Below are positions 1-62,407 of a DNA stretch of 62,407 nucleotides, piece after piece. The number at the start of each line of letters is the position of its first letter. Within the stretch, counting starts at the first letter, position 1. Location: positions 1-62,407 of the forward strand of contig REEA01000125.1 of assembly GCA_007695305.1 (NCBI GenBank), given 5' to 3'. This DNA comes from Bacteroidia bacterium (lineage in GTDB: Bacteria; Bacteroidota; Bacteroidia; Bacteroidales; UBA7960). Position numbers and translations under genes: made by a program. The notes below the pieces were generated by a model. The model ran no database searches, was not told the DNA's origin, and saw only the letters and a list, made by a program, of their open reading frames with translations.

Positions 1-47
1 GCATCAGCGTTTATCCGCGTTCAAAAAAATATCAAAGAACAACCAAA

Positions 48-266
48 TATAAACAGATGAAACACCCATGTCAAAGTTTTTGACACACAGGGGGATGATT
101 ATTGATCGCTGGCAGCGGATCGCCCTGAAAGGGCAGTTTAATTCAGCCCAGTGGCAACGCCCTGGGTTAATGCGGACAACACCCCACCAGCGCCCTGAAA
201 GGGCAGCTTAAAACCAACCACAAAGCACTAAATTGCATGTAGTTACAAAATTATAAACAGATGAAA
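48..266. repeat. 15-bp direct repeat flanking a ~189-bp insert
   Basis: The 15-mer TATAAACAGATGAAA occurs at 48-62 and again at 252-266. The second copy contains the start codon of the transketolase gene (ATG at 261). The first copy carries the same ATG at 57, but that frame stops after eight codons. The sequence between the copies (63-251) has no gene and contains the palindromic elements listed separately. The simplest reading is that an insertion duplicated the start region of the gene, or that recombination between two copies brought the repeat in. Bases 1-40 also contain a phrase (ATCAGCGTTTATCCGCGTTC) of the kind often found scattered between genes in Bacteroidota; that is from memory. 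Confidence 0.6.
121..206. repeat. REP-like palindromic element cluster
   Basis: Three small hairpins lie in a row. The first is GCCCT-GAA-AGGGC at 122-134. The second is CCCAG/CTGGG at 147-151 and 162-166, continued inward by GGC-AAC-GCC with a bulged T at 152. The third repeats the first at 192-204. The 16-mer CGCCCTGAAAGGGCAG is identical at 121-136 and 191-206. This architecture resembles dispersed palindromic (REP/BIME-type) repeats that are moved by RAYT transposases. No transposase is present here, so the element would be non-autonomous. Copy number elsewhere in the genome cannot be seen. Confidence 0.6.
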
Positions 267-1214
267 GACTATACCTACACAGAAAAAAAAGATACGCGCT
301 CAGGATTTGGTCTGGGGCTCCTTGATCTCGGAAGGAACAATCCCGATGTAGTTGCACTATGTGCTGACCTCACCGGCTCATTAAATATGACCGGCTTTAA
401 GAAAGAATTCCCTGACCGGTTTTTCCAGGTAGGCATTGCGGAGGCCAATATGATGGGTATCGCTGCCGGACTTACCATTGGCGGAAAAATACCCTTCACG
501 GGTACATTTGCGAATTTTAGCACCGGCAGAGTCTATGACCAGGTAAGACAGTCTATCGCGTACTCGGAAAAAAACGTCAAAATATGTGCTTCCCATGCCG
601 GTATCACTTTAGGTGAGGATGGCGCAACCCACCAAATGCTTGAAGACATTGGCATGATGCGGATGCTTCCAAATATGACCGTAATTGTTCCCTGTGACCA
701 CAATCAAACCAGAGCAGCAACCATAGCCGCGGCCGAACATAAAGGGCCTGTATATCTCCGTTTTGGCCGTCCGAAAGTACCCAATTTCACAGACCCCGAC
801 GCACCCTTCAAAATTGGTAAAGCAATAATCCTGAATGAAGGATCAGATCTTACTATTTTCGCCACAGGCCACATGGTATGGGAAGCGCTGGAAGCCGGGA
901 AAGCCCTTTATCAACAAGGAATAAATACAGAAATTATTAATATCCATACCATTAAACCATTGGATGAAAAAACAATCCTACAATCAGTGGCTAAAACCCG
1001 GTGTGCGGTTTCCGCAGAAGAACATCAGATGAATGGTGGGCTCGGTGAAGCAATTTCCCGGCTTCTTGCCGGAAATCAACCAGCACCATTGGAATTGGTT
1101 GCCGTAAAAGATCGATTTGGAGAAAGTGGTAAGCCCGCCGAATTGATGAAAAAATACGGGCTCAGTGCAACAGATATCGTGCAGGCTGCATTGCGCGTTA
1201 TGAGCAGAAAATGA
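261..1214 (+). CDS. Transketolase, C-terminal subunit (split form)
   Basis: This 317-aa protein corresponds to the pyrimidine-binding and C-terminal domains of transketolase, which moves two-carbon ketol units between sugar phosphates in the non-oxidative pentose phosphate pathway. The N-terminal part contains GIAEANMMGIAAGL, with the glutamate that activates thiamine diphosphate, and the conserved SHAGITLGEDGATHQ segment. The last ~120 residues form the transketolase C domain (DLTIFATGHMVWEALEAG onward). The diphosphate-binding half is absent, so the enzyme must pair with a separate N-terminal subunit. That gene is normally directly upstream but would lie outside this window. The ATG at 261 follows an A-rich stretch. 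The repeat insert just upstream may have separated the two subunit genes. Confidence 0.9.
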   Translation: MKDYTYTEKKDTRSGFGLGLLDLGRNNPDVVALCADLTGSLNMTGFKKEFPDRFFQVGIAEANMMGIAAGLTIGGKIPFTGTFANFSTGRVYDQVRQSIAYSEKNVKICASHAGITLGEDGATHQMLEDIGMMRMLPNMTVIVPCDHNQTRAATIAAAEHKGPVYLRFGRPKVPNFTDPDAPFKIGKAIILNEGSDLTIFATGHMVWEALEAGKALYQQGINTEIINIHTIKPLDEKTILQSVAKTRCAVSAEEHQMNGGLGEAISRLLAGNQPAPLELVAVKDRFGESGKPAELMKKYGLSATDIVQAALRVMSRK

Positions 1215-1215
1215 A

Positions 1216-1245
1216 TGGTTTCCCATTAATCTGCCTGTATCTTTG
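1216..1245 (+). promoter_or_regulatory. Predicted promoter of the ECF sigma operon
   Basis: TATCTTTG at 1238-1245 matches the Bacteroidota -7 box TAnnTTTG exactly. A near -33 element (TGG at 1216-1218, consensus TTG) sits 19 bases upstream. Transcription would start around 1252, which favours translation from ATG 1287 over ATG 1266. Confidence 0.6.
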
Positions 1246-1286
1246 CCCGGTGAACCTGCACCGGCATGCAGCCTTTTGGAAATGTC

Positions 1287-1832
1287 ATGAAGCATTATTC
1301 GGATGAGGATTTACTAACAATGTTTTTTGAAGGTGAAAACCCAAATTATGCCTTCAATCTAATTGTGAGAAAATACCAGGAACCTGTTTACTGGCATATC
1401 AGACGTATGGTGATTTGCCATGATGATGCTAACGATATTATGCAGGATGTGTTTTTGAAAGCATGGAAGGCACTTGGATCCTTCCGAAAGGAATCAGCGC
1501 TCTTTACATGGCTTTACAGGATAGCAACCAACGAAGCCCTGACATTTTTGAAGAAAAAAAAGAAAAGATATTTTCTGCCAATCAATGATGTTAGCAAACA
1601 ATTGGAAGAAACGCTTGAAGCAGATGTGTACTATGAAGGTAATGAAATGGAAAAGAAAATTCAAAAAGCTATCCTGAAACTACCTGAGAAGCAGCGTTTA
1701 GTGTTTAATCTTCGTTATTTTGACGAAATGAAATATGAGGATATGGCAGAAATCCTCGGAACATCAGCCGGAGCATTAAAAGCTTCCTACCATCATGCAG
1801 TAAAAAAAATGGAGAAATATATCAACCCATAA
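1287..1832 (+). CDS. ECF-type RNA polymerase sigma factor
   Basis: This is a sigma-70 family factor of the extracytoplasmic function type, 181 aa from ATG 1287. Region 2 (about residues 15-85) has the typical DDANDIMQDVFLKAW and FRKESALFTWLYRIATNEAL motifs for core binding and -10 recognition. Region 4 (about 125-180) carries the helix-turn-helix (MKYEDMAEILGTSAGALKASYHHA). An upstream in-frame ATG at 1266 exists, but MKHYSDEDLL at 1287 looks like the family start and lies at a better distance from the promoter. The next two genes follow at 50 bp and 11 bp and look like its membrane and periplasmic partners. The regulon is not visible from here. Confidence 0.9.
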   Translation: MKHYSDEDLLTMFFEGENPNYAFNLIVRKYQEPVYWHIRRMVICHDDANDIMQDVFLKAWKALGSFRKESALFTWLYRIATNEALTFLKKKKKRYFLPINDVSKQLEETLEADVYYEGNEMEKKIQKAILKLPEKQRLVFNLRYFDEMKYEDMAEILGTSAGALKASYHHAVKKMEKYINP

Positions 1833-1882
1833 TTAAACCTCTGATTTGATCAATGGTCTAAAAATAAGGCATTCAAAAGTTT

Positions 1883-2410
1883 ATGAAAAAAGACAACAAA
1901 GAATCGATCAGAAAAGAATTAGAGGAACTCAAAAGCTCGCTTGATCCTTCAAAAGATACAGGAGGCTTTCGGGTTCCGGATCACTTTTTTGATACCCTCC
2001 CCGGAAATATCAGCAACAGGTTAAGCACAGAAAGTGCAAAGCCGGCATTTGTTTTCCCCGGACTGGCATTTAAAAGGTTGATTGCATCCATTGTATCCAT
2101 TAGCCTGCTGGTTGGTATCCTGTTTAGTTTGTTTTTGATGCAACGAGAATCACTGAATGGACAAGCAGACCTCGACTATGACCGGCAAATGCAGGAATTT
2201 TATTCCATACAGTTTGATATGGACCGCAGTGCTTTGTATGATTTCGTGCTGGAATCCGGGTTAACTTTCGAGGATATTCTATTTGAACTGGAAAATGGAG
2301 AATTTATCCATGGAGAGGATGTTTTTGATGATATGCTGTTGGAAGAAATGTTTGAACAAGCTATTTATTATGGTATTGAAAGTAATTATTTGCTTTCGTC
2401 ACTGGATTAA
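1883..2410 (+). CDS. Probable membrane anti-sigma partner of the ECF factor
   Basis: This 175-aa protein has no family I can name securely. Its N-terminal ~60 residues are charged and probably cytoplasmic (MKKDNKESIRKELEELKSSL). One strong membrane segment spans about residues 64-88 (LIASIVSISLLVGILFSLFL). The extracytoplasmic tail is very acidic and ends at 175. It follows the sigma factor by 50 bp and precedes the periplasmic sensor-like protein by 11 bp. This sigma/single-pass protein/small periplasmic protein order is common in Bacteroidota, where the single-pass protein is thought to hold the sigma factor inactive. The anti-sigma role is inferred from position and topology, since no zinc-binding ZAS motif is seen. 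Confidence 0.6.
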   Translation: MKKDNKESIRKELEELKSSLDPSKDTGGFRVPDHFFDTLPGNISNRLSTESAKPAFVFPGLAFKRLIASIVSISLLVGILFSLFLMQRESLNGQADLDYDRQMQEFYSIQFDMDRSALYDFVLESGLTFEDILFELENGEFIHGEDVFDDMLLEEMFEQAIYYGIESNYLLSSLD

Positions 2411-2421
2411 AATCAATAACA

Positions 2422-2925
2422 ATGAACTATACTTTTTTTCTCAATAAAAAAATGATCAGCTTTTTGATGCTGATGCTATTTGCAGTATCCGGTTATTCCC
2501 AGATGCCGCGAGGTCAGAGGCCACAGGACAGGGACGCAGAAAGACGCAGGGAAGCCATTGAAACACGCAGGGTTTCATACATCACCCAAAAACTGTCTTT
2601 GAGCGTTGAGGAAGCCAGACTTTTCTGGCCAATCTATAATGAATATACCCAAAAAGTTGAAAAATTATCTGCCGGTTTTAAAGACACACGCGACCAGCTC
2701 CCTGAAACAGATCAAATGAATAAAGAACAGGCCTCCGCTTATATTGAAGCCGAATTGAAGCGTTTTGAAGATGCTGCTGCATTGCGCCGTGAATACACGG
2801 AAAAAATGCTGAAAGTAATTTCAGTTCAGCAGGTCGCATTATTGTTCGATGCAGAAAGAAGCTTTAACAGAATGCTGTTCAGGGAAGCACAACGGCGACA
2901 CCGGCACGAAAACCCGGAAAATTAA
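2422..2925 (+). CDS. Periplasmic 'sensor of ECF-type sigma factor'-like protein
   Basis: This small exported protein (167 aa) has an N-terminal signal peptide ending near FAVSGYSQ (about residue 27). The mature part is mostly charged alpha-helix rich in Arg and Glu. The segment RVSYITQKLSLSVEEARLFWPIYNEYTQKVEKL is typical of proteins annotated as sensors of ECF sigma factors in Bacteroidota, distantly like the Spy/CpxP LTxxQ fold. It is the third gene of the sigma operon and probably modulates the membrane partner or binds misfolded periplasmic protein or metal. It ends 8 bp before the convergent stop of batE, with no room for a terminator hairpin between them. Confidence 0.65.
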   Translation: MNYTFFLNKKMISFLMLMLFAVSGYSQMPRGQRPQDRDAERRREAIETRRVSYITQKLSLSVEEARLFWPIYNEYTQKVEKLSAGFKDTRDQLPETDQMNKEQASAYIEAELKRFEDAAALRREYTEKMLKVISVQQVALLFDAERSFNRMLFREAQRRHRHENPEN

Positions 2926-2933
2926 TCCGCCGA

Positions 2934-3710
2934 TCATATTATTTCCAGGGCATTTTCCTGTATCCATCCTACATTGCCGTTGGCAAGGCGAACTTCATAC
3001 CACTCCCTGACCTGATTCAGAATGGTTACTTTCGTTCCCTCATGCACTACGAAAACATCAATACCCCTTTCTCCAGGAGCACTCCTGGCCGTATGACGCG
3101 GCATCATCACAATGGCTTCCTTGTTTGTATGAATATGCATATATTGCCTTCTGGTAGCATGACCGGAAAACAAGGCCAGGAACAGGAATATAAGCGCAAG
3201 TGCAAAACTTGGTTTCTTTTGCCAGGGATAACGAAGGACAAAAAAAAGTACTACAGAAACCACCATTAAACTTATCATTCCGATTAGAGTCCTTGCCCAG
3301 CCGTCCGGTGACTGCCATCTAATCAAAGTATCATACCATTCATGGAAAAACAACCTGGGAAGCGGGTCAATCCTGTCGGTAATTTGTGACCTTGCCAATT
3401 GCAAATTATGACGGATCGCTCCATCTCTTGGATCTAAACGCAGGGCACGTTCATAATATAATATGGCTTTCCCTGTATAACCTGCTTTAAACCAAGCATT
3501 GCCAAGATTATAATACAGTGCTGATGACTCCAGGCTGGTATTCAGTATTTCCTGATAGAGCGCTATTGCCTCATAATATGATTCATCGGTATAAGCCTGG
3601 TTGGCTTTGTCCATAAGTACATCGGGATCAGTGATTGCCTCAGTCGCTACCTCGCTGCCTGCTGTCAAAACCGGCAGAAAAAAGATAAACCAAAAGATAA
3701 TGATCTTCAT
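2934..3710 (-). CDS. batE: BatE: TPR and SH3-domain aerotolerance protein
   Basis: This is the last gene of the Bat operon (258 aa). It has a signal peptide (residues 1-18), TPR repeats at about 30-105 (YYEAIALYQEILN, ALYYNLGNAWFKAGYTGKAILYYERALRLDP), two adjacent membrane segments at about 140-187, and a bacterial SH3-like domain at about 195-258 ending in GNVGWIQENALEII. Its ATG overlaps the batD stop (ATGA), so the two are translationally coupled. Bat proteins form a membrane-associated complex linked to oxygen and oxidative stress tolerance in Bacteroides. The molecular activity of BatE is unknown. Confidence 0.85.
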   Translation of the reverse strand: MKIIIFWFIFFLPVLTAGSEVATEAITDPDVLMDKANQAYTDESYYEAIALYQEILNTSLESSALYYNLGNAWFKAGYTGKAILYYERALRLDPRDGAIRHNLQLARSQITDRIDPLPRLFFHEWYDTLIRWQSPDGWARTLIGMISLMVVSVVLFFVLRYPWQKKPSFALALIFLFLALFSGHATRRQYMHIHTNKEAIVMMPRHTARSAPGERGIDVFVVHEGTKVTILNQVREWYEVRLANGNVGWIQENALEII

Positions 3711-5557
3711 TTTTTTCTGATACCTTGATTTCTTAATTCTTTTTCCAATGTCACAAGGGTTTCCAGCGCCTTGTTATAGGTTTTCTCCATGGGGCTGTCC
3801 ATCCCTCCTGGCGAAAAACGTGCAAACTCGCACTCTTCAAGTCCTTCCAGAAATCGACTGGCCAGTTCCGCTGAAACACCTCTGGAAGCGAAAGCACCGG
3901 CCACGTTTTCCTTATTGAGCCGGCTCACAGGAATGCTTAGTTTGTCGGAGACATAACCCCAGAGGGCTCTGAATATTTCGTCAAAAAATGCTTCCTTATT
4001 ATGCTTGTTTAACAACAATGCAGCGTTTTTAAGCCTTTTTACTGCCATTTTCCTTGCTTTCCTTGTTCGTATTGCAGTCACATCCTGCTGCATTCTTTTG
4101 TAATGCCGCCAAAAACCAAGGAAAACCAATAAAAGGATAAGAGGTGCAAGCAAAAGGACATAAAACAGGGGACTTTTATAAAACATTTTTCCGACAGGTT
4201 GCCAGTTTACCGCCCCTGTATAGATGAACCGAATATCATCGGCAAGCAATCTGCCATCCGACAGAGTTGTTGAACCCGCTGCAATGTCTTGCTCGCCAAC
4301 GATTTGCAGAGTAAAAGGCCCTGCAGTAAGGGTATTGTATCTACTGTTTTGCGGATCAAAATAACTAAACCGGATAACAGAAATTTCCGCTTCTCCGCTG
4401 CTTCTTGGTATGATCAGGTAGTCAAAGGTGCGCCCGCCGCTGATACCACTGCGGTTTACAGTGATGTTATCGGATATTTGCGGATCAAATACTTCAAGAT
4501 GCTGTGGCATCTGTATGACGGGTGGTTCCAACATGCGCAGATTTCCTTCACCGCTAATGGTGATTACAAGGTTGGCAGCATCATTGATATCCAGTTCTTC
4601 GGGGCTCAGTGATACATCCATGGAATAACGACCAACCATTCCTTTAAAACTACCCGGTCTGTTTTGAGTTGGTAAGGGTTTTACCTGCAAACTAACCGCA
4701 TTGGAGCGCACAGCGTGTGTAATGGTTTGAAATCTGTCAAAAGGGGATCCACCGAAAAAGTCATCGAAAAGACTACCCGGTCGCTGCCTTGCCGGGGCAC
4801 GCATCCTGACAGCCATCCCCACTTCCATGGGTTCGATGCGAATTTCTCCGCTTCTCTGCGGAAACACCACCATTCGTCGGATTTCTGCAACACTGTAATT
4901 GACACCGTTAATCACTTCAGTGGTGACAGCCGGTTGTGTACGGGGAGTTATGTTTTCTGACCAAAGCCCCTGGAAGCCGGGCAAACGTTCAATAGAATAA
5001 TTGGTAACCGGTAACCGGGTATACAACCGGTAGCTGACAATCACCTGTTCACCCTGATAAGGATTCTGGTTGCTTACGGTGACACGTACAAAAATATCGT
5101 CATCTTCCGGCCTTCCGGGTTCTTGATGCTCCTGGTGCGGTTGTGAAGGGCTTGCAGGAGCTGCCGGATCTGAAGCCGCTAAAACCCGGATATTGAAGGG
5201 TTCACTCAAATAATTATTGCCATCCACACGCACGCCGGCAGGTTCAATCTGGTAACTTCCCTCACTTAAAGCCTCAAGTAAATATGTGTATGATATTGAT
5301 ATGGAAGTGGTTACTTGATTGTTTATAATCTGTGTTGAAGTACTGGAAGACTGACTTGGTCCGGAAAGCAATCGGAATCCGTCAAATGACGGGGCATCAA
5401 ATCGCTCAGGACTAGCATTGGCCGTGAAAGTTACCCTGAAACGCTGCCCAACGGTTACAGTATTTGGTGCCGACACGCTCAGGCTTACCTCTCCGGCCTT
5501 ACCAGTATCGGCAATCAGAAATAACGCAATCAGTATAAGCAATGTTTTTTTTATCAT
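3707..5557 (-). CDS. batD: BatD: periplasmic beta-sandwich aerotolerance protein
   Basis: This 616-aa protein has a cleavable signal peptide (LLILIALFLIADTGKAGEVSL), several immunoglobulin-like beta domains in the periplasm, a single membrane span at about residues 470-490 (YVLLLAPLILLLVFLGFW), and a basic alpha-helical cytoplasmic tail with the conserved EIFRALWGYVSDKLSIPVSRL region. That is the full BatD architecture. It starts 3 bp after the batC stop and overlaps batE by 4 bp. It probably forms the periplasmic part of the BatA/B/C complex. The biochemical role is not established. Confidence 0.9.
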   Translation of the reverse strand: MIKKTLLILIALFLIADTGKAGEVSLSVSAPNTVTVGQRFRVTFTANASPERFDAPSFDGFRLLSGPSQSSSTSTQIINNQVTTSISISYTYLLEALSEGSYQIEPAGVRVDGNNYLSEPFNIRVLAASDPAAPASPSQPHQEHQEPGRPEDDDIFVRVTVSNQNPYQGEQVIVSYRLYTRLPVTNYSIERLPGFQGLWSENITPRTQPAVTTEVINGVNYSVAEIRRMVVFPQRSGEIRIEPMEVGMAVRMRAPARQRPGSLFDDFFGGSPFDRFQTITHAVRSNAVSLQVKPLPTQNRPGSFKGMVGRYSMDVSLSPEELDINDAANLVITISGEGNLRMLEPPVIQMPQHLEVFDPQISDNITVNRSGISGGRTFDYLIIPRSSGEAEISVIRFSYFDPQNSRYNTLTAGPFTLQIVGEQDIAAGSTTLSDGRLLADDIRFIYTGAVNWQPVGKMFYKSPLFYVLLLAPLILLLVFLGFWRHYKRMQQDVTAIRTRKARKMAVKRLKNAALLLNKHNKEAFFDEIFRALWGYVSDKLSIPVSRLNKENVAGAFASRGVSAELASRFLEGLEECEFARFSPGGMDSPMEKTYNKALETLVTLEKELRNQGIRKK

Positions 5558-5560
5558 CTG

Positions 5561-6304
5561 TTACCACTCTCTTTCGCTTCTTACCGGCTCACTTCGCCGG
5601 TCTTCACGATTAATTTGTTCCTGTATTTCCTGTTCCTGCTGTCTTAATGCATCCAGAATTCTTTCAGCATCCTCATGGGTTAGCTGATCAATGGTTTCCT
5701 GCTGACGTTCGCGATCTGAATGCCCCGGTTCTTGCTGATCTCCTTTGTCTTCGTCATCATCAGCCTCACCCGGCATATCATCCTGTTGCTGTTCATCATC
5801 ATCTTCACCATTGCCATCACCGTTCGCGGGTTGCTCCATAGGAGGCATTTCATCCAGCAGGTTTAATGCGTATGCAAGATTGTAGCGGGTGTCTTCTTCA
5901 TCGGGTGAAATGCGCAAAGCATTTTTGTAAGCTTCTATACTTTCGGCTATCTGTCCTGCACCCAGAAAACTGTTGCCCAGGTTGTGAAACGCTTTTGCCC
6001 TTTTCTGATCACTGGATGCTGCATGAGTGAGCCCACTGAATATCTCTCCCGCTTCTTCCAGTCTGCCTTGTTTGTATAGTGTATTACCCAGGTTAAAAAG
6101 GGCGGCGAATTGATCTGCTCCTGCTTCAAGGGCTTGCCGATACTTATCTTCAGCTTCCTCAAACCTGCCTTCCTGAAACAAACTGTTTCCTTCCCGGATC
6201 AGTTGTCGGCCATCTCCGGCATAAATGCTCCCACCAAAGAATAAAAGCACGCATAATCCGAAAAACATAACGGAAGAATAACTTCTGTGCCAGAAATCTT
6301 TCAT
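5561..6304 (-). CDS. batC: BatC: TPR protein
   Basis: This 247-aa protein starts at ATG 6304, one base after the batB stop codon. A longer open frame up to 6475 exists but would run deep into batB, and its extra N-terminus has no signal character. From 6304 the protein has a clear signal sequence (VMFFGLCVLLFFGGSIYA). Three to four TPR motifs follow at about residues 32-140, then a very acidic Asp/Glu/Gln-rich linker and an Arg/Glu-rich end. TPR plus low-complexity acidic tail is characteristic of BatC, which is thought to organise the Bat complex in the periplasm. Confidence 0.85.
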   Translation of the reverse strand: MKDFWHRSYSSVMFFGLCVLLFFGGSIYAGDGRQLIREGNSLFQEGRFEEAEDKYRQALEAGADQFAALFNLGNTLYKQGRLEEAGEIFSGLTHAASSDQKRAKAFHNLGNSFLGAGQIAESIEAYKNALRISPDEEDTRYNLAYALNLLDEMPPMEQPANGDGNGEDDDEQQQDDMPGEADDDEDKGDQQEPGHSDRERQQETIDQLTHEDAERILDALRQQEQEIQEQINREDRRSEPVRSEREW

Positions 6305-6305
6305 A

Positions 6306-7352
6306 CTATTGAAATAATTTAAATTTTGAAAGCCATTTGTTTTTCCTTTCCCGGATAAGCAGTTCAGCCACCAGCAAAAAAAGTGCCAGGGCCAGAAAGT
6401 AAGGAAACCTGCTCTCATACTCCGCAAATACCTTTGTTTCATAGGTTTCTCTATCCATTGAACGAATCTCTTCAAGGATATCGGTCAAGCCAAGATCTGC
6501 GCCTGTTCCGTGTCTGAACACTCCACCGGTGATAACAGCCAGCTGCCTCATAAGATCCTCATCATACCTGGTTATTACCGTATTGCCCTGGTTGTCGCGC
6601 AAAAAACCTCTAAGGATACCATTTTCCATAACAGGGATGGGTGCACCTTCCCGACTGCCTATTCCAACGGTATGGATAAAAATTCCTCTCTCAGCAGCCA
6701 GTTGGGCAATCCTCACCGGGTCTCCCTCATGGCTCTCTCCGTCACTTATGAGAATAATTGCGCGACTCCTTCTTTCTTCATCAGGAAACGATGCAATGGC
6801 GCGCTCCAACGCCAATCCGATGTTTGTACCCTGAACAGAGACTGATTGCGTGTTCACGCTTCTGAGCAACATTCCGGCGGCCTGATGGTCTGCAGTCAGA
6901 GGAATCCTGGTGTGTGCATTGCCGGCAAAAACCACCAGTGCCAACCTGTCACCGTTTAGCTGGTTAATTAACCGGTTCACGGCCAATTTCGCCCGCTCAA
7001 GCCTGTTTGGGCTTACATCCTGCGCAAGCATGCTTCGGCTTACGTCAAGGGCAACCACAATATCCACACCTTCGCGCCGCAACTCTTCTGTTCGGCTGCC
7101 TGTTTGAGGATTGATGGCAGCCACAACCATCATGGAAAAAGCAAGCATCAGCAAAATAAATTTGAAAACAGGCCGTGATGCAGACATTAAAGGTACTATA
7201 TTTTCCCACATGCCTTTCAGGGCAAACCTTTGCATGGCTTTTCCAGTCAGATGCCTCTCAATGAGAAAAACCAGCAAAAAAATGCCCGCCACTGCAAAGA
7301 GGTAAACCCATTGGGGATTGTCATATCTAATCAACTCCATTTCTCTTGTCAT
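6306..7352 (-). CDS. batB: BatB: membrane-anchored VWA-domain protein
   Basis: This 348-aa protein has a paired N-terminal membrane segment (about 15-30 and 60-80), a von Willebrand factor A domain (about 95-300) and a C-terminal membrane helix followed by a basic end. The MIDAS metal site is complete: DVSRS (D-x-S-x-S), the Thr in GTNIG, and the Asp in ISDGE. Two starts are possible, ATG 7352 and ATG 7340 (MELIRYDNPQW); the second matches the usual family start better. It follows batA after 9 bp. BatA and BatB are paralogous VWA proteins likely to pair through metal-bridged contacts. Confidence 0.9.
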   Translation of the reverse strand: MTREMELIRYDNPQWVYLFAVAGIFLLVFLIERHLTGKAMQRFALKGMWENIVPLMSASRPVFKFILLMLAFSMMVVAAINPQTGSRTEELRREGVDIVVALDVSRSMLAQDVSPNRLERAKLAVNRLINQLNGDRLALVVFAGNAHTRIPLTADHQAAGMLLRSVNTQSVSVQGTNIGLALERAIASFPDEERRSRAIILISDGESHEGDPVRIAQLAAERGIFIHTVGIGSREGAPIPVMENGILRGFLRDNQGNTVITRYDEDLMRQLAVITGGVFRHGTGADLGLTDILEEIRSMDRETYETKVFAEYESRFPYFLALALFLLVAELLIRERKNKWLSKFKLFQ

Positions 7353-7361
7353 TTGCCATGA

Positions 7362-8381
7362 TTAAGGTACAGACCTTAACCAGGTATATCTTAATACGAT
7401 TTCGGCAGAAAAAAACATGATTGCGAGCAAAAGCAATGGTAAATACTCATCGGTATTCATGGTAAACTCTGTATGTTCGATGATGCTGCGTTCAAGCCGG
7501 TCTATATCTTCATATACATTTTCCAGCGCATCCTGAGTCTCTGCCCAGTAATATTTTCCCCCGGTTTTATCGGCAATCTCCCTCAGCAAATCTTCGTCAA
7601 CGGGGATTTCCACATCCCGGTACTGGATACCGAATGGTGTTGGAAAAGGGTAGGGGACCAGGCCGCTGCTGCCTATACCTATGGTATATACACGAATACC
7701 GAACAATGCGGCCATTTCTGCAGCCGTGAGCGGGTCAATCACACCGGTATTGTTGATGCCATCTGTCAGCAGCACAATGACCCTGCTAATGGCATCTGAG
7801 TCGCGCAGTCCGTTGATGGCTGTTGCCAGACCGTCACCAATGGCTGTTCCGTCCTGAACCATGCCTGTAGTGACACCGGAAGCAAGTTCTTTTAAAAGCC
7901 TGTGGTCGGTGGTAAGCGGACACAGTGTAAAACTTTCACCACTAAAGACTGTCATTCCGATCCGGTCATTTGGTCTGAGATCAATAAATTCAATGGCGGT
8001 TAGCTTGGCAGCTTCCATCCGGTTTGGCTGAAAGTCTTCTGCAAGCATGGAGCCGGAAATATCCAGGGCGATCATGATATCAATCCCTTCAACCGATATT
8101 TCATGAATTCTGGAGGAGCTCTGTGGCCGTGCAAGGGCAATGATCAGCATCGTCAATGCAAGCATTCTGAGTATCATTGGTATATGGCGCATGCGTGTGC
8201 GCAGGCTCATTTTTACCTCTTCAGCAAACGCCGAATGTACATAACGAATGTCAGGCGAATGGTCTTTATGGGAAAATATGTAATAAACAATGAGCAATGG
8301 TAACAGGATAAGCCCGAATAACATTGCAGGGTAAGCAAAGTGTATTTCAGATAGTATGTTGATCAGGTCCTTCATTGCCAA
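7362..8381 (-). CDS. batA: BatA: membrane-anchored VWA-domain protein
   Basis: This 339-aa protein has the same layout as BatB: two N-terminal membrane helices (about 18-36 and 66-86), a VWA domain with an intact MIDAS (DISGS, Thr in DGTAIG, Asp in LLTDG), and a C-terminal membrane helix (about 312-332). The start is ATG 8381 or ATG 8375 (MKDLINILSEI). It lies 30 bp downstream of the unnamed membrane gene and directly before batB. Its sequence divergence from BatB suggests an old duplication, not a recent one. Confidence 0.9.
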   Translation of the reverse strand: MAMKDLINILSEIHFAYPAMLFGLILLPLLIVYYIFSHKDHSPDIRYVHSAFAEEVKMSLRTRMRHIPMILRMLALTMLIIALARPQSSSRIHEISVEGIDIMIALDISGSMLAEDFQPNRMEAAKLTAIEFIDLRPNDRIGMTVFSGESFTLCPLTTDHRLLKELASGVTTGMVQDGTAIGDGLATAINGLRDSDAISRVIVLLTDGINNTGVIDPLTAAEMAALFGIRVYTIGIGSSGLVPYPFPTPFGIQYRDVEIPVDEDLLREIADKTGGKYYWAETQDALENVYEDIDRLERSIIEHTEFTMNTDEYLPLLLLAIMFFSAEIVLRYTWLRSVP

Positions 8382-8411
8382 AAATACCTCACTAATATGA
8401 TTATCGAAGTT

Positions 8412-9365
8412 TTATCTGTTTTTTTCATTGGTTGGAATGGTTTCCTTTACAAATGAAATGGATCCGTCCATAACCCGTGTATGAACCTCCGCTTCCGGCC
8501 GGTGTTTTGCAAATTTAACAAGGTCTGCAAGCTTCAGGATGTTTTCTAAACGCTCTCTCAACAACTCTTTCTCCATGTATGCGGTTAAAACCGTCATGAC
8601 CTCACCGGTGGTCATTTCCATGGCGTTGATTTTATACCGTTTATGCAAATACATCCGCAAAATATCACTCAATTCAATGTAATATTGCTTCACCTTGCCT
8701 GATTGCCACAAGTTCTTCCTTCGGAGCGTCTCAAGGCTGGAAATGGCGGCAATGTGAGCAGGAACATCAGGTTTTTCCCAGATTGTTGGGGCTGCTTCTT
8801 TCGGTTTACGCTGTTTAAGCCACTTCAAAAGGAAAAACATGATGATGGCAGCAATGATCACCACTATGATCCATGGAACTACCTCCCGCCATGTTAAAGG
8901 CATCCCTATAATGGGTCTTATGTCTTTGTAAAGGTCTTCCATATCCACTTCAACACCCGATACCTGCAATAATTGGGGTCTGGTCTCAAACAGCATAGTA
9001 TCCGGATGATCAATGTGCATAAACCGTAAAGGTGGTATGGGATGGAACCCTTTCTCCCAGGATGTAACCGCGTGTTTCTGCCTGAGTGAAATAAGCCCGT
9101 CACCTTTATAAATAGTATCGGGCAGTCCAAAATGAACAACCTCAATGTTTTTTGTTATGGTATCGGAAATAGCAGGGAAAACGATAATACCTTCAGCCGG
9201 AGCTTCTATTTCAATGGTAAGTGTGGCATGCTGCCCGATAACAATTTCCTCGGGATTCAGCTCCACCCTTGCTTGCTGCGCTGCGACGTATCTTAGATCT
9301 GACATGTTTAACATGGCGACCGACAGCACAACGAAAGCACAAATTACCTTGAAACTCATCTTCAT
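8412..9365 (-). CDS. Unnamed membrane protein of the Bat operon
   Basis: This 317-aa protein begins with a signal peptide (VICAFVVLSVAMLNM) followed by a periplasmic beta-rich domain (about 30-165) with a BatD-like strand pattern (ARVELNPEEIVIGQHATLTIEIEAP). One membrane span lies at about 178-200 (VVPWIIVVIIAAIIMFFLLKWL). The cytoplasmic helical tail contains YIELSDILRMYLHKRYKINAMEMTTGEVM, a pattern shared with DUF4381-type proteins in Bat/MoxR operons. It sits between the DUF58 gene and batA, a conserved slot in Bacteroidota. It is probably a structural partner of the VWA proteins; I know of no assigned function. Confidence 0.7.
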   Translation of the reverse strand: MKMSFKVICAFVVLSVAMLNMSDLRYVAAQQARVELNPEEIVIGQHATLTIEIEAPAEGIIVFPAISDTITKNIEVVHFGLPDTIYKGDGLISLRQKHAVTSWEKGFHPIPPLRFMHIDHPDTMLFETRPQLLQVSGVEVDMEDLYKDIRPIIGMPLTWREVVPWIIVVIIAAIIMFFLLKWLKQRKPKEAAPTIWEKPDVPAHIAAISSLETLRRKNLWQSGKVKQYYIELSDILRMYLHKRYKINAMEMTTGEVMTVLTAYMEKELLRERLENILKLADLVKFAKHRPEAEVHTRVMDGSISFVKETIPTNEKNR

Positions 9366-9396
9366 AAAAACAAATTTAGCTTCATATCCTTTCTAA

Positions 9397-10269
9397 TCAA
9401 TGCTTGCTCCTCCGCTTAAACAATTGCATCAGTGGAGGCACATAATCCTGATTGGTGGGAATGACCACCTGATCAACCCCTGCCTTTGAAAGGGTCCATT
9501 TCAGAAAATCTTCGTGGTCCTCATTGTATAGCTGGATTCTCTTTTGTATTGCATTACTCGAAGTATCCAGCCAGAATATCTCACCGGTTTCAGCATGACG
9601 AAATTTCATCATGCCCAGTTTTGGCATGCTTGTTTCACGCTGATCATATACTCTTACACAGATCAAATCATGTTTTTTGGCCACGATCTGTAAAGCTTCT
9701 CCGAATTTTTTATCGTGAAAGTCGGATATGAGAAAAGCAACGGAGCGCTTTTTGATCACATTTCTCAGGTATTTTAATGCAACCCCGATATCAGTACCTT
9801 TGTGTTTTGGCCGAAAATCAAGAAGCTCCCTGATAATTCTCAATATATGCTGGCTTCCTTTCTTGGGAGGTATAAATTTCTCTATGATATCGCTGAAAAA
9901 AATAACCCCTACTTTGTCATTGTTGTTAATGGCAGAAAAGGCCAAAACCCCTGCAATTTCGGTAATGATCTGTTCTTTAAGCCGGCCTGTTGCCCCAAAA
10001 TGGTTAGAGCCACTCACATCAATGAGCAGCATCACTGTCATTTCTCTTTCTTCCTCAAAGACCTTTACATAGGGGTGGTTGAATCTCGCTGTAACATTCC
10101 AGTCAATATTTCGGATATCATCGCCGTAATAGTACTCCCTGACCTCGGTAAAAGCCATTCCACGGCCTTTAAAGGCACTGTTGTATTGCCCGGAAAACAA
10201 TTGCTTCGAGAGTCCTTTGGTTTTGATCTCGATTTTCCGAACTTTTTTCAGTAATTCTGTGGTTTCCAC
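9397..10269 (-). CDS. DUF58-family VWA-like protein
   Basis: This soluble 290-aa protein has the DUF58 signature (FKGRGMAFTEVREYYYGDDIRNIDWNVTARF cut into YYYGDDIRNIDWNVTARFNHPY) followed by a VWA-like fold with DVSGSNHFG as the metal-binding DxSxS. DUF58 proteins are almost always encoded next to MoxR ATPases and are thought to be the first client of the chaperone. It is the second gene of the operon, 90 bp downstream of moxR. No signal peptide or membrane segment is seen. Confidence 0.9.
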   Translation of the reverse strand: METTELLKKVRKIEIKTKGLSKQLFSGQYNSAFKGRGMAFTEVREYYYGDDIRNIDWNVTARFNHPYVKVFEEEREMTVMLLIDVSGSNHFGATGRLKEQIITEIAGVLAFSAINNNDKVGVIFFSDIIEKFIPPKKGSQHILRIIRELLDFRPKHKGTDIGVALKYLRNVIKKRSVAFLISDFHDKKFGEALQIVAKKHDLICVRVYDQRETSMPKLGMMKFRHAETGEIFWLDTSSNAIQKRIQLYNEDHEDFLKWTLSKAGVDQVVIPTNQDYVPPLMQLFKRRSKH

Positions 10270-10359
10270 TTTTTAACCGCTTATATAAATGTATGACATT
10301 TTTAAGATCATCTGACACATCAGGTTTCCCGAGGTATATCTCCCGGGATTTGACAGGGA

Positions 10360-11361
10360 TCAGGGGACTTCCACGTGGTTGAGGATATCATTGATGATAT
10401 CTTCGCTTGTGATGTTCTCCGCTTCTGCTTCATAGGTCAGACCGATGCGGTGTCGCAGAACATCATGACAAACCGCGCGGACATCTTCCGGAATCACATA
10501 GCCGCGCTGGCGGATAAATGCAAAAGCTTTGGCTGCAAGGGCCAGATTGATGGAAGCTCGTGGTGAACCTCCATAGCTGATTAGCGGAGTGAGTTTTTCC
10601 AGTTTGAAGCTTTCCGGGAACCGTGTGGCGAAGACAATATCTGTGATGTAATCTTCAATTTTTTCATCCAGGTAAACTTCACGAACCACATTTCTGGCCT
10701 TCATGATATCTGCGGGATCCACAACAGCTTTGGTGACCGGTAGTTCCTGTTGCATATTTTGCCTTAGAATCAGTTTTTCTTCGTCGCGTGATGGATATCC
10801 TATGATGATCTTCATCATAAAACGGTCTACCTGTGCCTCGGGCAGGGGATAGGTGCCTTCCTGTTCCAACGGGTTTTCGGTGGCAAGCACAAGAAAAGGT
10901 TCCTGCAGGATGTAGGTCTGGTCACCAATGGTGACCTGTCTTTCCTGCATAGCTTCAAGCAATGCACTTTGCACTTTAGCCGGTGCACGGTTAATTTCAT
11001 CGGCAAGAATGAAATTTGCGAAAATGGGACCTTTCCTGACAAGAAATTCCTCTGTTTTTTGACTATAGATCATGGTTCCAATCAGGTCGGCAGGTAGCAA
11101 GTCAGGCGTAAATTGTATCCGGCTGTAACGGGCCTTGATCGCCATTGCCAAAGATTTTATGGCCAGTGTTTTCGCCAGACCCGGCACTCCTTCCAGGAGG
11201 ATGTGCCCATTGGCCAGCAATCCGATCAGCATGCGATCCAGCATATCCTTCTGACCGATAATCACTTTTCTCATTTCCATCGTCAGCAGGTCAACAAATT
11301 TGCTCTCCTGCTGGATTTTTTCGTTCAGTTTACTGATATCCATTTCTGTTATTTGTTTCAA
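10360..11361 (-). CDS. MoxR-family AAA+ ATPase
   Basis: This 333-aa AAA+ protein has Walker A GVPGLAKT at residues 58-65, Walker B LADE at about 120-123, the MoxR sensor region (ATENPLEQEGTYPLPEAQVDRF) and the C-terminal lid with GGSPRASINLALAAKAFAF. MoxR ATPases act as chaperones that assemble or activate VWA-domain complexes, here BatA/BatB and the DUF58 protein. It is the first gene of the eight-gene minus-strand operon. A -7-like box TATTTTTG (11378 to 11371 on the minus strand) would place transcription almost on ATG 11361, so ATG 11343 (MDISKLNEKIQ) is a possible alternative start. Confidence 0.92.
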   Translation of the reverse strand: MKQITEMDISKLNEKIQQESKFVDLLTMEMRKVIIGQKDMLDRMLIGLLANGHILLEGVPGLAKTLAIKSLAMAIKARYSRIQFTPDLLPADLIGTMIYSQKTEEFLVRKGPIFANFILADEINRAPAKVQSALLEAMQERQVTIGDQTYILQEPFLVLATENPLEQEGTYPLPEAQVDRFMMKIIIGYPSRDEEKLILRQNMQQELPVTKAVVDPADIMKARNVVREVYLDEKIEDYITDIVFATRFPESFKLEKLTPLISYGGSPRASINLALAAKAFAFIRQRGYVIPEDVRAVCHDVLRHRIGLTYEAEAENITSEDIINDILNHVEVP

Positions 11362-11492
11362 TTTTCAACGCAAAAATATTCATAGCACGCAAAATAGTCT
11401 TTTATTTTCTCGTTAAATAATGTTAAAGCACTGATAATCAAATAGTATTTCAGTATTTAACATTTTTTATGATTTTTTTTCTGGTTTAATGC

Positions 11493-11550
11493 TTGCCAAT
11501 TAAAAAGAATGGTATACATTTGTAGTGTATTAGTATTGTAGAACACCATA
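11493..11550 (+). promoter_or_regulatory. Promoter with possible GntR operator
   Basis: A canonical Bacteroidota promoter is present: TTG at 11493-11495, a spacer of exactly 19 bases, then TACATTTG at 11515-11522. Just downstream the sequence AGTGTA (11524-11529), 12 bases, then AACACC (11542-11547) is a weak inverted repeat overlapping the expected start of transcription. This is where a YtrA-type GntR repressor, encoded third in this operon, could bind. The promoter is well supported; the operator is a guess. A second, stronger inverted repeat, AATGTTAAA (11419-11427) and TTTAACATT (11456-11464), lies between the divergent moxR and ABC operons. Confidence 0.7.
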
Positions 11551-11562
11551 ACATTATGAAAG

Positions 11563-12399
11563 ATGGTAAACATTGAGAACTTAAGTTTTGGTTACACGAG
11601 GAAACAGAGCTTGTTTAACCAATTGATGCTAGCCCTTGAACCCGGCCATATTTATGGTTTACTGGGGAGAAATGGAGCAGGCAAAACTACCTTGTTAAAA
11701 GTGATTGCCGGTTTGGTATTTCCCCGCGAGGGGGTTTCAAAAGTAGCCGGTTTTGAATCACGGAACCGCGTACCTGAATATTTGGAGGACATTTGTTTTA
11801 TCCCTGAGGAGTATCATTTGCCATCCATTCGTATCAGCAGGTATGTCTCGCTAAATGCGCCTTTTTATAAGCGCTTTGACCATGAAAAACTGTCATGGCT
11901 GATGAAAGAGTTCCAGTTAAATCCGGAACATAAATTACATCAGCTTTCTTTCGGCCAGAAAAAGAAATTTTTGCTGGCATTCGGATTGTCCACTTCAGCG
12001 CGTCTGATGCTCATGGACGAGCCCACCAACGGACTGGATATCCCTTCGAAAAGTCAGTTTCGCAGGGTTATTGCAGCATCTCTTACCGAAGAGCAAAGTG
12101 TGGTCATATCAACACACCAGGTTCGGGATCTTGAGACCCTGATTGATCCAATCATCATTATTGATGAAGGAAAAATCATTTTTCAGAAAAGTCTGGCGGA
12201 AATATCCAATTCTCTTGCTTTTGAAACAGTAGAGGAGATCAAGGAAAACGTTCAGCCCATTTATTTTGAAGAAGCCCTGGGTGGTTACACGACCATCATG
12301 CCCAATACAAAAGGCAAAGATACCAAGATGGATTTGGAACTGCTTTTTAACGGTGTGATTGCCAACACAAAAGGAATCAATCAAGCATTTAAATCTTAA
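11563..12399 (+). CDS. ABC transporter ATP-binding protein
   Basis: This 278-aa ATPase has Walker A GRNGAGKTT at about residues 35-43, the signature LSFGQKKK, Walker B LMLMDEPTNGLD and the H-loop histidine in STHQVRDLE. The C-terminal ~60 residues are an accessory extension. It forms an operon with a six-span membrane protein (6 bp downstream), a GntR regulator and a GIN-domain protein. This layout is typical of YtrA-type GntR/ABC systems, which respond to cell-envelope stress or peptide antibiotics in other bacteria. The substrate is not known here. Confidence 0.9.
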   Translation: MVNIENLSFGYTRKQSLFNQLMLALEPGHIYGLLGRNGAGKTTLLKVIAGLVFPREGVSKVAGFESRNRVPEYLEDICFIPEEYHLPSIRISRYVSLNAPFYKRFDHEKLSWLMKEFQLNPEHKLHQLSFGQKKKFLLAFGLSTSARLMLMDEPTNGLDIPSKSQFRRVIAASLTEEQSVVISTHQVRDLETLIDPIIIIDEGKIIFQKSLAEISNSLAFETVEEIKENVQPIYFEEALGGYTTIMPNTKGKDTKMDLELLFNGVIANTKGINQAFKS

Positions 12400-12405
12400 G
12401 TACAA

Positions 12406-13173
12406 ATGAAAACTAATAATATATTCTCTTTCAGACGATTATATCTGTTGTTAAGACGACAAATATTATCCAATGCCATGTCATTACTCATAGCTTTTGG
12501 AGCTGTTGCGGGTGCAATGCTGGTCGTTACTCTGCTGAGCGGTTTTCTCCAACCACAGGAGGTCAGCAATCTCACCGGCTTGTATTTAACGGTAATGTTT
12601 ATCGGTGGATTTGTTTTTACCAGCAATATATATGCTGAGTTGCACCATCCGCAGCGCAGTTATCAGTACCTGACCCTTCCTGTTTCAAACACGGAAAGAC
12701 TTGCAGGTGCCTGGGCAATATCTGCGGTATTGTTTCCACTGGTATCAGTGTTGGCTATGGCTCTTATTGTATTGATAGCCAATTTGGTGCTAAACATCAT
12801 CATGAACGTTTCACCATTCTATTCCGTATTTACCGGGGGCACCTGGACCGCAGTTAAAATATACGTGGTTACTCAATCCATGTTTCTTGCAGGCGCAGCC
12901 TATTTTAGCAAAAACAATTTTTTGAAAACCGTATTGACATTGTTTGTGGCTTCAATGATACTGCAATTCGTCTTTGCCATTGCAGCGTGGCTGATCCTTT
13001 CGCCTTTGGATCCGGGTCCGGGATTTTCCATGCAGATGCAGCACATGACGCCGCAACTCGAGCAACTCATTCTAACTTATATTCCTAATACAGCCAAGGT
13101 TGTTTTCTGGTATTTGTGGGCACCATTTTTTCTGGTAATAACCTGGTTCAGCTTAAAAGAAAGGCAGGTGTAA
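12406..13173 (+). CDS. ABC transporter permease-like membrane protein
   Basis: This 255-aa hydrophobic protein has about six predicted membrane segments (around residues 22-45, 60-80, 105-130, 150-165, 178-200 and 232-250). It begins 6 bp after the ATPase gene and ends 2 bp before the GntR gene, so it is its membrane partner. Sequence similarity to named permeases is weak; the call rests on topology and gene order. The segment YLTLPVSNTERLAGAWAIS resembles the conserved loop of ABC-2-type permeases of Bacteroidota. Confidence 0.75.
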   Translation: MKTNNIFSFRRLYLLLRRQILSNAMSLLIAFGAVAGAMLVVTLLSGFLQPQEVSNLTGLYLTVMFIGGFVFTSNIYAELHHPQRSYQYLTLPVSNTERLAGAWAISAVLFPLVSVLAMALIVLIANLVLNIIMNVSPFYSVFTGGTWTAVKIYVVTQSMFLAGAAYFSKNNFLKTVLTLFVASMILQFVFAIAAWLILSPLDPGPGFSMQMQHMTPQLEQLILTYIPNTAKVVFWYLWAPFFLVITWFSLKERQV

Positions 13174-13175
13174 CT

Positions 13176-13559
13176 ATGGAATTTAACGACAGCCAGGCAA
13201 TATATCTGCAAATTGCAGATTACATTTGCGACCGGATAATAAAAAGACACTGGAAAGAGGGAGAAAAGATACCTTCCATAAGGGATACAGCTGTTTTAAT
13301 GGAAGTAAACCCCAACACTGTAGTGAGAACATTCAACTTCCTGCAAGACAAGGGAATCATATTCAACAAGCGAGGACTCGGTTACTTCGTAGCCGAAAAC
13401 GGATTCAAAAAGACGATGGCATTTAAAAAGGAAAACTTTATCAATGAAGACCTGCCAAAGGTATTTCATACGATGGACGTTTTAAAAATGCGCACATCCG
13501 ACCTTGAAGATTATTACGCTTCCTACAAAGAACAAATCATCAAAGAACAAACATCTTAA
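13176..13559 (+). CDS. GntR-family transcriptional regulator (YtrA type)
   Basis: This 127-aa regulator starts at ATG 13176. A longer frame beginning at 13116 would overlap the permease by 58 bases and adds no recognisable sequence. The winged helix-turn-helix covers about residues 8-75 (IYLQIADYICDRIIKRHWKEGEKIPSIRD, then VNPNTVVRTFNFLQDKGI). The remaining ~50 residues form the short helical effector/dimerisation tail of the YtrA subfamily. It probably represses its own operon in the absence of a signal. The signal cannot be inferred from the sequence. Confidence 0.9.
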   Translation: MEFNDSQAIYLQIADYICDRIIKRHWKEGEKIPSIRDTAVLMEVNPNTVVRTFNFLQDKGIIFNKRGLGYFVAENGFKKTMAFKKENFINEDLPKVFHTMDVLKMRTSDLEDYYASYKEQIIKEQTS

Positions 13560-13569
13560 AAATAATACT

Positions 13570-14361
13570 ATGAGAACAACCAATAAAATTCTTATTTCTG
13601 CCTTTGGCATTGTCCTCTTATTTGTCATCATCGCACTTTTATATATCCGGATCAATCTAACTTTGGAAACGGTTGAAGGAAGTGGCAACGTCATAATAGA
13701 GAGGAGGGAGGTTGCCGAATTCCAGCGTATAGATGTAAGAGGGAATATTCGTTTGCACATTTCTCAGGGAGATGAAAACTCCATGTCCATAGAAGCTGAT
13801 GATAACCTTGTTGAACTGGTGATAGCGAAGCAGGATCAGGATAAGCTTTATCTATATCTTGCAAAGGGCATTCATAAAGATGCAACCATGAATATTTCTT
13901 TACAAATAAAGCAGTTAACGGAACTTAATGTGTCGGCAGGTACCCGCGTATTTGCCAATGACACCATTCGCGGGGTTTCTCTAAAGCATGTTTTGCAGGC
14001 AGGTTCAGAAAGCAATCTGACGCTGGAATATGAGAATATGAATCTTTTGGTACAAGCTGGCGGTATCAGTAATTTATCGGGTAGCGTAAGTCATGCATCA
14101 GTTTCCAGTTTAGCCGGTGCCATCATCAACGCGCAGAAACTGGAAGTTGAAAATCTGGAGATTAACGGCAGGGCTGGCTCCATCAATACTTTTCACGTTA
14201 CCGGAACCATTTCGGGCAGAGCAAGAAATGGGGCCATCGTAAACTACACTGGTGAACCTGATCTGAAAGATTTCAGATCAGAACGTGGAGGCCTGATCCA
14301 GATAAGCGTGGAGGGAGAGGAAATATTTCCAAATACATTCGGTTTACCTGAATATGAATGA
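13570..14361 (+). CDS. GIN/DUF2807-domain exported adhesin-like protein
   Basis: This 263-aa protein starts at ATG 13570, 10 bp after the GntR stop; an overlapping longer frame from 13504 is a shadow. It has one N-terminal membrane or signal segment (ISAFGIVLLFVIIALLYIR) and then a repetitive beta-strand domain (about 50-250) with the GIN/DUF2807 hallmark VEGSGNVIIERREVAEFQRIDV, cut here into GSGNVIIERREVAEF and later short strands. Such domains form right-handed beta-helix-like solenoids. It ends the GntR-ABC operon, which suggests an envelope role. The function is unknown. Confidence 0.8.
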   Translation: MRTTNKILISAFGIVLLFVIIALLYIRINLTLETVEGSGNVIIERREVAEFQRIDVRGNIRLHISQGDENSMSIEADDNLVELVIAKQDQDKLYLYLAKGIHKDATMNISLQIKQLTELNVSAGTRVFANDTIRGVSLKHVLQAGSESNLTLEYENMNLLVQAGGISNLSGSVSHASVSSLAGAIINAQKLEVENLEINGRAGSINTFHVTGTISGRARNGAIVNYTGEPDLKDFRSERGGLIQISVEGEEIFPNTFGLPEYE

Positions 14362-14418
14362 AATCTTTCGGGTAAAGCATAAAAATGTTTAAGTTTGAGG
14401 CATATTTATCTGATAGGT

Positions 14419-15144
14419 ATGCCAGACTGGAAACGTTATTGCAAAAAGTGCCTTGCCTTTGCCGGCATTGACCTGACAAAGAATATGGCGTATGATCGCC
14501 TTACCCTGAGGATTTTAAAAAGTAAGCTTGACAGCAAATCAAACTGCATTGATATCGGCTGCCACGATGGGGAGGTGCTTAAACAAATGATTAAATTATC
14601 GCCGGCAGGGAGGCACTATGCTTTCGAACCCATACCAGAATACTATGAACTGCTTTTAGGGCTATACGGCAACCGGGTTACTGTGTTGCCGTTTGCCTTA
14701 TCAGACAGGAATGGCATCACAGCATTTCATTATGTTCGTAACGCACCGGCATACAGCGGTTTACGGCAAAGAAAATATGCTACATCTGATCCTGATATTC
14801 AACGAATTGAAGTGGAAACACGCCGGTTGGACGATGTAATTCCCACAGATACGGATATAGATTTCATAAAAATAGATGTGGAAGGTGCTGAATTCCTGGT
14901 TTTACAAGGAGCCAAAGATTTAATAAAGCGATGTAAACCGATGATCATATTTGAGTTTGGGTTGGGAGCCAGCGATTATTATCAAACAAAACCTACAGAC
15001 TTATATTATTTCCTTGTAGAGGAATCAGGTATGCAAATATCGTTGCTTCAAGATTATCTTGCGAATAAAAAAGCACTGGAACCGGATAGTTTTCTTAAAT
15101 GCTATCATAACAGGACTGAGTATTATTTTATAGCACATCCATAA
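14419..15144 (+). CDS. FkbM-family SAM-dependent methyltransferase
   Basis: This 241-aa protein (from ATG 14419) has the SAM-binding motif CIDIGCHDGEVLKQMIK, the acidic strand YAFEPIPEYYELL, and the FkbM signature DFIKIDVEGAEFLVLQGA with IIFEFGLG near the end. FkbM enzymes O-methylate sugars or polyketides. An in-frame TTG at 14395 could extend the protein by eight residues. An ATG at 14385 opens a different frame that stops after 28 codons, so it is not the start. It stands alone between operons, with no glycan cluster nearby to indicate its substrate. Confidence 0.85.
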   Translation: MPDWKRYCKKCLAFAGIDLTKNMAYDRLTLRILKSKLDSKSNCIDIGCHDGEVLKQMIKLSPAGRHYAFEPIPEYYELLLGLYGNRVTVLPFALSDRNGITAFHYVRNAPAYSGLRQRKYATSDPDIQRIEVETRRLDDVIPTDTDIDFIKIDVEGAEFLVLQGAKDLIKRCKPMIIFEFGLGASDYYQTKPTDLYYFLVEESGMQISLLQDYLANKKALEPDSFLKCYHNRTEYYFIAHP

Positions 15145-15293
15145 TGCTATATCAATGCTTCTTTAACTTGCCTGAGTCTTTTGTCGCTGATCATTCGCTG
15201 AAGATTATGATTTCATAATTTTCACAAATGTCTTATATCATGATCATACGTGAAACGACCCTTTTGTTTTATAATTAATATTATGTTAAATAG

Positions 15294-15335
15294 CATTTAT
15301 AAAAAAGGCAGGGCGAATGTTTACACTGCCCTGCC
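15294..15335 (-). terminator. Intrinsic terminator of the TPR gene
   Basis: On the minus strand, an 8-bp GC-rich stem (GGCAGGGC at 15335-15328 paired with GCCCTGCC at 15314-15307) with a 13-base loop is followed by a T-run. It lies about 50 bp past the stop of the minus-strand TPR gene. The rest of 15145-15383 holds no gene that I can see. Confidence 0.8.
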
Positions 15336-15383
15336 CTGCGCTTTATCTATATGTTGCGATATTTGGTATTGTTGAATGAATTC

Positions 15384-16598
15384 TTACTCCTCTTCACCGA
15401 AATACTTAAGATACAGTCCTTCTATTTCCTTAAGTTTATCCGGTTGATTGGTACGGGCGTATAATTCAACCAGTGAGATGAGCACAGTTCTGTAGAATTC
15501 ATGGTCTTCTTCAATCATTTCCAGTGCTTGTTGCAGATAAGGTTCTGCATCAAGCCATATTTTCCGGATCTCCTTTTCATCCTCTTCATATTGAGCAAAG
15601 TCGTGGGTTGCTCTCAGCCTTTCTTCTGCTTCTTCAAAAAGGCGCAATCCTTTGTTAAAATGCAAAGCGCCCAGGTTAAACATGGCGTCAAAATAATTCG
15701 GATCTATCTCAAGGGCTTGTTTATAAGCGCTTATGGCTTCCTGAAAGGCAAATTCCCTTTTTTCAGCTGGATAGAGCGTATCCTGGGCCATCTGGTCGTA
15801 ATTGGCAGCCAAAGCAAAATAGAGTACCGGATTATCAGGATCTTTTTCAATGGCAATATCAAGTATTTTTTCGGCCCTGTTTAGATCTCCTGTAAAGATG
15901 TGGATATTTGCTTCGGTAAAGATAAGTTCAAGGTCGTCCGGATATCGTTCCCTTCCTTCTTCCACATATTTGGTGCCGCTTGCTGTATCGCCAAGGAAAA
16001 GGGAAATATTAGCCAGGGATGCATACAAAAACGGTTGGTCGTATTGCATATCTCTCAACCTGATGTACAGATCCAATGCTTTGTCGTATTGCTGTCCCAG
16101 CTCTGCAGAGAGTGCTGCATTATACAGCGTTGTTGTATCCTGAGCTTCAAATGTTTTTCCTATTTCATAAGCCCGCAGGAAATAATCGCTGGCTTCTCCC
16201 CAGTTTTGCTGGTTGTATTTATCCACACCTTGATTGAAGACCATTTCCGATAAAAACAACATATTTTGTTGTATCTGTATCCAATGCTGGTTGTCTGTAT
16301 CCAGTTCCACTGCTTTTATCATTGCTTCATCGGCTTTATCTACAGGGTTTTCCACGAGCTCCCTGTATTCAGGGTTATCAGTAATGGCAATTTGCAGATA
16401 CAAGCGTGCCTTTAGCAGCCAGAATTCGGGATCTTCAAAAACCTCTTCGTGTTCCATTGCTGCTTGCAGATTTTCAAGGGCACTGGCGAGGTTTCCCCTG
16501 TCAATACTGCGATCTGCACGTCTCATGTCCCTACCCTGCGCGTATAGAACGGAGGTTGAGAACAGAACAACTATGAAAAAAACTACTGTGCGTTTCAT
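15384..16598 (-). CDS. Exported TPR-repeat protein
   Basis: This 404-aa protein has a signal peptide (VVFFIVVLFSTSVLYAQG) and then consecutive TPR motifs through almost the whole chain, for example NLASALENLQAAMEHEE, ALDLYIRLRDMQYDQPFLYA, AEKILDIAIEKDPDNPVLYFAL and AISAYKQALEIDPNYFDAMFNLG. It is probably a periplasmic scaffold protein. It has its own canonical promoter (16683-16654) and terminator (15335-15294), so it is a single-gene unit. I cannot assign a partner or pathway. Confidence 0.8.
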   Translation of the reverse strand: MKRTVVFFIVVLFSTSVLYAQGRDMRRADRSIDRGNLASALENLQAAMEHEEVFEDPEFWLLKARLYLQIAITDNPEYRELVENPVDKADEAMIKAVELDTDNQHWIQIQQNMLFLSEMVFNQGVDKYNQQNWGEASDYFLRAYEIGKTFEAQDTTTLYNAALSAELGQQYDKALDLYIRLRDMQYDQPFLYASLANISLFLGDTASGTKYVEEGRERYPDDLELIFTEANIHIFTGDLNRAEKILDIAIEKDPDNPVLYFALAANYDQMAQDTLYPAEKREFAFQEAISAYKQALEIDPNYFDAMFNLGALHFNKGLRLFEEAEERLRATHDFAQYEEDEKEIRKIWLDAEPYLQQALEMIEEDHEFYRTVLISLVELYARTNQPDKLKEIEGLYLKYFGEEE

Positions 16599-16653
16599 TG
16601 GATTAAATTTTGGTTAAAATTAAGATTTGCTTTTTGGGTGATGGTATGCAAGG

Positions 16654-16683
16654 CAAAATTAAAAATTATTTCAAAAAATGCAA
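16654..16683 (-). promoter_or_regulatory. Promoter of the TPR gene
   Basis: Read on the minus strand: TTG at 16683-16681, exactly 19 bases, then TAATTTTG at 16661-16654, a full match to TTG-N19-TAnnTTTG. Predicted transcription start is near 16647, giving a leader of about 50 bases before ATG 16598. It lies in the ~105-bp gap after gyrA. Confidence 0.7.
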
Positions 16684-16703
16684 CAGATTTGATAAACTTG
16701 TGA

Positions 16704-19232
16704 TTAATTGCCGTCATTTTCTGTTGATTCACCTGCCGGTTCATCATTGGATTCAATTTCATCATTTCCATTCAGACCATTGCTACCGTTGAGTGCTTTT
16801 TCCTGGACTTTTGTGACGGCTGCAATTTTGTCGTCATTTTTCAGGTTAATAAGTTTTACTCCTTGTGTGGCACGTCCCATATCCCGAAGACCAGAAACAG
16901 CAAGTCTGATTGTGATACCTGATTTGTTGATAATCATGAGGTGGTCGTTTTCCAGCACATTTACCATAGCAATGAGTGGGCCAGTTTTATCGGTGATATT
17001 GATTGTTTTCACACCCTTGCCTCCCCTGTTGGTTATTCGATATTCATCCAGGATAGAACGTTTGCCGTATCCTTTTTCACTAACCACCAGGATACTACTC
17101 AGGGCATCTTCTACACAAACCATACCAATTACTTCGTCGTGCGGTCCGGCGAGGCTGATACCTCTTACTCCGGAGACATTTCTGCCCATGGAACGAACGG
17201 TCTTTTCCTTAAATCGTATTGCTTTACCGCTCCTGGATCCGATGAGAATTTCATTTTCGCCGTTGGTCAGGGAGGCTTCTATCAGTTCGTCTCCTTCCCT
17301 GATATTGATGGCAATAATTCCATTGGCTCTGGGTCTGCTGTATGCTTCAAGGCTGGTTTTCTTGATTACTCCCTGCCGTGTGCACATCATGATAAAATGA
17401 CTTTTGATGTATTCCTCATCAGTAAGGTCTCTGACATTGACAAAGGCTTTGATTTTGTCGTCGGAAGGGATATTGATCAGGTTTTGTATGGCTCTGCCTT
17501 TTGACGTTTTGGTGCCTTCCGGAATTTCAAACACCCTCATCCAGAAGCATTTGCCTTGTTCGGTAAAGAATAAAAGGTAGTTATGATTTGTGGCCACAAA
17601 GAGGTATTCCACGAAGTCGTCATCGCGCGTAACAGAACCTTTACTACCGCGGCCTCCCCTACCCTGTGTTCTGAATTCTGAGAGCAATGTTCGTTTGATA
17701 TAGCCCAGATGTGAGATGGTAATCACCACTTCTTCGTCGGGGATGGTGTCTTCAATACGAAAGTCATTGGCGGTATATTCGATTTCAGTTCTCGTTTTAT
17801 CGCCAAACTTTTCTTTTACTTCGATTAACTCATCCTTGATGATATTCATTCTGAGAGAGATATCGGCAAGAACAGTTTTGTAATAATCAATTTTTTGCAG
17901 GAGTTCTTTATATTCCTTGTCGATTTTTTCCCTTTCGAGGCCGGTTAGTCTCTGCAAACGCATATCCAGGATTGCTTTGGCCTGTATTTCAGTGAGGGAA
18001 AAGTTTTCCATTAGGCCTGCTCTGGCTTCATCGGGTGTTTGGGAAGCGCGTATCAGCGCAATTACTTGATCGATGTGGTCCAGTGCAATGAGGAGGCCTT
18101 CAAGAATATGCGCCCGTTTTTCTGCTTCTCTGAGTTCATATTCAGTGCGCCGGGTAACCACATCATGGCGGTGGTCCACATAATACTGAATTAACTCTTT
18201 CAGGTTCAAGAGCATGGGTCTGCCATTGACCAAAGCAATGTTATTCACATTGAAAGATGTTTGCAAAGCCGTATGTTGGTAAAGCAGGTTAAGTACAACA
18301 TTTGGCACGGCGTCCTTGCGTAGTTCATACACGATGCGCATCCCTTTCCGGTCTGATTCATCGCGGATATCAGTGATTCCTTCAATTTTTTTATCATTGA
18401 CCAGGTCGGCAGTCCGTTTTATCATTTCGGCTTTGTTAACCTGGTATGGGATAGAATTTGCGATAATGGCTTCTTTACCGTTATCGAGGATTTCCATATT
18501 TGTTTCTCCACGCATCATGATACGGCCTCTCCCGGTATGATATGCATCTTTCACACCTTCATAACCATAGATCAGACCACCTGTTGGGAAATCCGGAGCT
18601 TTGATATGCTTCATCAGGCCGTCAATATCGATGTCATTGTCATCAATATAGGCTATTATGCCATCTACAACTTCGCTGAGGTTGTGGGGTGGCATATTGG
18701 TAGCCATCCCAACGGCAATTCCTGATGATCCGTTTACCAGCAGGTTGGGTATTTTTGCGGGGAGTATGGTTGGTTCCTTGAGGGTGTCGTCAAAGTTTAG
18801 CTGAAAGTCCACTGTTTCCTTATCAATGTCGGCCATCAGTTCTTCCGCGATCCTTTGCATGCGTGCTTCTGTATACCGCATGGCCGCGGGACTGTCACCG
18901 TCTATACTTCCGAAATTACCCTGTCCATCAACGAGGGGGTATCTCAATGACCAATCCTGTGCCATTCTTACCATGGCATCATACACGGAGCTGTCGCCAT
19001 GGGGGTGGTATTTACCCAGGACCTCCCCTACTATCCTGGCAGATTTTTTATACGGGCGGTTGCTCATGGTGCCCAATTCGTGCATGCCAAACAATACGCG
19101 GCGATGCACGGGTTTCAACCCGTCGCGTACATCTGGAAGTGCCCTGGATACAATGACAGACATGGCATAATCGATGTATGCCGATTTCATCTGATCTTCA
19201 ATATCAACCTTGATAATCTTTTCTTCTGACAT
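16704..19232 (-). CDS. gyrA: DNA gyrase subunit A
   Basis: This is the 842-aa breakage-reunion subunit of the type II topoisomerase that introduces negative supercoils. The start is taken as ATG 19232 ([15 protein letters not shown]); ATG 19244 is four codons upstream. The catalytic tyrosine is Tyr120 in AAMRYTE. The quinolone-resistance region reads HGDSSVYD, with Ser and Asp at the E. coli 83 and 87 positions, i.e. the sensitive form. The GyrA box ([10 protein letters not shown]) that marks gyrase, not topoisomerase IV, is present, followed by the six-blade C-terminal pinwheel. The C-terminus ends in an acidic tail. gyrB is not adjacent. It diverges from clpC across a 218-bp gap in which I see no perfect promoter match. 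Confidence 0.97.
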
Positions 19233-19450
19233 TTTGAAAATCAATATTTTGTAAAGAAAAATACATCAAAAAATAAACATACGAAAATACACAATTTTTC
19301 TCATATTAAATCATTCTTATTGAGCATGAAAGCATGAACTTTCCAACAAATGAGGTTAATTATTGTTAATAAGTTAGAATGCTTAATTGCTTTTTGTTTA
19401 ATATTGTAATGATTTATTACTAAAAGTTAAAAACACTAAGGAAACAACCT

Positions 19451-22048
19451 ATGGAAGCAAAATTTTCACCTGTTGTGAAAGATGTGATCTCCTATAGTCG
19501 GGAGGAAGCTCTTCGTATGGGTAATGACTATATCGGGATTGAACATTTTTTGCTTGGTTTGATACGTGAAGGAGGAAATGTGGCGGTCCAACTGCTGAAT
19601 CAGCTTGGCATGGACCTCAATTATATGAAAAGAACCATTGAAAAAACCATTAAGGGAAATTCACCCGAATCCCGCAATGCTGAGAGTATTCCACTTGTTA
19701 AGCAAGCCGAACGTGTGTTAAAGATCACTTATCTCGAGGCAAAGTTGTTTAACAGTGACCTGATAGGTGCTGAGCATTTACTTCTATCCATTTTAAAGGA
19801 CAATGACAATCTTGTGACAAGGATATTGAATCAATATGGCATTGATTATGAGACCATAAAGGAAGAGTTAAAGCGTATGCAAGGTCATTATGATGATAAG
19901 CAGGAGAAAAAGAATTTGCGCGGAGAGTTCTCTCATAGTGAAGAAGAAGAAGCGAAGGAGGGTGGTGGTTTTGGCAGCTCCGCGAAAAAGTCGGGCGATA
20001 AATCGACCACTCCTGTGCTGGATAACTTTGGTCGTGATTTAACAAAAGCGGCAGAGGAAGACAGGCTGGATCCTGTTGTGGGTCGCGAAAAAGAACTGGA
20101 GCGCATTGCTCAAATTCTTTCACGTCGCAAAAAAAACAACCCTATCCTCATCGGGGAACCGGGTGTCGGGAAGTCGGCCATTGCTGAAGGGCTGGCTTTG
20201 CGTATTGTACAGCGCAGGGTGAGTCGTGCCTTGTTCAACAAACGCCTTGTAACTCTCGATCTGGCATCACTGGTCGCAGGGACAAAGTACAGGGGGCAGT
20301 TTGAAGAGCGCATGAAAGCATTGCTCAACGAGCTGGAAAAAAATCCTGATGTCATTCTGTTTATTGATGAATTACATACCATTGTTGGTGCAGGCGGAGC
20401 TTCCGGTTCTTTAGATGCTTCAAATATGTTCAAGCCGGCTTTAGCCAGGGGTGAAATTCAGTGCATCGGAGCTACTACCATGGACGAATACCGTCAGCAC
20501 ATTGAGAAGGATGGTGCACTGGAGCGACGTTTTCAGAAGATCATCATTGATCCTACAACTGCAGAAGAAACCATTGAAATTCTGAACAATATCAAATCCA
20601 AATATGAAGATCATCATCTGGTGACCTATGGCGAGGAAGCCATCAAAGCCTGTGTGTATCTGACGGATCGTTATTTGAGCGACAGGTATCTGCCCGACAA
20701 GGCTATCGATGCGCTGGATGAAGCAGGTTCACGTGTTCACATTACAAATATTCGCGTGCCGGAAGCCATTATCAATATTGAAGGTCAGATTGATACGGTA
20801 AGAGATAATAAAACCAAAGCCATCAAAAGCCAGAAGTATGAACAGGCAGCAAAGTTTCGTGATCAGGAGCGTGAATTGATGGACAGGCTTGAGATGGAGA
20901 AGAGAAAATGGGAAGAAGAGTCCCAGTTGCACAGGGAGCAGGTAACCGAACAGAATGTGTCGGAAGTGGTTTCCATGATGACGGGTGTGCCTGTACAAAG
21001 GATCGCTTTGAATGAGAGCGAGCGTTTGATCAACATGGAGAAAGACCTGGAGAAAAGTGTGGTTGGACAGAATGATGCCATCCGTAAGATTGTGAAAAGC
21101 ATCAGGCGAAACCGGGCAGGGTTGAAAGATCCGGCCAAGCCCATCGGTTCGTTCATTTTCCTCGGACCAACCGGTGTAGGTAAGACACATCTGGCCAAGG
21201 TGCTTTCGCACCACTTGTTTGACTCGGAGGATGCCATAATCCGGATCGACATGAGTGAGTATATGGAAAAGTTTGCGGTTAGCCGGCTTGTTGGAGCACC
21301 TCCGGGTTATGTAGGCTATGAAGAGGGTGGTCAGCTTACCGAAAAAGTTCGCCGCAAACCCTATTCGGTTCTCTTGCTTGATGAAATTGAGAAAGCCCAC
21401 CCCGATGTGTTTCATTTGCTGCTTCAGATGCTTGACGACGGTCAGTTAACTGACAGCTTGGGGCGTCGTGTGGACTTTAAAAACACGATCATCATCATGA
21501 CATCCAATATCGGTTCGAGGCAGCTGAAAGATTTTGGAATGGGTGTAGGGTTCAATACTCCCGCGCGTCAAGCTGCTTCCAAGGAATATACACAAAGTGT
21601 GATTGAAAACGCGCTGAAGAAAACCTTTGCTCCTGAATTTTTAAACCGGGTTGACGATGTGGTAATCTTTGATTCTTTGCTGAAAGAACACATCTTCAAA
21701 ATCATTGACATTGAACTGAAAAAGCTATTCAAGCGGATCGATGACCTTGGTTACCACATCAAGCTCACAGACACAGCCAAGGAGTTTATTGCCGAAAAGG
21801 GCTGGGATCCATCCTTTGGTGCGAGACCACTGAAGCGTGCTATCCAGAAATATTTGGAAGACCCCTTGGCAGAAGAGATTATCCGCAGTAAGATCAGTGC
21901 CGGTGATACCATTGAAGTGAATTATGAGAAGGAAAGTGAAGAAGTATCTATCCGCATCAAGCACGCCGCGAAGCCCAAAAAGCATGAATCCCAAAAAGAG
22001 CCTGACACGGATAACGAAAAAAGAGGCGATGGATTAACGGATGCATAA
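19451..22048 (+). CDS. clpC: ClpC-type AAA+ unfoldase of the Clp protease
   Basis: This 865-aa Hsp100 protein has two N-terminal Clp repeats (about 5-140), AAA module 1 with Walker A GEPGVGKS at 235-242, a middle domain with a UVR-like segment (about 425-470), and AAA module 2 with Walker A GPTGVGKT at 572-579. The ClpP-docking tripeptide VGF at 699-701 is present, so the protein should feed substrates into ClpP and is not a ClpB-type disaggregase. The C-terminal ~40 residues are highly charged. It is transcribed alone and ends at a strong bidirectional terminator. No McsA/McsB or CtsR genes are adjacent, unlike in Firmicutes. Confidence 0.95.
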   Translation: MEAKFSPVVKDVISYSREEALRMGNDYIGIEHFLLGLIREGGNVAVQLLNQLGMDLNYMKRTIEKTIKGNSPESRNAESIPLVKQAERVLKITYLEAKLFNSDLIGAEHLLLSILKDNDNLVTRILNQYGIDYETIKEELKRMQGHYDDKQEKKNLRGEFSHSEEEEAKEGGGFGSSAKKSGDKSTTPVLDNFGRDLTKAAEEDRLDPVVGREKELERIAQILSRRKKNNPILIGEPGVGKSAIAEGLALRIVQRRVSRALFNKRLVTLDLASLVAGTKYRGQFEERMKALLNELEKNPDVILFIDELHTIVGAGGASGSLDASNMFKPALARGEIQCIGATTMDEYRQHIEKDGALERRFQKIIIDPTTAEETIEILNNIKSKYEDHHLVTYGEEAIKACVYLTDRYLSDRYLPDKAIDALDEAGSRVHITNIRVPEAIINIEGQIDTVRDNKTKAIKSQKYEQAAKFRDQERELMDRLEMEKRKWEEESQLHREQVTEQNVSEVVSMMTGVPVQRIALNESERLINMEKDLEKSVVGQNDAIRKIVKSIRRNRAGLKDPAKPIGSFIFLGPTGVGKTHLAKVLSHHLFDSEDAIIRIDMSEYMEKFAVSRLVGAPPGYVGYEEGGQLTEKVRRKPYSVLLLDEIEKAHPDVFHLLLQMLDDGQLTDSLGRRVDFKNTIIIMTSNIGSRQLKDFGMGVGFNTPARQAASKEYTQSVIENALKKTFAPEFLNRVDDVVIFDSLLKEHIFKIIDIELKKLFKRIDDLGYHIKLTDTAKEFIAEKGWDPSFGARPLKRAIQKYLEDPLAEEIIRSKISAGDTIEVNYEKESEEVSIRIKHAAKPKKHESQKEPDTDNEKRGDGLTDA

Positions 22049-22083
22049 GCTGCGTTTAGATCAATCAGCTTTTCTGATAACAG

Positions 22084-22116
22084 AAAAAACCCCGGCATTC
22101 TTTTCCGGGGTTTTTT
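22084..22116. terminator. Bidirectional intrinsic terminator
   Basis: A perfect 12-bp stem (AAAAAACCCCGG at 22084-22095 and CCGGGGTTTTTT at 22105-22116, loop of 9) gives a GC core with a T-run on either strand. It lies between the convergent clpC and acyl-CoA dehydrogenase genes and should stop both. Confidence 0.9.
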
Positions 22117-22158
22117 CATCAGGGGGTTTGGACTGGTGTGATGTCAGCCAATAAACAC

Positions 22159-23943
22159 CTAAAATGCATAGGTGTTATCGTCGATCAGCTTTTCGGCGAT
22201 GCGGCGTCTTGCTTCTTTGACATTTACGCCTTTTGTATCGCTAAGTGTTTTGATGGCACCTGCCACTTTGTCTGCCTCAGCTCCATCAACAAATGAGTAT
22301 ATGGCATCCATGGCCATTTTCTGCACTTTGGCTGCTGCATCATAGATAAAAACATCAAGGATATCTCTATACAAGGAAGCATTTTCACCTCTTGAAGCAT
22401 CTGTTTTTTCCACACGCAAAGCCAGGGACTCTGCAATGTATATTTCAGAGATGATATCCGCAATGTTATTGAGAATTTCCTGTTCCTTGGAAAGTTTCCG
22501 TCCCAACGCCTTGCTTGCGCCATGAATAACGAGCATGGCTGATTTTTTCAGGTTTTTGACATACCTGTGCTTTTCTTCAAAATAGCCTTCTCCTTCATGT
22601 GCTTTGTTGGTGAGTTGGTCTGGTTTTGCATACAAGTCCTCAGCCATTTCAAACAGCGGGAAGTCGCCTTTTTTGGCTCGTTTGAGGGCTGTATCGGTTA
22701 TAAGCAAACGGTTGATTTCGTTGGTTCCTTCGAAAATCCGGTTGATACGTGAGTCGCGGTAACCTCTTTCCACGTTCATTTCCGCAGAATATCCCATTCC
22801 GCCATGGATCTGTACCGCTTCATCAACAACAAAGTCCAGCACTTCTGACCCATACACTTTAAGTATGGCGTCTTCCACTGCATAATGACTGATGCCTTCG
22901 ATGGCTGCGCGGCCTGCGTCGCAGGCGTCACGCTGCTTCAGTCTTTCCATCAGATCATCAATATCCTTGCTGACGCGATAAATGGCGGATTCGTGTGCAA
23001 AGGTACGGATAACCATTTCAGCCAATTTGTGTTGAATGGCGCCGAAGGTGGAGATCAGCACGCAAAACTGCTTTCTTTCATTGGCATATTTTACGGAGTC
23101 GGTGATGGCCATTTTTGCGGCACCGATCACGTTGGCACCTAATTTCATTCTTCCCATGTGAAGAATGCTGAGTGCTATCCGGAAACCCTCTCCCCTGTCG
23201 CCGAGCATATTTTCAACGGGTACTTTCACATCGTTGTAATAAATCTGGGCTGTGGAAGACCCTTTTATACCCATTTTGTGTTCATCGGGTCCGATAACCA
23301 CCCCGGGCATATCGCTATCGACAATAAAAGCGCTGAGGATTCTGTCGTTGTCGATCTTTGCAAACACTACCTGGGTGTCGCAAAAACCGGCATTTGTGAT
23401 CCACATTTTCTGACCATTCAGAATATAATGCTTACCGTCTTCCGAGAGGGTGGCGGTGCTTTTCCCTGAATTGGCATCACTGCCTGCCCCGGGTTCTGTA
23501 AGGCAATAAGCACCCAGCAGTTCTCCGGTAGACAAAAGGGGAACATACTTTTGCCGCTGTTCTTCATTGCCGTAGTAAACGATTGGAAGCGTTCCGATAC
23601 CACAGTGTGCCATAAATGCAACTGAGAAGGAAAAACCAGCGCCAATTGTTTCAGCTGCAAGCATTTGCGTTACAAATGATTGGCCAAAGCCACCATATTC
23701 TTCCGGTACGGATATGCCCATCAATCCAAGATCGCCCGATTTTTTCAGGATTTCCTTCATCAGTTCCCTGTCGCCGGTATCCAGTTGGTCCAGATGGGGA
23801 TATACTTCTGCTTCCAGAAAATCCTTACAGGTTTGCGCAATCATTTGCTGTTCCTCATCGAAGTCTTCCGGAACAAATATTTCATTGGCTTCGCTATCTC
23901 TGACAAGGAATTCTCCACTTTTGATATAATCTTTTTTCTCCAT
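22159..23943 (-). CDS. Acyl-CoA dehydrogenase (long form)
   Basis: This 594-aa flavoprotein starts at ATG 23943; a longer frame from 24045 overlaps the upstream gene and is rejected. It catalyses alpha,beta-dehydrogenation of acyl-CoA, passing electrons to ETF. The FAD/substrate signatures LGAYCLTEPGAGSDA and QIHGGMGYSAEMNVERGYRD are present, as is the catalytic-base motif IFEGTNEINR. About 180 residues follow this motif, an extension found in VLCAD/ACAD9-like and many bacterial AcdA-type enzymes. It is the last gene of an operon with both ETF subunits and a membrane Fe-S pair, so its acceptor is encoded beside it. Confidence 0.92.
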   Translation of the reverse strand: MEKKDYIKSGEFLVRDSEANEIFVPEDFDEEQQMIAQTCKDFLEAEVYPHLDQLDTGDRELMKEILKKSGDLGLMGISVPEEYGGFGQSFVTQMLAAETIGAGFSFSVAFMAHCGIGTLPIVYYGNEEQRQKYVPLLSTGELLGAYCLTEPGAGSDANSGKSTATLSEDGKHYILNGQKMWITNAGFCDTQVVFAKIDNDRILSAFIVDSDMPGVVIGPDEHKMGIKGSSTAQIYYNDVKVPVENMLGDRGEGFRIALSILHMGRMKLGANVIGAAKMAITDSVKYANERKQFCVLISTFGAIQHKLAEMVIRTFAHESAIYRVSKDIDDLMERLKQRDACDAGRAAIEGISHYAVEDAILKVYGSEVLDFVVDEAVQIHGGMGYSAEMNVERGYRDSRINRIFEGTNEINRLLITDTALKRAKKGDFPLFEMAEDLYAKPDQLTNKAHEGEGYFEEKHRYVKNLKKSAMLVIHGASKALGRKLSKEQEILNNIADIISEIYIAESLALRVEKTDASRGENASLYRDILDVFIYDAAAKVQKMAMDAIYSFVDGAEADKVAGAIKTLSDTKGVNVKEARRRIAEKLIDDNTYAF

Positions 23944-23962
23944 TTTCTGATCGTTTTTATGA

Positions 23963-24760
23963 TTAATTACCCAGGGCCAGGGCGATAAGTTCTGCGATAT
24001 CGTAATTTTTGATGTTTTCTTCTCTGTTTTTATATTTGAGGCCATCGGTGATCATGACCATACAAAACGGGCATGCAGTGGCAATGATTGCGGGATCTGT
24101 TTTAATGGCTTCTTCGGTGCGTTCGATAAATATTTCCTTTTCACCTTTTTCAGCCTCTTTGAACATTTGTCCACCACCGGCGCCGCAGCAAAGAGCCAGA
24201 TGCTTATTGCGCTCCATTTCGACAAGATTCACCGATAGCATTTGGAGGATTTTCCGGGGTGGCTCGGTGATGTTGTTGGCGCGTGCGAGGTAACAGGGAT
24301 CATGAAATGTTACTTTCACACCTTCAAACCTGGTGAGGTCCGGATTTATTTTTCCCGATAAAACAGCTTCTTCAAGAAAGTCGAGATAGGTAATGACTTC
24401 ATAGTTTCCGCCCAGCTCGGGGTACTCGTTTTTGAAAACATTGTAGCAATGCGGACAAATGGTAATGATTTTTTTTACTTCGTAAGCATCGAAGAGTTCA
24501 ATCAGTTGCAGGGCCTGCATTTGGAAGAGCATTTCATTACCTGCTCTTCTGGCGGGATCTCCGGTACATGTTTCTTCCGTACCCAACACTGCATAACTTG
24601 TTTGCATATGATTCAGGATGGAAGCGAATGCACGTGCAACTTTTTTATACCTGTCGTCGAATGCACCGGCGCATCCTACCCAAAAGAGGTAATCAGGTTT
24701 CTCACCTTTTTCGGCTAAATCAGCCATTATGGGGACATCCAATCTTTCTTTTGCAGACAT
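23963..24760 (-). CDS. CCG-domain Fe-S protein (HdrB-like)
   Basis: This 265-aa protein contains two CCG-type cysteine-rich domains as in heterodisulfide reductase HdrB/HdrD and GlpC. The second is complete: Cys156 (HDPC), Cys191-Cys192 (CCGAGGG), Cys230 and Cys233 (CPFC). The first has Cys30, Cys65, Cys102 and Cys105 (CPHC) but only one cysteine where the paired CC normally stands. Such domains hold a non-cubane or regular [4Fe-4S] cluster. It lies 55 bp after the membrane haem/Fe-S protein and 19 bp before the acyl-CoA dehydrogenase. It is inferred to be the ETF-facing or catalytic part of an ETF:quinone oxidoreductase. Confidence 0.85.
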   Translation of the reverse strand: MSAKERLDVPIMADLAEKGEKPDYLFWVGCAGAFDDRYKKVARAFASILNHMQTSYAVLGTEETCTGDPARRAGNEMLFQMQALQLIELFDAYEVKKIITICPHCYNVFKNEYPELGGNYEVITYLDFLEEAVLSGKINPDLTRFEGVKVTFHDPCYLARANNITEPPRKILQMLSVNLVEMERNKHLALCCGAGGGQMFKEAEKGEKEIFIERTEEAIKTDPAIIATACPFCMVMITDGLKYKNREENIKNYDIAELIALALGN

Positions 24761-24815
24761 TGTACTTTTTTTTCAGTCAGTTACCTGGTTTCTGATCTAT
24801 TGATTTGCAGAACTG

Positions 24816-26123
24816 TTATTTTCCTGTCCATTGCAAACGGTCTTCATTGGAGAATTGCCATGGGGCACCATTATTTTCCATATTGGAGAATGTGGCATTG
24901 AGTTCGCCGGGTGCGGCAGCTTTCTCCATAACAAGATAGCGGCGCATTTCGAGAATTACTGCCAGGGGGTCAATATTCACAGGGCATTCCTGTACACAGG
25001 CGTTGCATGTGGTACATGCCCAGAGTTCTTCATCGGTTATCCGGTTGAATAAGCTTTGACCATCGCTTTGCTCTTTCCCGTTTTTTCTGCTATATTTCCC
25101 GATTTCTTCAATCCGGTCGCGCACATCCATGACAATTTTCCGGGGAGAAAGCTTCTTGCCGGTAATACTTGCCGGACAAGCTGATGTACATCTGCCGCAT
25201 TCGGTACAGCTATATGCATCCATCAGATGCTTCCATGTCAGATCTGTGGCATCTTGGGCGCCAAACTGACCGATATCTTCTTCCTGGCTTTGAGTCACAT
25301 CAGCTGTGGCTGCCGGGTTAAGCATCATCTTTATTTCATTGGTGATGGCAGGCATATTCACCATTTTGCCCATAGGTTCCAGCCTGGAATAATATACATT
25401 GGGAAAGGACAGGAAAATATGGAAATGCTTTGAGTACGGAACATAATTCAGGAATATCAGTACACCAATAATATGAAACCACCAGCTTGCACGTTCGAGA
25501 CCGATCAGGGTGCTCTCTGAAAAACCGGCAAACCAGGGTTGTATGAGATCACTGATGAGGAAAGTTCCCACTGCTGCGTAATATTCATTTCCACGTGCCT
25601 GAAGTTGCACATCTGCGGCATTCATGACAAGGATGGAGCTCATCAGCAATATTTCTGTTACCAGAATGATATTGGCATCAGTGCGCGGCCAGGGGGTCAT
25701 TTCCCTTGTCCAGAATCTCCATAGCCTGAGAATGTTTCTTCTCATTAGAAAGATGACACATGCCAGAATGACCAGTACGGCCAATATTTCAAACATGGAG
25801 ATTAGTACCGGATAAATGTTGCCCAGAAAGGCAAGCACTCGATGGGTGCCGAAAATACCATCGATGAGGATTTCCAGCATCTCTATGTTGATCACGACAA
25901 AACCCACATACACGAAAAGATGCATGATGGCAGAAATTGGTCTTGTGGTCATCTTGGACTGACCAATGGCCACCCTTCCCATGAGCTTCCATCTCCGTGT
26001 TTTTTGGTCAGTGATGGAAACCTTTTTCCCCATCCTGATGTTTTGAGCAATATGCCTTACATTTCTTGTAAATAGCCAAACTGCAACAATGAGCAACAGG
26101 CTGAAGATAAAGTTAGCAATCAT
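24816..26123 (-). CDS. Membrane haem-b/[4Fe-4S] oxidoreductase subunit
   Basis: This 435-aa protein has about six membrane spans in its first 235 residues in a NarI-like arrangement. Histidines at 68, 217, 233 and 235 are candidate haem b ligands. The cytoplasmic half has two [4Fe-4S] motifs: [12 protein letters not shown] at 306-317 and [12 protein letters not shown] at 370-381. Together with the neighbouring CCG protein it forms a split version of the fused membrane Fe-S oxidoreductases (DUF224/EMO type) proposed to move electrons between ETF and menaquinone. Start ATG 26123 is 38 bp after etfA. Confidence 0.88.
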
Positions 26124-26161
26124 TGTGTTGATGTTGATTGGTTAGGAGAATGCGGTATTTG

Positions 26162-27133
26162 TCAGGAATTTCCTGCAACCTTTAGTGCTTCAACGAGTTT
26201 CGGCAGCACTTTGGCAGCATCTCCCACGATACCGTATTGTGCTGCATCAAAAATGGGTGCATCCTTGTCATTGTTAATAGCCACAATATATTTTGAGCCG
26301 CTGATACCGGCAAGATGTTGTGTAGCTCCTGAAATGCCGATGGCAATATAAAGGTTCGGCGCGATGACTTTTCCGGTTTGTCCGGTATGTTCCTCATGGG
26401 GTCTCCAGCCTTCGTCAGAAACAGGTCTTGAGCAAGCTGTGGCACCGTTTAACAATTGGGCCAATTCAAGGATCGGGCCCCAGTTGTCAGCAGATTTCAT
26501 TCCGCGTCCGCCTGACACAACGATCTCAGCATCTGCGAGTAACAGCTTTCCTGTTTGGATCTGCACATCCTGAATTTCCGGCCCGGGTCCGGTATCGTAG
26601 TTTTCGGCAGTCTGCTTTTCAATGCTCGCTTCAACAGATTTTTCTCTGAGGTCAAAAGAGTTTTGTGTAAGCGTCAGAATCTTGACCACTGTTTTGAGTT
26701 CCAGGGTGGCAAAGGCATTGCCCGAAAAGGCGCGTTTTTTGATCCTGAATGGCTCTGTTTGTTCAGGTAGTCCTGTAACACCGGACGCAACAGCTGCCTG
26801 CAGCCGGACTGATATTCTTGGGGCAAGTGCTTTACCTCTGTTGTTGTCGGCCAATACGATGATAGTGGCAGATTCATTCTTTGCCTGGTCGGAGATAAGC
26901 CGTGAATAGGTTCTGGTGTCGAATTTATCCAGGTTTTCACCTTCTACGGATATGATTTTTTTGATTCCATAGCCGGCAAGTTTCATCAGTTCATCCTGTT
27001 CAACCTTTCCGATGGATACTGCAACAGGCTCAATGCCTGCCATTTCGGCCAATTCTGATGCATAGGAAGCGAGTTCAAAAGAAAGTTTTTTGAATTTTCC
27101 GTTCCAATTTTCTGTGTATACGAGTACTGACAT
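26162..27133 (-). CDS. etfA: Electron transfer flavoprotein alpha subunit
   Basis: This 323-aa subunit has the N-terminal Rossmann-like domain ([19 protein letters not shown]) and the C-terminal FAD-binding domain with the hallmark segments [34 protein letters not shown] and [19 protein letters not shown]. With EtfB it carries electrons from acyl-CoA dehydrogenases. It follows etfB after 48 bp. The FAD domain looks standard; I cannot tell bifurcating from non-bifurcating ETF by eye, and no bifurcation partner such as FixC/FixX is encoded in the window. Confidence 0.95.
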
Positions 27134-27181
27134 ATGCTTTTATTGATGTTTGAATTCCTGGTAGTATTTGAATTTTCCTTG

Positions 27182-27931
27182 TCAAATCACTTTTGCTTCA
27201 TTTTGCAAAAGCTCAATAAGTTTTCCGGGTTGATCCGGATCAACAAACTTGCAGGCAGGACGTGGTTTCGGTGGTTCAAATTCGAGGGTTTCACTCAAAG
27301 GTTCAGTTTGAACAGCATCCACGAGCTGAATGGGTTTTTTGCGCGCCATCATGATACCTCTCATTGCGGCTATGCGCGGCTCTTTAGCAATACCTTTCTG
27401 CACTATGCCGACAAAGGGTGTCGGGCTGATCAGCATTTCTTTTCCTCCATCGATTTCCCTGGTAATGTGTACTTTACCCTCTTTGATTTCCAGTTTGGAT
27501 ATTCCTGAAACAGAAGGAAGGTCGAGAAATTCAGCGAGCATGCCCCCGACATTGGAGCCATTGTAATCACTGGATTCAATACCACACAAGATGATATCGA
27601 ATGCCCCGGCTTTAACGATTTGGGCAAGTTGTGCTGCAACCTGATAAGCGTCCAGCGGTTCGGTATCCACACGGTAAGCATTATCCGCACCAATGGCAAG
27701 TGCTTTCCTGATGGTTGGCTCAGCTGACACTGGTCCCACATGTGCTACCGACACGGTGTTGATACCGCAAGAGGCATCATCTTTTAATTCAAGTGCCCTG
27801 GTCAGGGATAATTCATCCCAGGGATTTATCACCCACTGAATGCCCGAAACATCGAGCCTGGTATTGTTATCAGTGAATTTAATCTTGGTGGTGGTGTCAG
27901 GAACATGACTGATACAAACTAATATGTTCAT
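27182..27931 (-). CDS. etfB: Electron transfer flavoprotein beta subunit
   Basis: This 249-aa subunit (MNILVCISHVPDTTTKIKF start) has the conserved INPWDELSLTRALELKD region and the AMP-binding-type segment FDIILCGIESSDYNGSNVGGMLAE. It is the first gene of the five-gene operon etfB-etfA-membrane Fe-S-CCG-acyl-CoA dehydrogenase. The promoter-like box is about 85 bp upstream. Lysines of the usual recognition loop for dehydrogenase partners are replaced by a GKVHITREIDGGKEML segment typical of bacterial forms. Confidence 0.95.
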   Translation of the reverse strand: MNILVCISHVPDTTTKIKFTDNNTRLDVSGIQWVINPWDELSLTRALELKDDASCGINTVSVAHVGPVSAEPTIRKALAIGADNAYRVDTEPLDAYQVAAQLAQIVKAGAFDIILCGIESSDYNGSNVGGMLAEFLDLPSVSGISKLEIKEGKVHITREIDGGKEMLISPTPFVGIVQKGIAKEPRIAAMRGIMMARKKPIQLVDAVQTEPLSETLEFEPPKPRPACKFVDPDQPGKLIELLQNEAKVI

Positions 27932-28015
27932 GGATTATAGATTGGGTTGTGTTTGAAAATACAAATGCTGTCAGGCCCATGTAAGGCCACTATATTCACT
28001 TAAAAAAACCGGGTA

Positions 28016-28023
28016 CAAATATA
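28016..28023 (-). promoter_or_regulatory. Predicted -7 box of the etf operon
   Basis: TATATTTG (minus strand, 28023 to 28016) matches TAnnTTTG. A TTG at 28043-28041 lies 17 bases upstream, two short of the usual 19, so the promoter is only moderately supported. It would give a leader of about 75-80 bases before etfB. Confidence 0.45.
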
Positions 28024-28093
28024 ACAATATCTTAAAAACACAAGTGTGTTGTATGCAAGACATATTCTTACCTGTAATGGAGTACAAAAATCA

Positions 28094-28969
28094 TTATTTA
28101 ATTTTCTTTCCCATTACCTTTTCTCTCTCGATGATATCATCGAAGCATTCTCCCTGACAGGTAAAGCAGCTTTGAATAAGGGTTTCGCTGATACCCATTG
28201 TGGAGTACCCGCCGTCGTGGAATAGGTTCTGCATGGTTACCATACGGGTAAGGTCGGAAAACATGGTGATCACATAATCGGCGCAGCTTTCTGATGAAGC
28301 GTTCCCCAGGGGCGACATACATTGTGCATAGGCATAAAAGCTCTTGAAGCCTCCCACCCCTGTACCTGCAGTAGTAATGGTGGGTGATTGAGATATGGTG
28401 TTGATCCTTACTTTTTTCTTCCTGCCATAGTGATAACCGAAACTTCGGCAGATGGATTCAAGCATAGCCTTTGCCTGGGCCATATCGCTGTAGGTTGAAT
28501 AGGTACGTTGAGCGGCAATATAACTGAGGGCGATCACAGATCCCCAATCATTGATGGCGTCCATTTTGTAAGCCACCTGTAGCAGCTTATGCAATGAAAT
28601 GGCCGACACATCCATGGTCTTCATCATATAATTGTAATCGAGTTCGGTATACCTCAAACCCTTTCTGACATTGGGCGACATACCTATTGAATGAAGCAGA
28701 AAGTCAATGTTTCCGCCAAGGATATTCCGGGTTTCGGCAAACAGGTTTTCAATATCGTCTACCTGGGTTACATCTGCTGAAATCACCTCGCTGTTTGTTT
28801 GTTTGCCCAGCTCAAAAATATCACCTTTACGCAAAGCGATTGGTGCATTGGATAGGACAAAGCTTGCTCCCTGTTCATGTGCTTTTTCCGCAACTTTCCA
28901 GGCAATGGAGTTGCTGTCGAGGGCACCAAGAATGATTCCCTTCTTTCCTTCTAACAAGTTTTTGATCAT
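28094..28969 (-). CDS. fabI: Enoyl-[acyl-carrier-protein] reductase
   Basis: This 291-aa short-chain dehydrogenase-type enzyme reduces enoyl-ACP with NAD(P)H in the last step of each fatty-acid elongation cycle. The N-terminal KKGIILGALDSNSIAWKVA is the FabI-type nucleotide motif with its long G-x5-S spacing. Catalytic residues are Tyr150, Tyr160 and Lys167 (YSTYSDMAQAK), i.e. Tyr-x6-Lys. The C-terminal ~30 residues are an extension beyond E. coli FabI, typical of Bacteroidota. It lies 6 bp after recN and is probably co-transcribed with it. Confidence 0.92.
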   Translation of the reverse strand: MIKNLLEGKKGIILGALDSNSIAWKVAEKAHEQGASFVLSNAPIALRKGDIFELGKQTNSEVISADVTQVDDIENLFAETRNILGGNIDFLLHSIGMSPNVRKGLRYTELDYNYMMKTMDVSAISLHKLLQVAYKMDAINDWGSVIALSYIAAQRTYSTYSDMAQAKAMLESICRSFGYHYGRKKKVRINTISQSPTITTAGTGVGGFKSFYAYAQCMSPLGNASSESCADYVITMFSDLTRMVTMQNLFHDGGYSTMGISETLIQSCFTCQGECFDDIIEREKVMGKKIK

Positions 28970-28975
28970 ATTTTT

Positions 28976-30652
28976 CTATTTAGATATTTGGTTTTTTTTG
29001 TTAAAGATAAGTTCTTTTGCGGTTTCAACCATATATTTTGTTGGTTTTTCTCCGCCGAGCATTTTGGCTACTTCACTAATTCGCTGATCAGTAGTAAGTT
29101 TTGCGATATTTGTTTTGGTTTCTCCTTCTTCAACACGTTTATAAACAAGCAAATGTGTATCTCCCCGGGAAGCGATTTGCGGGAGGTGCGTAATGGCAAC
29201 TACCTGCATGTTTTCTGACATTTTATGGAGAATATTTGCTACTTTATTGCTTGATTCGCCGGAGATACCGGTATCGATTTCATCAAAGATGATTGTTGGA
29301 AGCAATTGTTTCCTGGAGATCATACTTTTAATGCTCAGCATAACCCTTGACAATTCGCCTCCTGAGGCTACCCTGGAAATATCTGCGAGCTGTCCGCCCA
29401 CATTGGCATTAAACAGAAAGCGGATATTATCCGTTCCGTTTGCGGTAAGATGACTGGTTTTTTCCTGTTTGATCACAAAACGAGCACCGGGCATGCCCAG
29501 ACCTTTTAATATCCCGAGTATTTCATTCTGCATTCTGGGAATGGCAATCTTACGGGTTTCAGAGATTTCTTCAGCAATTGCATACAGATTCTTCTCAGTG
29601 TCTTCTATCTCTTTTTTTAACCTGCTGATTTTGTCTTCCAAAGATTTTGACACATTGATTTTATCAAGAAAGCTTTGTTTGAGGTCATTTAGTTCACTGA
29701 CTTTGGCGACCCGATGCTTCATAAACAATTTATTCAGTTGATCCAGTGTATCTTCCAGAATTGCAATGCGTTGTGAGTCAAATTCAACATCACTTGCTGA
29801 CCTGTTTATTTCCTCAGCAATATCTTTTGTTTCGATCAGGAGTGCATCCAGGCGTTGTTTGAGGTCGTTCCATGATTTTCCAAACCTGGTAAGTGGTTGA
29901 AAAAGATTTAAAACTTCGTTGATTGTGTCTGTTACATTGAATTCGTTTTCTGTTAGCAGGAACCGGGATTTTTCCAGGGCCAGATTGATTTCTTCAGCAT
30001 GCTTAAGAATTTCCAGCTCTTCTTCTATGGAAGTAAACTCTTCATGGGTAATTTTCACCTTGTCCAGTTCTTCATACTGATAGAGGTAGTAATCATAGTC
30101 TGCTTTAGCGTCATGGTCTTCCTGGATAGTTAGCCTGAGTTCTTTTTTTCTGGCCTGGCAGTCATCAAATAGGTTGCGGTAGGTTTCGGTTTTCTCCAGG
30201 AGGTTTGCCCATGAGTCGAGCACATCAAACTGGAATGCAGAGCTTCCCACCAGCAGGCTTTCATGTTGGGAGTGGATATCGATCAGTTTGCCGGCAATGG
30301 TTTTCATCGCCTGCAGGTTTACGGGTGTGTCGTTGATAAATGCCCTGGATTTTCCGGAGGGGGTAATTTCTCTTCTGAAATAGCTAATGTGTTCATAATC
30401 CAGATCATGTTCTTCGAACAGGGCTTTTACCATGGTATCTTTCAGGTCGAATGTACCTTCGATGATACACTTTTTGGAGGTGTTTTTAAGCACCCTGGTA
30501 TCGGCTCTTTCGCCCAGGATAAGTGATAGTGCGCCCAGCAGGATGGATTTTCCGGCTCCTGTTTCACCTGTGATAGCGGTTAGTCCCCGGTTGAAATCAA
30601 CATCAAGGTTTTGGATGAGCGCATAATTCTTTATGATCAAATGTTTAAGCAT
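28976..30652 (-). CDS. recN: DNA repair protein RecN
   Basis: This 558-aa SMC-like ATPase acts in double-strand-break repair by recombination. Walker A is GETGAGKSI at about 30-38. Two long coiled-coil arms follow at about 150-350 (for example ITHEEFTSIEEELEILKHAEEI). The C-terminal ATP half has the signature SGGELSRVMLSIKSM and Walker B PTIIFDEIDTGISGE. The start at 30652 (MLKHLIIKNYALIQNLDVDF) matches the family. It is the fifth gene of the bamD-rpoZ-coaBC-DUF4835-recN run but has its own promoter-like site with a perfect palindrome, which suggests separate control. Confidence 0.95.
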   Translation of the reverse strand: MLKHLIIKNYALIQNLDVDFNRGLTAITGETGAGKSILLGALSLILGERADTRVLKNTSKKCIIEGTFDLKDTMVKALFEEHDLDYEHISYFRREITPSGKSRAFINDTPVNLQAMKTIAGKLIDIHSQHESLLVGSSAFQFDVLDSWANLLEKTETYRNLFDDCQARKKELRLTIQEDHDAKADYDYYLYQYEELDKVKITHEEFTSIEEELEILKHAEEINLALEKSRFLLTENEFNVTDTINEVLNLFQPLTRFGKSWNDLKQRLDALLIETKDIAEEINRSASDVEFDSQRIAILEDTLDQLNKLFMKHRVAKVSELNDLKQSFLDKINVSKSLEDKISRLKKEIEDTEKNLYAIAEEISETRKIAIPRMQNEILGILKGLGMPGARFVIKQEKTSHLTANGTDNIRFLFNANVGGQLADISRVASGGELSRVMLSIKSMISRKQLLPTIIFDEIDTGISGESSNKVANILHKMSENMQVVAITHLPQIASRGDTHLLVYKRVEEGETKTNIAKLTTDQRISEVAKMLGGEKPTKYMVETAKELIFNKKNQISK

Positions 30653-30661
30653 ACCAACCAG

Positions 30662-30685
30662 GCATAATAATTATGCGCAAAGATA
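30662..30685 (-). promoter_or_regulatory. recN promoter with palindromic operator candidate
   Basis: TATCTTTG (minus strand, 30685 to 30678) is an exact -7 box. Two bases downstream of it lies a perfect palindrome with 7-bp arms, GCATAAT-A-ATTATGC (30662-30676), covering the expected transcription start and ending 10 bases before ATG 30652. No good -33 box is present. Position and symmetry fit a repressor site; the protein that binds is unknown. Confidence 0.55.
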
Positions 30686-30701
30686 AGAAACTTTCGCCTG
30701 A

Positions 30702-31607
30702 TCAGTTTCTGTCAGCTATTCGCCGGTATTTTGAACTATTTGCCGGATCAATTTCGGAGAGGATTTCTATTGCCCTGTTTTGCTCCATGCCAGGTGCTTC
30801 AGAAAAAAGGTTAACCAATTCATCGCTTTTGGCGGTCATTACCACTTGCATGAGTGGAATGCCCGGTCTTTCCCTGTGGGCTCTCTGCAACATTTCGAGT
30901 GCTCCGAGGACTTCAGACCTGCCGAGGTCGATGTTGTCGGTCATGGTATCAAATCCCAGCCTGTGGTAGCGGTACATTGCTTGTCTGATTTGCCTGTACC
31001 TGGGGTTCATAAGGTTTTCAACGAGCCAATATCTGTTGCGTTGACTTTCGAATGATTTCCAGCCTCTTTGTGGTGCATTTTGTGCCTGGTTCACTATTTG
31101 CTGCGCTGCTTCAAAGTAGGGGTTGCCGCCCAGTGGTGCAAAGGTATCAAAGTCGAAACCAATGATGATATACACATAATAAGCAATCACCGAGGTCAGG
31201 TTCGACAGGAAAGCATTTTCGGCATATTCAAGTGGCTGATGTTCTCTGTACCTGAACTCGAAGTCTCTGTCGCGGTGGTTGAAAACAGGCGTATTGTATG
31301 CTGTATTATAAACGGGTCTTCTGGACTGCACCTGGATACTGCCCCGGTATTCATCACCACCGGCACGCTCTTCAATAGTGATCTGGATCGATCCTTCAAT
31401 TCTTTCACGGGTTTCAAACTGGTATGCAGTCCAGTTTGTCTGGTTAATGAACTCGCGCAATTCTGAACGTAGTGTTTGCATCACCAATCTTTCGGTTTCA
31501 GACATACCGGGTGTTGACACAGACACCTGGATATTTAATTCCTGCGCGGTGGATGGAATAAGCATTGTAAGGCCAAAGCCGATGAGGAAAATTAGTTTTT
31601 TCATCAT
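30702..31607 (-). CDS. DUF4835-family exported protein
   Basis: This 301-aa protein has a signal peptide (KKLIFLIGFGLTMLIPSTAQE) and the features of the DUF4835 family: FINQTNWTAYQFETRERIEGSIQI and later YYVYIIIGFDFDTFAPLGGNPYFEAAQQIV. Its ATG overlaps the coaBC stop (ATGA). The family is found in Bacteroidota and nearly always sits between coaBC and recN. The function is unknown; export and its place next to bamD suggest the envelope. The second ATG at 31604 is equally possible as a start. Confidence 0.85.
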   Translation of the reverse strand: MMKKLIFLIGFGLTMLIPSTAQELNIQVSVSTPGMSETERLVMQTLRSELREFINQTNWTAYQFETRERIEGSIQITIEERAGGDEYRGSIQVQSRRPVYNTAYNTPVFNHRDRDFEFRYREHQPLEYAENAFLSNLTSVIAYYVYIIIGFDFDTFAPLGGNPYFEAAQQIVNQAQNAPQRGWKSFESQRNRYWLVENLMNPRYRQIRQAMYRYHRLGFDTMTDNIDLGRSEVLGALEMLQRAHRERPGIPLMQVVMTAKSDELVNLFSEAPGMEQNRAIEILSEIDPANSSKYRRIADRN

Positions 31608-32806
31608 GGGGAAAAATATTTTTCGAGCGTATCAGCGATATCTGCTGCTACTTCAGTTTTGTTCTTAAGGGGATAACGTGTTATTTGGTGTTTATTGTCT
31701 ATGATGGTGATTTTATTGGTTTCAACAGAAAAGCCGGCACCGGCATCCCTGAGGGAGTTCAGGACAATAAAGTCAAGGTTTTTGGACTTGATTTTCCGGA
31801 TGGCATTATCTTCTTCGTTGTCGGTTTCGAGGGCAAAACCGCCCAGCACCTGTTTTTGTTTGATTTTTCCAAGTTGCCGGAGAATGTCAGGTGTTGGTTT
31901 TAGCATTAATTGCAAGGCATCTTCGTTTTGTTCTTTCTTGATCTTGTGCTTGCTGATTGTTTCCGGTGTATAATCGGCAACGGCTGCTGCCATAATGGTT
32001 GCATCGGTTTCCGGAAAGATGCTCATACAGGCATCAAACATTTCCTGTGCCGTTTTAACCGGAACAAAATCAATCATATCATGGGCACTGAGGTTGGAAG
32101 GACCTGAAACGAGGGTTACGTTTGCACCACGCCTTAGAAGTTCGCTGGCGATGGCATATCCCATTTTGCCTGTTGAATGGTTTCCAATGTATCGCACGGG
32201 GTCGATGCTTTCATGGGTAGGGCCTGCCGTTACCAGTATTTTTTTGCCTTTAAGTGGTGATTCTTCAGCTGCAAAATATGCATCTACAATGGCAAAGATT
32301 GTTTCCGGTTCTTCCATACGTCCACGGCCTTCGTAGCCGCAGGCCAGGAAGCCTTCAGCCGGTGAAATGATGTGTACACCCTGTGATTTCAAAAAAGCCA
32401 GATTTTTCTGAACGGCAAAGTGTTCGTACATTTTGCAGTTCATTGCGGGAGCCATGAAAACCTGCCTGTTAAAAGCGAGTAAAGATGTTGACAATGCATC
32501 ATCGGCAATGCCACCGGCTAGTTTTCCGATGATATTGGCGGTAGCCGGAGCAACCACAAAAACATCACCCCAATCGGTAAGTGCAACATGTTCAGTGGTA
32601 TAGTCGTTTTGCTCGGCAAAGACTGCGTCATACAATCTGTTTTCCGATAAAGACTCAAGTGTAACCCTGGTGATAAATTCCAGTGCGTGTTGGGTGCAGA
32701 CCACCTTAACTTGCGCATCTGCTTTTTTGAATAACCTGATGAGGAAAGCTGCTTTATAAGCAGCAATCCCACCGGTAATACCCAATATGATCTTTTTGTT
32801 TTTCAA
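31604..32806 (-). CDS. coaBC: Bifunctional CoaBC (pantothenate to CoA pathway)
   Basis: This 400-aa enzyme fuses phosphopantothenoylcysteine decarboxylase (CoaC, about 1-180) and phosphopantothenate-cysteine ligase (CoaB, about 185-400), making 4'-phosphopantetheine for CoA. The CoaC part has GITGGIAAYKA, VVAPATANIIGKLAGGIADD and the PAMNCKMYEH motif. The CoaB part has VTAGPTHESIDPVRYIGNHS and the GKMGYAIA nucleotide site, with KPTPDIL near the C-terminus. It starts 26 bp after rpoZ. Length and domain order are normal. Confidence 0.95.
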   Translation of the reverse strand: MKNKKIILGITGGIAAYKAAFLIRLFKKADAQVKVVCTQHALEFITRVTLESLSENRLYDAVFAEQNDYTTEHVALTDWGDVFVVAPATANIIGKLAGGIADDALSTSLLAFNRQVFMAPAMNCKMYEHFAVQKNLAFLKSQGVHIISPAEGFLACGYEGRGRMEEPETIFAIVDAYFAAEESPLKGKKILVTAGPTHESIDPVRYIGNHSTGKMGYAIASELLRRGANVTLVSGPSNLSAHDMIDFVPVKTAQEMFDACMSIFPETDATIMAAAVADYTPETISKHKIKKEQNEDALQLMLKPTPDILRQLGKIKQKQVLGGFALETDNEEDNAIRKIKSKNLDFIVLNSLRDAGAGFSVETNKITIIDNKHQITRYPLKNKTEVAADIADTLEKYFSP

Positions 32807-32832
32807 TGATGAACAGGTTGGTAGCGCAAAGC

Positions 32833-33171
32833 TTACTCTTTGTTCGTATCCGGAATTCTGTAATATACTTCGCCGTTAAGAAACTCGGTGATGGCAATCA
32901 GGCTCGGCTTAGGCATCTGCTCATAGTGTTTGGCGATTTCGATTTGCTCGCGGTTTTCAAACACTTCTTCCAGGTTATCGGTTGAACTTGCAAACTCTTC
33001 CAGTTTGCTGCTTAGTTCTTCTTTGATCTCCTGGGCGATCTGGTTAGATCTTTTTGAGGTGATCACAACGGATTGATACAAATTTCCTGTATCCTTGTCA
33101 AACTGTCTCAAATCTCGTGTGACGGTTGTGATCTCCGGCTTCAGTTTTTTTGCTGTCATTATGTTAGTCAT
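32833..33171 (-). CDS. rpoZ: RNA polymerase omega subunit (Rpb6 family)
   Basis: This 112-aa protein is the Bacteroidota form of omega, which helps fold and assemble beta-prime. The segment TTVTRDLRQFDKDTGNLYQS is typical, followed by VVITSKRSNQIAQEIKEEL, matching the Rpb6/omega core. The frame starts at 33171, overlapping the bamD stop by 8 bases; ATG 33159 (MTAKKLKPEIT) would avoid overlap and is equally likely. Confidence 0.85.
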   Translation of the reverse strand: MTNIMTAKKLKPEITTVTRDLRQFDKDTGNLYQSVVITSKRSNQIAQEIKEELSSKLEEFASSTDNLEEVFENREQIEIAKHYEQMPKPSLIAITEFLNGEVYYRIPDTNKE

Positions 33172-34015
33172 TATTTCCTGTTAATTCCATTTCTTCCTGC
33201 CGTCTTTGCTGGGATCGGTCAATTACCTCCCTGGCAGTATTTTCCATCTGTTGGGCTTCCCTCATGAACTGGCTTTGGGGATATCTCCTTACGAACTGGT
33301 TGTAAGCAGATATGACATCCTGGTAACGTTCTTCCTGCCTCTGAGGTACACTGTTGTATGCAAAGTTAAAATAGGCTTTTATTGTGAGGAACATGGCTTC
33401 TTCCCTGTATTCGGTATCGGGAAAATCCCTGATCATTGTTTCAAATGTTTTTGCGGCAGCCACATAATCAGAAATATCTAAGAAAAGTTTGCCGGTTTTG
33501 AAACGTTTTTTCTCCAACTTGGAGCGAAGTTCATCGATCAGTTCATTGGCATCAGCTACTCTATCACTGCCGGGGAAGCGATTGATAAAGGATTGAAGCT
33601 CTCTTATGGCTTGCCGGGTGTTGCTTTGGTCAAGCGAATATCGTGGTGACTCAAGATAGTGGCAATAAGCACTTAGGAACAGAAATTCTTCGGCATGTTC
33701 ACTTTGTGGATAGGCACTCACATAAGTTTTAAAATAGTGACTTGCCAGGGTGTACTCTCTGTTATGAAAATGCGACATGGAAAAATAGTAGCTGATTCTT
33801 TGTGCTTCGGCTGTACCGCGATAAATGGGAATAATATCCTGGAGCAGGGCGATTGTTCTTCCATATTCACCTTCTTCAAAATACTCCAATGCCCGCTTGT
33901 ATTTCAGCTCGTAATCATCACTTTTCAAAAGCCGCTGATACTGGGTACAGGATTGGGCGAACAGAAAGATAAGAAGCATGCCCGCTATTCCGGCATATAC
34001 ATTTATTTTACGCAT
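33164..34015 (-). CDS. bamD: BamD outer-membrane assembly lipoprotein
   Basis: This 283-aa lipoprotein component of the BAM complex inserts beta-barrels into the outer membrane. ATG 34015 gives a lipoprotein signal MRKINVYAGIAGMLLIFLFAQSC with the lipidated Cys at about residue 23. The open frame extends to 34069, but the predicted transcription start (~34070) leaves no leader for that start; ATG 34030 is a second possibility. Five TPR-like repeats follow (ALEYFEEGEYGRTIALLQDI, YTLASHYFKTYVSAYPQSEHAEE). It heads the operon with rpoZ, coaBC and DUF4835. Confidence 0.93.
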   Translation of the reverse strand: MRKINVYAGIAGMLLIFLFAQSCTQYQRLLKSDDYELKYKRALEYFEEGEYGRTIALLQDIIPIYRGTAEAQRISYYFSMSHFHNREYTLASHYFKTYVSAYPQSEHAEEFLFLSAYCHYLESPRYSLDQSNTRQAIRELQSFINRFPGSDRVADANELIDELRSKLEKKRFKTGKLFLDISDYVAAAKTFETMIRDFPDTEYREEAMFLTIKAYFNFAYNSVPQRQEERYQDVISAYNQFVRRYPQSQFMREAQQMENTAREVIDRSQQRRQEEMELTGNND

Positions 34016-34076
34016 GAAGCTGTTTCTCATTAAAAATGCCACAAGTATTGTTTTTATACTCTTTGCCAACAGTTTG

Positions 34077-34084
34077 CAAAGGTA
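34077..34084 (-). promoter_or_regulatory. Predicted -7 box of the bamD operon
   Basis: TACCTTTG (minus strand, 34084 to 34077) matches TAnnTTTG and is followed by C as in many Bacteroidota promoters. No -33 TTG at 19-21 bases. It supports translation of bamD from 34015 or 34030. Confidence 0.5.
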
Positions 34085-34179
34085 AGCATTTTTAATTGGT
34101 TGTACTCCAAAAAAACCTTAAATGAACACCCGGGGGTATGTAAACGCTACTTTACCGATACAACAGCATGGACACGACA

Positions 34180-34893
34180 CTATAAAGACTTGATTTCCAA
34201 ACCAGCAAACATAAAGAAACCTTTGATAAGCAATGTTTTTTGCTGCCCGGTTACCTGATCGCTTTTCACGGGAAAACGTTTATCGCTGGTACCTGCAAAA
34301 ACTGAGGTTGCTTCAACTTTGATCTTCCAGTCGGCCGGTGCATATATTTCAAGGGCTCCAAACATGCAAAATACATCGATGACATTAACTTCGTCGGCCA
34401 GTTCGGCTTCTCTGAAAAACAGTTCTGTGCCTCCGAAGAGGATAAAAAGATCTCCTCCCCTGAATGCACTTGATTCAATGGTACGGCTGCCACCACCAAA
34501 TATATCGACTGCCTGAATGTCATTGCCTCTTTCTGTCTTTATTTCACCGGGATGTTGTTTTTTTTTCCGGATATAAGCCGGAAAAAGCAGGGAAACCCCG
34601 GCAATGATTAGTATCACGGGAATGGTGTAGATCAGCAATTCAGAGAAGCTTAGTCCGAAAATATTTTTTGTAAGGAAAAAAGCCCCGATGGCGACCAGGA
34701 CAACCCCGGTGCTTCTGCTGCCATCGGAAACAATAAACACAATACCAAGAACCAGAAGTATGACCGGCCAGGAAACAATATATACAGGGACATGGAACAG
34801 ATCGATCAGGCCTGTTAAACGTAATAGAATGAATGCACCTAAAACCAGGAACAACAAACCGATGATCACGCGGGCAGATTGATTGGATTTCAT
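34180..34893 (-). CDS. LiaF-like membrane protein
   Basis: This 237-aa protein has four membrane helices in the N-terminal half (about 8-29, 37-56, 61-80 and 86-108), as in LiaI/LiaF and DUF5668 proteins, and a C-terminal beta-rich domain (about 125-237) with repeated strands such as VDIFGGGSRTIESSAFRGGD and IDVFCMFGALEIYAPADW. This matches the LiaF C-terminal fold (cell-wall-active antibiotics response). In Firmicutes LiaF restrains the LiaSR system; no LiaSR-like kinase is adjacent here. It diverges from the TonB receptor gene. Confidence 0.75.
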   Translation of the reverse strand: MKSNQSARVIIGLLFLVLGAFILLRLTGLIDLFHVPVYIVSWPVILLVLGIVFIVSDGSRSTGVVLVAIGAFFLTKNIFGLSFSELLIYTIPVILIIAGVSLLFPAYIRKKKQHPGEIKTERGNDIQAVDIFGGGSRTIESSAFRGGDLFILFGGTELFFREAELADEVNVIDVFCMFGALEIYAPADWKIKVEATSVFAGTSDKRFPVKSDQVTGQQKTLLIKGFFMFAGLEIKSL

Positions 34894-35052
34894 AATTGTA
34901 TTGTTTTTGTGAATTAATGGTGTTTCAGCGCCAAAGTGTTTTCAATAGGCGGATATAAAATTACTACTTTATTTGAAAAAAATATACGTGTAAAACATAT
35001 TTTACAGATTCGTTGTTCTATAAATAAATCCTCTTTATAAAATGCCTTTCTC

Positions 35053-37461
35053 ATGAAGCCATTCAACCTTGCCAGACAGTTGTTGCATTTTCTTGTTTTT
35101 ATCTTACCGATATTTTTATCAGACATTTCTTTTGCTCAGCAAGGAACGATCCGCGGACGTGTCTTTGACGAGCAAACCAATGAAGGTCTTCCATTTGTCA
35201 ATTTGGTGATTGACGGAACCAATATTGGCAGTACCACGGATCTGGACGGAAACTTTCTGTTCACGGGCATTGAGCCCGGATTTGCCAGATTGCGTGTTTC
35301 AGCTGTAGGTTATGAAACCAGGGTTAGTCCGGAATTCATGGTGACCGGTTCCCGAACGGCGAATATTGACATTGGTTTGCGACAAAGGAGTGTGGAACTG
35401 GAAGCAGTAGAGGTTACCATATCGCAGTTCGAGAGAAGTGAAGAGAGTCCGGTTTCTCTGCGTCGATTGGGTATCAAGGAAATCGAGCGAAGTCCGGGCA
35501 GTAACCGTGATATTTCAAGGGTTATTCAGGGTTTACCGGGTGTGGCTTCCACCCCTGCTTTTCGGAACGATGTGATTGTCCGGGGTGGTGGTCCTGCCGA
35601 AAACAGTTTTTTTCTTGATGGTGTGGAAATTCCCAATATCAATCATTTTGCCACACAAGGAGCCAGCGGCGGACCGGTAGGTATTTTGAACACCGACTTT
35701 ATCAGGGAAGTAGAGATGTACTCCGGTGCATTTCCTGCCAACCGGGGCAATGCCCTAAGTTCAGTTTTCGAATTTCGCCAGATCAATGGCAACACTGACA
35801 GGCTTAACTTTCAGGCAACGCTGGGCGCAAGCGATCTGGCACTTACAGCCGACGGGCCTTTAACCTCCAACACTACCTTTATTGCGTCTGCCAGGAGGTC
35901 TTATCTGCAGTTTATTTTTGGTATAGTGGGACTTCCTTTTTTACCAACATACAATGGTTTCCAGTTCAAAACCAATACATTGGTGACTGAGAACTCTACC
36001 TTGACATTTGTCGGAGTGGGGGCCATTGATCTGTTTGACCTGAACCTGGACGCCAACGAAACACGCGAGCAAAGATTCATACTTGATTTTCTTCCTGTGA
36101 ATGAGCAATGGAATTATGCCATCGGAGGTGTTTACCGCCGTTTTAAGTCCAACGGAACTGAAACATGGGTGCTAAGCCGGAATATGCTGAGAAACATGGC
36201 TTACAAGTACCCTGGTAACATTGAAACACTGCCCCGTATCCTGGATTACGAGTCGGATGAGATAGAGAATAAATTCAGGTATGAGCGCAGTTTTTCATTG
36301 GGAAACTACCGGATCAATGCCGGAGCGGGCGCCGAATATGCACGTTATGTCAATGACACCTTTCAGCGGGTTTTTATCAATAACCAATTGGATGTTATAC
36401 AGTACCAGACTGATTTTGATATGTTTAAATGGAGTTTGTTTGCGCAAACCACCCGCCGTTTTATGAATGAGCGCCTTTCATTATCATTGGGCGTCAGAAG
36501 CGATGCAAATAACTATTCATCTCAGATGTCAAATCTCCTGGATCAGTTTTCTCCAAGGTTTTCGGCATCTTACAGATTGAGGGATAATTTGTATCTAAAC
36601 ATGAATACGGGAAGATATTTTCAGCTTCCGGCCTATACCACGATGGGTTTTAGAAACAGCGAGGGTTTACTGGTGAACAGGGAAAACGGGTTAACTTATA
36701 TTTCATCCGATCATTTTGTAGCCGGAGTAGAGTTTTTGCCAAACGGAAACAGCAAGCTCTCCGTTGAAGGATTCTATAAAATGTACAGTAATTATCCATT
36801 CTCCTTAAGGGATTCGGTGGCATTGGGCAGCCGTTCTGCCGATTTTGGTGTAGTTGGTAATGAGGAAGTGACCTCCACTGCTGAAGGGAGAGCGTTTGGT
36901 ACTGAAGTTTTTTACAGGAACCAGAATCTCCGGAACTGGAATGTCATCCTTTCCTATACCCTCGTTAGAAGCGAATTCAAGGATATCCGTTCAAATTATA
37001 TCCCTTCAGCATGGGATAACAGGCATATAGTAAATATTACCGGTTTGCGGAATCTGCCGAATAATTGGGAAATCGGTTTTAAATGGCGTTACAGTGGCGG
37101 GGCACCATATACACCCAATGATCTTGATTTATCAAGTCGGGTTGAGGCATGGGATGTGCAGGGTATGGGCTATCTGGATTTTTCACGGTTTAACAGTGAA
37201 CGTCTGAGAGGTTTTCACCAGTTGGACATCCGGGTTGACAAACAGTTTTTTCTTAACAATTTTTCATTGATGTTGTATCTTGATATCCAGAATGTTTACA
37301 ATTTTCAGGCCAGCCAACCCCCTATGCTCGTGCTCGAAGAGGATGCATCCGGCAATCCCATTATTTTTGATGACAACGGAATTCAAAGATACCGGCTGGA
37401 AAATTTGGAAAACCGCATTGGCAGTATACTGCCAAGCGTGGGTATTATTCTGTTGTTCTGA
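35053..37461 (+). CDS. TonB-dependent outer-membrane receptor
   Basis: This 802-aa receptor has a signal peptide (FLVFILPIFLSDISFAQQ), a carboxypeptidase-regulatory-like beta domain (about 30-118, GTIRGRVFDEQTNEGLPF), a plug domain (about 135-240, IQGLPGVASTPAFRNDVIVRG and GVEIPNINHF), and a 22-strand barrel ending in an aromatic residue (VGIILLF, terminal Phe). It imports an unknown ligand with energy from TonB/ExbBD. It lacks the long SusC-type N-terminus and no SusD gene follows, so a polysaccharide role is not supported. The next gene, 93 bp downstream, encodes a small secreted protein that may be its partner. Confidence 0.9.
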   Translation: MKPFNLARQLLHFLVFILPIFLSDISFAQQGTIRGRVFDEQTNEGLPFVNLVIDGTNIGSTTDLDGNFLFTGIEPGFARLRVSAVGYETRVSPEFMVTGSRTANIDIGLRQRSVELEAVEVTISQFERSEESPVSLRRLGIKEIERSPGSNRDISRVIQGLPGVASTPAFRNDVIVRGGGPAENSFFLDGVEIPNINHFATQGASGGPVGILNTDFIREVEMYSGAFPANRGNALSSVFEFRQINGNTDRLNFQATLGASDLALTADGPLTSNTTFIASARRSYLQFIFGIVGLPFLPTYNGFQFKTNTLVTENSTLTFVGVGAIDLFDLNLDANETREQRFILDFLPVNEQWNYAIGGVYRRFKSNGTETWVLSRNMLRNMAYKYPGNIETLPRILDYESDEIENKFRYERSFSLGNYRINAGAGAEYARYVNDTFQRVFINNQLDVIQYQTDFDMFKWSLFAQTTRRFMNERLSLSLGVRSDANNYSSQMSNLLDQFSPRFSASYRLRDNLYLNMNTGRYFQLPAYTTMGFRNSEGLLVNRENGLTYISSDHFVAGVEFLPNGNSKLSVEGFYKMYSNYPFSLRDSVALGSRSADFGVVGNEEVTSTAEGRAFGTEVFYRNQNLRNWNVILSYTLVRSEFKDIRSNYIPSAWDNRHIVNITGLRNLPNNWEIGFKWRYSGGAPYTPNDLDLSSRVEAWDVQGMGYLDFSRFNSERLRGFHQLDIRVDKQFFLNNFSLMLYLDIQNVYNFQASQPPMLVLEEDASGNPIIFDDNGIQRYRLENLENRIGSILPSVGIILLF

Positions 37462-37554
37462 TGGTAACCAACCGTTTTTTTTTTGAATTTGGATATTTAC
37501 AATTAATATCATAATTTGGCAGTGTATCCTGGCATCCTTAATTTCTCATTAAAA

Positions 37555-38346
37555 ATGAAAAACAAATTCCTTCATTCTCACATTGTTTACTGCAAATATT
37601 TCCTGCTGACATCCATAATGTTTCTTTCAGCTGTATATACTGTTGATGCTCAGCGTAATCGGTTAAGCAGGGAAGCGGCATCTGAAGTCAAAGACACATT
37701 ATATACATTTCCTCCCGGCGAAGGATATACGCTGGAGGTTTTGTTTACCCGTGGTCCTTCTCACAACCACCCTTTGATGGCTGTCTGGATAGAAGATATG
37801 AACCACAACTACATCCAGACCTTATATATAGCGGAATCTATTGGGAAAGGTGTTTTCAGGTATGGGGATCCTTCCGGTGGCCGATGGATGCCGGGCCCTA
37901 TCAGGAGGCCTGCCGCCCTGCCCTACTGGGGTCATCAGAGAGGTATCCGGGCAGATGACGGATATTATCTGCCAACACAGGAAGATCCTATGCCGGATGC
38001 CGTCACCGGTCCTACTCCAAAAGCAGGATTTGTTCTCATCAGCCATATTCCGGGTAAAGACATCAGGCAGTTCCGTGTATTATTCGAAATAAATCAGTCG
38101 TGGGACTGGAACGAATACTGGACCAACGTCAAGTTTCCGGACGATGAACATTACATGACCTCCAGTCAGCCGGCATTGGTGTATGCAGCGGTCATAGATC
38201 TGGACTCAGAAAAAGAAGAATATGAGCTTCTTCCCATCGGACACAGCCATTGGTCGGGCGAAAATGGAAATCTTTATGAAGATCTGGGTACTATCACCAC
38301 AGCCCTTGATATTGCAGAATCCATTCGCGTGAGAATTCCCAGGTAA
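37555..38346 (+). CDS. Exported protein, DUF2271-like
   Basis: This 263-aa protein starts at ATG 37555 (a frame from TTG 37516 is longer but has no signal character). It has an N-terminal signal segment (YFLLTSIMFLSAVYTVDAQ). The mature part has strands such as HPLMAVWIEDMNHNYIQTLYI, then WMPGPIRRPAALPYWGHQRG and a Trp-rich segment (FEINQSWDWNEYWTNVKF). The AVWIED..IQTL pattern resembles DUF2271 periplasmic proteins, sometimes found with PepSY or redox proteins; this similarity is by eye only. It lies just after the TonB receptor and may form a unit with it. The function is unknown. Confidence 0.6.
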   Translation: MKNKFLHSHIVYCKYFLLTSIMFLSAVYTVDAQRNRLSREAASEVKDTLYTFPPGEGYTLEVLFTRGPSHNHPLMAVWIEDMNHNYIQTLYIAESIGKGVFRYGDPSGGRWMPGPIRRPAALPYWGHQRGIRADDGYYLPTQEDPMPDAVTGPTPKAGFVLISHIPGKDIRQFRVLFEINQSWDWNEYWTNVKFPDDEHYMTSSQPALVYAAVIDLDSEKEEYELLPIGHSHWSGENGNLYEDLGTITTALDIAESIRVRIPR

Positions 38347-38391
38347 GGAAACCTCAACCATGGTTGATTTTTCCACCCGCTTGAAAATCCA

Positions 38392-38399
38392 TACCTTTG
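38392..38399 (+). promoter_or_regulatory. Predicted -7 box of the M20/alr operon
   Basis: TACCTTTG at 38392-38399 is an exact TAnnTTTG match. At the 19-base distance stands TTT (38370-38372) in place of TTG. Transcription would begin near 38405, a very short distance from ATG 38413 or ATG 38422. Confidence 0.5.
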
Positions 38400-38412
38400 G
38401 CAAAAAGAAAGT

Positions 38413-39582
38413 ATGGGTCAAATGATCACTAAAGATATATTGCGCACGGTTACGGGATTGCGAAAAGAGCTGCATCGTTTCCCGGAGTTATCCGGCAACG
38501 AGATCAATACTGCCGAAAAGATCAGGCAATTCCTTGCTGATCAGAAACCGGATACCCTGGTTGTGCAATTGGGAAGCCACGGTTTGGCGGCGGTGTTTGA
38601 TTCGGGGAAGGATGGTCCCTCAGTGTTGTTTCGCTGCGATATGGATGCACTACCCATTGAAGAAGTCAATACCTTTTCCCACAGAAGTCACTACCAGGGA
38701 ATATCCCATAAGTGTGGTCACGATGGCCATATGGCTATCATGGCAGGTTTTTCCATGTTGCTGAAAAATACCAGGCCGGAGAAGGGGCGGGTTGTCTTGT
38801 TGTTTCAGCCTGAGGAGGAAACAGGGCAAGGTGCGGCAAAGGTGATATGTGACAGTAAATTTTCCGGAATAAAGCCTGATTATGTATTTGCTTTACACAA
38901 TTTGCCGGGCTTTGAAAAAAAGGCTGTAATTGTCAGGGAGGGACCTTTTGCTGCTGCTTCCAAGGGGATGATCATCTCCTTGCAGGGAAAGTCTTCACAT
39001 GCGGCTCATCCGGAGCAGGGCCAGAGTCCGGTGCTCATGATGACGGAATTGATGGAAGGGCTTATGAAAATACCTGAAAGATCCGGTCTGTTTCATGATT
39101 TTGTGCTTGTAACCATTATACATGCACGTTTGGGTGAGGTTGCTTTTGGTACCAATCCCGGAAAAGCAACAGTTATGGCCACTCTCAGAACCTTTCTGGA
39201 TGAAGACATGGAGATATTGCATGAAGAGGCCGGCAAGCTGGTTGATAAACTGTCTGCAAAGCACGGAATTGAAAGCAAGATCAGTTTCACGGAAGAATTT
39301 CCTGCAACTGTCAATCACGCGAAGGCAACCGGCTGGATAAGAGAAGCAGCCGGACGTTCCGGTACCACACTTCTGGAGTCTGAAGATACTTTTCGCTGGT
39401 CGGAAGATTTTGGCCATTTTACCTCGAAGTCAAAAGGTGCACTATTTGGGCTCGGTGCCGGTAAGAATCACACAAGTCTCCACAATCATGATTATGATTT
39501 TCCTGATGAGATCATTGAAACGGGAATCGCCATGTTTTATCATATTGCAGACCAAATCGTAAAAATAAACAGAAATGTTTAA
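38413..39582 (+). CDS. M20-family metallo-amidohydrolase
   Basis: This 389-aa zinc-type hydrolase is in the N-acyl-amino-acid amidohydrolase/hippuricase group. Metal-binding residues are visible in CGHDGHMA, in the PEEET segment (catalytic Glu plus ligand), in ALHN and in the C-terminal LHNHDYDFPDE. The dimerisation domain lies at about 185-300 (GKSSHAAHPEQGQSPV). It probably removes acyl groups from an amino acid or peptide. ATG 38422 (MITKD) is an alternative start. It overlaps alanine racemase by 8 bases, suggesting co-translation; both might act on cell-wall amino acids, but that is inference. Confidence 0.88.
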   Translation: MGQMITKDILRTVTGLRKELHRFPELSGNEINTAEKIRQFLADQKPDTLVVQLGSHGLAAVFDSGKDGPSVLFRCDMDALPIEEVNTFSHRSHYQGISHKCGHDGHMAIMAGFSMLLKNTRPEKGRVVLLFQPEEETGQGAAKVICDSKFSGIKPDYVFALHNLPGFEKKAVIVREGPFAAASKGMIISLQGKSSHAAHPEQGQSPVLMMTELMEGLMKIPERSGLFHDFVLVTIIHARLGEVAFGTNPGKATVMATLRTFLDEDMEILHEEAGKLVDKLSAKHGIESKISFTEEFPATVNHAKATGWIREAAGRSGTTLLESEDTFRWSEDFGHFTSKSKGALFGLGAGKNHTSLHNHDYDFPDEIIETGIAMFYHIADQIVKINRNV

Positions 39583-40726
39583 TACATCCTACATCGAGAT
39601 CAGCAGAAAAGCTTACAGAAATAATATCAGATATTTAAAGAAAATCATTGGTAAAGATGCCAGGTTTTCCTCTGTTGTAAAAGGCAATGCTTACGGACAC
39701 GGGGTTGAAAACATCGTACCTTTGGCCGAAGAAGCCGGTGTGCGTCACTTTTCTGTTTTTTCGGCCCGGGAAGCCAATGATGTGCTGAATGTTATAGGCA
39801 AGGGCAGTCAGATTATGATCATGGGTTTGCTTGATGATGAAGAAATTGAATGGGCCATTTCCAATGATATTGAGTTTTTTGTTTTCGACATGGATCGATT
39901 GGGAAGGGCCATTGAAACGGCCCGCATGCTCCGCAAAAAGGCCAGGATACATGTTGAGGTGGAAACCGGTTTTAACAGAACAGGCTTTGAATATGACCGG
40001 ATGCCTGACTTGGTATCTTATCTGAAAGAACAACAGGAACATTTTATTTTAGAAGGCCTTTGTACCCACTATGCCGGTGCAGAAAGCCTGTCAAATTATC
40101 TGCGCATTAAAAACCAGATTACGCTCTTCAGAAAGTTCAACCGTTATTTCAGCCGTCATAACCTGCATCCCCTGTTCAGGCATACAGCCTGTTCGGCTGC
40201 GGCACTCACCTACCCCAGCACCATCATGGAAATGGTTCGGTTTGGAATTGCCCAGTATGGTTTTTGGCCAAGTCCTGAAACACATATGTTTCGATTTCAG
40301 AAGGACACAAAGGATTCAAACCCCCTTCGCAGGATGATTTCCTGGAAATCGAAGGTAATGGTATTGAAAGATGTGGAAGCAGGCAACTTCGTGGGTTACG
40401 GAAGCTCTTACCTGGCAAACAAAAAAATGAAAATTGCCATTATTCCTGTTGGTTATGCCAACGGTTTCAGCCGTGCTTTAAGCAACACGGGCAGGGTGCT
40501 GATCAGGGGCCGCAGGGTTCCTGTGATCGGTACTGTGACCATGAATACCATGACGGTAAATGTGACAGATATTCCCGGTGTACAACGAGGCGATGAAGTG
40601 GTGATCATCGGTAAGCAAAACAGACTGAGCATCAGTATATCCTCATTTTGCGAAATGAGTGAACAGCTCAATTACCAGTTGCTCACCAGGCTTCCGGCAG
40701 ATATCCCCAGGTTTATTGTGGAATAA
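39575..40726 (+). CDS. alr: Alanine racemase
   Basis: This 383-aa PLP enzyme interconverts L- and D-alanine for peptidoglycan. The N-terminal TIM barrel carries the PLP lysine Lys36 in VVKGNAYGHG. The C-terminal beta domain carries the catalytic Tyr in GYGSSYLA and the conserved GTVTMNTMTVNVTD segment. It lies in the same operon as the M20 hydrolase, overlapping it by 8 bases. In many Bacteroidota alr is fused to MurF; here it is free-standing. Confidence 0.92.
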   Translation: MFNTSYIEISRKAYRNNIRYLKKIIGKDARFSSVVKGNAYGHGVENIVPLAEEAGVRHFSVFSAREANDVLNVIGKGSQIMIMGLLDDEEIEWAISNDIEFFVFDMDRLGRAIETARMLRKKARIHVEVETGFNRTGFEYDRMPDLVSYLKEQQEHFILEGLCTHYAGAESLSNYLRIKNQITLFRKFNRYFSRHNLHPLFRHTACSAAALTYPSTIMEMVRFGIAQYGFWPSPETHMFRFQKDTKDSNPLRRMISWKSKVMVLKDVEAGNFVGYGSSYLANKKMKIAIIPVGYANGFSRALSNTGRVLIRGRRVPVIGTVTMNTMTVNVTDIPGVQRGDEVVIIGKQNRLSISISSFCEMSEQLNYQLLTRLPADIPRFIVE

Positions 40727-40805
40727 ATTTACTGTTTGCAATGCAAGAGTTATTTCGACTTTTTCACTTTCATACTTATTCGAACGATATAACAAAATCA
40801 AACGC

Positions 40806-41840
40806 ATGAAAGGCCAATTAAAGAGTTTTGCCAGCGATAACAATGCACCTGTGCATGAAGCTATTTTTCATGCCATGATGAATGCGAACAAAGGAGATGC
40901 CATCGGTTATGGTGACGACATCTACACCCTGGAGGCAGAAAGGAAATTTAAAGAGATATTTGGCAATGACTGCCGTGTATTTTTCATGTTGACGGGGACA
41001 GGTGCCAATGCTGCGGGGCTTTCCCACATTACCAGACCTTATCATTCTATTGTGTGCTCCGACAAGTCGCACCTGGAAAATGACGAATGTGGTGCTCCCG
41101 AGAAAGTGACCGGTTGTAAATTAATCAGCCTGCCCAGCGATGACGGGAAAATTCGTGTTGAACAGCTTGGCCCCTTGTTGCATTCCGTTGGTTTTCAGCA
41201 TCATTCTCAACCCAAAGTAATATCCATCACACAACCTACCGAGCTTGGCACGGTATATCAAATGGATGAGATCAGGAAAATATCTGCCTTTGCCAGGGAA
41301 AACAACCTCTATCTGCATATGGATGGCGCACGCATTGCCAATGCCGCTGCCCGGCTTAATACAGGGCTGGCGGATATTAGCATCCATGCAGGTGTTGATA
41401 TGCTGTCATTTGGGGGAACAAAAAACGGAGCCATGATTGCCGAAGCACTGGTTTTCTTCAGAAGTGATTTAGCCGGTGAATTTGAGTACACGAGAAAGCA
41501 GTCGATGCAACTTATGTCAAAAATGCGTTATATCAGTGCGCAGTTCAATGCACTGTTTTCGTCAGACCTATGGCTTAAAAATGCCTTGCATGCTAACAGG
41601 ATGGCCGGTTTACTGGCTGAACGTCTGCAGGGCATCTCATCTGTACGTATTACCCAGGCAGTGGAAACCAACGCAGTATTTGCCGTGATCCCAAAAAATG
41701 CCATTGAAAAACTGCAACGAAAATACTTTTTTTACATCTGGAATGCGCCACGAAATGAAGTTCGCTGGATGACGGCTTATAATACGACAGAAAAAGACAT
41801 TGAAGAATTTGTGGAGGCGATTCGGAAAGCTGTGGAATAA
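40806..41840 (+). CDS. Low-specificity L-threonine aldolase
   Basis: This 344-aa PLP fold-type I enzyme cleaves L-threonine or L-allo-threonine to glycine and acetaldehyde. The start at 40806 (MKGQLKSFASDNNAPVHEAI) matches the family; a frame open from 40659 overlaps alr and is rejected. The PLP lysine is Lys206 in FGGTKNGAM. HMDGARIANA holds the conserved Asp that binds the pyridine nitrogen. Beta-eliminating lyase family signatures (TGTGANAAGLSHI) are present. It follows alr by 79 bp and is convergent with prmC, with only 9 bp between the stops. Confidence 0.9.
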   Translation: MKGQLKSFASDNNAPVHEAIFHAMMNANKGDAIGYGDDIYTLEAERKFKEIFGNDCRVFFMLTGTGANAAGLSHITRPYHSIVCSDKSHLENDECGAPEKVTGCKLISLPSDDGKIRVEQLGPLLHSVGFQHHSQPKVISITQPTELGTVYQMDEIRKISAFARENNLYLHMDGARIANAAARLNTGLADISIHAGVDMLSFGGTKNGAMIAEALVFFRSDLAGEFEYTRKQSMQLMSKMRYISAQFNALFSSDLWLKNALHANRMAGLLAERLQGISSVRITQAVETNAVFAVIPKNAIEKLQRKYFFYIWNAPRNEVRWMTAYNTTEKDIEEFVEAIRKAVE

Positions 41841-41849
41841 TCCATCGGT

Positions 41850-42740
41850 TTATGATTTTTGAGCCCGTATATACCGTTTTTTTCCATGGATATCCCTTTT
41901 TACCAAAATGTTTGACAACCCTTCACCTTTTAACAAAGAGGTACACTCCTCTCCCATGGCTTCATTGATCTCAAAATAGACCCAGCCGCCATCCCGCAAC
42001 CATTCATTTGATCTGCAGGTAATATTGCGATAATACAAAAGCGGATCATCATCAGGAACAAACAACGCGGACACAGGTTCATGTTCCAATACATTTCCGG
42101 ACATGTAAACCTTTTCAGACTCCCTGACATAAGGTGGATTACTGATCACCACATCCAAAGAACCCGGCAATATGCCGGCAGTTTCCCCGGCGATGATGTC
42201 ACACAAGAAAAAACTAACCAATACATTGTTAATTCTTGAATTATAATTTGCTAGCTCAAGTATTTTTTCTCTGTAGTCACAAGCCAGTATTTCATCATCT
42301 GGAAACAGGAAAGCCAGTGAAACAGCAATTACACCACTACCTGTTCCCACATCCAGAATTCTTTTTTTCATTTGTTGCTCTTCATTGCTGCCCTTCAGGT
42401 TTTCTGCAAGCCACAACACCAGGCCTTCCGTTTCCGGACGGGGAATTAACACGTTCGGATCTACCGCAAAGGTATTTCCCAGGAAGTCAGCTTTTCCAGT
42501 AATGTACTGAACCGGCTCCCCCTTGTTGAGTCTTTTCCTTGCTTTTATCAATAAAACAATGTCAGATTCTGACAATCTTTTGTCGGGCTCCAATACACGT
42601 TGCACCGGAGTTATTCCAAAAAATCTGGAAAAAATTTCATTACATAGAAAGGGGTGTTCTACCTGCTCAGGGAGAGCAGCCAGTCCGGACTTAAACCATT
42701 GATATACGTCGCAAATTTTATTGCTTTTTAAATCAAGCAT
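41850..42740 (-). CDS. prmC: Peptide chain release factor N5-glutamine methyltransferase
   Basis: This 296-aa SAM-dependent enzyme methylates the GGQ glutamine of release factors RF1/RF2. The helical N-terminal domain (about 1-95) is followed by the SAM-binding motif DVGTGSGVIAVSLAFLFP and the catalytic NPPY in VISNPPYVRESE. VLIPRPETEGLV, the conserved substrate loop, is present. It is the last gene of the lipA-NamZ-prmC run, 15 bp after the NamZ-like gene. Confidence 0.93.
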   Translation of the reverse strand: MLDLKSNKICDVYQWFKSGLAALPEQVEHPFLCNEIFSRFFGITPVQRVLEPDKRLSESDIVLLIKARKRLNKGEPVQYITGKADFLGNTFAVDPNVLIPRPETEGLVLWLAENLKGSNEEQQMKKRILDVGTGSGVIAVSLAFLFPDDEILACDYREKILELANYNSRINNVLVSFFLCDIIAGETAGILPGSLDVVISNPPYVRESEKVYMSGNVLEHEPVSALFVPDDDPLLYYRNITCRSNEWLRDGGWVYFEINEAMGEECTSLLKGEGLSNILVKRDIHGKKRYIRAQKS

Positions 42741-42755
42741 TTGTAATGGTAATAA

Positions 42756-43970
42756 CTATTCATAATCCGGATACAGCAAGTACTTTGCCCTAATTTTTTT
42801 AAATGCATCCAGGTCTTTCTGCCACGAGTTCCTGATATCTTCGGCTGTATACCCCACCTTGATCTGATAGCGCAATAGGTTGTTGCCTGCACGTATCTCG
42901 AACCCCCTGTTAAAAAAATCTTCCTTTACCGGGAAGTGTGCATATGCCTCAAGGATGTATTCCAGGTTGATCTGGTTTTTTTGTCTCAATTCATCCAGTG
43001 GCAGGTCGCGTAAATCACGGCCAAAACAATTGTTTCCGAGCTGTGGAGGGTTTGGAGAGGCTGATACACTTTTGGGGGTAAATGGAAATGGGAATTGATC
43101 TTCCGGCAGGTCAGGGTGGCCAAATACCTGGAAAGGGTGCGCTGTACCTCTGCCAATACTGATATCGGTACCTTCAAACAAGCAAAGGGAAGGATAGAGA
43201 TAAACAGCATGCATATTGGGGAGGTTTGGTGATGGCGGCACAGGCAAATCATAACGGCTTGTGTGGTCATATCCTGCAACGGTGATCACTGTGAGGTCGC
43301 ATTGTTCGTCATATATGAGCCATGCTTCGCCGCAAACCATTCGGGCATATTCACCGATGGTCATACCATATACAATGGGAACCGGATGAAGACCGATGAA
43401 GGATACATAATCCGGGTCAAGCACCGGCCCGTCAACATAGTGCCGGTTGGGGTTTGGCCGATCCAGCACTATCACAGGGATGCCCTTGCGGGAAGCTTCC
43501 TCCAGGATAAATGTCATGGTTGAGATATACGTATAGAATCTTGCGCCCACGTCCTGGATATCAAAGAGTATGATATCCACATCATCCAGTTGCTCTTTCG
43601 TTGGCCTGCGATTACGGCCATAGAGACTGATTACAGGGATGCCCGTTTCGGTATCAACATAGCTTTCAACCAATTCACCATCGGCTGCTTCGCCACGAAA
43701 ACCGTGTTCCGGACTGAACACCTTCACAACCTTAATGCCGGATGAAAGGAGGGTATCCACAAGGTGGCGGTCAGCAACCATTGAAGTATGATTTCCTGCG
43801 ACAGCAACACGTTTCTCTTCCAGCAGATGCATATAGGCATCTTTTTGCCATGCGCCCGGAATGATTTGCCCGCTTTGCCGTATCGGATCATTGAAGCCAT
43901 AAAGATGTTGAACGCCTGAAGTAAGCAAAAACACAAGGCTTATTGTACACAGAAAATTAACTGTCCTCAT
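42756..43970 (-). CDS. NamZ-like exo-N-acetylmuramidase (DUF1343)
   Basis: This 404-aa exported protein starts from ATG 43970 with a signal peptide (NFLCTISLVFLLTSGVQHLYG); the frame opens at 44003. The DUF1343 core has VFSPEHGFRGEAADGE, SLYGRNRRPTKEQLDDV and ILFDIQDVGARFYTYISTM, with the C-terminal FQVFGHPDLPEDQFPF region. Family members studied in Bacillus and Tannerella release terminal N-acetylmuramic acid from muropeptides. It would act in the periplasm in cell-wall recycling or scavenging. MurNAc uptake or MurQ genes are not in the window. Confidence 0.85.
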   Translation of the reverse strand: MRTVNFLCTISLVFLLTSGVQHLYGFNDPIRQSGQIIPGAWQKDAYMHLLEEKRVAVAGNHTSMVADRHLVDTLLSSGIKVVKVFSPEHGFRGEAADGELVESYVDTETGIPVISLYGRNRRPTKEQLDDVDIILFDIQDVGARFYTYISTMTFILEEASRKGIPVIVLDRPNPNRHYVDGPVLDPDYVSFIGLHPVPIVYGMTIGEYARMVCGEAWLIYDEQCDLTVITVAGYDHTSRYDLPVPPSPNLPNMHAVYLYPSLCLFEGTDISIGRGTAHPFQVFGHPDLPEDQFPFPFTPKSVSASPNPPQLGNNCFGRDLRDLPLDELRQKNQINLEYILEAYAHFPVKEDFFNRGFEIRAGNNLLRYQIKVGYTAEDIRNSWQKDLDAFKKIRAKYLLYPDYE

Positions 43971-44012
43971 GGATGTATATTTTGTGAAAGGTGTAAATCT
44001 CAAAGGTGATAT

Positions 44013-44927
44013 TTATGATACGTGTTTGTCGGCTTTATAGGATGACCTGACCAGGGGCGCACTTTCTGCAAATAAAAATCCCTTTTCTTTGGCAATTAAA
44101 CCGTAGCGTTCAAAATCATCGGGATGGATATATTTCTGAACAGGGAGATTATGTCGTGAAGGCTGCAAATACTGGCCGATGGTTATCACACGGCAACCCG
44201 CATTCAGCAGGTCGTCCATGGTTTCATAAATTTCTTCTTCCGTTTCGCCCAAGCCAAGCATCAGGCCTGATTTGGTTCTGATTGTACTGTTTTTGGCAAC
44301 ATATTCAAGAACTTGCAGGCTCCTGTCGTAATTGGCATACACCCGCACCTGTTTTGATAGCCTTCTGACTGTTTCCAGGTTGTGACTGATCACCTCCGGG
44401 CCTGCGTCCATAACCATCTGAATACTTGTTTTATCTCCTTTGAAATCAGGAATTAATGCTTCAATGGTTGTTAATTGTGATTTTTTTTTGATTGACCGGA
44501 TTGTGTTGGCCCAGTGCTGGCCGCCTCCATCGGGAAGATCGTCACGGTCAACGCTGGTAATCACGCAGTGTTTCACACCCATAGCCATGACAGCTTCAGC
44601 AATATTTTCAGGTTCATTTTCATCGGGGGGATGTGGTTTTCCGGTTTGGACATTGCAAAACCGGCAACTCCGGGTGCAGATGTTGCCCAAAATCATAAAA
44701 GTAGCTGTACCTGCACTCCAGCACTCTCCTTTGTTGGGACATGCACCGCTTTCACAAATGGTGTGCAGACCGCCTTGTTGTGTTTTGGATTTCAGGCTGT
44801 GGTATTGGGTTGCATCCGGAAGTTGGGTACGCAACCATTCCGGTTTGCGTAAATATCTTTGTTTATCTGTTTTCAAAACTATATTCTTAAAGTATTCACC
44901 TCTTTTTCCGGGCATTACAGACGTCAT
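44013..44927 (-). CDS. lipA: Lipoyl synthase
   Basis: This 304-aa radical-SAM enzyme inserts two sulfur atoms into octanoyl chains on E2 and GcvH proteins. The auxiliary cluster cysteines are Cys58, Cys63 and Cys69 (CESGACPNKGEC). The radical-SAM cluster cysteines are Cys84, Cys88 and Cys91 (CTRSCRFC). The C-terminal SSYKAD motif provides the serine ligand of the auxiliary cluster. The start is ATG 44927 or ATG 44915 (MPGKRGEYF). It is encoded upstream of the NamZ-like gene; lipB is not in the window. gcvT, whose system needs lipoylated H protein, is about 10 kb away. Confidence 0.95.
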   Translation of the reverse strand: MTSVMPGKRGEYFKNIVLKTDKQRYLRKPEWLRTQLPDATQYHSLKSKTQQGGLHTICESGACPNKGECWSAGTATFMILGNICTRSCRFCNVQTGKPHPPDENEPENIAEAVMAMGVKHCVITSVDRDDLPDGGGQHWANTIRSIKKKSQLTTIEALIPDFKGDKTSIQMVMDAGPEVISHNLETVRRLSKQVRVYANYDRSLQVLEYVAKNSTIRTKSGLMLGLGETEEEIYETMDDLLNAGCRVITIGQYLQPSRHNLPVQKYIHPDDFERYGLIAKEKGFLFAESAPLVRSSYKADKHVS

Positions 44928-44972
44928 GATTCATAAGACTCCATGACAAAATTAACCGTTTTTCCATAAAGA

Positions 44973-45014
44973 AAAAAACCATTTCGCGGGCAGACCAGGG
45001 CGAAATGGTTTTTT
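44973..45014 (-). terminator. Strong intrinsic terminator of the 84-aa gene
   Basis: A perfect 15-bp stem (AAAAAACCATTTCGC at 44973-44987 and its complement at 45000-45014, loop of 12) with A/T runs at both outer ends. It lies 21 bp past the stop of the small minus-strand gene and upstream of lipA, so it should separate the two units. Confidence 0.85.
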
Positions 45015-45035
45015 GGTTTTGACCTTTTAATAACG

Positions 45036-45290
45036 CTAATTATTTACAAGAAACATGGTTTTGCCATCCCGTTTATGGAACACCTGCATGGCTTTTGCAT
45101 ACCCCAGGATGTTGTTTATAACTTCTTGCCGGGGTAACTGCCTTTCAGTGTTATGCTCTTGCAATACCATATTCACATCCTTTGGGGACGATAAGGTTAC
45201 GAATTGTTGGCTGTAACCCAATTGGTTTTTGAGATAGCGCAGATTTTTCAAGATTTCGTGTTCATTTTCATTTGTAGCGGGTTGTTTCAT
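45036..45290 (-). CDS. Small protein of unknown function
   Basis: This 84-aa soluble protein has no recognised domain. It has an acidic N-terminus, a helical segment (ILKNLRYLKNQLGYSQQ), and a basic end (VFHKRDGKTMFLVNN). It has no signal peptide or membrane helix. It is a stand-alone gene with a strong intrinsic terminator directly after it, which supports that it is real. No exact TAnnTTTG box is visible on the minus strand upstream. It could be a small regulator, but nothing in the sequence shows DNA binding. Confidence 0.6.
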   Translation of the reverse strand: MKQPATNENEHEILKNLRYLKNQLGYSQQFVTLSSPKDVNMVLQEHNTERQLPRQEVINNILGYAKAMQVFHKRDGKTMFLVNN

Positions 45291-45675
45291 AGGCCGTTTT
45301 TTATGTGAGACGAATCAATTTTTTAACGATAGTAATCAACTGATTATTTTGTGGTGATCAAAAAACTTTGCATACTGACCCGGGGGCAAAATGAACAAAT
45401 CTGCCGCTGAGTCTTTACAAAGGTTGAGGATACAAATAATACGTAACAAACAGATCAATCAACGAAAGACATTTTTTATCCCCTTTTCATAAAAAAAATC
45501 ATTTACTTTTGTTCATGTATTTATATTTCAACATATCCGGGGTCATGGCATTTGATGATTTAATGCATTGGAAGAGTGCCTCCTCCTTAAAGAAATATTC
45601 CGGGCGGTTGAGTATGGTTTATTGCCGGTAGTTGATTAGACAATGAATAATTGATGTTAACAAAAAGCGTTAAAG
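45291..45675. other. Intergenic region with sucC promoter candidate
   Basis: This 385-base gap between the divergent 84-aa gene and sucC holds no convincing gene. TACTTTTG at 45504-45511 (plus strand) matches the -7 box, though the -33 position reads TTTT and not TTG. It would give sucC a long leader of about 160 bases. A 28-codon open frame (45545-45631) lies inside that leader and is not called as a gene. Confidence 0.45.
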
Positions 45676-46866
45676 ATGAATTTGCACGAATACCAGGGTA
45701 AACAACTATTAATGAGGTATAATGTACCTGTAGCCATGGGCATACTTGTGGAAAACCCGGATGATGCCATTGGGGCCGCAGAAAAGATAACAGAGGCAAC
45801 CGGGATCAATTTATGGGCTGTAAAAGCCCAGGTTCACGCGGGAGGTCGTGGCAAAGGAGGTGGGGTTAAGATTGCCAGGTCGCTGGAAGAGGTGAAAGCT
45901 CATGCTGATAGTATCATAGGCATGCGTCTGGTTACACCTCAAACTTCTGCAAAGGGAAAGCTGGTCAGGAAAGTGCTTGTTGAGCAGGGCATCTATTATC
46001 CAGGAGAAAGCGAACCGGCAGAATTCTATATGAGCATATTGCTCAACAGGGGCACCTCCAGGAATATGATCGTTTACTCGCCCCGCGGCGGAATGAATAT
46101 TGAGGAAGTAGCCGAAGAGACACCCGACCAGATATTTACCGAGGAAATCGATCCGGTGGCGGGCATCCAGCCTTTTCAATGCCGGCGCATTGCTTTTAAC
46201 CTGGGGCTGAGCGGTGAAGCTTTCAAAAATATGGTCAAATTCGTTCCCGGAATGGTAAAGGCCTACCTTGAGAATGACGCCAGTCTGATAGAGATCAATC
46301 CTTTGTTCAAGACTTCCGATAACAAAATTATTGTCGTGGATACCAAGATGACCATTGATGACAATGCATTATTTCGTCATCCTGATATTGTGGCCATGCG
46401 TGATATTTTTGAGGAAGACCCCATGGAGGTGGAAGCGGGTAAACATGACCTGAACTATGTAAAGCTGGACGGCAATGTAGGCTGCATGGTAAACGGTGCC
46501 GGACTGGCCATGGCCACCATGGATATCATCAAACTCAGCGGCGGGGAACCGGCCAATTTTTTGGATGTGGGCGGGTCGGCAAGCGCAAAAAGGGTTGAAG
46601 AAGCATTCCGTATCATTTTGAACGATCAGCATGTAAAAGTGATCCTGATCAATATCTTTGGCGGTATTGTTCGTTGCGACCGGGTAGCCAACGGCATCGT
46701 GGATGCCTACAAAAACATCGGTAATATTGACATCCCGATCATCGTCCGACTGCAGGGAACCAATGCGGAAGAAGCCAAACAGATCATTGACCAGTCGGGA
46801 TTGAAGGTAGAGTCAGCCATACTGCTGAAAGATGCTGCAGAAATGGTAACAAAAGCCCTCGGATAG
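45676..46866 (+). CDS. sucC: Succinyl-CoA synthetase (ADP-forming) beta subunit
   Basis: This 396-aa subunit of the TCA-cycle enzyme makes ATP or GTP from succinyl-CoA. The ATP-grasp domain (about 1-240) begins MNLHEYQGKQLLMRYNVPV and has WAVKAQVHAGGRGKGGGVK. The C-terminal CoA-ligase-like domain has NGAGLAMATMDIIKLSGG and ANFLDVGGSAS with the IFGGIVRCDRVANGIV segment that contacts the alpha subunit. The alpha-subunit gene sucD, often directly downstream, is not here: the next gene is an unrelated exported protein 289 bp away. Confidence 0.95.
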   Translation: MNLHEYQGKQLLMRYNVPVAMGILVENPDDAIGAAEKITEATGINLWAVKAQVHAGGRGKGGGVKIARSLEEVKAHADSIIGMRLVTPQTSAKGKLVRKVLVEQGIYYPGESEPAEFYMSILLNRGTSRNMIVYSPRGGMNIEEVAEETPDQIFTEEIDPVAGIQPFQCRRIAFNLGLSGEAFKNMVKFVPGMVKAYLENDASLIEINPLFKTSDNKIIVVDTKMTIDDNALFRHPDIVAMRDIFEEDPMEVEAGKHDLNYVKLDGNVGCMVNGAGLAMATMDIIKLSGGEPANFLDVGGSASAKRVEEAFRIILNDQHVKVILINIFGGIVRCDRVANGIVDAYKNIGNIDIPIIVRLQGTNAEEAKQIIDQSGLKVESAILLKDAAEMVTKALG

Positions 46867-46940
46867 CATGGCCCATGCTCCACTCTCTAAGGTTATCAAT
46901 GTTTTTCCTGATTCCTCGCCTGCTAAAACATGGCTTTGGG

Positions 46941-46993
46941 GACCGGTAAACTTTATTAACATTTTTAAGTTTTTATTAACAATTGGGCCGGTC
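46941..46993. other. Inverted repeat after sucC
   Basis: GACCGG (46941-46946) and CCGGTC (46988-46993) bracket an AT-rich stretch containing an inner inverted pair AAACTT/AAGTTT and two copies of TTATTAACA. It could fold as a long hairpin and is followed by five Ts, so it may be a weak sucC terminator. The rest of 46867-47155 shows nothing else. Confidence 0.3.
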
Positions 46994-47155
46994 ATTTTTC
47001 ACTTCGCTATTTTCTTCTTAAATTAGCTATTCAAATATGTACTGTTTATATAATCAATAAGATATGGTTATATCTTACTTGATGGATATTGTTTTAAGAA
47101 TATTATCATGTGTATCCATATGCAAAAACCAATCATTCACCAAAAAAACAAAACC

Positions 47156-49981
47156 ATGAGAAAAATTGCCTTACACATTACCGTATCATTCATTACCGCA
47201 TTATTACTGGCAGGCCTTCACGTGCAAGCAGCAGAACGTGACAATGATGTGGTGGAGATTGACAACATTCTGGAGCTTCAGCAACAGGAAGCCGACGATT
47301 CAACCGTTTACGAGCTCACCAACGAGGTGGTACTCATTTACCAGCAGTCGTTCAGGAATAAAAAGTGGATCCAGGATGAAACAGCCGGGATTCAGATAGA
47401 TGATCCTGGCGGGGTTATTACAACAATTTATGCACTGGGTGACGGTATCACCGGGCTAAAAGGCACATTAGTGGTACATAATAACAATTTTCAATTCAAA
47501 CCCGTTGAAGACCCGGGCACCCCAACCTCATCGGGAAACGAAATGACTTACGTGGAAAGAACCATTGATGAACTAAGCGTTGCCGATGCCGGTCGCCTGG
47601 TAAAAATTTATGATCTGGACTTTGATGAGGACTATCATGGGGATCCTTTTAGCACGGGTACAAACTATACCGTGAGTGATCCTTCAGGGGTAGGAACTTT
47701 CAGGACGGAGTTCTGGGATGCAGACTACATCGGGGGTATGATTCCGACGGAAGCCGTTGATGTGATTGCTATTGTGCATATGTTCCATGAGAACGTTCAG
47801 TTCACAGCCCGGTCGCTGGCAGATATGGGAATCACCGACATGCACACCATTGCTGCCTTGCGCAACCAGGAGCCCGACGGTGAAACCGTTTATACATTGG
47901 TCAATGAGGTGGTACTCACCTACCAGGAAAGCTGGCGCAACAGCAAATATATCGAAGATGGAACCGCCGGTATATTGATTGACGATTTGCCGGGTACAAT
48001 TACTACCGGGTATGAGATCTATGACGGGATAACCGGCATACAGGGAACGCTCAGCATTTTTGGAAACATGTGGCAGTTTATTCCTGTTGAAGACCCGGGT
48101 GCAGCCACTTCGAGTAACAATGTGATTGAACCGCCTGTGATCAGCATGGAAGAGTTTGTTGACAATTTCATGACCTACCAGGCACGTTTGGTAACCATCG
48201 AAAATGTGTACTTTGCTGATGCAGAAGGAAATTTTGCCAACGGTCAGATTTATGAGTTTACGGATGGAGATACTTATGCGGAGTTCCGTACAACCTTTTT
48301 CAATGTTGATTATATCGGGGATCCAATCCCAACTGTGGAACTCAACCTGACAGGATTACCAAATTCCAGGGCAGACGGGGACTTTCTGACGGCGCGAAAC
48401 TGGGGTGACATTGAAACGCTCACCTATTATTCTGTGACATTTGAGATCATGGATGAAGATGAGAATCTTCTTGAGAGCGCCACACTGGTATTTCGCGGTG
48501 ACACCCTTTATTCGGCCCCCTATTTCTTTGAAGAAGTGCCTGTGGGCACCCATTCCTATAAGGCATACCAGGAAGGATATCACACATCCCAGGGGCAGTT
48601 GAGTGTTTCTGACGGTGATTTGACTTACCAGCTGATCCTGGTTGAAATTGATCCGAATATGGTGACGGAGTTTCCCTGGCACGAGGGTTTTGATGAAGAT
48701 TTTCCGCCGGTTGGCTGGAATCATTATGTGCTGGGTGATGCCGGCGGCTGGGCGCAGGATAATGGCTGGGCTTTCCATGAAGCTACCGGTCAGGGACAGG
48801 AAGCCGACAGCTGGCTAATAACACCGCAGATACAAATACCCGAAGATGAAAGCCTGCTGCTTACATTTTGGGAGAAGAACCAGTTTATGTCTGAATATGA
48901 CTACAGTGCCTTAATGATATCAACGGGCAGCGGAAATCCTGCACACGGTCATTTTGTCCAGGTTTATGAATCGGCTGACAACATAGGTATAACCAACCCG
49001 AAAGAAACATTGATCAACCTGTCTGATTATGCCGGTGAGGTGATATACCTGGCATTTGTATACCAGGGCACATTTGCACATCGTTGGTGGGTCGGAGATT
49101 TCCTGGTTGATGCCGCTCCTGAAGCCATTGAGGTACCGAATATTGCAGCCCTGAAGAACCAGGAAATGGGTGACCTTGTATATCGCATCACAGGAGAGGT
49201 GATTATAACGCATCTGCAGAGAGCTTACCGAAACCAGTTTTACCTACAGGATGAAACAGGAGCCATTCTGATCGACGACAGTCCGGGCATTATTGAAACA
49301 GAATATGACCTGTATGATGGCATTACCAATTTGACAGGCAATTTTGGTCAATTCCAGGATATGCTTCAGTTGTTGCCAACGGAAGATCCCGGAGCAGCAT
49401 CCTCACAAAACAATGAAATTGAACCCATGGAGGTTAGCCTTGTTGAGCTCACCACAGACCTGCAAGGTATGCTTGTTATAGTAAGAAATGTACATTTCTA
49501 TGAAGACAATCCGGAAACCTTTACGCATAATCAGTCATATGAAATATATGACGATAGCGGCGACGGACTTATCAGAACTCCCAATGCTGAAGGAGCGCTG
49601 GATTATTTCGGTGAGCCGGTGCCCGAAGAGTCGAAAGATATTATCGGAGTGCTGCATCAGCGTTTTGAAGTAACCCGCTTGCTGCCCCGGATGCTTGCCG
49701 ACTTTATGGATCCTCAGCCGAACCAGGTTATTTCGCCCGAAGCGGATCATATCCGCATTTTCCCGAATCCTGCTGATTATCATTTAACTGTTGAAACAAG
49801 CGAATGGCAATTCTCAGGCATTCGGATCATCAATCTGAGCGGGCAGGCGGTGTACAACCAAGCTGTTGATACATCAAGCCGGGTTGAACTGAATGTTGGC
49901 CATCTGCCGGCAGGTATGTATATCATTCAATTGATTTCTGAAAGGGAAACCAGGAACCTGAAGCTGCAGATCAGCAGGTAG
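47156..49981 (+). CDS. T9SS-exported multidomain protein with OB-like repeats
   Basis: This 941-aa protein starts at ATG 47156 (signal peptide ALHITVSFITALLLAGLHVQA); ATG 47108 gives a 16-residue longer form without better signal. It has three related domains of about 190-200 residues (nt ~47230-47830, 47830-48430 and 49130-49710), each with the pattern VYxLxNEVVLxYQxxxRNxxxIxDxTAGIxIDD and a VEDPGxxxSSxNE tail, like the DUF5689 OB-type domain. Between repeats 2 and 3 are a PEGA-like strand domain (~48430-48655) and a choice-of-anchor-J domain (~48660-49125, FDEDFPPVGWNHYVLGDAGG, DSWLITPQI). The last ~75 residues are a type A T9SS sorting domain (IRIFPNPADYHLTVE, LPAGMYIIQLI). It is secreted or surface-anchored. 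Function unknown; the gene leads a three-gene unit. Confidence 0.85.
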   Translation: MRKIALHITVSFITALLLAGLHVQAAERDNDVVEIDNILELQQQEADDSTVYELTNEVVLIYQQSFRNKKWIQDETAGIQIDDPGGVITTIYALGDGITGLKGTLVVHNNNFQFKPVEDPGTPTSSGNEMTYVERTIDELSVADAGRLVKIYDLDFDEDYHGDPFSTGTNYTVSDPSGVGTFRTEFWDADYIGGMIPTEAVDVIAIVHMFHENVQFTARSLADMGITDMHTIAALRNQEPDGETVYTLVNEVVLTYQESWRNSKYIEDGTAGILIDDLPGTITTGYEIYDGITGIQGTLSIFGNMWQFIPVEDPGAATSSNNVIEPPVISMEEFVDNFMTYQARLVTIENVYFADAEGNFANGQIYEFTDGDTYAEFRTTFFNVDYIGDPIPTVELNLTGLPNSRADGDFLTARNWGDIETLTYYSVTFEIMDEDENLLESATLVFRGDTLYSAPYFFEEVPVGTHSYKAYQEGYHTSQGQLSVSDGDLTYQLILVEIDPNMVTEFPWHEGFDEDFPPVGWNHYVLGDAGGWAQDNGWAFHEATGQGQEADSWLITPQIQIPEDESLLLTFWEKNQFMSEYDYSALMISTGSGNPAHGHFVQVYESADNIGITNPKETLINLSDYAGEVIYLAFVYQGTFAHRWWVGDFLVDAAPEAIEVPNIAALKNQEMGDLVYRITGEVIITHLQRAYRNQFYLQDETGAILIDDSPGIIETEYDLYDGITNLTGNFGQFQDMLQLLPTEDPGAASSQNNEIEPMEVSLVELTTDLQGMLVIVRNVHFYEDNPETFTHNQSYEIYDDSGDGLIRTPNAEGALDYFGEPVPEESKDIIGVLHQRFEVTRLLPRMLADFMDPQPNQVISPEADHIRIFPNPADYHLTVETSEWQFSGIRIINLSGQAVYNQAVDTSSRVELNVGHLPAGMYIIQLISERETRNLKLQISR

Positions 49982-50023
49982 TAGTTTGCCAAATCGGATT
50001 TATGGACTTTAAATATCAATCCA

Positions 50024-52732
50024 ATGAAAATCAAAAAAATCATTTCCCTTTTCTTTCTGATGATTGCCTTGTTTTTGCTAACGGGGCATCAGGCATCAGC
50101 CTCAACAATCCGGGGTGTTGTTGCGGACGAGGATGGCAACAGGCTTCCGTCGGCGCTGGTTGAGCTGATCAACATGGATACGGGCCGAACATACGGTATT
50201 ACGACCAATGTTAACGGTGTTTTCGAGATACGTGTGGAAGCGGGGGTTTACTCCATGAATATTTCGTACCTGGGATACGTGGACATTTTGCAAACCATTG
50301 ATGCAACCACTGATACAGATCTGGGCACTTTGACCATGAAGGTCAGCACCATAGGTCTCCAGGAAGTGATGGTGGTTTCTTCTTACGCCCGTGACAGGCA
50401 AACACCGGTAGCCATATCAAACATTTCGGCTGAAGCCATTACGGAGCGTTTGGGAACCCAGGAGTTTCCACAGATACTGCAATCAACGCCCAGTGTTTAC
50501 GCCACCAGAGATGGCGGTGGTTTCGGTGATGGCCGGATCAACATGCGCGGTTTTGATTCAAACAATATTGGTGTTTTGATCAACGGTGTTCCTGTGAATG
50601 ACATGGAAAACGGCCGGGTTTACTGGTCTAACTGGGCCGGTTTATCGGATGTTACACAAACCATGCAGGTGCAACGCGGGCTGGGGGCTTCGCGGTTGGC
50701 GATCAGTTCCGTGGGCGGTACCATCAACATCATTACACAATCCACTGAGGTAAACCGGGGAGGTACAATATTATATGCAGTTGGACATGACGGCTACCGT
50801 CAGGAGTCTGTCAGTTTTTCAACGGGTCTGCTGGACAATGGATGGGCGGTAACAGCCCTTGGTGGCAGAAGAACCGGCGAGGGTTTTGTTGACGGGCTGG
50901 ATTTTGAGGGTTGGTCTTACTTTTTGAATGTATCCAAGATTGTAAATCGCAACCATACCCTCTCACTTACGGCATTTGGCGCACCGCAATGGCATAACCA
51001 GCGTTGGCCGCGTCAATTGATCCAGACCTATCGCGACCATCCTCTTGGTATTCGCTACAATCCCTCCATGGGTATCATGAACGGAGAAAGGTATTCAGCC
51101 TCTTACAATGAATATCACAAACCGCAGATATCTTTGAATCATTATTGGTCGGTATCACCCGTTACCACCATTTCAACGGCCGCTTATGTATCCATTTCTT
51201 CAGGCGGAGGCAGAAGGATCATCGGACCGCAGAGTGGCTGGCTGCAGCATGATAGAAATACAGGCTTACCCACAGAGCTAACAAAGCTGACTCCTGACGG
51301 GTGGCTTGATTTTGATGCCGTGATGCAGGAAAATGCACAGTCGCACAGAGGTTCTCTTGCTGTCATAGGCAGGGCTGTGAATGAACACGACTGGTATGGA
51401 CTCTTGTCCACTACCCAAACGGAATATGAGAACTACACTTTTACCGGTGGTGTCGACCTCAGGTACTACAGGGGTTATCATTACCAGGAGGTGACCAATC
51501 TGCTGGGCGGAAGTCACTATGAGGATTTCAATAATGTGAACAGGGATTTTTTCCGCCTGAGAGAAGGTGACAAAATCGGGTATCATGACCTGGGAGAGGT
51601 GGCATGGGCTGGTATTTTCGGGCAGGCTGAATACACCACCGATCAGTATTCCGCATTTCTATCAGCAACCTTTTCCAATACAAACTATCGCCGTACTGAC
51701 TATTTCCTTTATTATGATGATGATTCGCCAACCAGGCTCGCATACCAGGAAGAGGCTGACGGTTACAAGGATCAGGCAGAAGCTGCCCTGGCACAGGGTG
51801 ACGAAGAGGCCTACCAGGAATTCATGAATCAATACAACAGTATCATGGGCAGGCGCGCAATGACGGATCAGCGCAGCGACTGGATTGATTTCTGGGCATG
51901 GAGCTTAAAGGGTGGTGCCAACTACAACATTTCCGAATACCATAATGTGTTCGGCAATATCGGATATTTCACAAGGGCACCCTTTTTCCGCTGGGCGTTT
52001 GTAGGTTTCACCAATGTAGAGAATATTGGTGTACGTCACGAAAGTGTATTCTCCACCGAAGTCGGATACGGATTACGCACACCCCTGATTGCTGCCAACC
52101 TGATTCTTTATCGTACCGAATGGCTCGACAGGGCCCTTGTCAGGAACCTGGGACAGGGGGTTATTGCCAACATGGCAGGATTGAACGCTCTCCATCAAGG
52201 TATTGAAATAGACTTTACCATAAGGCCAAACAGAAAGCTGGAGATCAGGGGTATGTTTTCTTATGGGGACTGGAACTGGCAGGATGATCTGATCGCTGAA
52301 ATTTATGACGATCAACAGGTGTTTATCGACAGCATTGAAGTGTATGCAGGAGGTTTGAAAGTTGGAAATTCGGCCCAGACCACAGCTGCCATCGGTGTAA
52401 GTTACGAGGTACTTGAGAATCTGCGGATCGGTTTCGATGCGAACCATTTTGACCGTTTGTTTGCCAATTTTAATGTGGAAGATCGCGGCGATCTGGCTTT
52501 CAGAGGTATCAACTCCTGGCAAATGCCCTCATACCAGCTGGTGGATTTGAACATGCGCTACCGCTTCAGGATGGCCGGGTTGAATGCGACAATCATTGTT
52601 AACGTGAATAACCTATTCAATACCGAAGCCATCAGGGATGCAACCGACGGACGTTCTTTCAACTATGATTCAGCCCTTGTATATTATGGTTGGGGACGTT
52701 CTTGGACCACATCATTGCGCATCAGGTTCTGA
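50024..52732 (+). CDS. TonB-dependent receptor of the 47-54 kb locus
   Basis: This 902-aa outer-membrane receptor has a signal peptide (ISLFFLMIALFLLTGHQASA), a carboxypeptidase-regulatory-like domain (about 27-110), a plug (about 125-235, with FPQILQSTPSVYATRDGGGF, NMRGFDSNNIGVLINGVPV and GASRLAISSVGGTINIIT), and a long barrel ending in an aromatic residue (SWTTSLRIRF). It begins 42 bp after the T9SS protein gene and is followed 37 bp later by the lipoprotein. It is not a classical SusC: no SusD homologue follows. The ligand is unknown and may be the product released or captured by the secreted partner. Confidence 0.9.
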   Translation: MKIKKIISLFFLMIALFLLTGHQASASTIRGVVADEDGNRLPSALVELINMDTGRTYGITTNVNGVFEIRVEAGVYSMNISYLGYVDILQTIDATTDTDLGTLTMKVSTIGLQEVMVVSSYARDRQTPVAISNISAEAITERLGTQEFPQILQSTPSVYATRDGGGFGDGRINMRGFDSNNIGVLINGVPVNDMENGRVYWSNWAGLSDVTQTMQVQRGLGASRLAISSVGGTINIITQSTEVNRGGTILYAVGHDGYRQESVSFSTGLLDNGWAVTALGGRRTGEGFVDGLDFEGWSYFLNVSKIVNRNHTLSLTAFGAPQWHNQRWPRQLIQTYRDHPLGIRYNPSMGIMNGERYSASYNEYHKPQISLNHYWSVSPVTTISTAAYVSISSGGGRRIIGPQSGWLQHDRNTGLPTELTKLTPDGWLDFDAVMQENAQSHRGSLAVIGRAVNEHDWYGLLSTTQTEYENYTFTGGVDLRYYRGYHYQEVTNLLGGSHYEDFNNVNRDFFRLREGDKIGYHDLGEVAWAGIFGQAEYTTDQYSAFLSATFSNTNYRRTDYFLYYDDDSPTRLAYQEEADGYKDQAEAALAQGDEEAYQEFMNQYNSIMGRRAMTDQRSDWIDFWAWSLKGGANYNISEYHNVFGNIGYFTRAPFFRWAFVGFTNVENIGVRHESVFSTEVGYGLRTPLIAANLILYRTEWLDRALVRNLGQGVIANMAGLNALHQGIEIDFTIRPNRKLEIRGMFSYGDWNWQDDLIAEIYDDQQVFIDSIEVYAGGLKVGNSAQTTAAIGVSYEVLENLRIGFDANHFDRLFANFNVEDRGDLAFRGINSWQMPSYQLVDLNMRYRFRMAGLNATIIVNVNNLFNTEAIRDATDGRSFNYDSALVYYGWGRSWTTSLRIRF

Positions 52733-52769
52733 GATGCAGGATTTTATGAATCAATTAATCTTCAAGAAA

Positions 52770-54107
52770 ATGAAAAAAAGAAAACATATTTTCACCGCGA
52801 TGTTGCTGACTGGACTGATTTCTCTGCAGGCCTGTGATCCCAACAAGGATCTCTATGAAAAAATGGATGCAGCCAGGGAGCCTTACAGCGAGAATGTTGA
52901 ATATACACTGATGGATGCTGATTATAACAGGTTTGGTGGTTTTATTGCCCAGTATAAGGCGTTTAGCGATTCATTTCCTGCCATGGATTATGTACCGGTA
53001 ATACTGGCCAGCCGTTATGTAACACTCGACCTGAACAGTTCTGCCATGGTAACCTTCAATCATTTCCTGCTTCATCCCACCTGGTGGGATGCGGGGTTTG
53101 GTTATGAGTTCCAGCCAAAAGACTACGCTTTCCTGGGTCTGGACAATACATTCACCCCTGATAATCCTGCATGGCAACTTATTCCCCTATGGCTGAACCG
53201 TGAGTACCCCGGTGCGGAAGAAGGTGACGAAGTGCATATCATTTACAATTTTACGGAAGCCGGCGAAACCTATCTGAACCAGGATAACTATGGCTATGAC
53301 GGTGAGCAATGGGAGTTACTGAAAACCAAAGAAAACCTGCCTTATATCGGTTATGAGCTCACACCTGAAGACTATGAATGGTTTGGCGGCAGCGTTGCCC
53401 AGTTTAACAATTTCAGTGAAAATAATCCGCCTGAAAACTACCTGCCGGTGTTTCTAAAGAATAAGTTTCCCAATATCCCCATTGGCGGAGAAAAAGTGTT
53501 GAAATACAGATTCTTTAATGGCAGCCAGGTGGTGAACAATATTGATAAATTTGTTTTTGACGGGGTGATTTGGGAGTCTCTGCCCTATATTGTGGAAAAA
53601 ACGGAACAATATATTTTTGGTGAAGAAGGCTGGGCTTTCGATCCAACTGTGTTTTTAACCATGGACAGGGATGATTACATGTACCTTGTATCCATAGACC
53701 CGGTTGGGCAGCAGGAGTTTGCATATGATGATTTTGCCTATTACTATGGTGCCAGTGCCTTTTACAGGAACTTTGACATACGGATCATCGGACGCAGGTT
53801 GGATAAATTGTCAACCGGTGAATATGCCGATCCCGAGCTGGGAGAAATATATGAGAACGAAGGTCCGGAGGCTGTCATGGAGGAGATGATGCGCCGAATC
53901 AAGCATGAGGGAATCATTTACCTGCTCCAGCATAAATACCCTGATGCAGCTCCGCAAATCGGAGGCATCGACGTACACTTCTATGTGGGTTTTCAAACTT
54001 TTGCCGACAACTGGGTGCGCCGTTTCCCCGAGGCTGAATACATCTGTACAGCAGCAGGTGATCCTCCCCAGTTCGAAATGGTTAATTTTATTGAGAATAC
54101 AGAATAG
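52770..54107 (+). CDS. Repeat-containing surface lipoprotein
   Basis: This 445-aa protein starts at ATG 52770 with a lipoprotein signal MKKRKHIFTAMLLTGLISLQAC (lipidated Cys22). A longer frame open from 52638 overlaps the receptor gene and is rejected. The mature chain has repeated modules beginning near residues 46, 110, 193 and 293 with the pattern YxLxxxDYxxFGGxxAQFxxF, then YxPVxLxxxFP and a KYRFF-like strand. The last part has YYYGASAFYRNFDIRI. I do not recognise a named function. Position after the TonB receptor suggests a surface-exposed partner. A strong terminator follows 27 bp past the stop. Confidence 0.75.
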   Translation: MKKRKHIFTAMLLTGLISLQACDPNKDLYEKMDAAREPYSENVEYTLMDADYNRFGGFIAQYKAFSDSFPAMDYVPVILASRYVTLDLNSSAMVTFNHFLLHPTWWDAGFGYEFQPKDYAFLGLDNTFTPDNPAWQLIPLWLNREYPGAEEGDEVHIIYNFTEAGETYLNQDNYGYDGEQWELLKTKENLPYIGYELTPEDYEWFGGSVAQFNNFSENNPPENYLPVFLKNKFPNIPIGGEKVLKYRFFNGSQVVNNIDKFVFDGVIWESLPYIVEKTEQYIFGEEGWAFDPTVFLTMDRDDYMYLVSIDPVGQQEFAYDDFAYYYGASAFYRNFDIRIIGRRLDKLSTGEYADPELGEIYENEGPEAVMEEMMRRIKHEGIIYLLQHKYPDAAPQIGGIDVHFYVGFQTFADNWVRRFPEAEYICTAAGDPPQFEMVNFIENTE

Positions 54108-54134
54108 CAGGCAGAAAAACCATTGGATTATCCG

Positions 54135-54173
54135 ACGGAGGATGGTTGTGTACCAATCATCCTCCGTTTTTTT
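54135..54173 (+). terminator. Terminator of the receptor/lipoprotein unit
   Basis: A perfect 10-bp stem (ACGGAGGATG at 54135-54144, CATCCTCCGT at 54158-54167, loop of 13) is followed by seven Ts. It closes the three-gene unit 47156-54107. Confidence 0.9.
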
Positions 54174-54302
54174 GCGCTTTGTGCTTTAAAGCAAACATCA
54201 AAAAAATGATGATTTGCATATAAGGCATGCCAATAATCCGTTTTCATTTCGTGCACAAAACAGGAAAGGATCTTTGCTGAACCTTTGCTGAGGTTATTTT
54301 GT

Positions 54303-54310
54303 TACATTTG
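54303..54310 (+). promoter_or_regulatory. Predicted -7 box of gcvT
   Basis: TACATTTG at 54303-54310 is an exact TAnnTTTG match, followed by C. TTTG sequences at 54273-54276 and 54284-54287 are not at the ideal distance for a -33 element. The start of transcription near 54317 leaves a leader of about 130 bases before ATG 54448. Confidence 0.55.
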
Positions 54311-54360
54311 CATCCACAACGTGCGGTACAAAAGCGATTTTTTAATTATCATAATGCAGG

Positions 54361-54415
54361 ATTCCGGCAAATGCCGGATGATCAGTCTAATAGGCTGACA
54401 TGCATGTTTACATGT
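54361..54415 (+). promoter_or_regulatory. Hairpin-rich 5' leader of gcvT
   Basis: Three consecutive hairpins can form in the predicted leader: CCGGC-AAAT-GCCGG (54364-54377), TCAGTCT-AAT-AGGCTGA (54382-54398, seven pairs including one G-U), and ACATG (54398-54402) with CATGT (54411-54415), including the palindrome ACATGCATGT. The glycine-riboswitch consensus is not recognisable. It may be a regulatory RNA element or a stability structure. Otherwise the 54174-54447 gap is empty. Confidence 0.4.
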
Positions 54416-54447
54416 TGAAAACCAAGAATCATTAAACTGTTAATACA

Positions 54448-55545
54448 ATGAAAACCACTGTTTTTAAAGAAATGCATGAAAAAATGGGAGCCAAAATGGT
54501 ACCCTTTGCCGGTTTTTATATGCCCGTTCAGTTCGAAGGCGTTATTGCCGAGCACGATACCGTCAGAAACAAGCTGGGTGTTTTTGATGTTTCTCATATG
54601 GGAGAAATCTGGGTTGAAGGACCCCAGGCACTGGATCTCATTCAGTGGGTAAGTTCCAATGATGCATCGGTATTGACCGACGGTAAAGTACAATACACCT
54701 GTTTTCCCAATGACAAGGGGGGTATTGTTGATGATTTCCTGGTGTATCGCTTTGGACCGGAAAGATATTTACTGGTGGTAAATGCAGCAAATATTGAGAA
54801 AGATTGGGAGTGGCTGAATAAACAGAATGAAAAAATTGGTGCAAAGCTTACCAACGCATCCGACCGCATTTCTCAGCTTGCAGTACAGGGCCCCCTTGCC
54901 CTGAAGGCCATGCAAAAGCTAACTGATAACGATGTGGAGAACATGCCCTTTTTCACATTTGAGGTGATTCGTTTTGCTGGGGTTGACGGAGTTATTTTTT
55001 CCAATACGGGTTATACAGGTTCCGGTGGTTGTGAAATCTATTTTGACAATGAGCACGGTATAAAGATATATAAGGCTGTGCTGGAAGCGGGGAAAGAGTT
55101 TGGGATCAGACCAATTGGTTTGGCTGCACGGGATACCCTTCGCCTTGAAGCGGGTTTGTGTCTTTATGGCAATGATATCGACGATACCACCTCTCCCATT
55201 GAAGCAGGACTGGGTTGGGCCACGAAGTTTACCGATGATAAGGATTTTGTGAACAAGGACAACCTTCTGAAACAAAAAACAGAAGGAATTGACAGGCGGC
55301 TCGTGGGTTTTGAGCTTCTGGATAAAGGGATACCACGGAAAGGATACCGTATATTGGATGCCCATGAAAATCCAATCGGAGAGGTAACATCAGGAACCAT
55401 GTCGCCAACGCTGAAAAAGCCCATCGGAATGGGTTATGTGAAGAAGCCTTTCGCCAAAGCAGACACAGAGATTTTTGTGGAAATAAGGGGTAGGTCGTTA
55501 AAGGCCAAAGTCGTAAAGCTTCCTTTTTATAAAAAGGCTTTCTGA
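54448..55545 (+). CDS. gcvT: Glycine cleavage system T protein (aminomethyltransferase)
   Basis: This 365-aa protein transfers the methylene group from lipoylated H protein to tetrahydrofolate and releases ammonia. The N-terminal [20 protein letters not shown] and [13 protein letters not shown] are typical, as is the catalytic Asp in [14 protein letters not shown]. The folate-binding core has [15 protein letters not shown] and [14 protein letters not shown]. The C-terminal barrel has [21 protein letters not shown]. Length and domains are normal. gcvH and gcvP are not adjacent; comB follows 51 bp later. Confidence 0.96.
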
Positions 55546-55596
55546 AATAAACCTGATTAACAAACAGATCATCTAAAATTTTATATCCTTCAGATC

Positions 55597-56343
55597 ATGT
55601 ATAATGAAGTAGGAAAGTATCCCGTTTCTGTTTGCCTTTCGCCATTATCCTGGCCTTTATTCAGTAAAGAGGATGTTGTTGTGATCGTTACCGACATTTT
55701 CAGGGCTTCAACGGCGATATGCGCGGGTTTTGAGAATGGTGTTTCGGCGATTATACCGGTAGAAACCATAGCCGAAAGTGAACAATGGAAAGCCAAAGGA
55801 TATATTTCGGCAGGCGAGCGCGACGGTAAAACGCTGGACTGTGCTGATTTCGGAAATTCTCCTTTCAATTTCATGGCCCCGGAACTAAAGGGACAGGTGA
55901 TCGTGATGAATACCACCAATGGTACAAAGGCCATCAAAATGGCAGCTGAAGAAAGCAACAGTGTTTTGATTGGTGCGTTCACAAACCTTTCGGCGGTTTG
56001 TAACCATGCCATTTCGCAACATAAAGAGATCATCATTCTGTGTGCCGGCTGGAAGGACAGGTTCAGCATGGAAGATAGCCTGTTCGCCGGTGCAGCCGTG
56101 GAACATATCATCCGTGAAGGGGCCGGCGACTATCATACAGTTTGTGACTCGGCCATTGCCTGTGCCGAATTGTGGAACAATGCGCGGCATGATCTGCCGG
56201 CATTCATTGAAAAAGCGGCACACAGGCACCGCCTCAGGCGGTTGGGGCTCGACGATATCATCCCCTACAGTTTGCAAAACAATATCACCAAAGTCGTTCC
56301 CATACTCCGGGGTGACCGTTTGACCACCAATTACAACAAATAG
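55597..56343 (+). CDS. comB: 2-phosphosulfolactate phosphatase family protein
   Basis: This 248-aa protein matches the ComB fold: DIFRASTAICAGFENGV near the N-terminus, the conserved SAGERDGKTLDCADFGNSP loop, MNTTNGTKAIKMA, and ILCAGWKDRFSMEDSLFAGA. In methanogens ComB dephosphorylates phosphosulfolactate for coenzyme M. Bacteroidota do not make coenzyme M, so the true substrate may be another phosphosulfo compound or sugar phosphate. It follows gcvT, probably in the same transcript. No other sulfonate-pathway gene (comA, comC) is seen in the window. Confidence 0.85.
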   Translation: MYNEVGKYPVSVCLSPLSWPLFSKEDVVVIVTDIFRASTAICAGFENGVSAIIPVETIAESEQWKAKGYISAGERDGKTLDCADFGNSPFNFMAPELKGQVIVMNTTNGTKAIKMAAEESNSVLIGAFTNLSAVCNHAISQHKEIIILCAGWKDRFSMEDSLFAGAAVEHIIREGAGDYHTVCDSAIACAELWNNARHDLPAFIEKAAHRHRLRRLGLDDIIPYSLQNNITKVVPILRGDRLTTNYNK

Positions 56344-56462
56344 CGTTTTTTATTATATTTAATACGCCTGATATTTATTAATTTTAGACCAAAAATTAAT
56401 CACATATTATCCGGGTTTGATGCTTCAATCAAATAACCGGGTATTTTGGTCTGAAATGCTTT

Positions 56463-57464
56463 ATGTTAAAATCAACGCAATTTTTTCCACTGATAATCAA
56501 GGTGATAGTGTTTTCGTATGCTTTGCTCCTTGCAGGCACAAGCGGCTTTTCATTTGGTTTTTCCGCGCACCGGATAATAAACCGTATGGCAGTGTTCACT
56601 TTGCCACCGGAAATGATCGGATTGTACAAGCACCACATAGAATTTTTGTCGGAACGTTCGGTAGACCCTGACAAGCGGGCACATGCGGTAGATGGTGAAG
56701 CACCAAGGCACTATATCGACATAGATCATTTTGGTGATTCACCTTTTGATATCATGCCCAGAAAATGGCAGGATGCCGTGGAGATGTTTACCGAAGACAC
56801 CCTGATGAGGTACGGTGTTCTGCCGTGGCATATTGATGTGATGATGCAGCGGCTTACCAGGGCATTCATACAAAATGACATGGACCGGATACTGCTGCTT
56901 TCCGCACACCTTGGGCACTATATTGCCGATGCCTGCACGCCTTTGCATAACACAAAATTTTATAACGGTCGCACACCTGCCCAAAGAGGTATTCATGCCT
57001 TTTGGGAAACACGGCTGGTTGAATTGTATGCCAACAGCTACCAATTCTTCACCGGGAGGGCACAATACATCCCTGATCCTTTGGAAAGGGCATGGGAGCT
57101 GGTTGAGATCAGCCATTTGAAAGTGGATACGATATATATGGTTTTTGACAGTTTAATGATCCATTTTCCGGCCGACAGGATGTATGCCCATGAAATGCGC
57201 GGCCAGGCAACCAACCGTGTTTACTCACGATCATTTTCTGCTGCATTTCATGACGGACTCAATGGTATGGTTGAGAGACAAATGCAACTGGCCGTGAAAT
57301 CCATTGGCGATTACTGGTTTACCGCCTGGGTAAATGCCGGTCAACCTGATCTTACATTGATGGAGCAACAAAAACTAAGCAACCGTTTTTTGAGATGGCT
57401 GCGAAAAGAGGAGCGGAAATGGGCAGGTGAAAAGCAAATCTCCGAAAGATCATATTCTGAATAA
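56463..57464 (+). CDS. Zinc-dependent phospholipase C-like protein
   Basis: This 333-aa protein has an N-terminal signal segment (VIVFSYALLLAGTSGFSFG) and an all-helical S1/P1 nuclease-phospholipase C-type fold. Zinc-ligand motifs visible are FGFSAHRIINRMAV, PRHYIDIDHFG, SAHLGHYIADACTPLHN and GIHAFWETRLVEL, giving a set of His and Asp residues in the family order. The enzyme would act in the periplasm on phosphodiesters. In Bacteroidota such proteins are usually uncharacterised. The gene is preceded by a 119-bp gap without a clear promoter. Confidence 0.75.
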   Translation: MLKSTQFFPLIIKVIVFSYALLLAGTSGFSFGFSAHRIINRMAVFTLPPEMIGLYKHHIEFLSERSVDPDKRAHAVDGEAPRHYIDIDHFGDSPFDIMPRKWQDAVEMFTEDTLMRYGVLPWHIDVMMQRLTRAFIQNDMDRILLLSAHLGHYIADACTPLHNTKFYNGRTPAQRGIHAFWETRLVELYANSYQFFTGRAQYIPDPLERAWELVEISHLKVDTIYMVFDSLMIHFPADRMYAHEMRGQATNRVYSRSFSAAFHDGLNGMVERQMQLAVKSIGDYWFTAWVNAGQPDLTLMEQQKLSNRFLRWLRKEERKWAGEKQISERSYSE

Positions 57465-57482
57465 ATATTTCAGTTTTTATGC

Positions 57483-57505
57483 AACAAAAACAAGAAGTTT
57501 TTGTT
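57483..57505. other. 9-bp-arm inverted repeat upstream of the glycogen cluster
   Basis: AACAAAAAC (57483-57491), five bases, then GTTTTTGTT (57497-57505) form a perfect inverted repeat without a GC core. It lies 19 bp after the phospholipase-like gene and about 100 bp before the debranching-related gene. It could be a weak terminator or an operator. A near -7 box, TAAATTCG at 57544-57551, follows it. Confidence 0.4.
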
Positions 57506-57602
57506 AAATAATCTGCCACATCCATTTATAGGTAAATTTTCCTTAAATTCGTCGGTGAAAACAAGTGTACTCATTTTTCATTCCTGATTATTGAGCTTAG
57601 AA

Positions 57603-59546
57603 ATGGGATATATCAAATTTGACAAAACACAATTGATCAACCTGGAGTATTCTCTTGACAAAGAAATGGTTAGATCAAACAGATCGGGTGCTTTCTCGTG
57701 CACCACTATTGTCGGTTGCAATACACGCAAGTACCATGGATTGCTAATCAGCAAACAGCCGCAGCTTGATGGTGAACACCATGTTTTGTTGTCAAAGGTT
57801 GACGAAAGCGTTATTCAGCGGGATGCAATTTTTAATTTAGGGGTAAACAAGTACCCGGGAAAGTTTCATCCAAAGGGTCATAAATATATCCGGGATTTTA
57901 CCGCGGATATTATCCCGGTGGTGACTTACCGAGTTGGCGGTGTTGTGTTGACGAAAGAAACAATGTTTGTTACCGAACAGGAAATGGTGATGATCCGATA
58001 CACCCTTCGGGAGGCGCACTCCCCTACCCGATTGCGATTGCAACCATTTCTGGCATTTCGGAACATTCACTCGCTGAGTAAAAGAAACATTTACAATGAT
58101 ACCAAATATACAGCCATAACCAACGGTATAAAAGTCAGGATGTATGAAGGATATCCCTATCTGCATCTGCAGTTGTCTAAAAAAGGCGGAGAATATGTTC
58201 ATGCGCCCGATTGGTATAATGATCTGGAATATGTGCAGGAAGCCGCTCGTGGTTATGAAGCCCATGAGGACTTATTTGTTCCCGGTTTTTTTGAGGTTCC
58301 CATCAAGAAAGGTGAAAGCATCATATTATCTGCTTCAACCGCTGAAGTGCAACCCGGTTCTCTAACCCGGCTCTTTAACAGCGAACTGAAAAAAAGAATT
58401 CCAAGGGATTCTTTCCGGAACAGTTTGCTCAATACAGCCACTCAATTCTTTGCACTGAAAGATAATAAAGCGTCCATTACCGCCGGCTTTCCGTGGATGG
58501 GGTTTTCCGGTCGATACACATTTATTTCACTTCCGGGCCTGTCATTGGTCGAGTCAGAAAAAGGGATATGCAAGAAAGTGATCGACAATATGGTCAACCG
58601 TATGAATGGTCCGTTTTTTCCTGAATCCATTATCCAAAACCGGGAAATATACCATTCGGCAGATACCTCACTGTGGTTTTTCCATGCATTGCAACACTGT
58701 ATGGGTAATATAAATCAAGAGACCCTCTGGAAGCATTACGGAGGAGTTATGGAGAAAATTCTCAACGGATATGCAGAAGGCTATGATCCGGCCATCCATA
58801 TGAATGATGAAGGGCTGTTATGGATTGATTCTTCCAAACCCGCACTCACATGGATGAATGCAGAGTCGAACGGTCGGTGCCATTCGGCACGATATGGTTA
58901 TGTGGTAGAAGTGAACGCATTATGGTATAATGCCATAAAGTTTGCCGTTGAGCTTGCTTCTGCGGCAAACCAGGAAGATTTCGTCGACAAATGGTCGCCT
59001 GTTGAGCAAAAACTAAAACAAAGTTTTCCGGAAGTATTCTGGAATGAACAATTGGGTTACCTGACTGATTTCGTTACCGAAAATGGGCAGGACACACGCG
59101 TAAGGCCAAACCAGGTGATCTCTGTCGGTCTCAGGTATACCCCCATGCCCAAAAACAAGATCAAAAAAATACTGGACGTTGCTGTACAGCAACTGCTTAC
59201 GCCGAGGGGATTAAGAAGTTTATCACCGCGTGATCCGGGTTATAAGGGACGATATTTTGGTGATACCTTTTCAAGGGATACGGCCTATCACCAGGGAACC
59301 GTATGGGTGTGGCCACTGGGATTTTTTACAAATGCCTGGTTTAAGGTATATGGCCGGCAGGGTGCAGATTTCATCAAGAAATTATACACTGGTTTTGAAG
59401 AAACCATCACAGAAAATGGTATTGGAACGGTTTCAGAGATTTTCGAAGGAGATCCGCCACATAAAGCATGCGGAGCTCTCTCTTTTGCCGCAAGCCTTGG
59501 GGAATTGCTGAGAATTGACAGGATGTTATCAGGAGGTAAGAAATGA
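57603..59546 (+). CDS. Glycogen debranching enzyme-related protein (GH133-like)
   Basis: This 647-aa protein starts at ATG 57603; the frame also offers TTG 57591. The N-terminal beta domain has the GDE_N pattern (SGAFSCTTIVGCNTRKYHGLL). The C-terminal (alpha/alpha)6 domain has GFPWMGFSGRYTFISLPGL, ALTWMNAESNGRCHSARYGY, VEVNALWYNAIKFA and GTVWVWPLGFF. Family members with known activity hydrolyse alpha-1,6 branch stubs of glycogen. Two motif residues differ from the usual forms as I remember them: Tyr305 where WGRDT has Asp, and Asn419 where TWMD has Asp. It is the first of three glycogen genes. Confidence 0.85.
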   Translation: MGYIKFDKTQLINLEYSLDKEMVRSNRSGAFSCTTIVGCNTRKYHGLLISKQPQLDGEHHVLLSKVDESVIQRDAIFNLGVNKYPGKFHPKGHKYIRDFTADIIPVVTYRVGGVVLTKETMFVTEQEMVMIRYTLREAHSPTRLRLQPFLAFRNIHSLSKRNIYNDTKYTAITNGIKVRMYEGYPYLHLQLSKKGGEYVHAPDWYNDLEYVQEAARGYEAHEDLFVPGFFEVPIKKGESIILSASTAEVQPGSLTRLFNSELKKRIPRDSFRNSLLNTATQFFALKDNKASITAGFPWMGFSGRYTFISLPGLSLVESEKGICKKVIDNMVNRMNGPFFPESIIQNREIYHSADTSLWFFHALQHCMGNINQETLWKHYGGVMEKILNGYAEGYDPAIHMNDEGLLWIDSSKPALTWMNAESNGRCHSARYGYVVEVNALWYNAIKFAVELASAANQEDFVDKWSPVEQKLKQSFPEVFWNEQLGYLTDFVTENGQDTRVRPNQVISVGLRYTPMPKNKIKKILDVAVQQLLTPRGLRSLSPRDPGYKGRYFGDTFSRDTAYHQGTVWVWPLGFFTNAWFKVYGRQGADFIKKLYTGFEETITENGIGTVSEIFEGDPPHKACGALSFAASLGELLRIDRMLSGGKK

Positions 59547-59724
59547 TCTTTTCTACTTGATCAGTGGTCTACTGAAGCCAGGCAAACCCTTATGGAATTT
59601 GAACAGAAAGAAAAACATGATGAATACCGGTGAAACACCTGCCGCAATGGCAGCATCCGTCAGATCAACGGTAGCGGAAAGTTTGCCCAGGGTGTTATTC
59701 AATAACAATTATTCAACAGATTAA

Positions 59725-61026
59725 ATGAAGCAAAAAAAAATGAAAGTACTGATGTTTGGTTGGGAGTTTCCACCGCACATTTCCGGTGGATTGGGTACTG
59801 CCTGCTACGGACTCACCAAGGCTCTGATGAAAGCAGATGTGGACATTTTGTTCGTTGTTCCCAAAATGTATGGTGATGAAGAGCCGGGAAAAATCCGTCT
59901 TATCAGTGCTTCCGATGTATCTGTGGATGTGCGGGATGAGGTGTATAAATCCCACGAAAACAAAATTTCTTACATGGAAATTGACTCCACCTTGCTCCCT
60001 TATGCAACCGAAGATGAGTATTATCATTTGGTGGAACAGCTTGAAAGCGGGATCAGCCTTGAACAACTGAACCTGCATACCCAAAAGTTCAAGTTTTCGG
60101 GTGGATACGGAAAAAACCTGATGGAAGAAGTGCGGCGGTATGCCATTGTAGCCTCTGCCATTGCTCGCGACAATGATTTTGACATCATCCATGCCCACGA
60201 TTGGCTTGCCTATTTTGCCGGTATAGAAGCCCGGAAAGTGAGTGGTAAACCGCTGGTTGTACATATGCATGCCACTGAATTTGACCGTTCAGGAGAAAAC
60301 ATTAACCAATCGGTGTTTTCCATTGAACGAACCGGCATGGATGCTGCAGATATGGTTATCGCTGTCAGCCATCTTACCCGAAATGTCGTGATCAACCGTT
60401 ATGGCATTCCTGCCCATAAAGTAATCACAGTTCACAATGGCGTTGAACCCCCGGCAGACACATCTGCCATAAGTATCAAGAAGCATGTGGATGAAAAAAT
60501 TGTGACCTTCCTGGGCAGAATCACCTATCAAAAGGGCCCTGAATATTTTATTGAAGCAGCCCACAAGGTATTGCAGCGTGATCCGAACGTAAGATTTGTC
60601 ATGGCAGGCAGCGGTGATATGCTTCCCGGAATGATCCGAAGGGTTGCCAAACTAGGCATGGGTACTCGTTTTCACTTTACCGGTTTTCTAAAAGGAGACG
60701 ATGTTGACCGGATGTTTGGGCTCAGTGATGTTTATGTAATGCCCTCGGTTTCAGAACCATTTGGGATTTCGCCCCTGGAAGCCATGCGTTCAAATGTACC
60801 TGTCATCATTTCCAAACAGTCAGGCGTTGCCGAGGTATTGAACCATGCATTAAAAGTCGATTATTGGGATGTAGATGCCATGGCTGATGCCATATACGGC
60901 GTTCTGCACTATTCGTCTTTGAATAAAATGTTTAGAAAATTCGGAAAAGCAGAGGTTGAGAACATCAAATGGGACCAGGCTGGTTTGAAGGTGAAAGAGA
61001 TCTACAAACAACTGATACACGCCTGA
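59725..61026 (+). CDS. Glycogen synthase-like glycosyltransferase (GT-B fold)
   Basis: This 433-aa retaining glycosyltransferase has the GT4/GT5-type N-terminal glycine loop (MFGWEFPPHISGGLGTACYGL), IIHAHDWLAYFAGIEA, and the donor-site region EPFGISPLEAMRSNVPVI with the E-x7-E pattern. It likely builds alpha-1,4-glucan with a nucleotide-glucose donor. It sits between the debranching-related gene and a GH57 amylase, a three-gene order also known in Bacteroides. Its ATG is directly preceded by a stop codon, TAA at 59722-59724, of a short upstream frame. Confidence 0.9.
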   Translation: MKQKKMKVLMFGWEFPPHISGGLGTACYGLTKALMKADVDILFVVPKMYGDEEPGKIRLISASDVSVDVRDEVYKSHENKISYMEIDSTLLPYATEDEYYHLVEQLESGISLEQLNLHTQKFKFSGGYGKNLMEEVRRYAIVASAIARDNDFDIIHAHDWLAYFAGIEARKVSGKPLVVHMHATEFDRSGENINQSVFSIERTGMDAADMVIAVSHLTRNVVINRYGIPAHKVITVHNGVEPPADTSAISIKKHVDEKIVTFLGRITYQKGPEYFIEAAHKVLQRDPNVRFVMAGSGDMLPGMIRRVAKLGMGTRFHFTGFLKGDDVDRMFGLSDVYVMPSVSEPFGISPLEAMRSNVPVIISKQSGVAEVLNHALKVDYWDVDAMADAIYGVLHYSSLNKMFRKFGKAEVENIKWDQAGLKVKEIYKQLIHA

Positions 61027-61107
61027 ATCCCATTATTAGGATAATAACTTGATTTGTTAAAAGCGAAATGCACTTAATTGCAATAAGATACCATTAAAAA
61101 ATTTGTC

Positions 61108-62343
61108 ATGAAGTCAATTTGTTTCTATTTTCAGGTCCATCAGCCTTACCGGCTTTCATCGTTTCGTTTTTTCGACATTGGAGCGCATGATCATTATTTT
61201 GATGATTATGCCAACCGCTATATCATGCAGCAAGTGGCTGAAAAATGTTATCTGCCCGCCAATGAAGTGCTATTGGGTCTGATAAAAAAACATGGAAAAA
61301 ACTTCAAAGTATCATTCAGCATTTCAGGGGTAGCTCTGGACCAGTTTGAGAAATACGCACCAAAAGTGCTTAAGAGCTTCCAGAAGCTTGCCCAAACAGG
61401 CTCGGTTGAATTTCTGGCTGAAACATGGGCACATTCACTCTCTGCCCTCAAAAGCAAACGGGAGTTTGAAGAACAGGTAAAAATGCATACGCTGAAAATT
61501 CAGGAGCTGTTCGGCCAAAAACCTGTTACGTTCAGAAATACCGAGCTGGTTTACTCCAATGATATCGGCGAAATGGTTTACGACATGGGCTTTGATACCA
61601 TGATCACTGAAGGTGCAAAACACGTACTCGGATGGAAAAGCCCCAACTTGCTCTACTGCAGTGCATCCAATCCCAAGTTAAAGCTTTTGCTGAAGAATTT
61701 CCAGCTTTCAGACGATATCGCCTTCCGTTTTTCGGACAGAAGATGGAGCGAATGGCCCCTCACCGCGGAAAAATTCCTTTCCTGGATAGACAATATTGAC
61801 GGTAAAGATGAAGTGATCAATCTTTTCATGGACTATGAAACCTTCGGAGAACACCAATGGGCTGAAACCGGAATATTCGACTTTTTAAAGTCATTCCCTG
61901 ACCTTGCTATTGAAAAAGGTGGTTACAGTTTTAAAACACCCGCCGAACTCTCCAAAGAACTGCAGCCCGTTGCCCAACTGAATGTGCCATATCCCATCTC
62001 ATGGGCCGATGAAGAGCGGGACCTTACTGCCTGGCTGGGTAACGAATTGCAGGATGAAGCATTCAATACATTGTATAGCATTGAAAGCAAAGTTCGCAAG
62101 ATAAAAGACGAAAAGCTCACAACACAATGGAGATATCTGCAAACCAGTGACCATTTCTATTACATGTGTACCAAGTGGTTTTCTGACGGAGACGTGCACA
62201 AATACTTCAATCCATACAGCTCACCCTATGATGCTTTTATCAACTATATGAACGTGGTCTCCGACCTGATGATGCGTGTTGAAAAAATGATGGCTTCCCG
62301 GCCAAAGCGGACAAGGGTAAAGAAAAAGAAACAGGAAGCCTGA
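61108..62343 (+). CDS. GH57-family glycoside hydrolase (alpha-amylase type)
   Basis: This 411-aa enzyme acts on alpha-1,4 glucans by hydrolysis or transfer. GH57 conserved regions are present: HQPYR (region 1), GSVEFLAETWAHS (region 2), FRNTELVYSNDIG with the nucleophile Glu146 (region 3) and LFMDYETFGEHQW with the acid/base Asp242 (region 4). Region 5 is less clear. No signal peptide, so it acts on internal glycogen with its two neighbours. The C-terminus is strongly basic (RPKRTRVKKKKQEA). It starts 81 bp after the glycosyltransferase. The last 64 bases of the window hold nothing recognisable. Confidence 0.92.
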   Translation: MKSICFYFQVHQPYRLSSFRFFDIGAHDHYFDDYANRYIMQQVAEKCYLPANEVLLGLIKKHGKNFKVSFSISGVALDQFEKYAPKVLKSFQKLAQTGSVEFLAETWAHSLSALKSKREFEEQVKMHTLKIQELFGQKPVTFRNTELVYSNDIGEMVYDMGFDTMITEGAKHVLGWKSPNLLYCSASNPKLKLLLKNFQLSDDIAFRFSDRRWSEWPLTAEKFLSWIDNIDGKDEVINLFMDYETFGEHQWAETGIFDFLKSFPDLAIEKGGYSFKTPAELSKELQPVAQLNVPYPISWADEERDLTAWLGNELQDEAFNTLYSIESKVRKIKDEKLTTQWRYLQTSDHFYYMCTKWFSDGDVHKYFNPYSSPYDAFINYMNVVSDLMMRVEKMMASRPKRTRVKKKKQEA

Positions 62344-62407
62344 GTCACCTAACCTGTATTATTCATGCTTTTAATTCAGGTCAGATGCGAGGCGTCGAAA
62401 GCCGCCG

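Follow-up and report, generated by a model that had tools for sequence, protein, structure and literature searches.

The window analysed here is a 62,407 nt stretch of DNA from a sediment bacterium, within which three genes follow one another on the forward strand, separated by gaps of 42 and 37 bp (Table 1). An earlier sequence-only reading had described this tight run with the same coordinates and strands, and had placed a strong terminator behind it, as was found: a 15-pair stem is followed by a T run, with a folding z-score of -5.5 relative to shuffled sequences. Three terminator-like sites were detected in the region, fewer than expected from the mean of 7.0 in shuffles, and of their stems (15, 11 and 5 pairs) that behind the trio is both the longest and the richest in G-C pairs. 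The genes 3-8 kb further downstream (57591-62343) resemble, by eye, a glycogen debranching enzyme, a glycosyltransferase and a GH57 protein.

Table 1. Features of the three-gene locus, in window coordinates
Feature	Position	Strand	Basis or E-value
P0001 (protein 1), secreted T9SS protein, 941 aa: three DUF5689 domains, choice-of-anchor J, type A sorting domain	47156..49981	+	family models
DUF5689 domain 1 of P0001	47354..47824	+	E 3.8e-9
DUF5689 domain 2 of P0001, weakest alone	48107..48412	+	E 2.8e-5
Choice-of-anchor J domain of P0001, residues 538-645	48767..49090	+	E 4.7e-11
DUF5689 domain 3 of P0001	49181..49702	+	
T9SS type A C-terminal sorting domain of P0001, residues 868-936	49757..49963	+	E 2.1e-10
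P0002 (protein 2), TonB-dependent receptor, 902 aa: CarboxypepD_reg, plug, barrel; non-SusC, type B	50024..52732	+	family models, receptor tree
P0003 (protein 3), lipoprotein, 445 aa, reference member of the P3 family; Cys22 lipobox	52770..54107	+	
Three repeated modules of ~75 aa each in P0003	52887..53579	+	
Intrinsic terminator 3' of the trio	54134..54168	+	stem and T run, folding z-score

As judged from sequence, P0001 has the make-up that had been proposed for it, that of a T9SS-exported protein with a choice-of-anchor J domain, and the cognate export route appears to be available, as the same genome encodes sprA (SprA_N, E 2.7e-179). DUF5689 is matched three times, with a whole-protein E of 1.8e-26. 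For the OB-like repeats that had been proposed, a single hint was seen, a sub-threshold Pfam match to an OB-fold (E 0.0015, residues 477-540) in a relative's protein, partly overlapping a DUF5689-like stretch at residues 495-634. Both P0001 and P0003 are acidic, with net charges per 100 aa of about -11 to -12 and about -9 respectively, and are hence unfavourable candidates for direct nucleic-acid binding, although an equal acidity is seen in two homologues that are nucleases, L073_0 and L224_0.

The description of P0002 as a non-Sus TonB receptor also holds. It matches CarboxypepD_reg (E 1.7e-13) and the TonB plug (E 1.2e-14), no SusC/RagA model is listed for it in Pfam or NCBIfam at E<=1, and its scores against siderophore and B12 receptor models fall far below their cut-offs. 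A TonB-linked outer-membrane receptor of determined structure, 9gbc, aligns with it over residues 21-267 only. In the receptor tree, for which no root is claimed, the outgroup rows lying on very long branches beside clade A, P0002 belongs to a P3-bearing subclade of 20 rows (support 96), outside the 14 rows of clade A (support 100). We refer to its kind of receptor as type B, a label that claims no single clade, with six type-B rows placed outside the three main B subclades. Receptors linked to nucleases, which are ~30-37% identical to P0002, and those linked to P3 occupy separate subclades, hence their substrates may differ. The window's genome has both clade-A and type-B receptors; with type B, clade A and others counted jointly, 187 of 296 genomes have such TBDTs.

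P0003 was correctly anticipated to be a lipoprotein of repeated modules. Its three related modules (residues about 40-110, 108-190 and 192-270) were aligned locally by hhalign with probabilities of 93, 97.5 and 99%, and the C-terminal region has no clear relation to them. Neither Pfam nor NCBIfam yields a match to the protein at E<=1, nor does the PDB by sequence at E<=10. Likewise, P0005 and the profiles A1 and A4 retrieved no convincing match from PDB sequences. The absence of any SusD match speaks against the possibility, raised previously, of a diverged SusD; with neither a SusC/RagA nor a SusD match in the pair among family models at E<=1, membership of SusC or SusD was rejected. The arrangement of TonB receptor and surface lipoprotein in one operon is nevertheless shared with SusCD polysaccharide utilisation loci and PusCD phosphate utilisation systems (PMC8115612), but the trio differs from these in having no SusC signature, no SusD model match and no glycosidase among the three genes.

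Across genomes, a type-B receptor is followed directly by P3 at all 60 P3 loci, as it is in the window. A protein-1 homologue is present at 11 of the 12 close-relative loci of sufficient length; the full trio is confined to close relatives, beyond which the receptor-P3 pair persists without protein 1. The lack of joint conservation that would have counted against the sequence-only reading was not seen.

The survey of gene neighbourhoods which that reading had suggested uncovered a link, at the level of sequence, between type-B receptors and nucleases. Among 70 type-B loci outside the window's own family, Endonuclease I or PLD lay within six ORFs at 35, and an LTD protein was present at 34. In Pfam terms, the same-strand gene 3' of the receptor was Endonuclease_1 at 18 and PLDc_2 at six of the 59 scanned, while the gene 5' was LTD at 34 of the 45 scanned. 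Glyco_hydro_3 and GDE_C were each seen once, 3' of type-B receptors. Clade A served as a control: Endonuclease I or PLD occurred at 1/14 clade-A loci and EEP nuclease at 1/70 type-B loci, both exceptions coming from one genome in which A and B adjoin. Endonuclease I is itself scarce, being found at 50 places in 40 hand-picked genomes, 22 of them with a type-B receptor no more than 10 kb away. Nuclease loci of this kind in Bacteroidia encode an LTD T9SS protein, the receptor, and a T9SS Endonuclease I or PLD. They resemble the window in their homologous receptor and, in several cases, in a DUF5689 T9SS protein, but have a linked nuclease and no P3 lipoprotein, whereas the window has P3 and no linked nuclease. 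The earlier statement that DUF5689 proteins accompany TonB receptors and secreted nucleases in other Bacteroidota also proved right in the surveyed loci, and single proteins combine DUF5689, a nuclease and a T9SS tail at L115, L128, L202 and L141, the tail in L128 falling just under the cut-off.

The nuclease link is weaker in the P3-bearing subclade, which is the window's own, than across type B. A nuclease, nucleotide phosphodiesterase or 5'-nucleotidase is present at at least 15 of 51 P3 loci, and none was found at 36; Endonuclease I or PLD lay within six ORFs at 3/40 follow-up P3 loci, compared with 4/11 of the first ones. Where such enzymes occur, they can be immediate neighbours. Receptor, P3 and Endonuclease I are consecutive at L114, L185, L245 and L260; at L265 receptor, P3 and a DNA/RNA non-specific endonuclease are separated by 19 and 6 bp; and L125 has the order Endonuclease I, 5'-nucleotidase, receptor, P3. 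In five loci a type I phosphodiesterase/nucleotide pyrophosphatase lies directly 3' of P3. Phosphodiest enzymes also act on phosphodiesters other than nucleic acids. Within the 40 follow-up loci, which are not all independent, nuclease, phosphodiesterase or nucleotidase matches account for 10/116 ORFs up to two genes from the pair against 1/203 farther away (Fisher one-sided p 2.4e-4), a comparison whose phosphodiesterase model was seeded with the five neighbours it counts, and which without them stands at 5/116 against 1/203.

The proposal that the trio captures nucleic acid is therefore supported in part: nucleases lie near type-B receptors and the trio is kept in close relatives, but the window has no linked nuclease or nucleotidase. 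The Endonuclease I model found no match in the 17 close-relative loci as fetched (L009-L025). Beyond the end of L016, the same-genus genome G005 encodes an Endonuclease I-DUF5689 protein 8.9 kb after the lipoprotein gene, on the same strand and contig. As this nuclease follows the gene block that ends the window, an overlap was sought between the window and contig C119, which carries the sole Endonuclease I found in the window's own genome, likewise a DUF5689-Endonuclease I protein. No overlap exists and the upstream flank of C119 differs, hence no linkage is claimed. By sequence, this nuclease has the DUF5689 domain in common with P0001, its DUF5689 part sharing 51% identity over 207 aa with the region around the third DUF5689 domain.

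A further parallel comes from the duck bacterium Riemerella anatipestifer, in which RA0C_RS04915, located in the outer membrane and bearing a carboxypeptidase regulatory-like domain, and RA0C_RS04920, a DUF5689/choice-of-anchor-J protein, are both essential for DNA uptake (PMC8459023). Like the window, this operon joins a CarboxypepD_reg receptor-like protein to a DUF5689/choice-of-anchor-J surface protein, and RA0C_RS04915 fits clade A by description, rather than by comparison of Riemerella sequences. Clade-A receptors are 20-26% identical to P0002, have a DUF5689 lipoprotein in place of P3, and stand beside an EEP nuclease at 11/14 loci; 13/13 of these M949_1556-type partners match NF052645 at E<=0.001, whereas P0003 does not. 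M949_1556 is an NCBIfam model whose name comes from a locus tag of Riemerella. The window's pair is distantly related to what would appear to be this essential DNA-uptake protein.

Given receptor relatives near enzymes that cut DNA or nucleotides, and this distant kinship, P0002 is probably a nucleic-acid scavenging port. On balance, we lean towards the trio serving to acquire extracellular nucleic acid at the outer membrane, whether DNA and/or RNA fragments or nucleotides, with nutrition rather than transformation the probable use. P0001, secreted via the T9SS, would collect or hold the polymer at the surface. Cutting would fall to nucleases whose genes are direct neighbours in some relatives and lie elsewhere, on C119, in the window's organism. 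The P3 lipoprotein may sit on the receptor as a substrate-binding partner, like SusD on SusC; the receptor would draw fragments into the periplasm, and nucleotidases there would release phosphate and nucleosides.

It is unlikely, though the most credible of the alternatives, that the trio is instead a port for organic phosphorus, importing phosphodiesters other than nucleic acids, such as lipid head groups or nucleotide sugars, with nucleases merely fellow members of a phosphate-starvation response. The phosphodiesterases that follow P3 would suit such a role, as would the response of F. johnsoniae to phosphate depletion: the available text of PMC8115612 describes induction of TBDTs with CarboxypepD_reg-type domains, of lipoproteins, two of them downstream of TBDTs, and of two Endonuclease I-LTD nucleases classed there as orphans, although these Fjoh loci are set beside the window's pair by description, not by sequence. 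That same text suggests PusCD1 scavenges phosphodiesters including nucleic acids. However, the recurrence of true endonucleases beside the receptor or pair is unexplained by other phosphodiesters.

A little less plausible still is an unrelated ligand (a glycan, peptide, metal complex or cobalamin) combined with a surface adhesin, the nuclease links being a property of the other subclade. Most P3 pairs indeed have no linked enzyme, and other genes recur around them: a ribonucleotide reductase large chain, presumably of class II and hence a user of B12, is found two to four genes 3' of the receptor at 7/51 P3 loci, and kdtA immediately 5' at 10/51, in both cases probably through synteny. Of 28 genes in the vicinity of P3, five match Sulfatase, and these are most likely the five phosphodiesterases, which belong to the same superfamily; the lone Glyco_hydro_3 and GDE_C genes could also be cited. 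Yet the receptor resembles neither SusC nor siderophore or B12 receptors by the models above, P0003 is no SusD by the same measure, no glycosidase or peptidase is among the best 25 of 61 families near P3, and P3 is repeatedly followed by nucleases across several families.

Less probable again is natural transformation, with type B a second DNA port feeding ComEC in the manner of the clade-A-like Riemerella pair. Beyond that pair's essential role, tonB mutants are less transformable, one of them not via iron, according to the available text of PMC8383284. The window's genome also encodes ComEC, DprA and a protein with two HHH_3 domains, but ComEC and DprA are widespread, occurring in 10/14 and 11/14 control genomes. 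A DUF1343/NamZ gene, from a family that likewise includes an essential gene of Riemerella, lies 3 kb before the trio, although this may be plain synteny. Moreover, description, neighbours and the M949_1556 model all assign the Riemerella pair to clade A, not type B, and feeding is the better fit for a receptor type that neighbours degradative nucleases and nucleotidases. It is highly improbable that an Oar-like receptor here aids the exit or surface assembly of a secreted protein rather than the entry of a nutrient, in the way that the TBDT Oar of Myxococcus is required for PopC secretion in the available text of PMC6434023, since P0001 has its own T9SS signal and the pair is kept without protein 1 outside close relatives.

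Nucleic-acid acquisition by the trio may have a wider counterpart. We suggest, more tentatively, that Bacteroidota possess a widespread family of TonB-driven ports for nucleic acids distinct from SusCD, in which clade A with DUF5689 lipoproteins would serve transformation, and type B with P3 or T9SS nucleases would serve feeding; the window would then be type B, and its lipoprotein a new type of partner. To our knowledge, Bacteroidota are mostly without transformation pili, and the portions of the literature examined hold no description of DNA pieces crossing their outer membrane. Were such a family real, it would supply this missing step of DNA import. The conserved receptor-P3 pair offers a concrete set of candidate genes for feeding on nucleic acids and for the recycling of phosphorus, and the unnamed TonB receptors of many genomes gain a candidate substrate. 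Ca. Izemoplasmatales have, as far as we know, no outer membrane. Their DNA-degradation loci resemble those described here in clustering extracellular nucleases with an LTD-nuclease protein for DNA feeding, but differ in employing ABC transporters, the word 'TonB' being absent from the main text of PMC8289736 as available. The same text names Bacteroidota among the important degraders of extracellular DNA in sediment.

The three genes, whose coordinates and spacing were confirmed, encode a T9SS protein, a TonB receptor and a repeat lipoprotein as in the sequence-only reading, which had proposed a possible surface capture and uptake system closed by a strong terminator, here found as a 15-pair stem 3' of the trio. 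Pfam and NCBIfam models identified three DUF5689 domains, a choice-of-anchor J domain and a T9SS tail in P0001, and CarboxypepD_reg and plug domains in the TonB receptor P0002, for which no SusC model was listed, in keeping with its non-Sus assignment. The repeat lipoprotein P0003 has a lipobox and three mutually related modules (hhalign 93-99%), and matched neither a Pfam or NCBIfam family nor a PDB sequence.

Coordinates of the three genes, their neighbours and selected loci elsewhere (L, fetched locus)
Feature	Location	Strand	Remark
P0001, T9SS protein	window 47156-49981	+	
P0002, TonB receptor	window 50024-52732	+	
P0003, lipoprotein	window 52770-54107	+	
DUF1343/NamZ exo-muramidase gene	window 42756-44003	-	3 kb ahead of trio
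Protein with signal-like N-terminus	window 56463-57464	+	weak, below-cut-off likeness to zinc-dependent phospholipase C
Clade-A locus, own genome	L071 5142-11964 (contig C117)		EEP nuclease divergent
Endonuclease I + DUF5689 protein, 1191 aa, open-ended	L073 2-3577	-	contig C119 ends within gene
Ribonucleotide reductase large chain	L061 11123-13687		six further P3 loci alike
DUF5017 protein (DUF5018 below cut-off)	L060 1-795	-	directly after P3

The receptor and lipoprotein are consistently found together. A genome search found P0003 in single copy in its own genome; it recurs in 29 of the 59 genomes taken as relatives, and its profile matches 73 of the 393 genomes of the order, own genome counted in both. 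The receptor lies directly 5' of the lipoprotein gene in all 17 close-relative loci (P0003 54-93% identical), which come from metagenome-assembled Bacteroidota, many of one sediment series. P0001 homologues occur in 11 of the 12 of these loci of judgeable length, the remaining five of the 17 being truncated; they are upstream on the same strand in four and downstream and convergent in seven, with none in L024. Outside the organism's own family, P3, the family represented by P0003, adjoins the receptor in 11/11 first and 40/40 follow-up loci. Together with nine own-family loci, P3 is the next gene after a type-B receptor (that of P0002) in 60/60 loci, with a median gap of 21 bp, and on the same strand in 59. 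The lone exception is most likely L261, where receptors flank P3 on both sides and the wrong one was measured. The strict lipobox pattern is present in 56 of the 60 P3 proteins, the other four being lipoprotein-like by eye; the L060 lipoprotein carries a long insert.

Of 296 Bacteroidia genomes searched with P0002, 187 had a hit at E<=1e-30, a count that takes in clade-A and other TonB receptors; the best match was 1e-55 or better in 103, clade A reaching 1e-51 among the matches listed. Scoring the 93 receptors of the fetched loci against P0002 versus P0004, the own genome's next best receptor (contig C117), split them into 79 of type B and 14 of type A. A tree built by a quick method from 90 of these (three incomplete receptors omitted), the window's receptor and four outgroup rows recovered clade A with support 100. 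All 19 P3-linked B rows, window included, fall in one 20-row subclade (support 96), and the 30 remaining B rows with an Endonuclease I or PLD link all fall in a 36-row subclade (support 98); a 14-row B subclade (support 99) has neither link. Because six B rows stray outside these three subclades and the outgroup branches are very long, type B is a score class of unproven clade status, and the tree is read as unrooted.

Type-B loci, picked by receptor score and family spread regardless of neighbours, are frequently associated with nucleases. Within six ORFs of 70 such loci outside the own family were Endonuclease I (29) or PLD (6), hence one or the other in 35/70, as well as LTD proteins (34) and P3 (11). 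The following gene, where on the same strand, within 250 bp and at least 120 aa long (59/70 loci), matched Endonuclease_1 in 18 cases, PLDc_2 in six, DUF5689 in seven and the T9SS tail in 25, with single matches including Glyco_hydro_3 and GDE_C; the preceding gene carried LTD in 34 of the 45 passing the filter. DUF5689, nuclease and T9SS tail are fused in one protein in L115, L128 (its tail marginally below cut-off), L202 and L141. Endonuclease I is scarce: 36 of 40 genomes together have 50 occurrences, and 22 of these lie no more than 10 kb from a type-B receptor, in a hand-chosen, non-random sample of mostly genomes with fetched loci. The own genome, assembled to 94% completeness, yielded one Endonuclease I, in the C119 protein, whose DUF5689 domain is 51% identical over 207 aa to the third of P0001. 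The same-genus genome G005 has the homologue of this nuclease (65% identical) 8.9 kb 3' of its lipoprotein gene, in the same orientation.

Among P3 loci this association was weaker in the follow-up, with Endonuclease I in two and PLD in one of 40 new loci, against 4/11 for either in the first set (within six ORFs). Unsupervised clustering of the neighbours of 51 P3 loci gave kdtA (14 loci) and ribonucleotide reductase (seven) as the commonest families, both probably synteny; the reductase large chain is on the same strand, two to four genes 3' of the receptor. Remaining clusters each covered at most five loci. A type I phosphodiesterase immediately follows P3 in five, three sharing one family and so not independent, and 5'-nucleotidases occur in four. 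Pfam matches in 28 selected genes, 23 of them entered as same-strand and within 250 bp 3' of P3 (one, in L261, actually being the receptor), were Phosphodiest (5), Sulfatase (5, probably the same proteins), Endonuclease_1 (4), 5_nucleotid_C (2), Endonuclease_NS (1) and PLDc_2 (1). A nuclease, nucleotide phosphodiesterase or 5'-nucleotidase lies within six ORFs in at least 15 of the 51 P3 loci (L058, L114, L125, L185, L245, L251, L255, L260, L261, L262, L264, L265, L266, L268, L269), and in 36 no enzyme of the counted families was found in that range. In L265 the receptor gene is followed after 19 bp by P3, and P3 after 6 bp by a non-specific endonuclease gene; L125 carries Endonuclease I, 5'-nucleotidase, receptor and P3 on a single strand. 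A distance control on ORFs of at least 150 aa in the 40 follow-up loci matched the enzyme models in 10/116 lying at most two genes from the pair and in 1/203 farther away (Fisher one-sided p 2.4e-4), a partly circular comparison, as five of the ten were phosphodiesterases from which their model was built. L185 (genome G328) packs clade-A and type-B receptors, P3, Endonuclease I and two EEP-like nucleases into about 14 kb.

The type B-nuclease link, the DUF5689-nuclease fusions and the runs of receptor, P3 and nuclease point to nucleic acid as the putative substrate of the receptor-P3 system, at close to even chances given that linkage is weak in the subclade to which the window belongs and that the proteins are acidic. 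The main rival is a phosphate-scavenging port for other diesters: the accessible part of one study reports that phosphate depletion in F. johnsoniae induces TonB-dependent transporters, lipoproteins encoded downstream of them and nucleases combining Endonuclease I with LTD, and proposes a scavenging role for PusCD1 on phosphodiesters, among them nucleic acids (PMC8115612). Extracellular nucleases are common in Bacteroidota, according to the accessible parts of PMC8289736, whose main text lacks the word TonB, and PMC11495043; those of PMC8630151 and PMC12566107 contain nothing on uptake. Riemerella aside, the accessible text of the open-licence matches listed describes no non-SusCD TonB receptor-lipoprotein pair for nucleic-acid uptake.

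In Riemerella anatipestifer, markerless deletions of RA0C_RS04915/RS04920 abolish transformation, and the description in the accessible text agrees with a clade-A receptor and partner (PMC8459023); domain match and the NCBIfam model's name would place them in clade A. TonB deletions lower transformation there, one acting through iron uptake and one not, as far as the accessible text states (PMC8383284). At clade-A loci an EEP nuclease adjoins 11/14 and a DUF5689 protein 13/14; the 13 partners scanned carry DUF5689 (12), the NCBIfam M949_1556 lipoprotein model (13) and choice-of-anchor J (9). The own genome's clade-A locus contains an EEP nuclease alongside two lipoproteins with DUF5689, one of which also has DUF6359, and its receptor seemingly lacks CarboxypepD_reg by eye. 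Because that genome thus has clade A too, feeding is the more likely role of type B, rather than transformation. SprA, ComEC, DprA and HHH_3 proteins are also encoded. Natural transformation in Riemerella requires its DUF1343 gene RA0C_RS09020; the nearness of the window's DUF1343/NamZ gene to the trio may be plain synteny. The position of the phospholipase C-like gene after the trio is kept in several same-genus loci.
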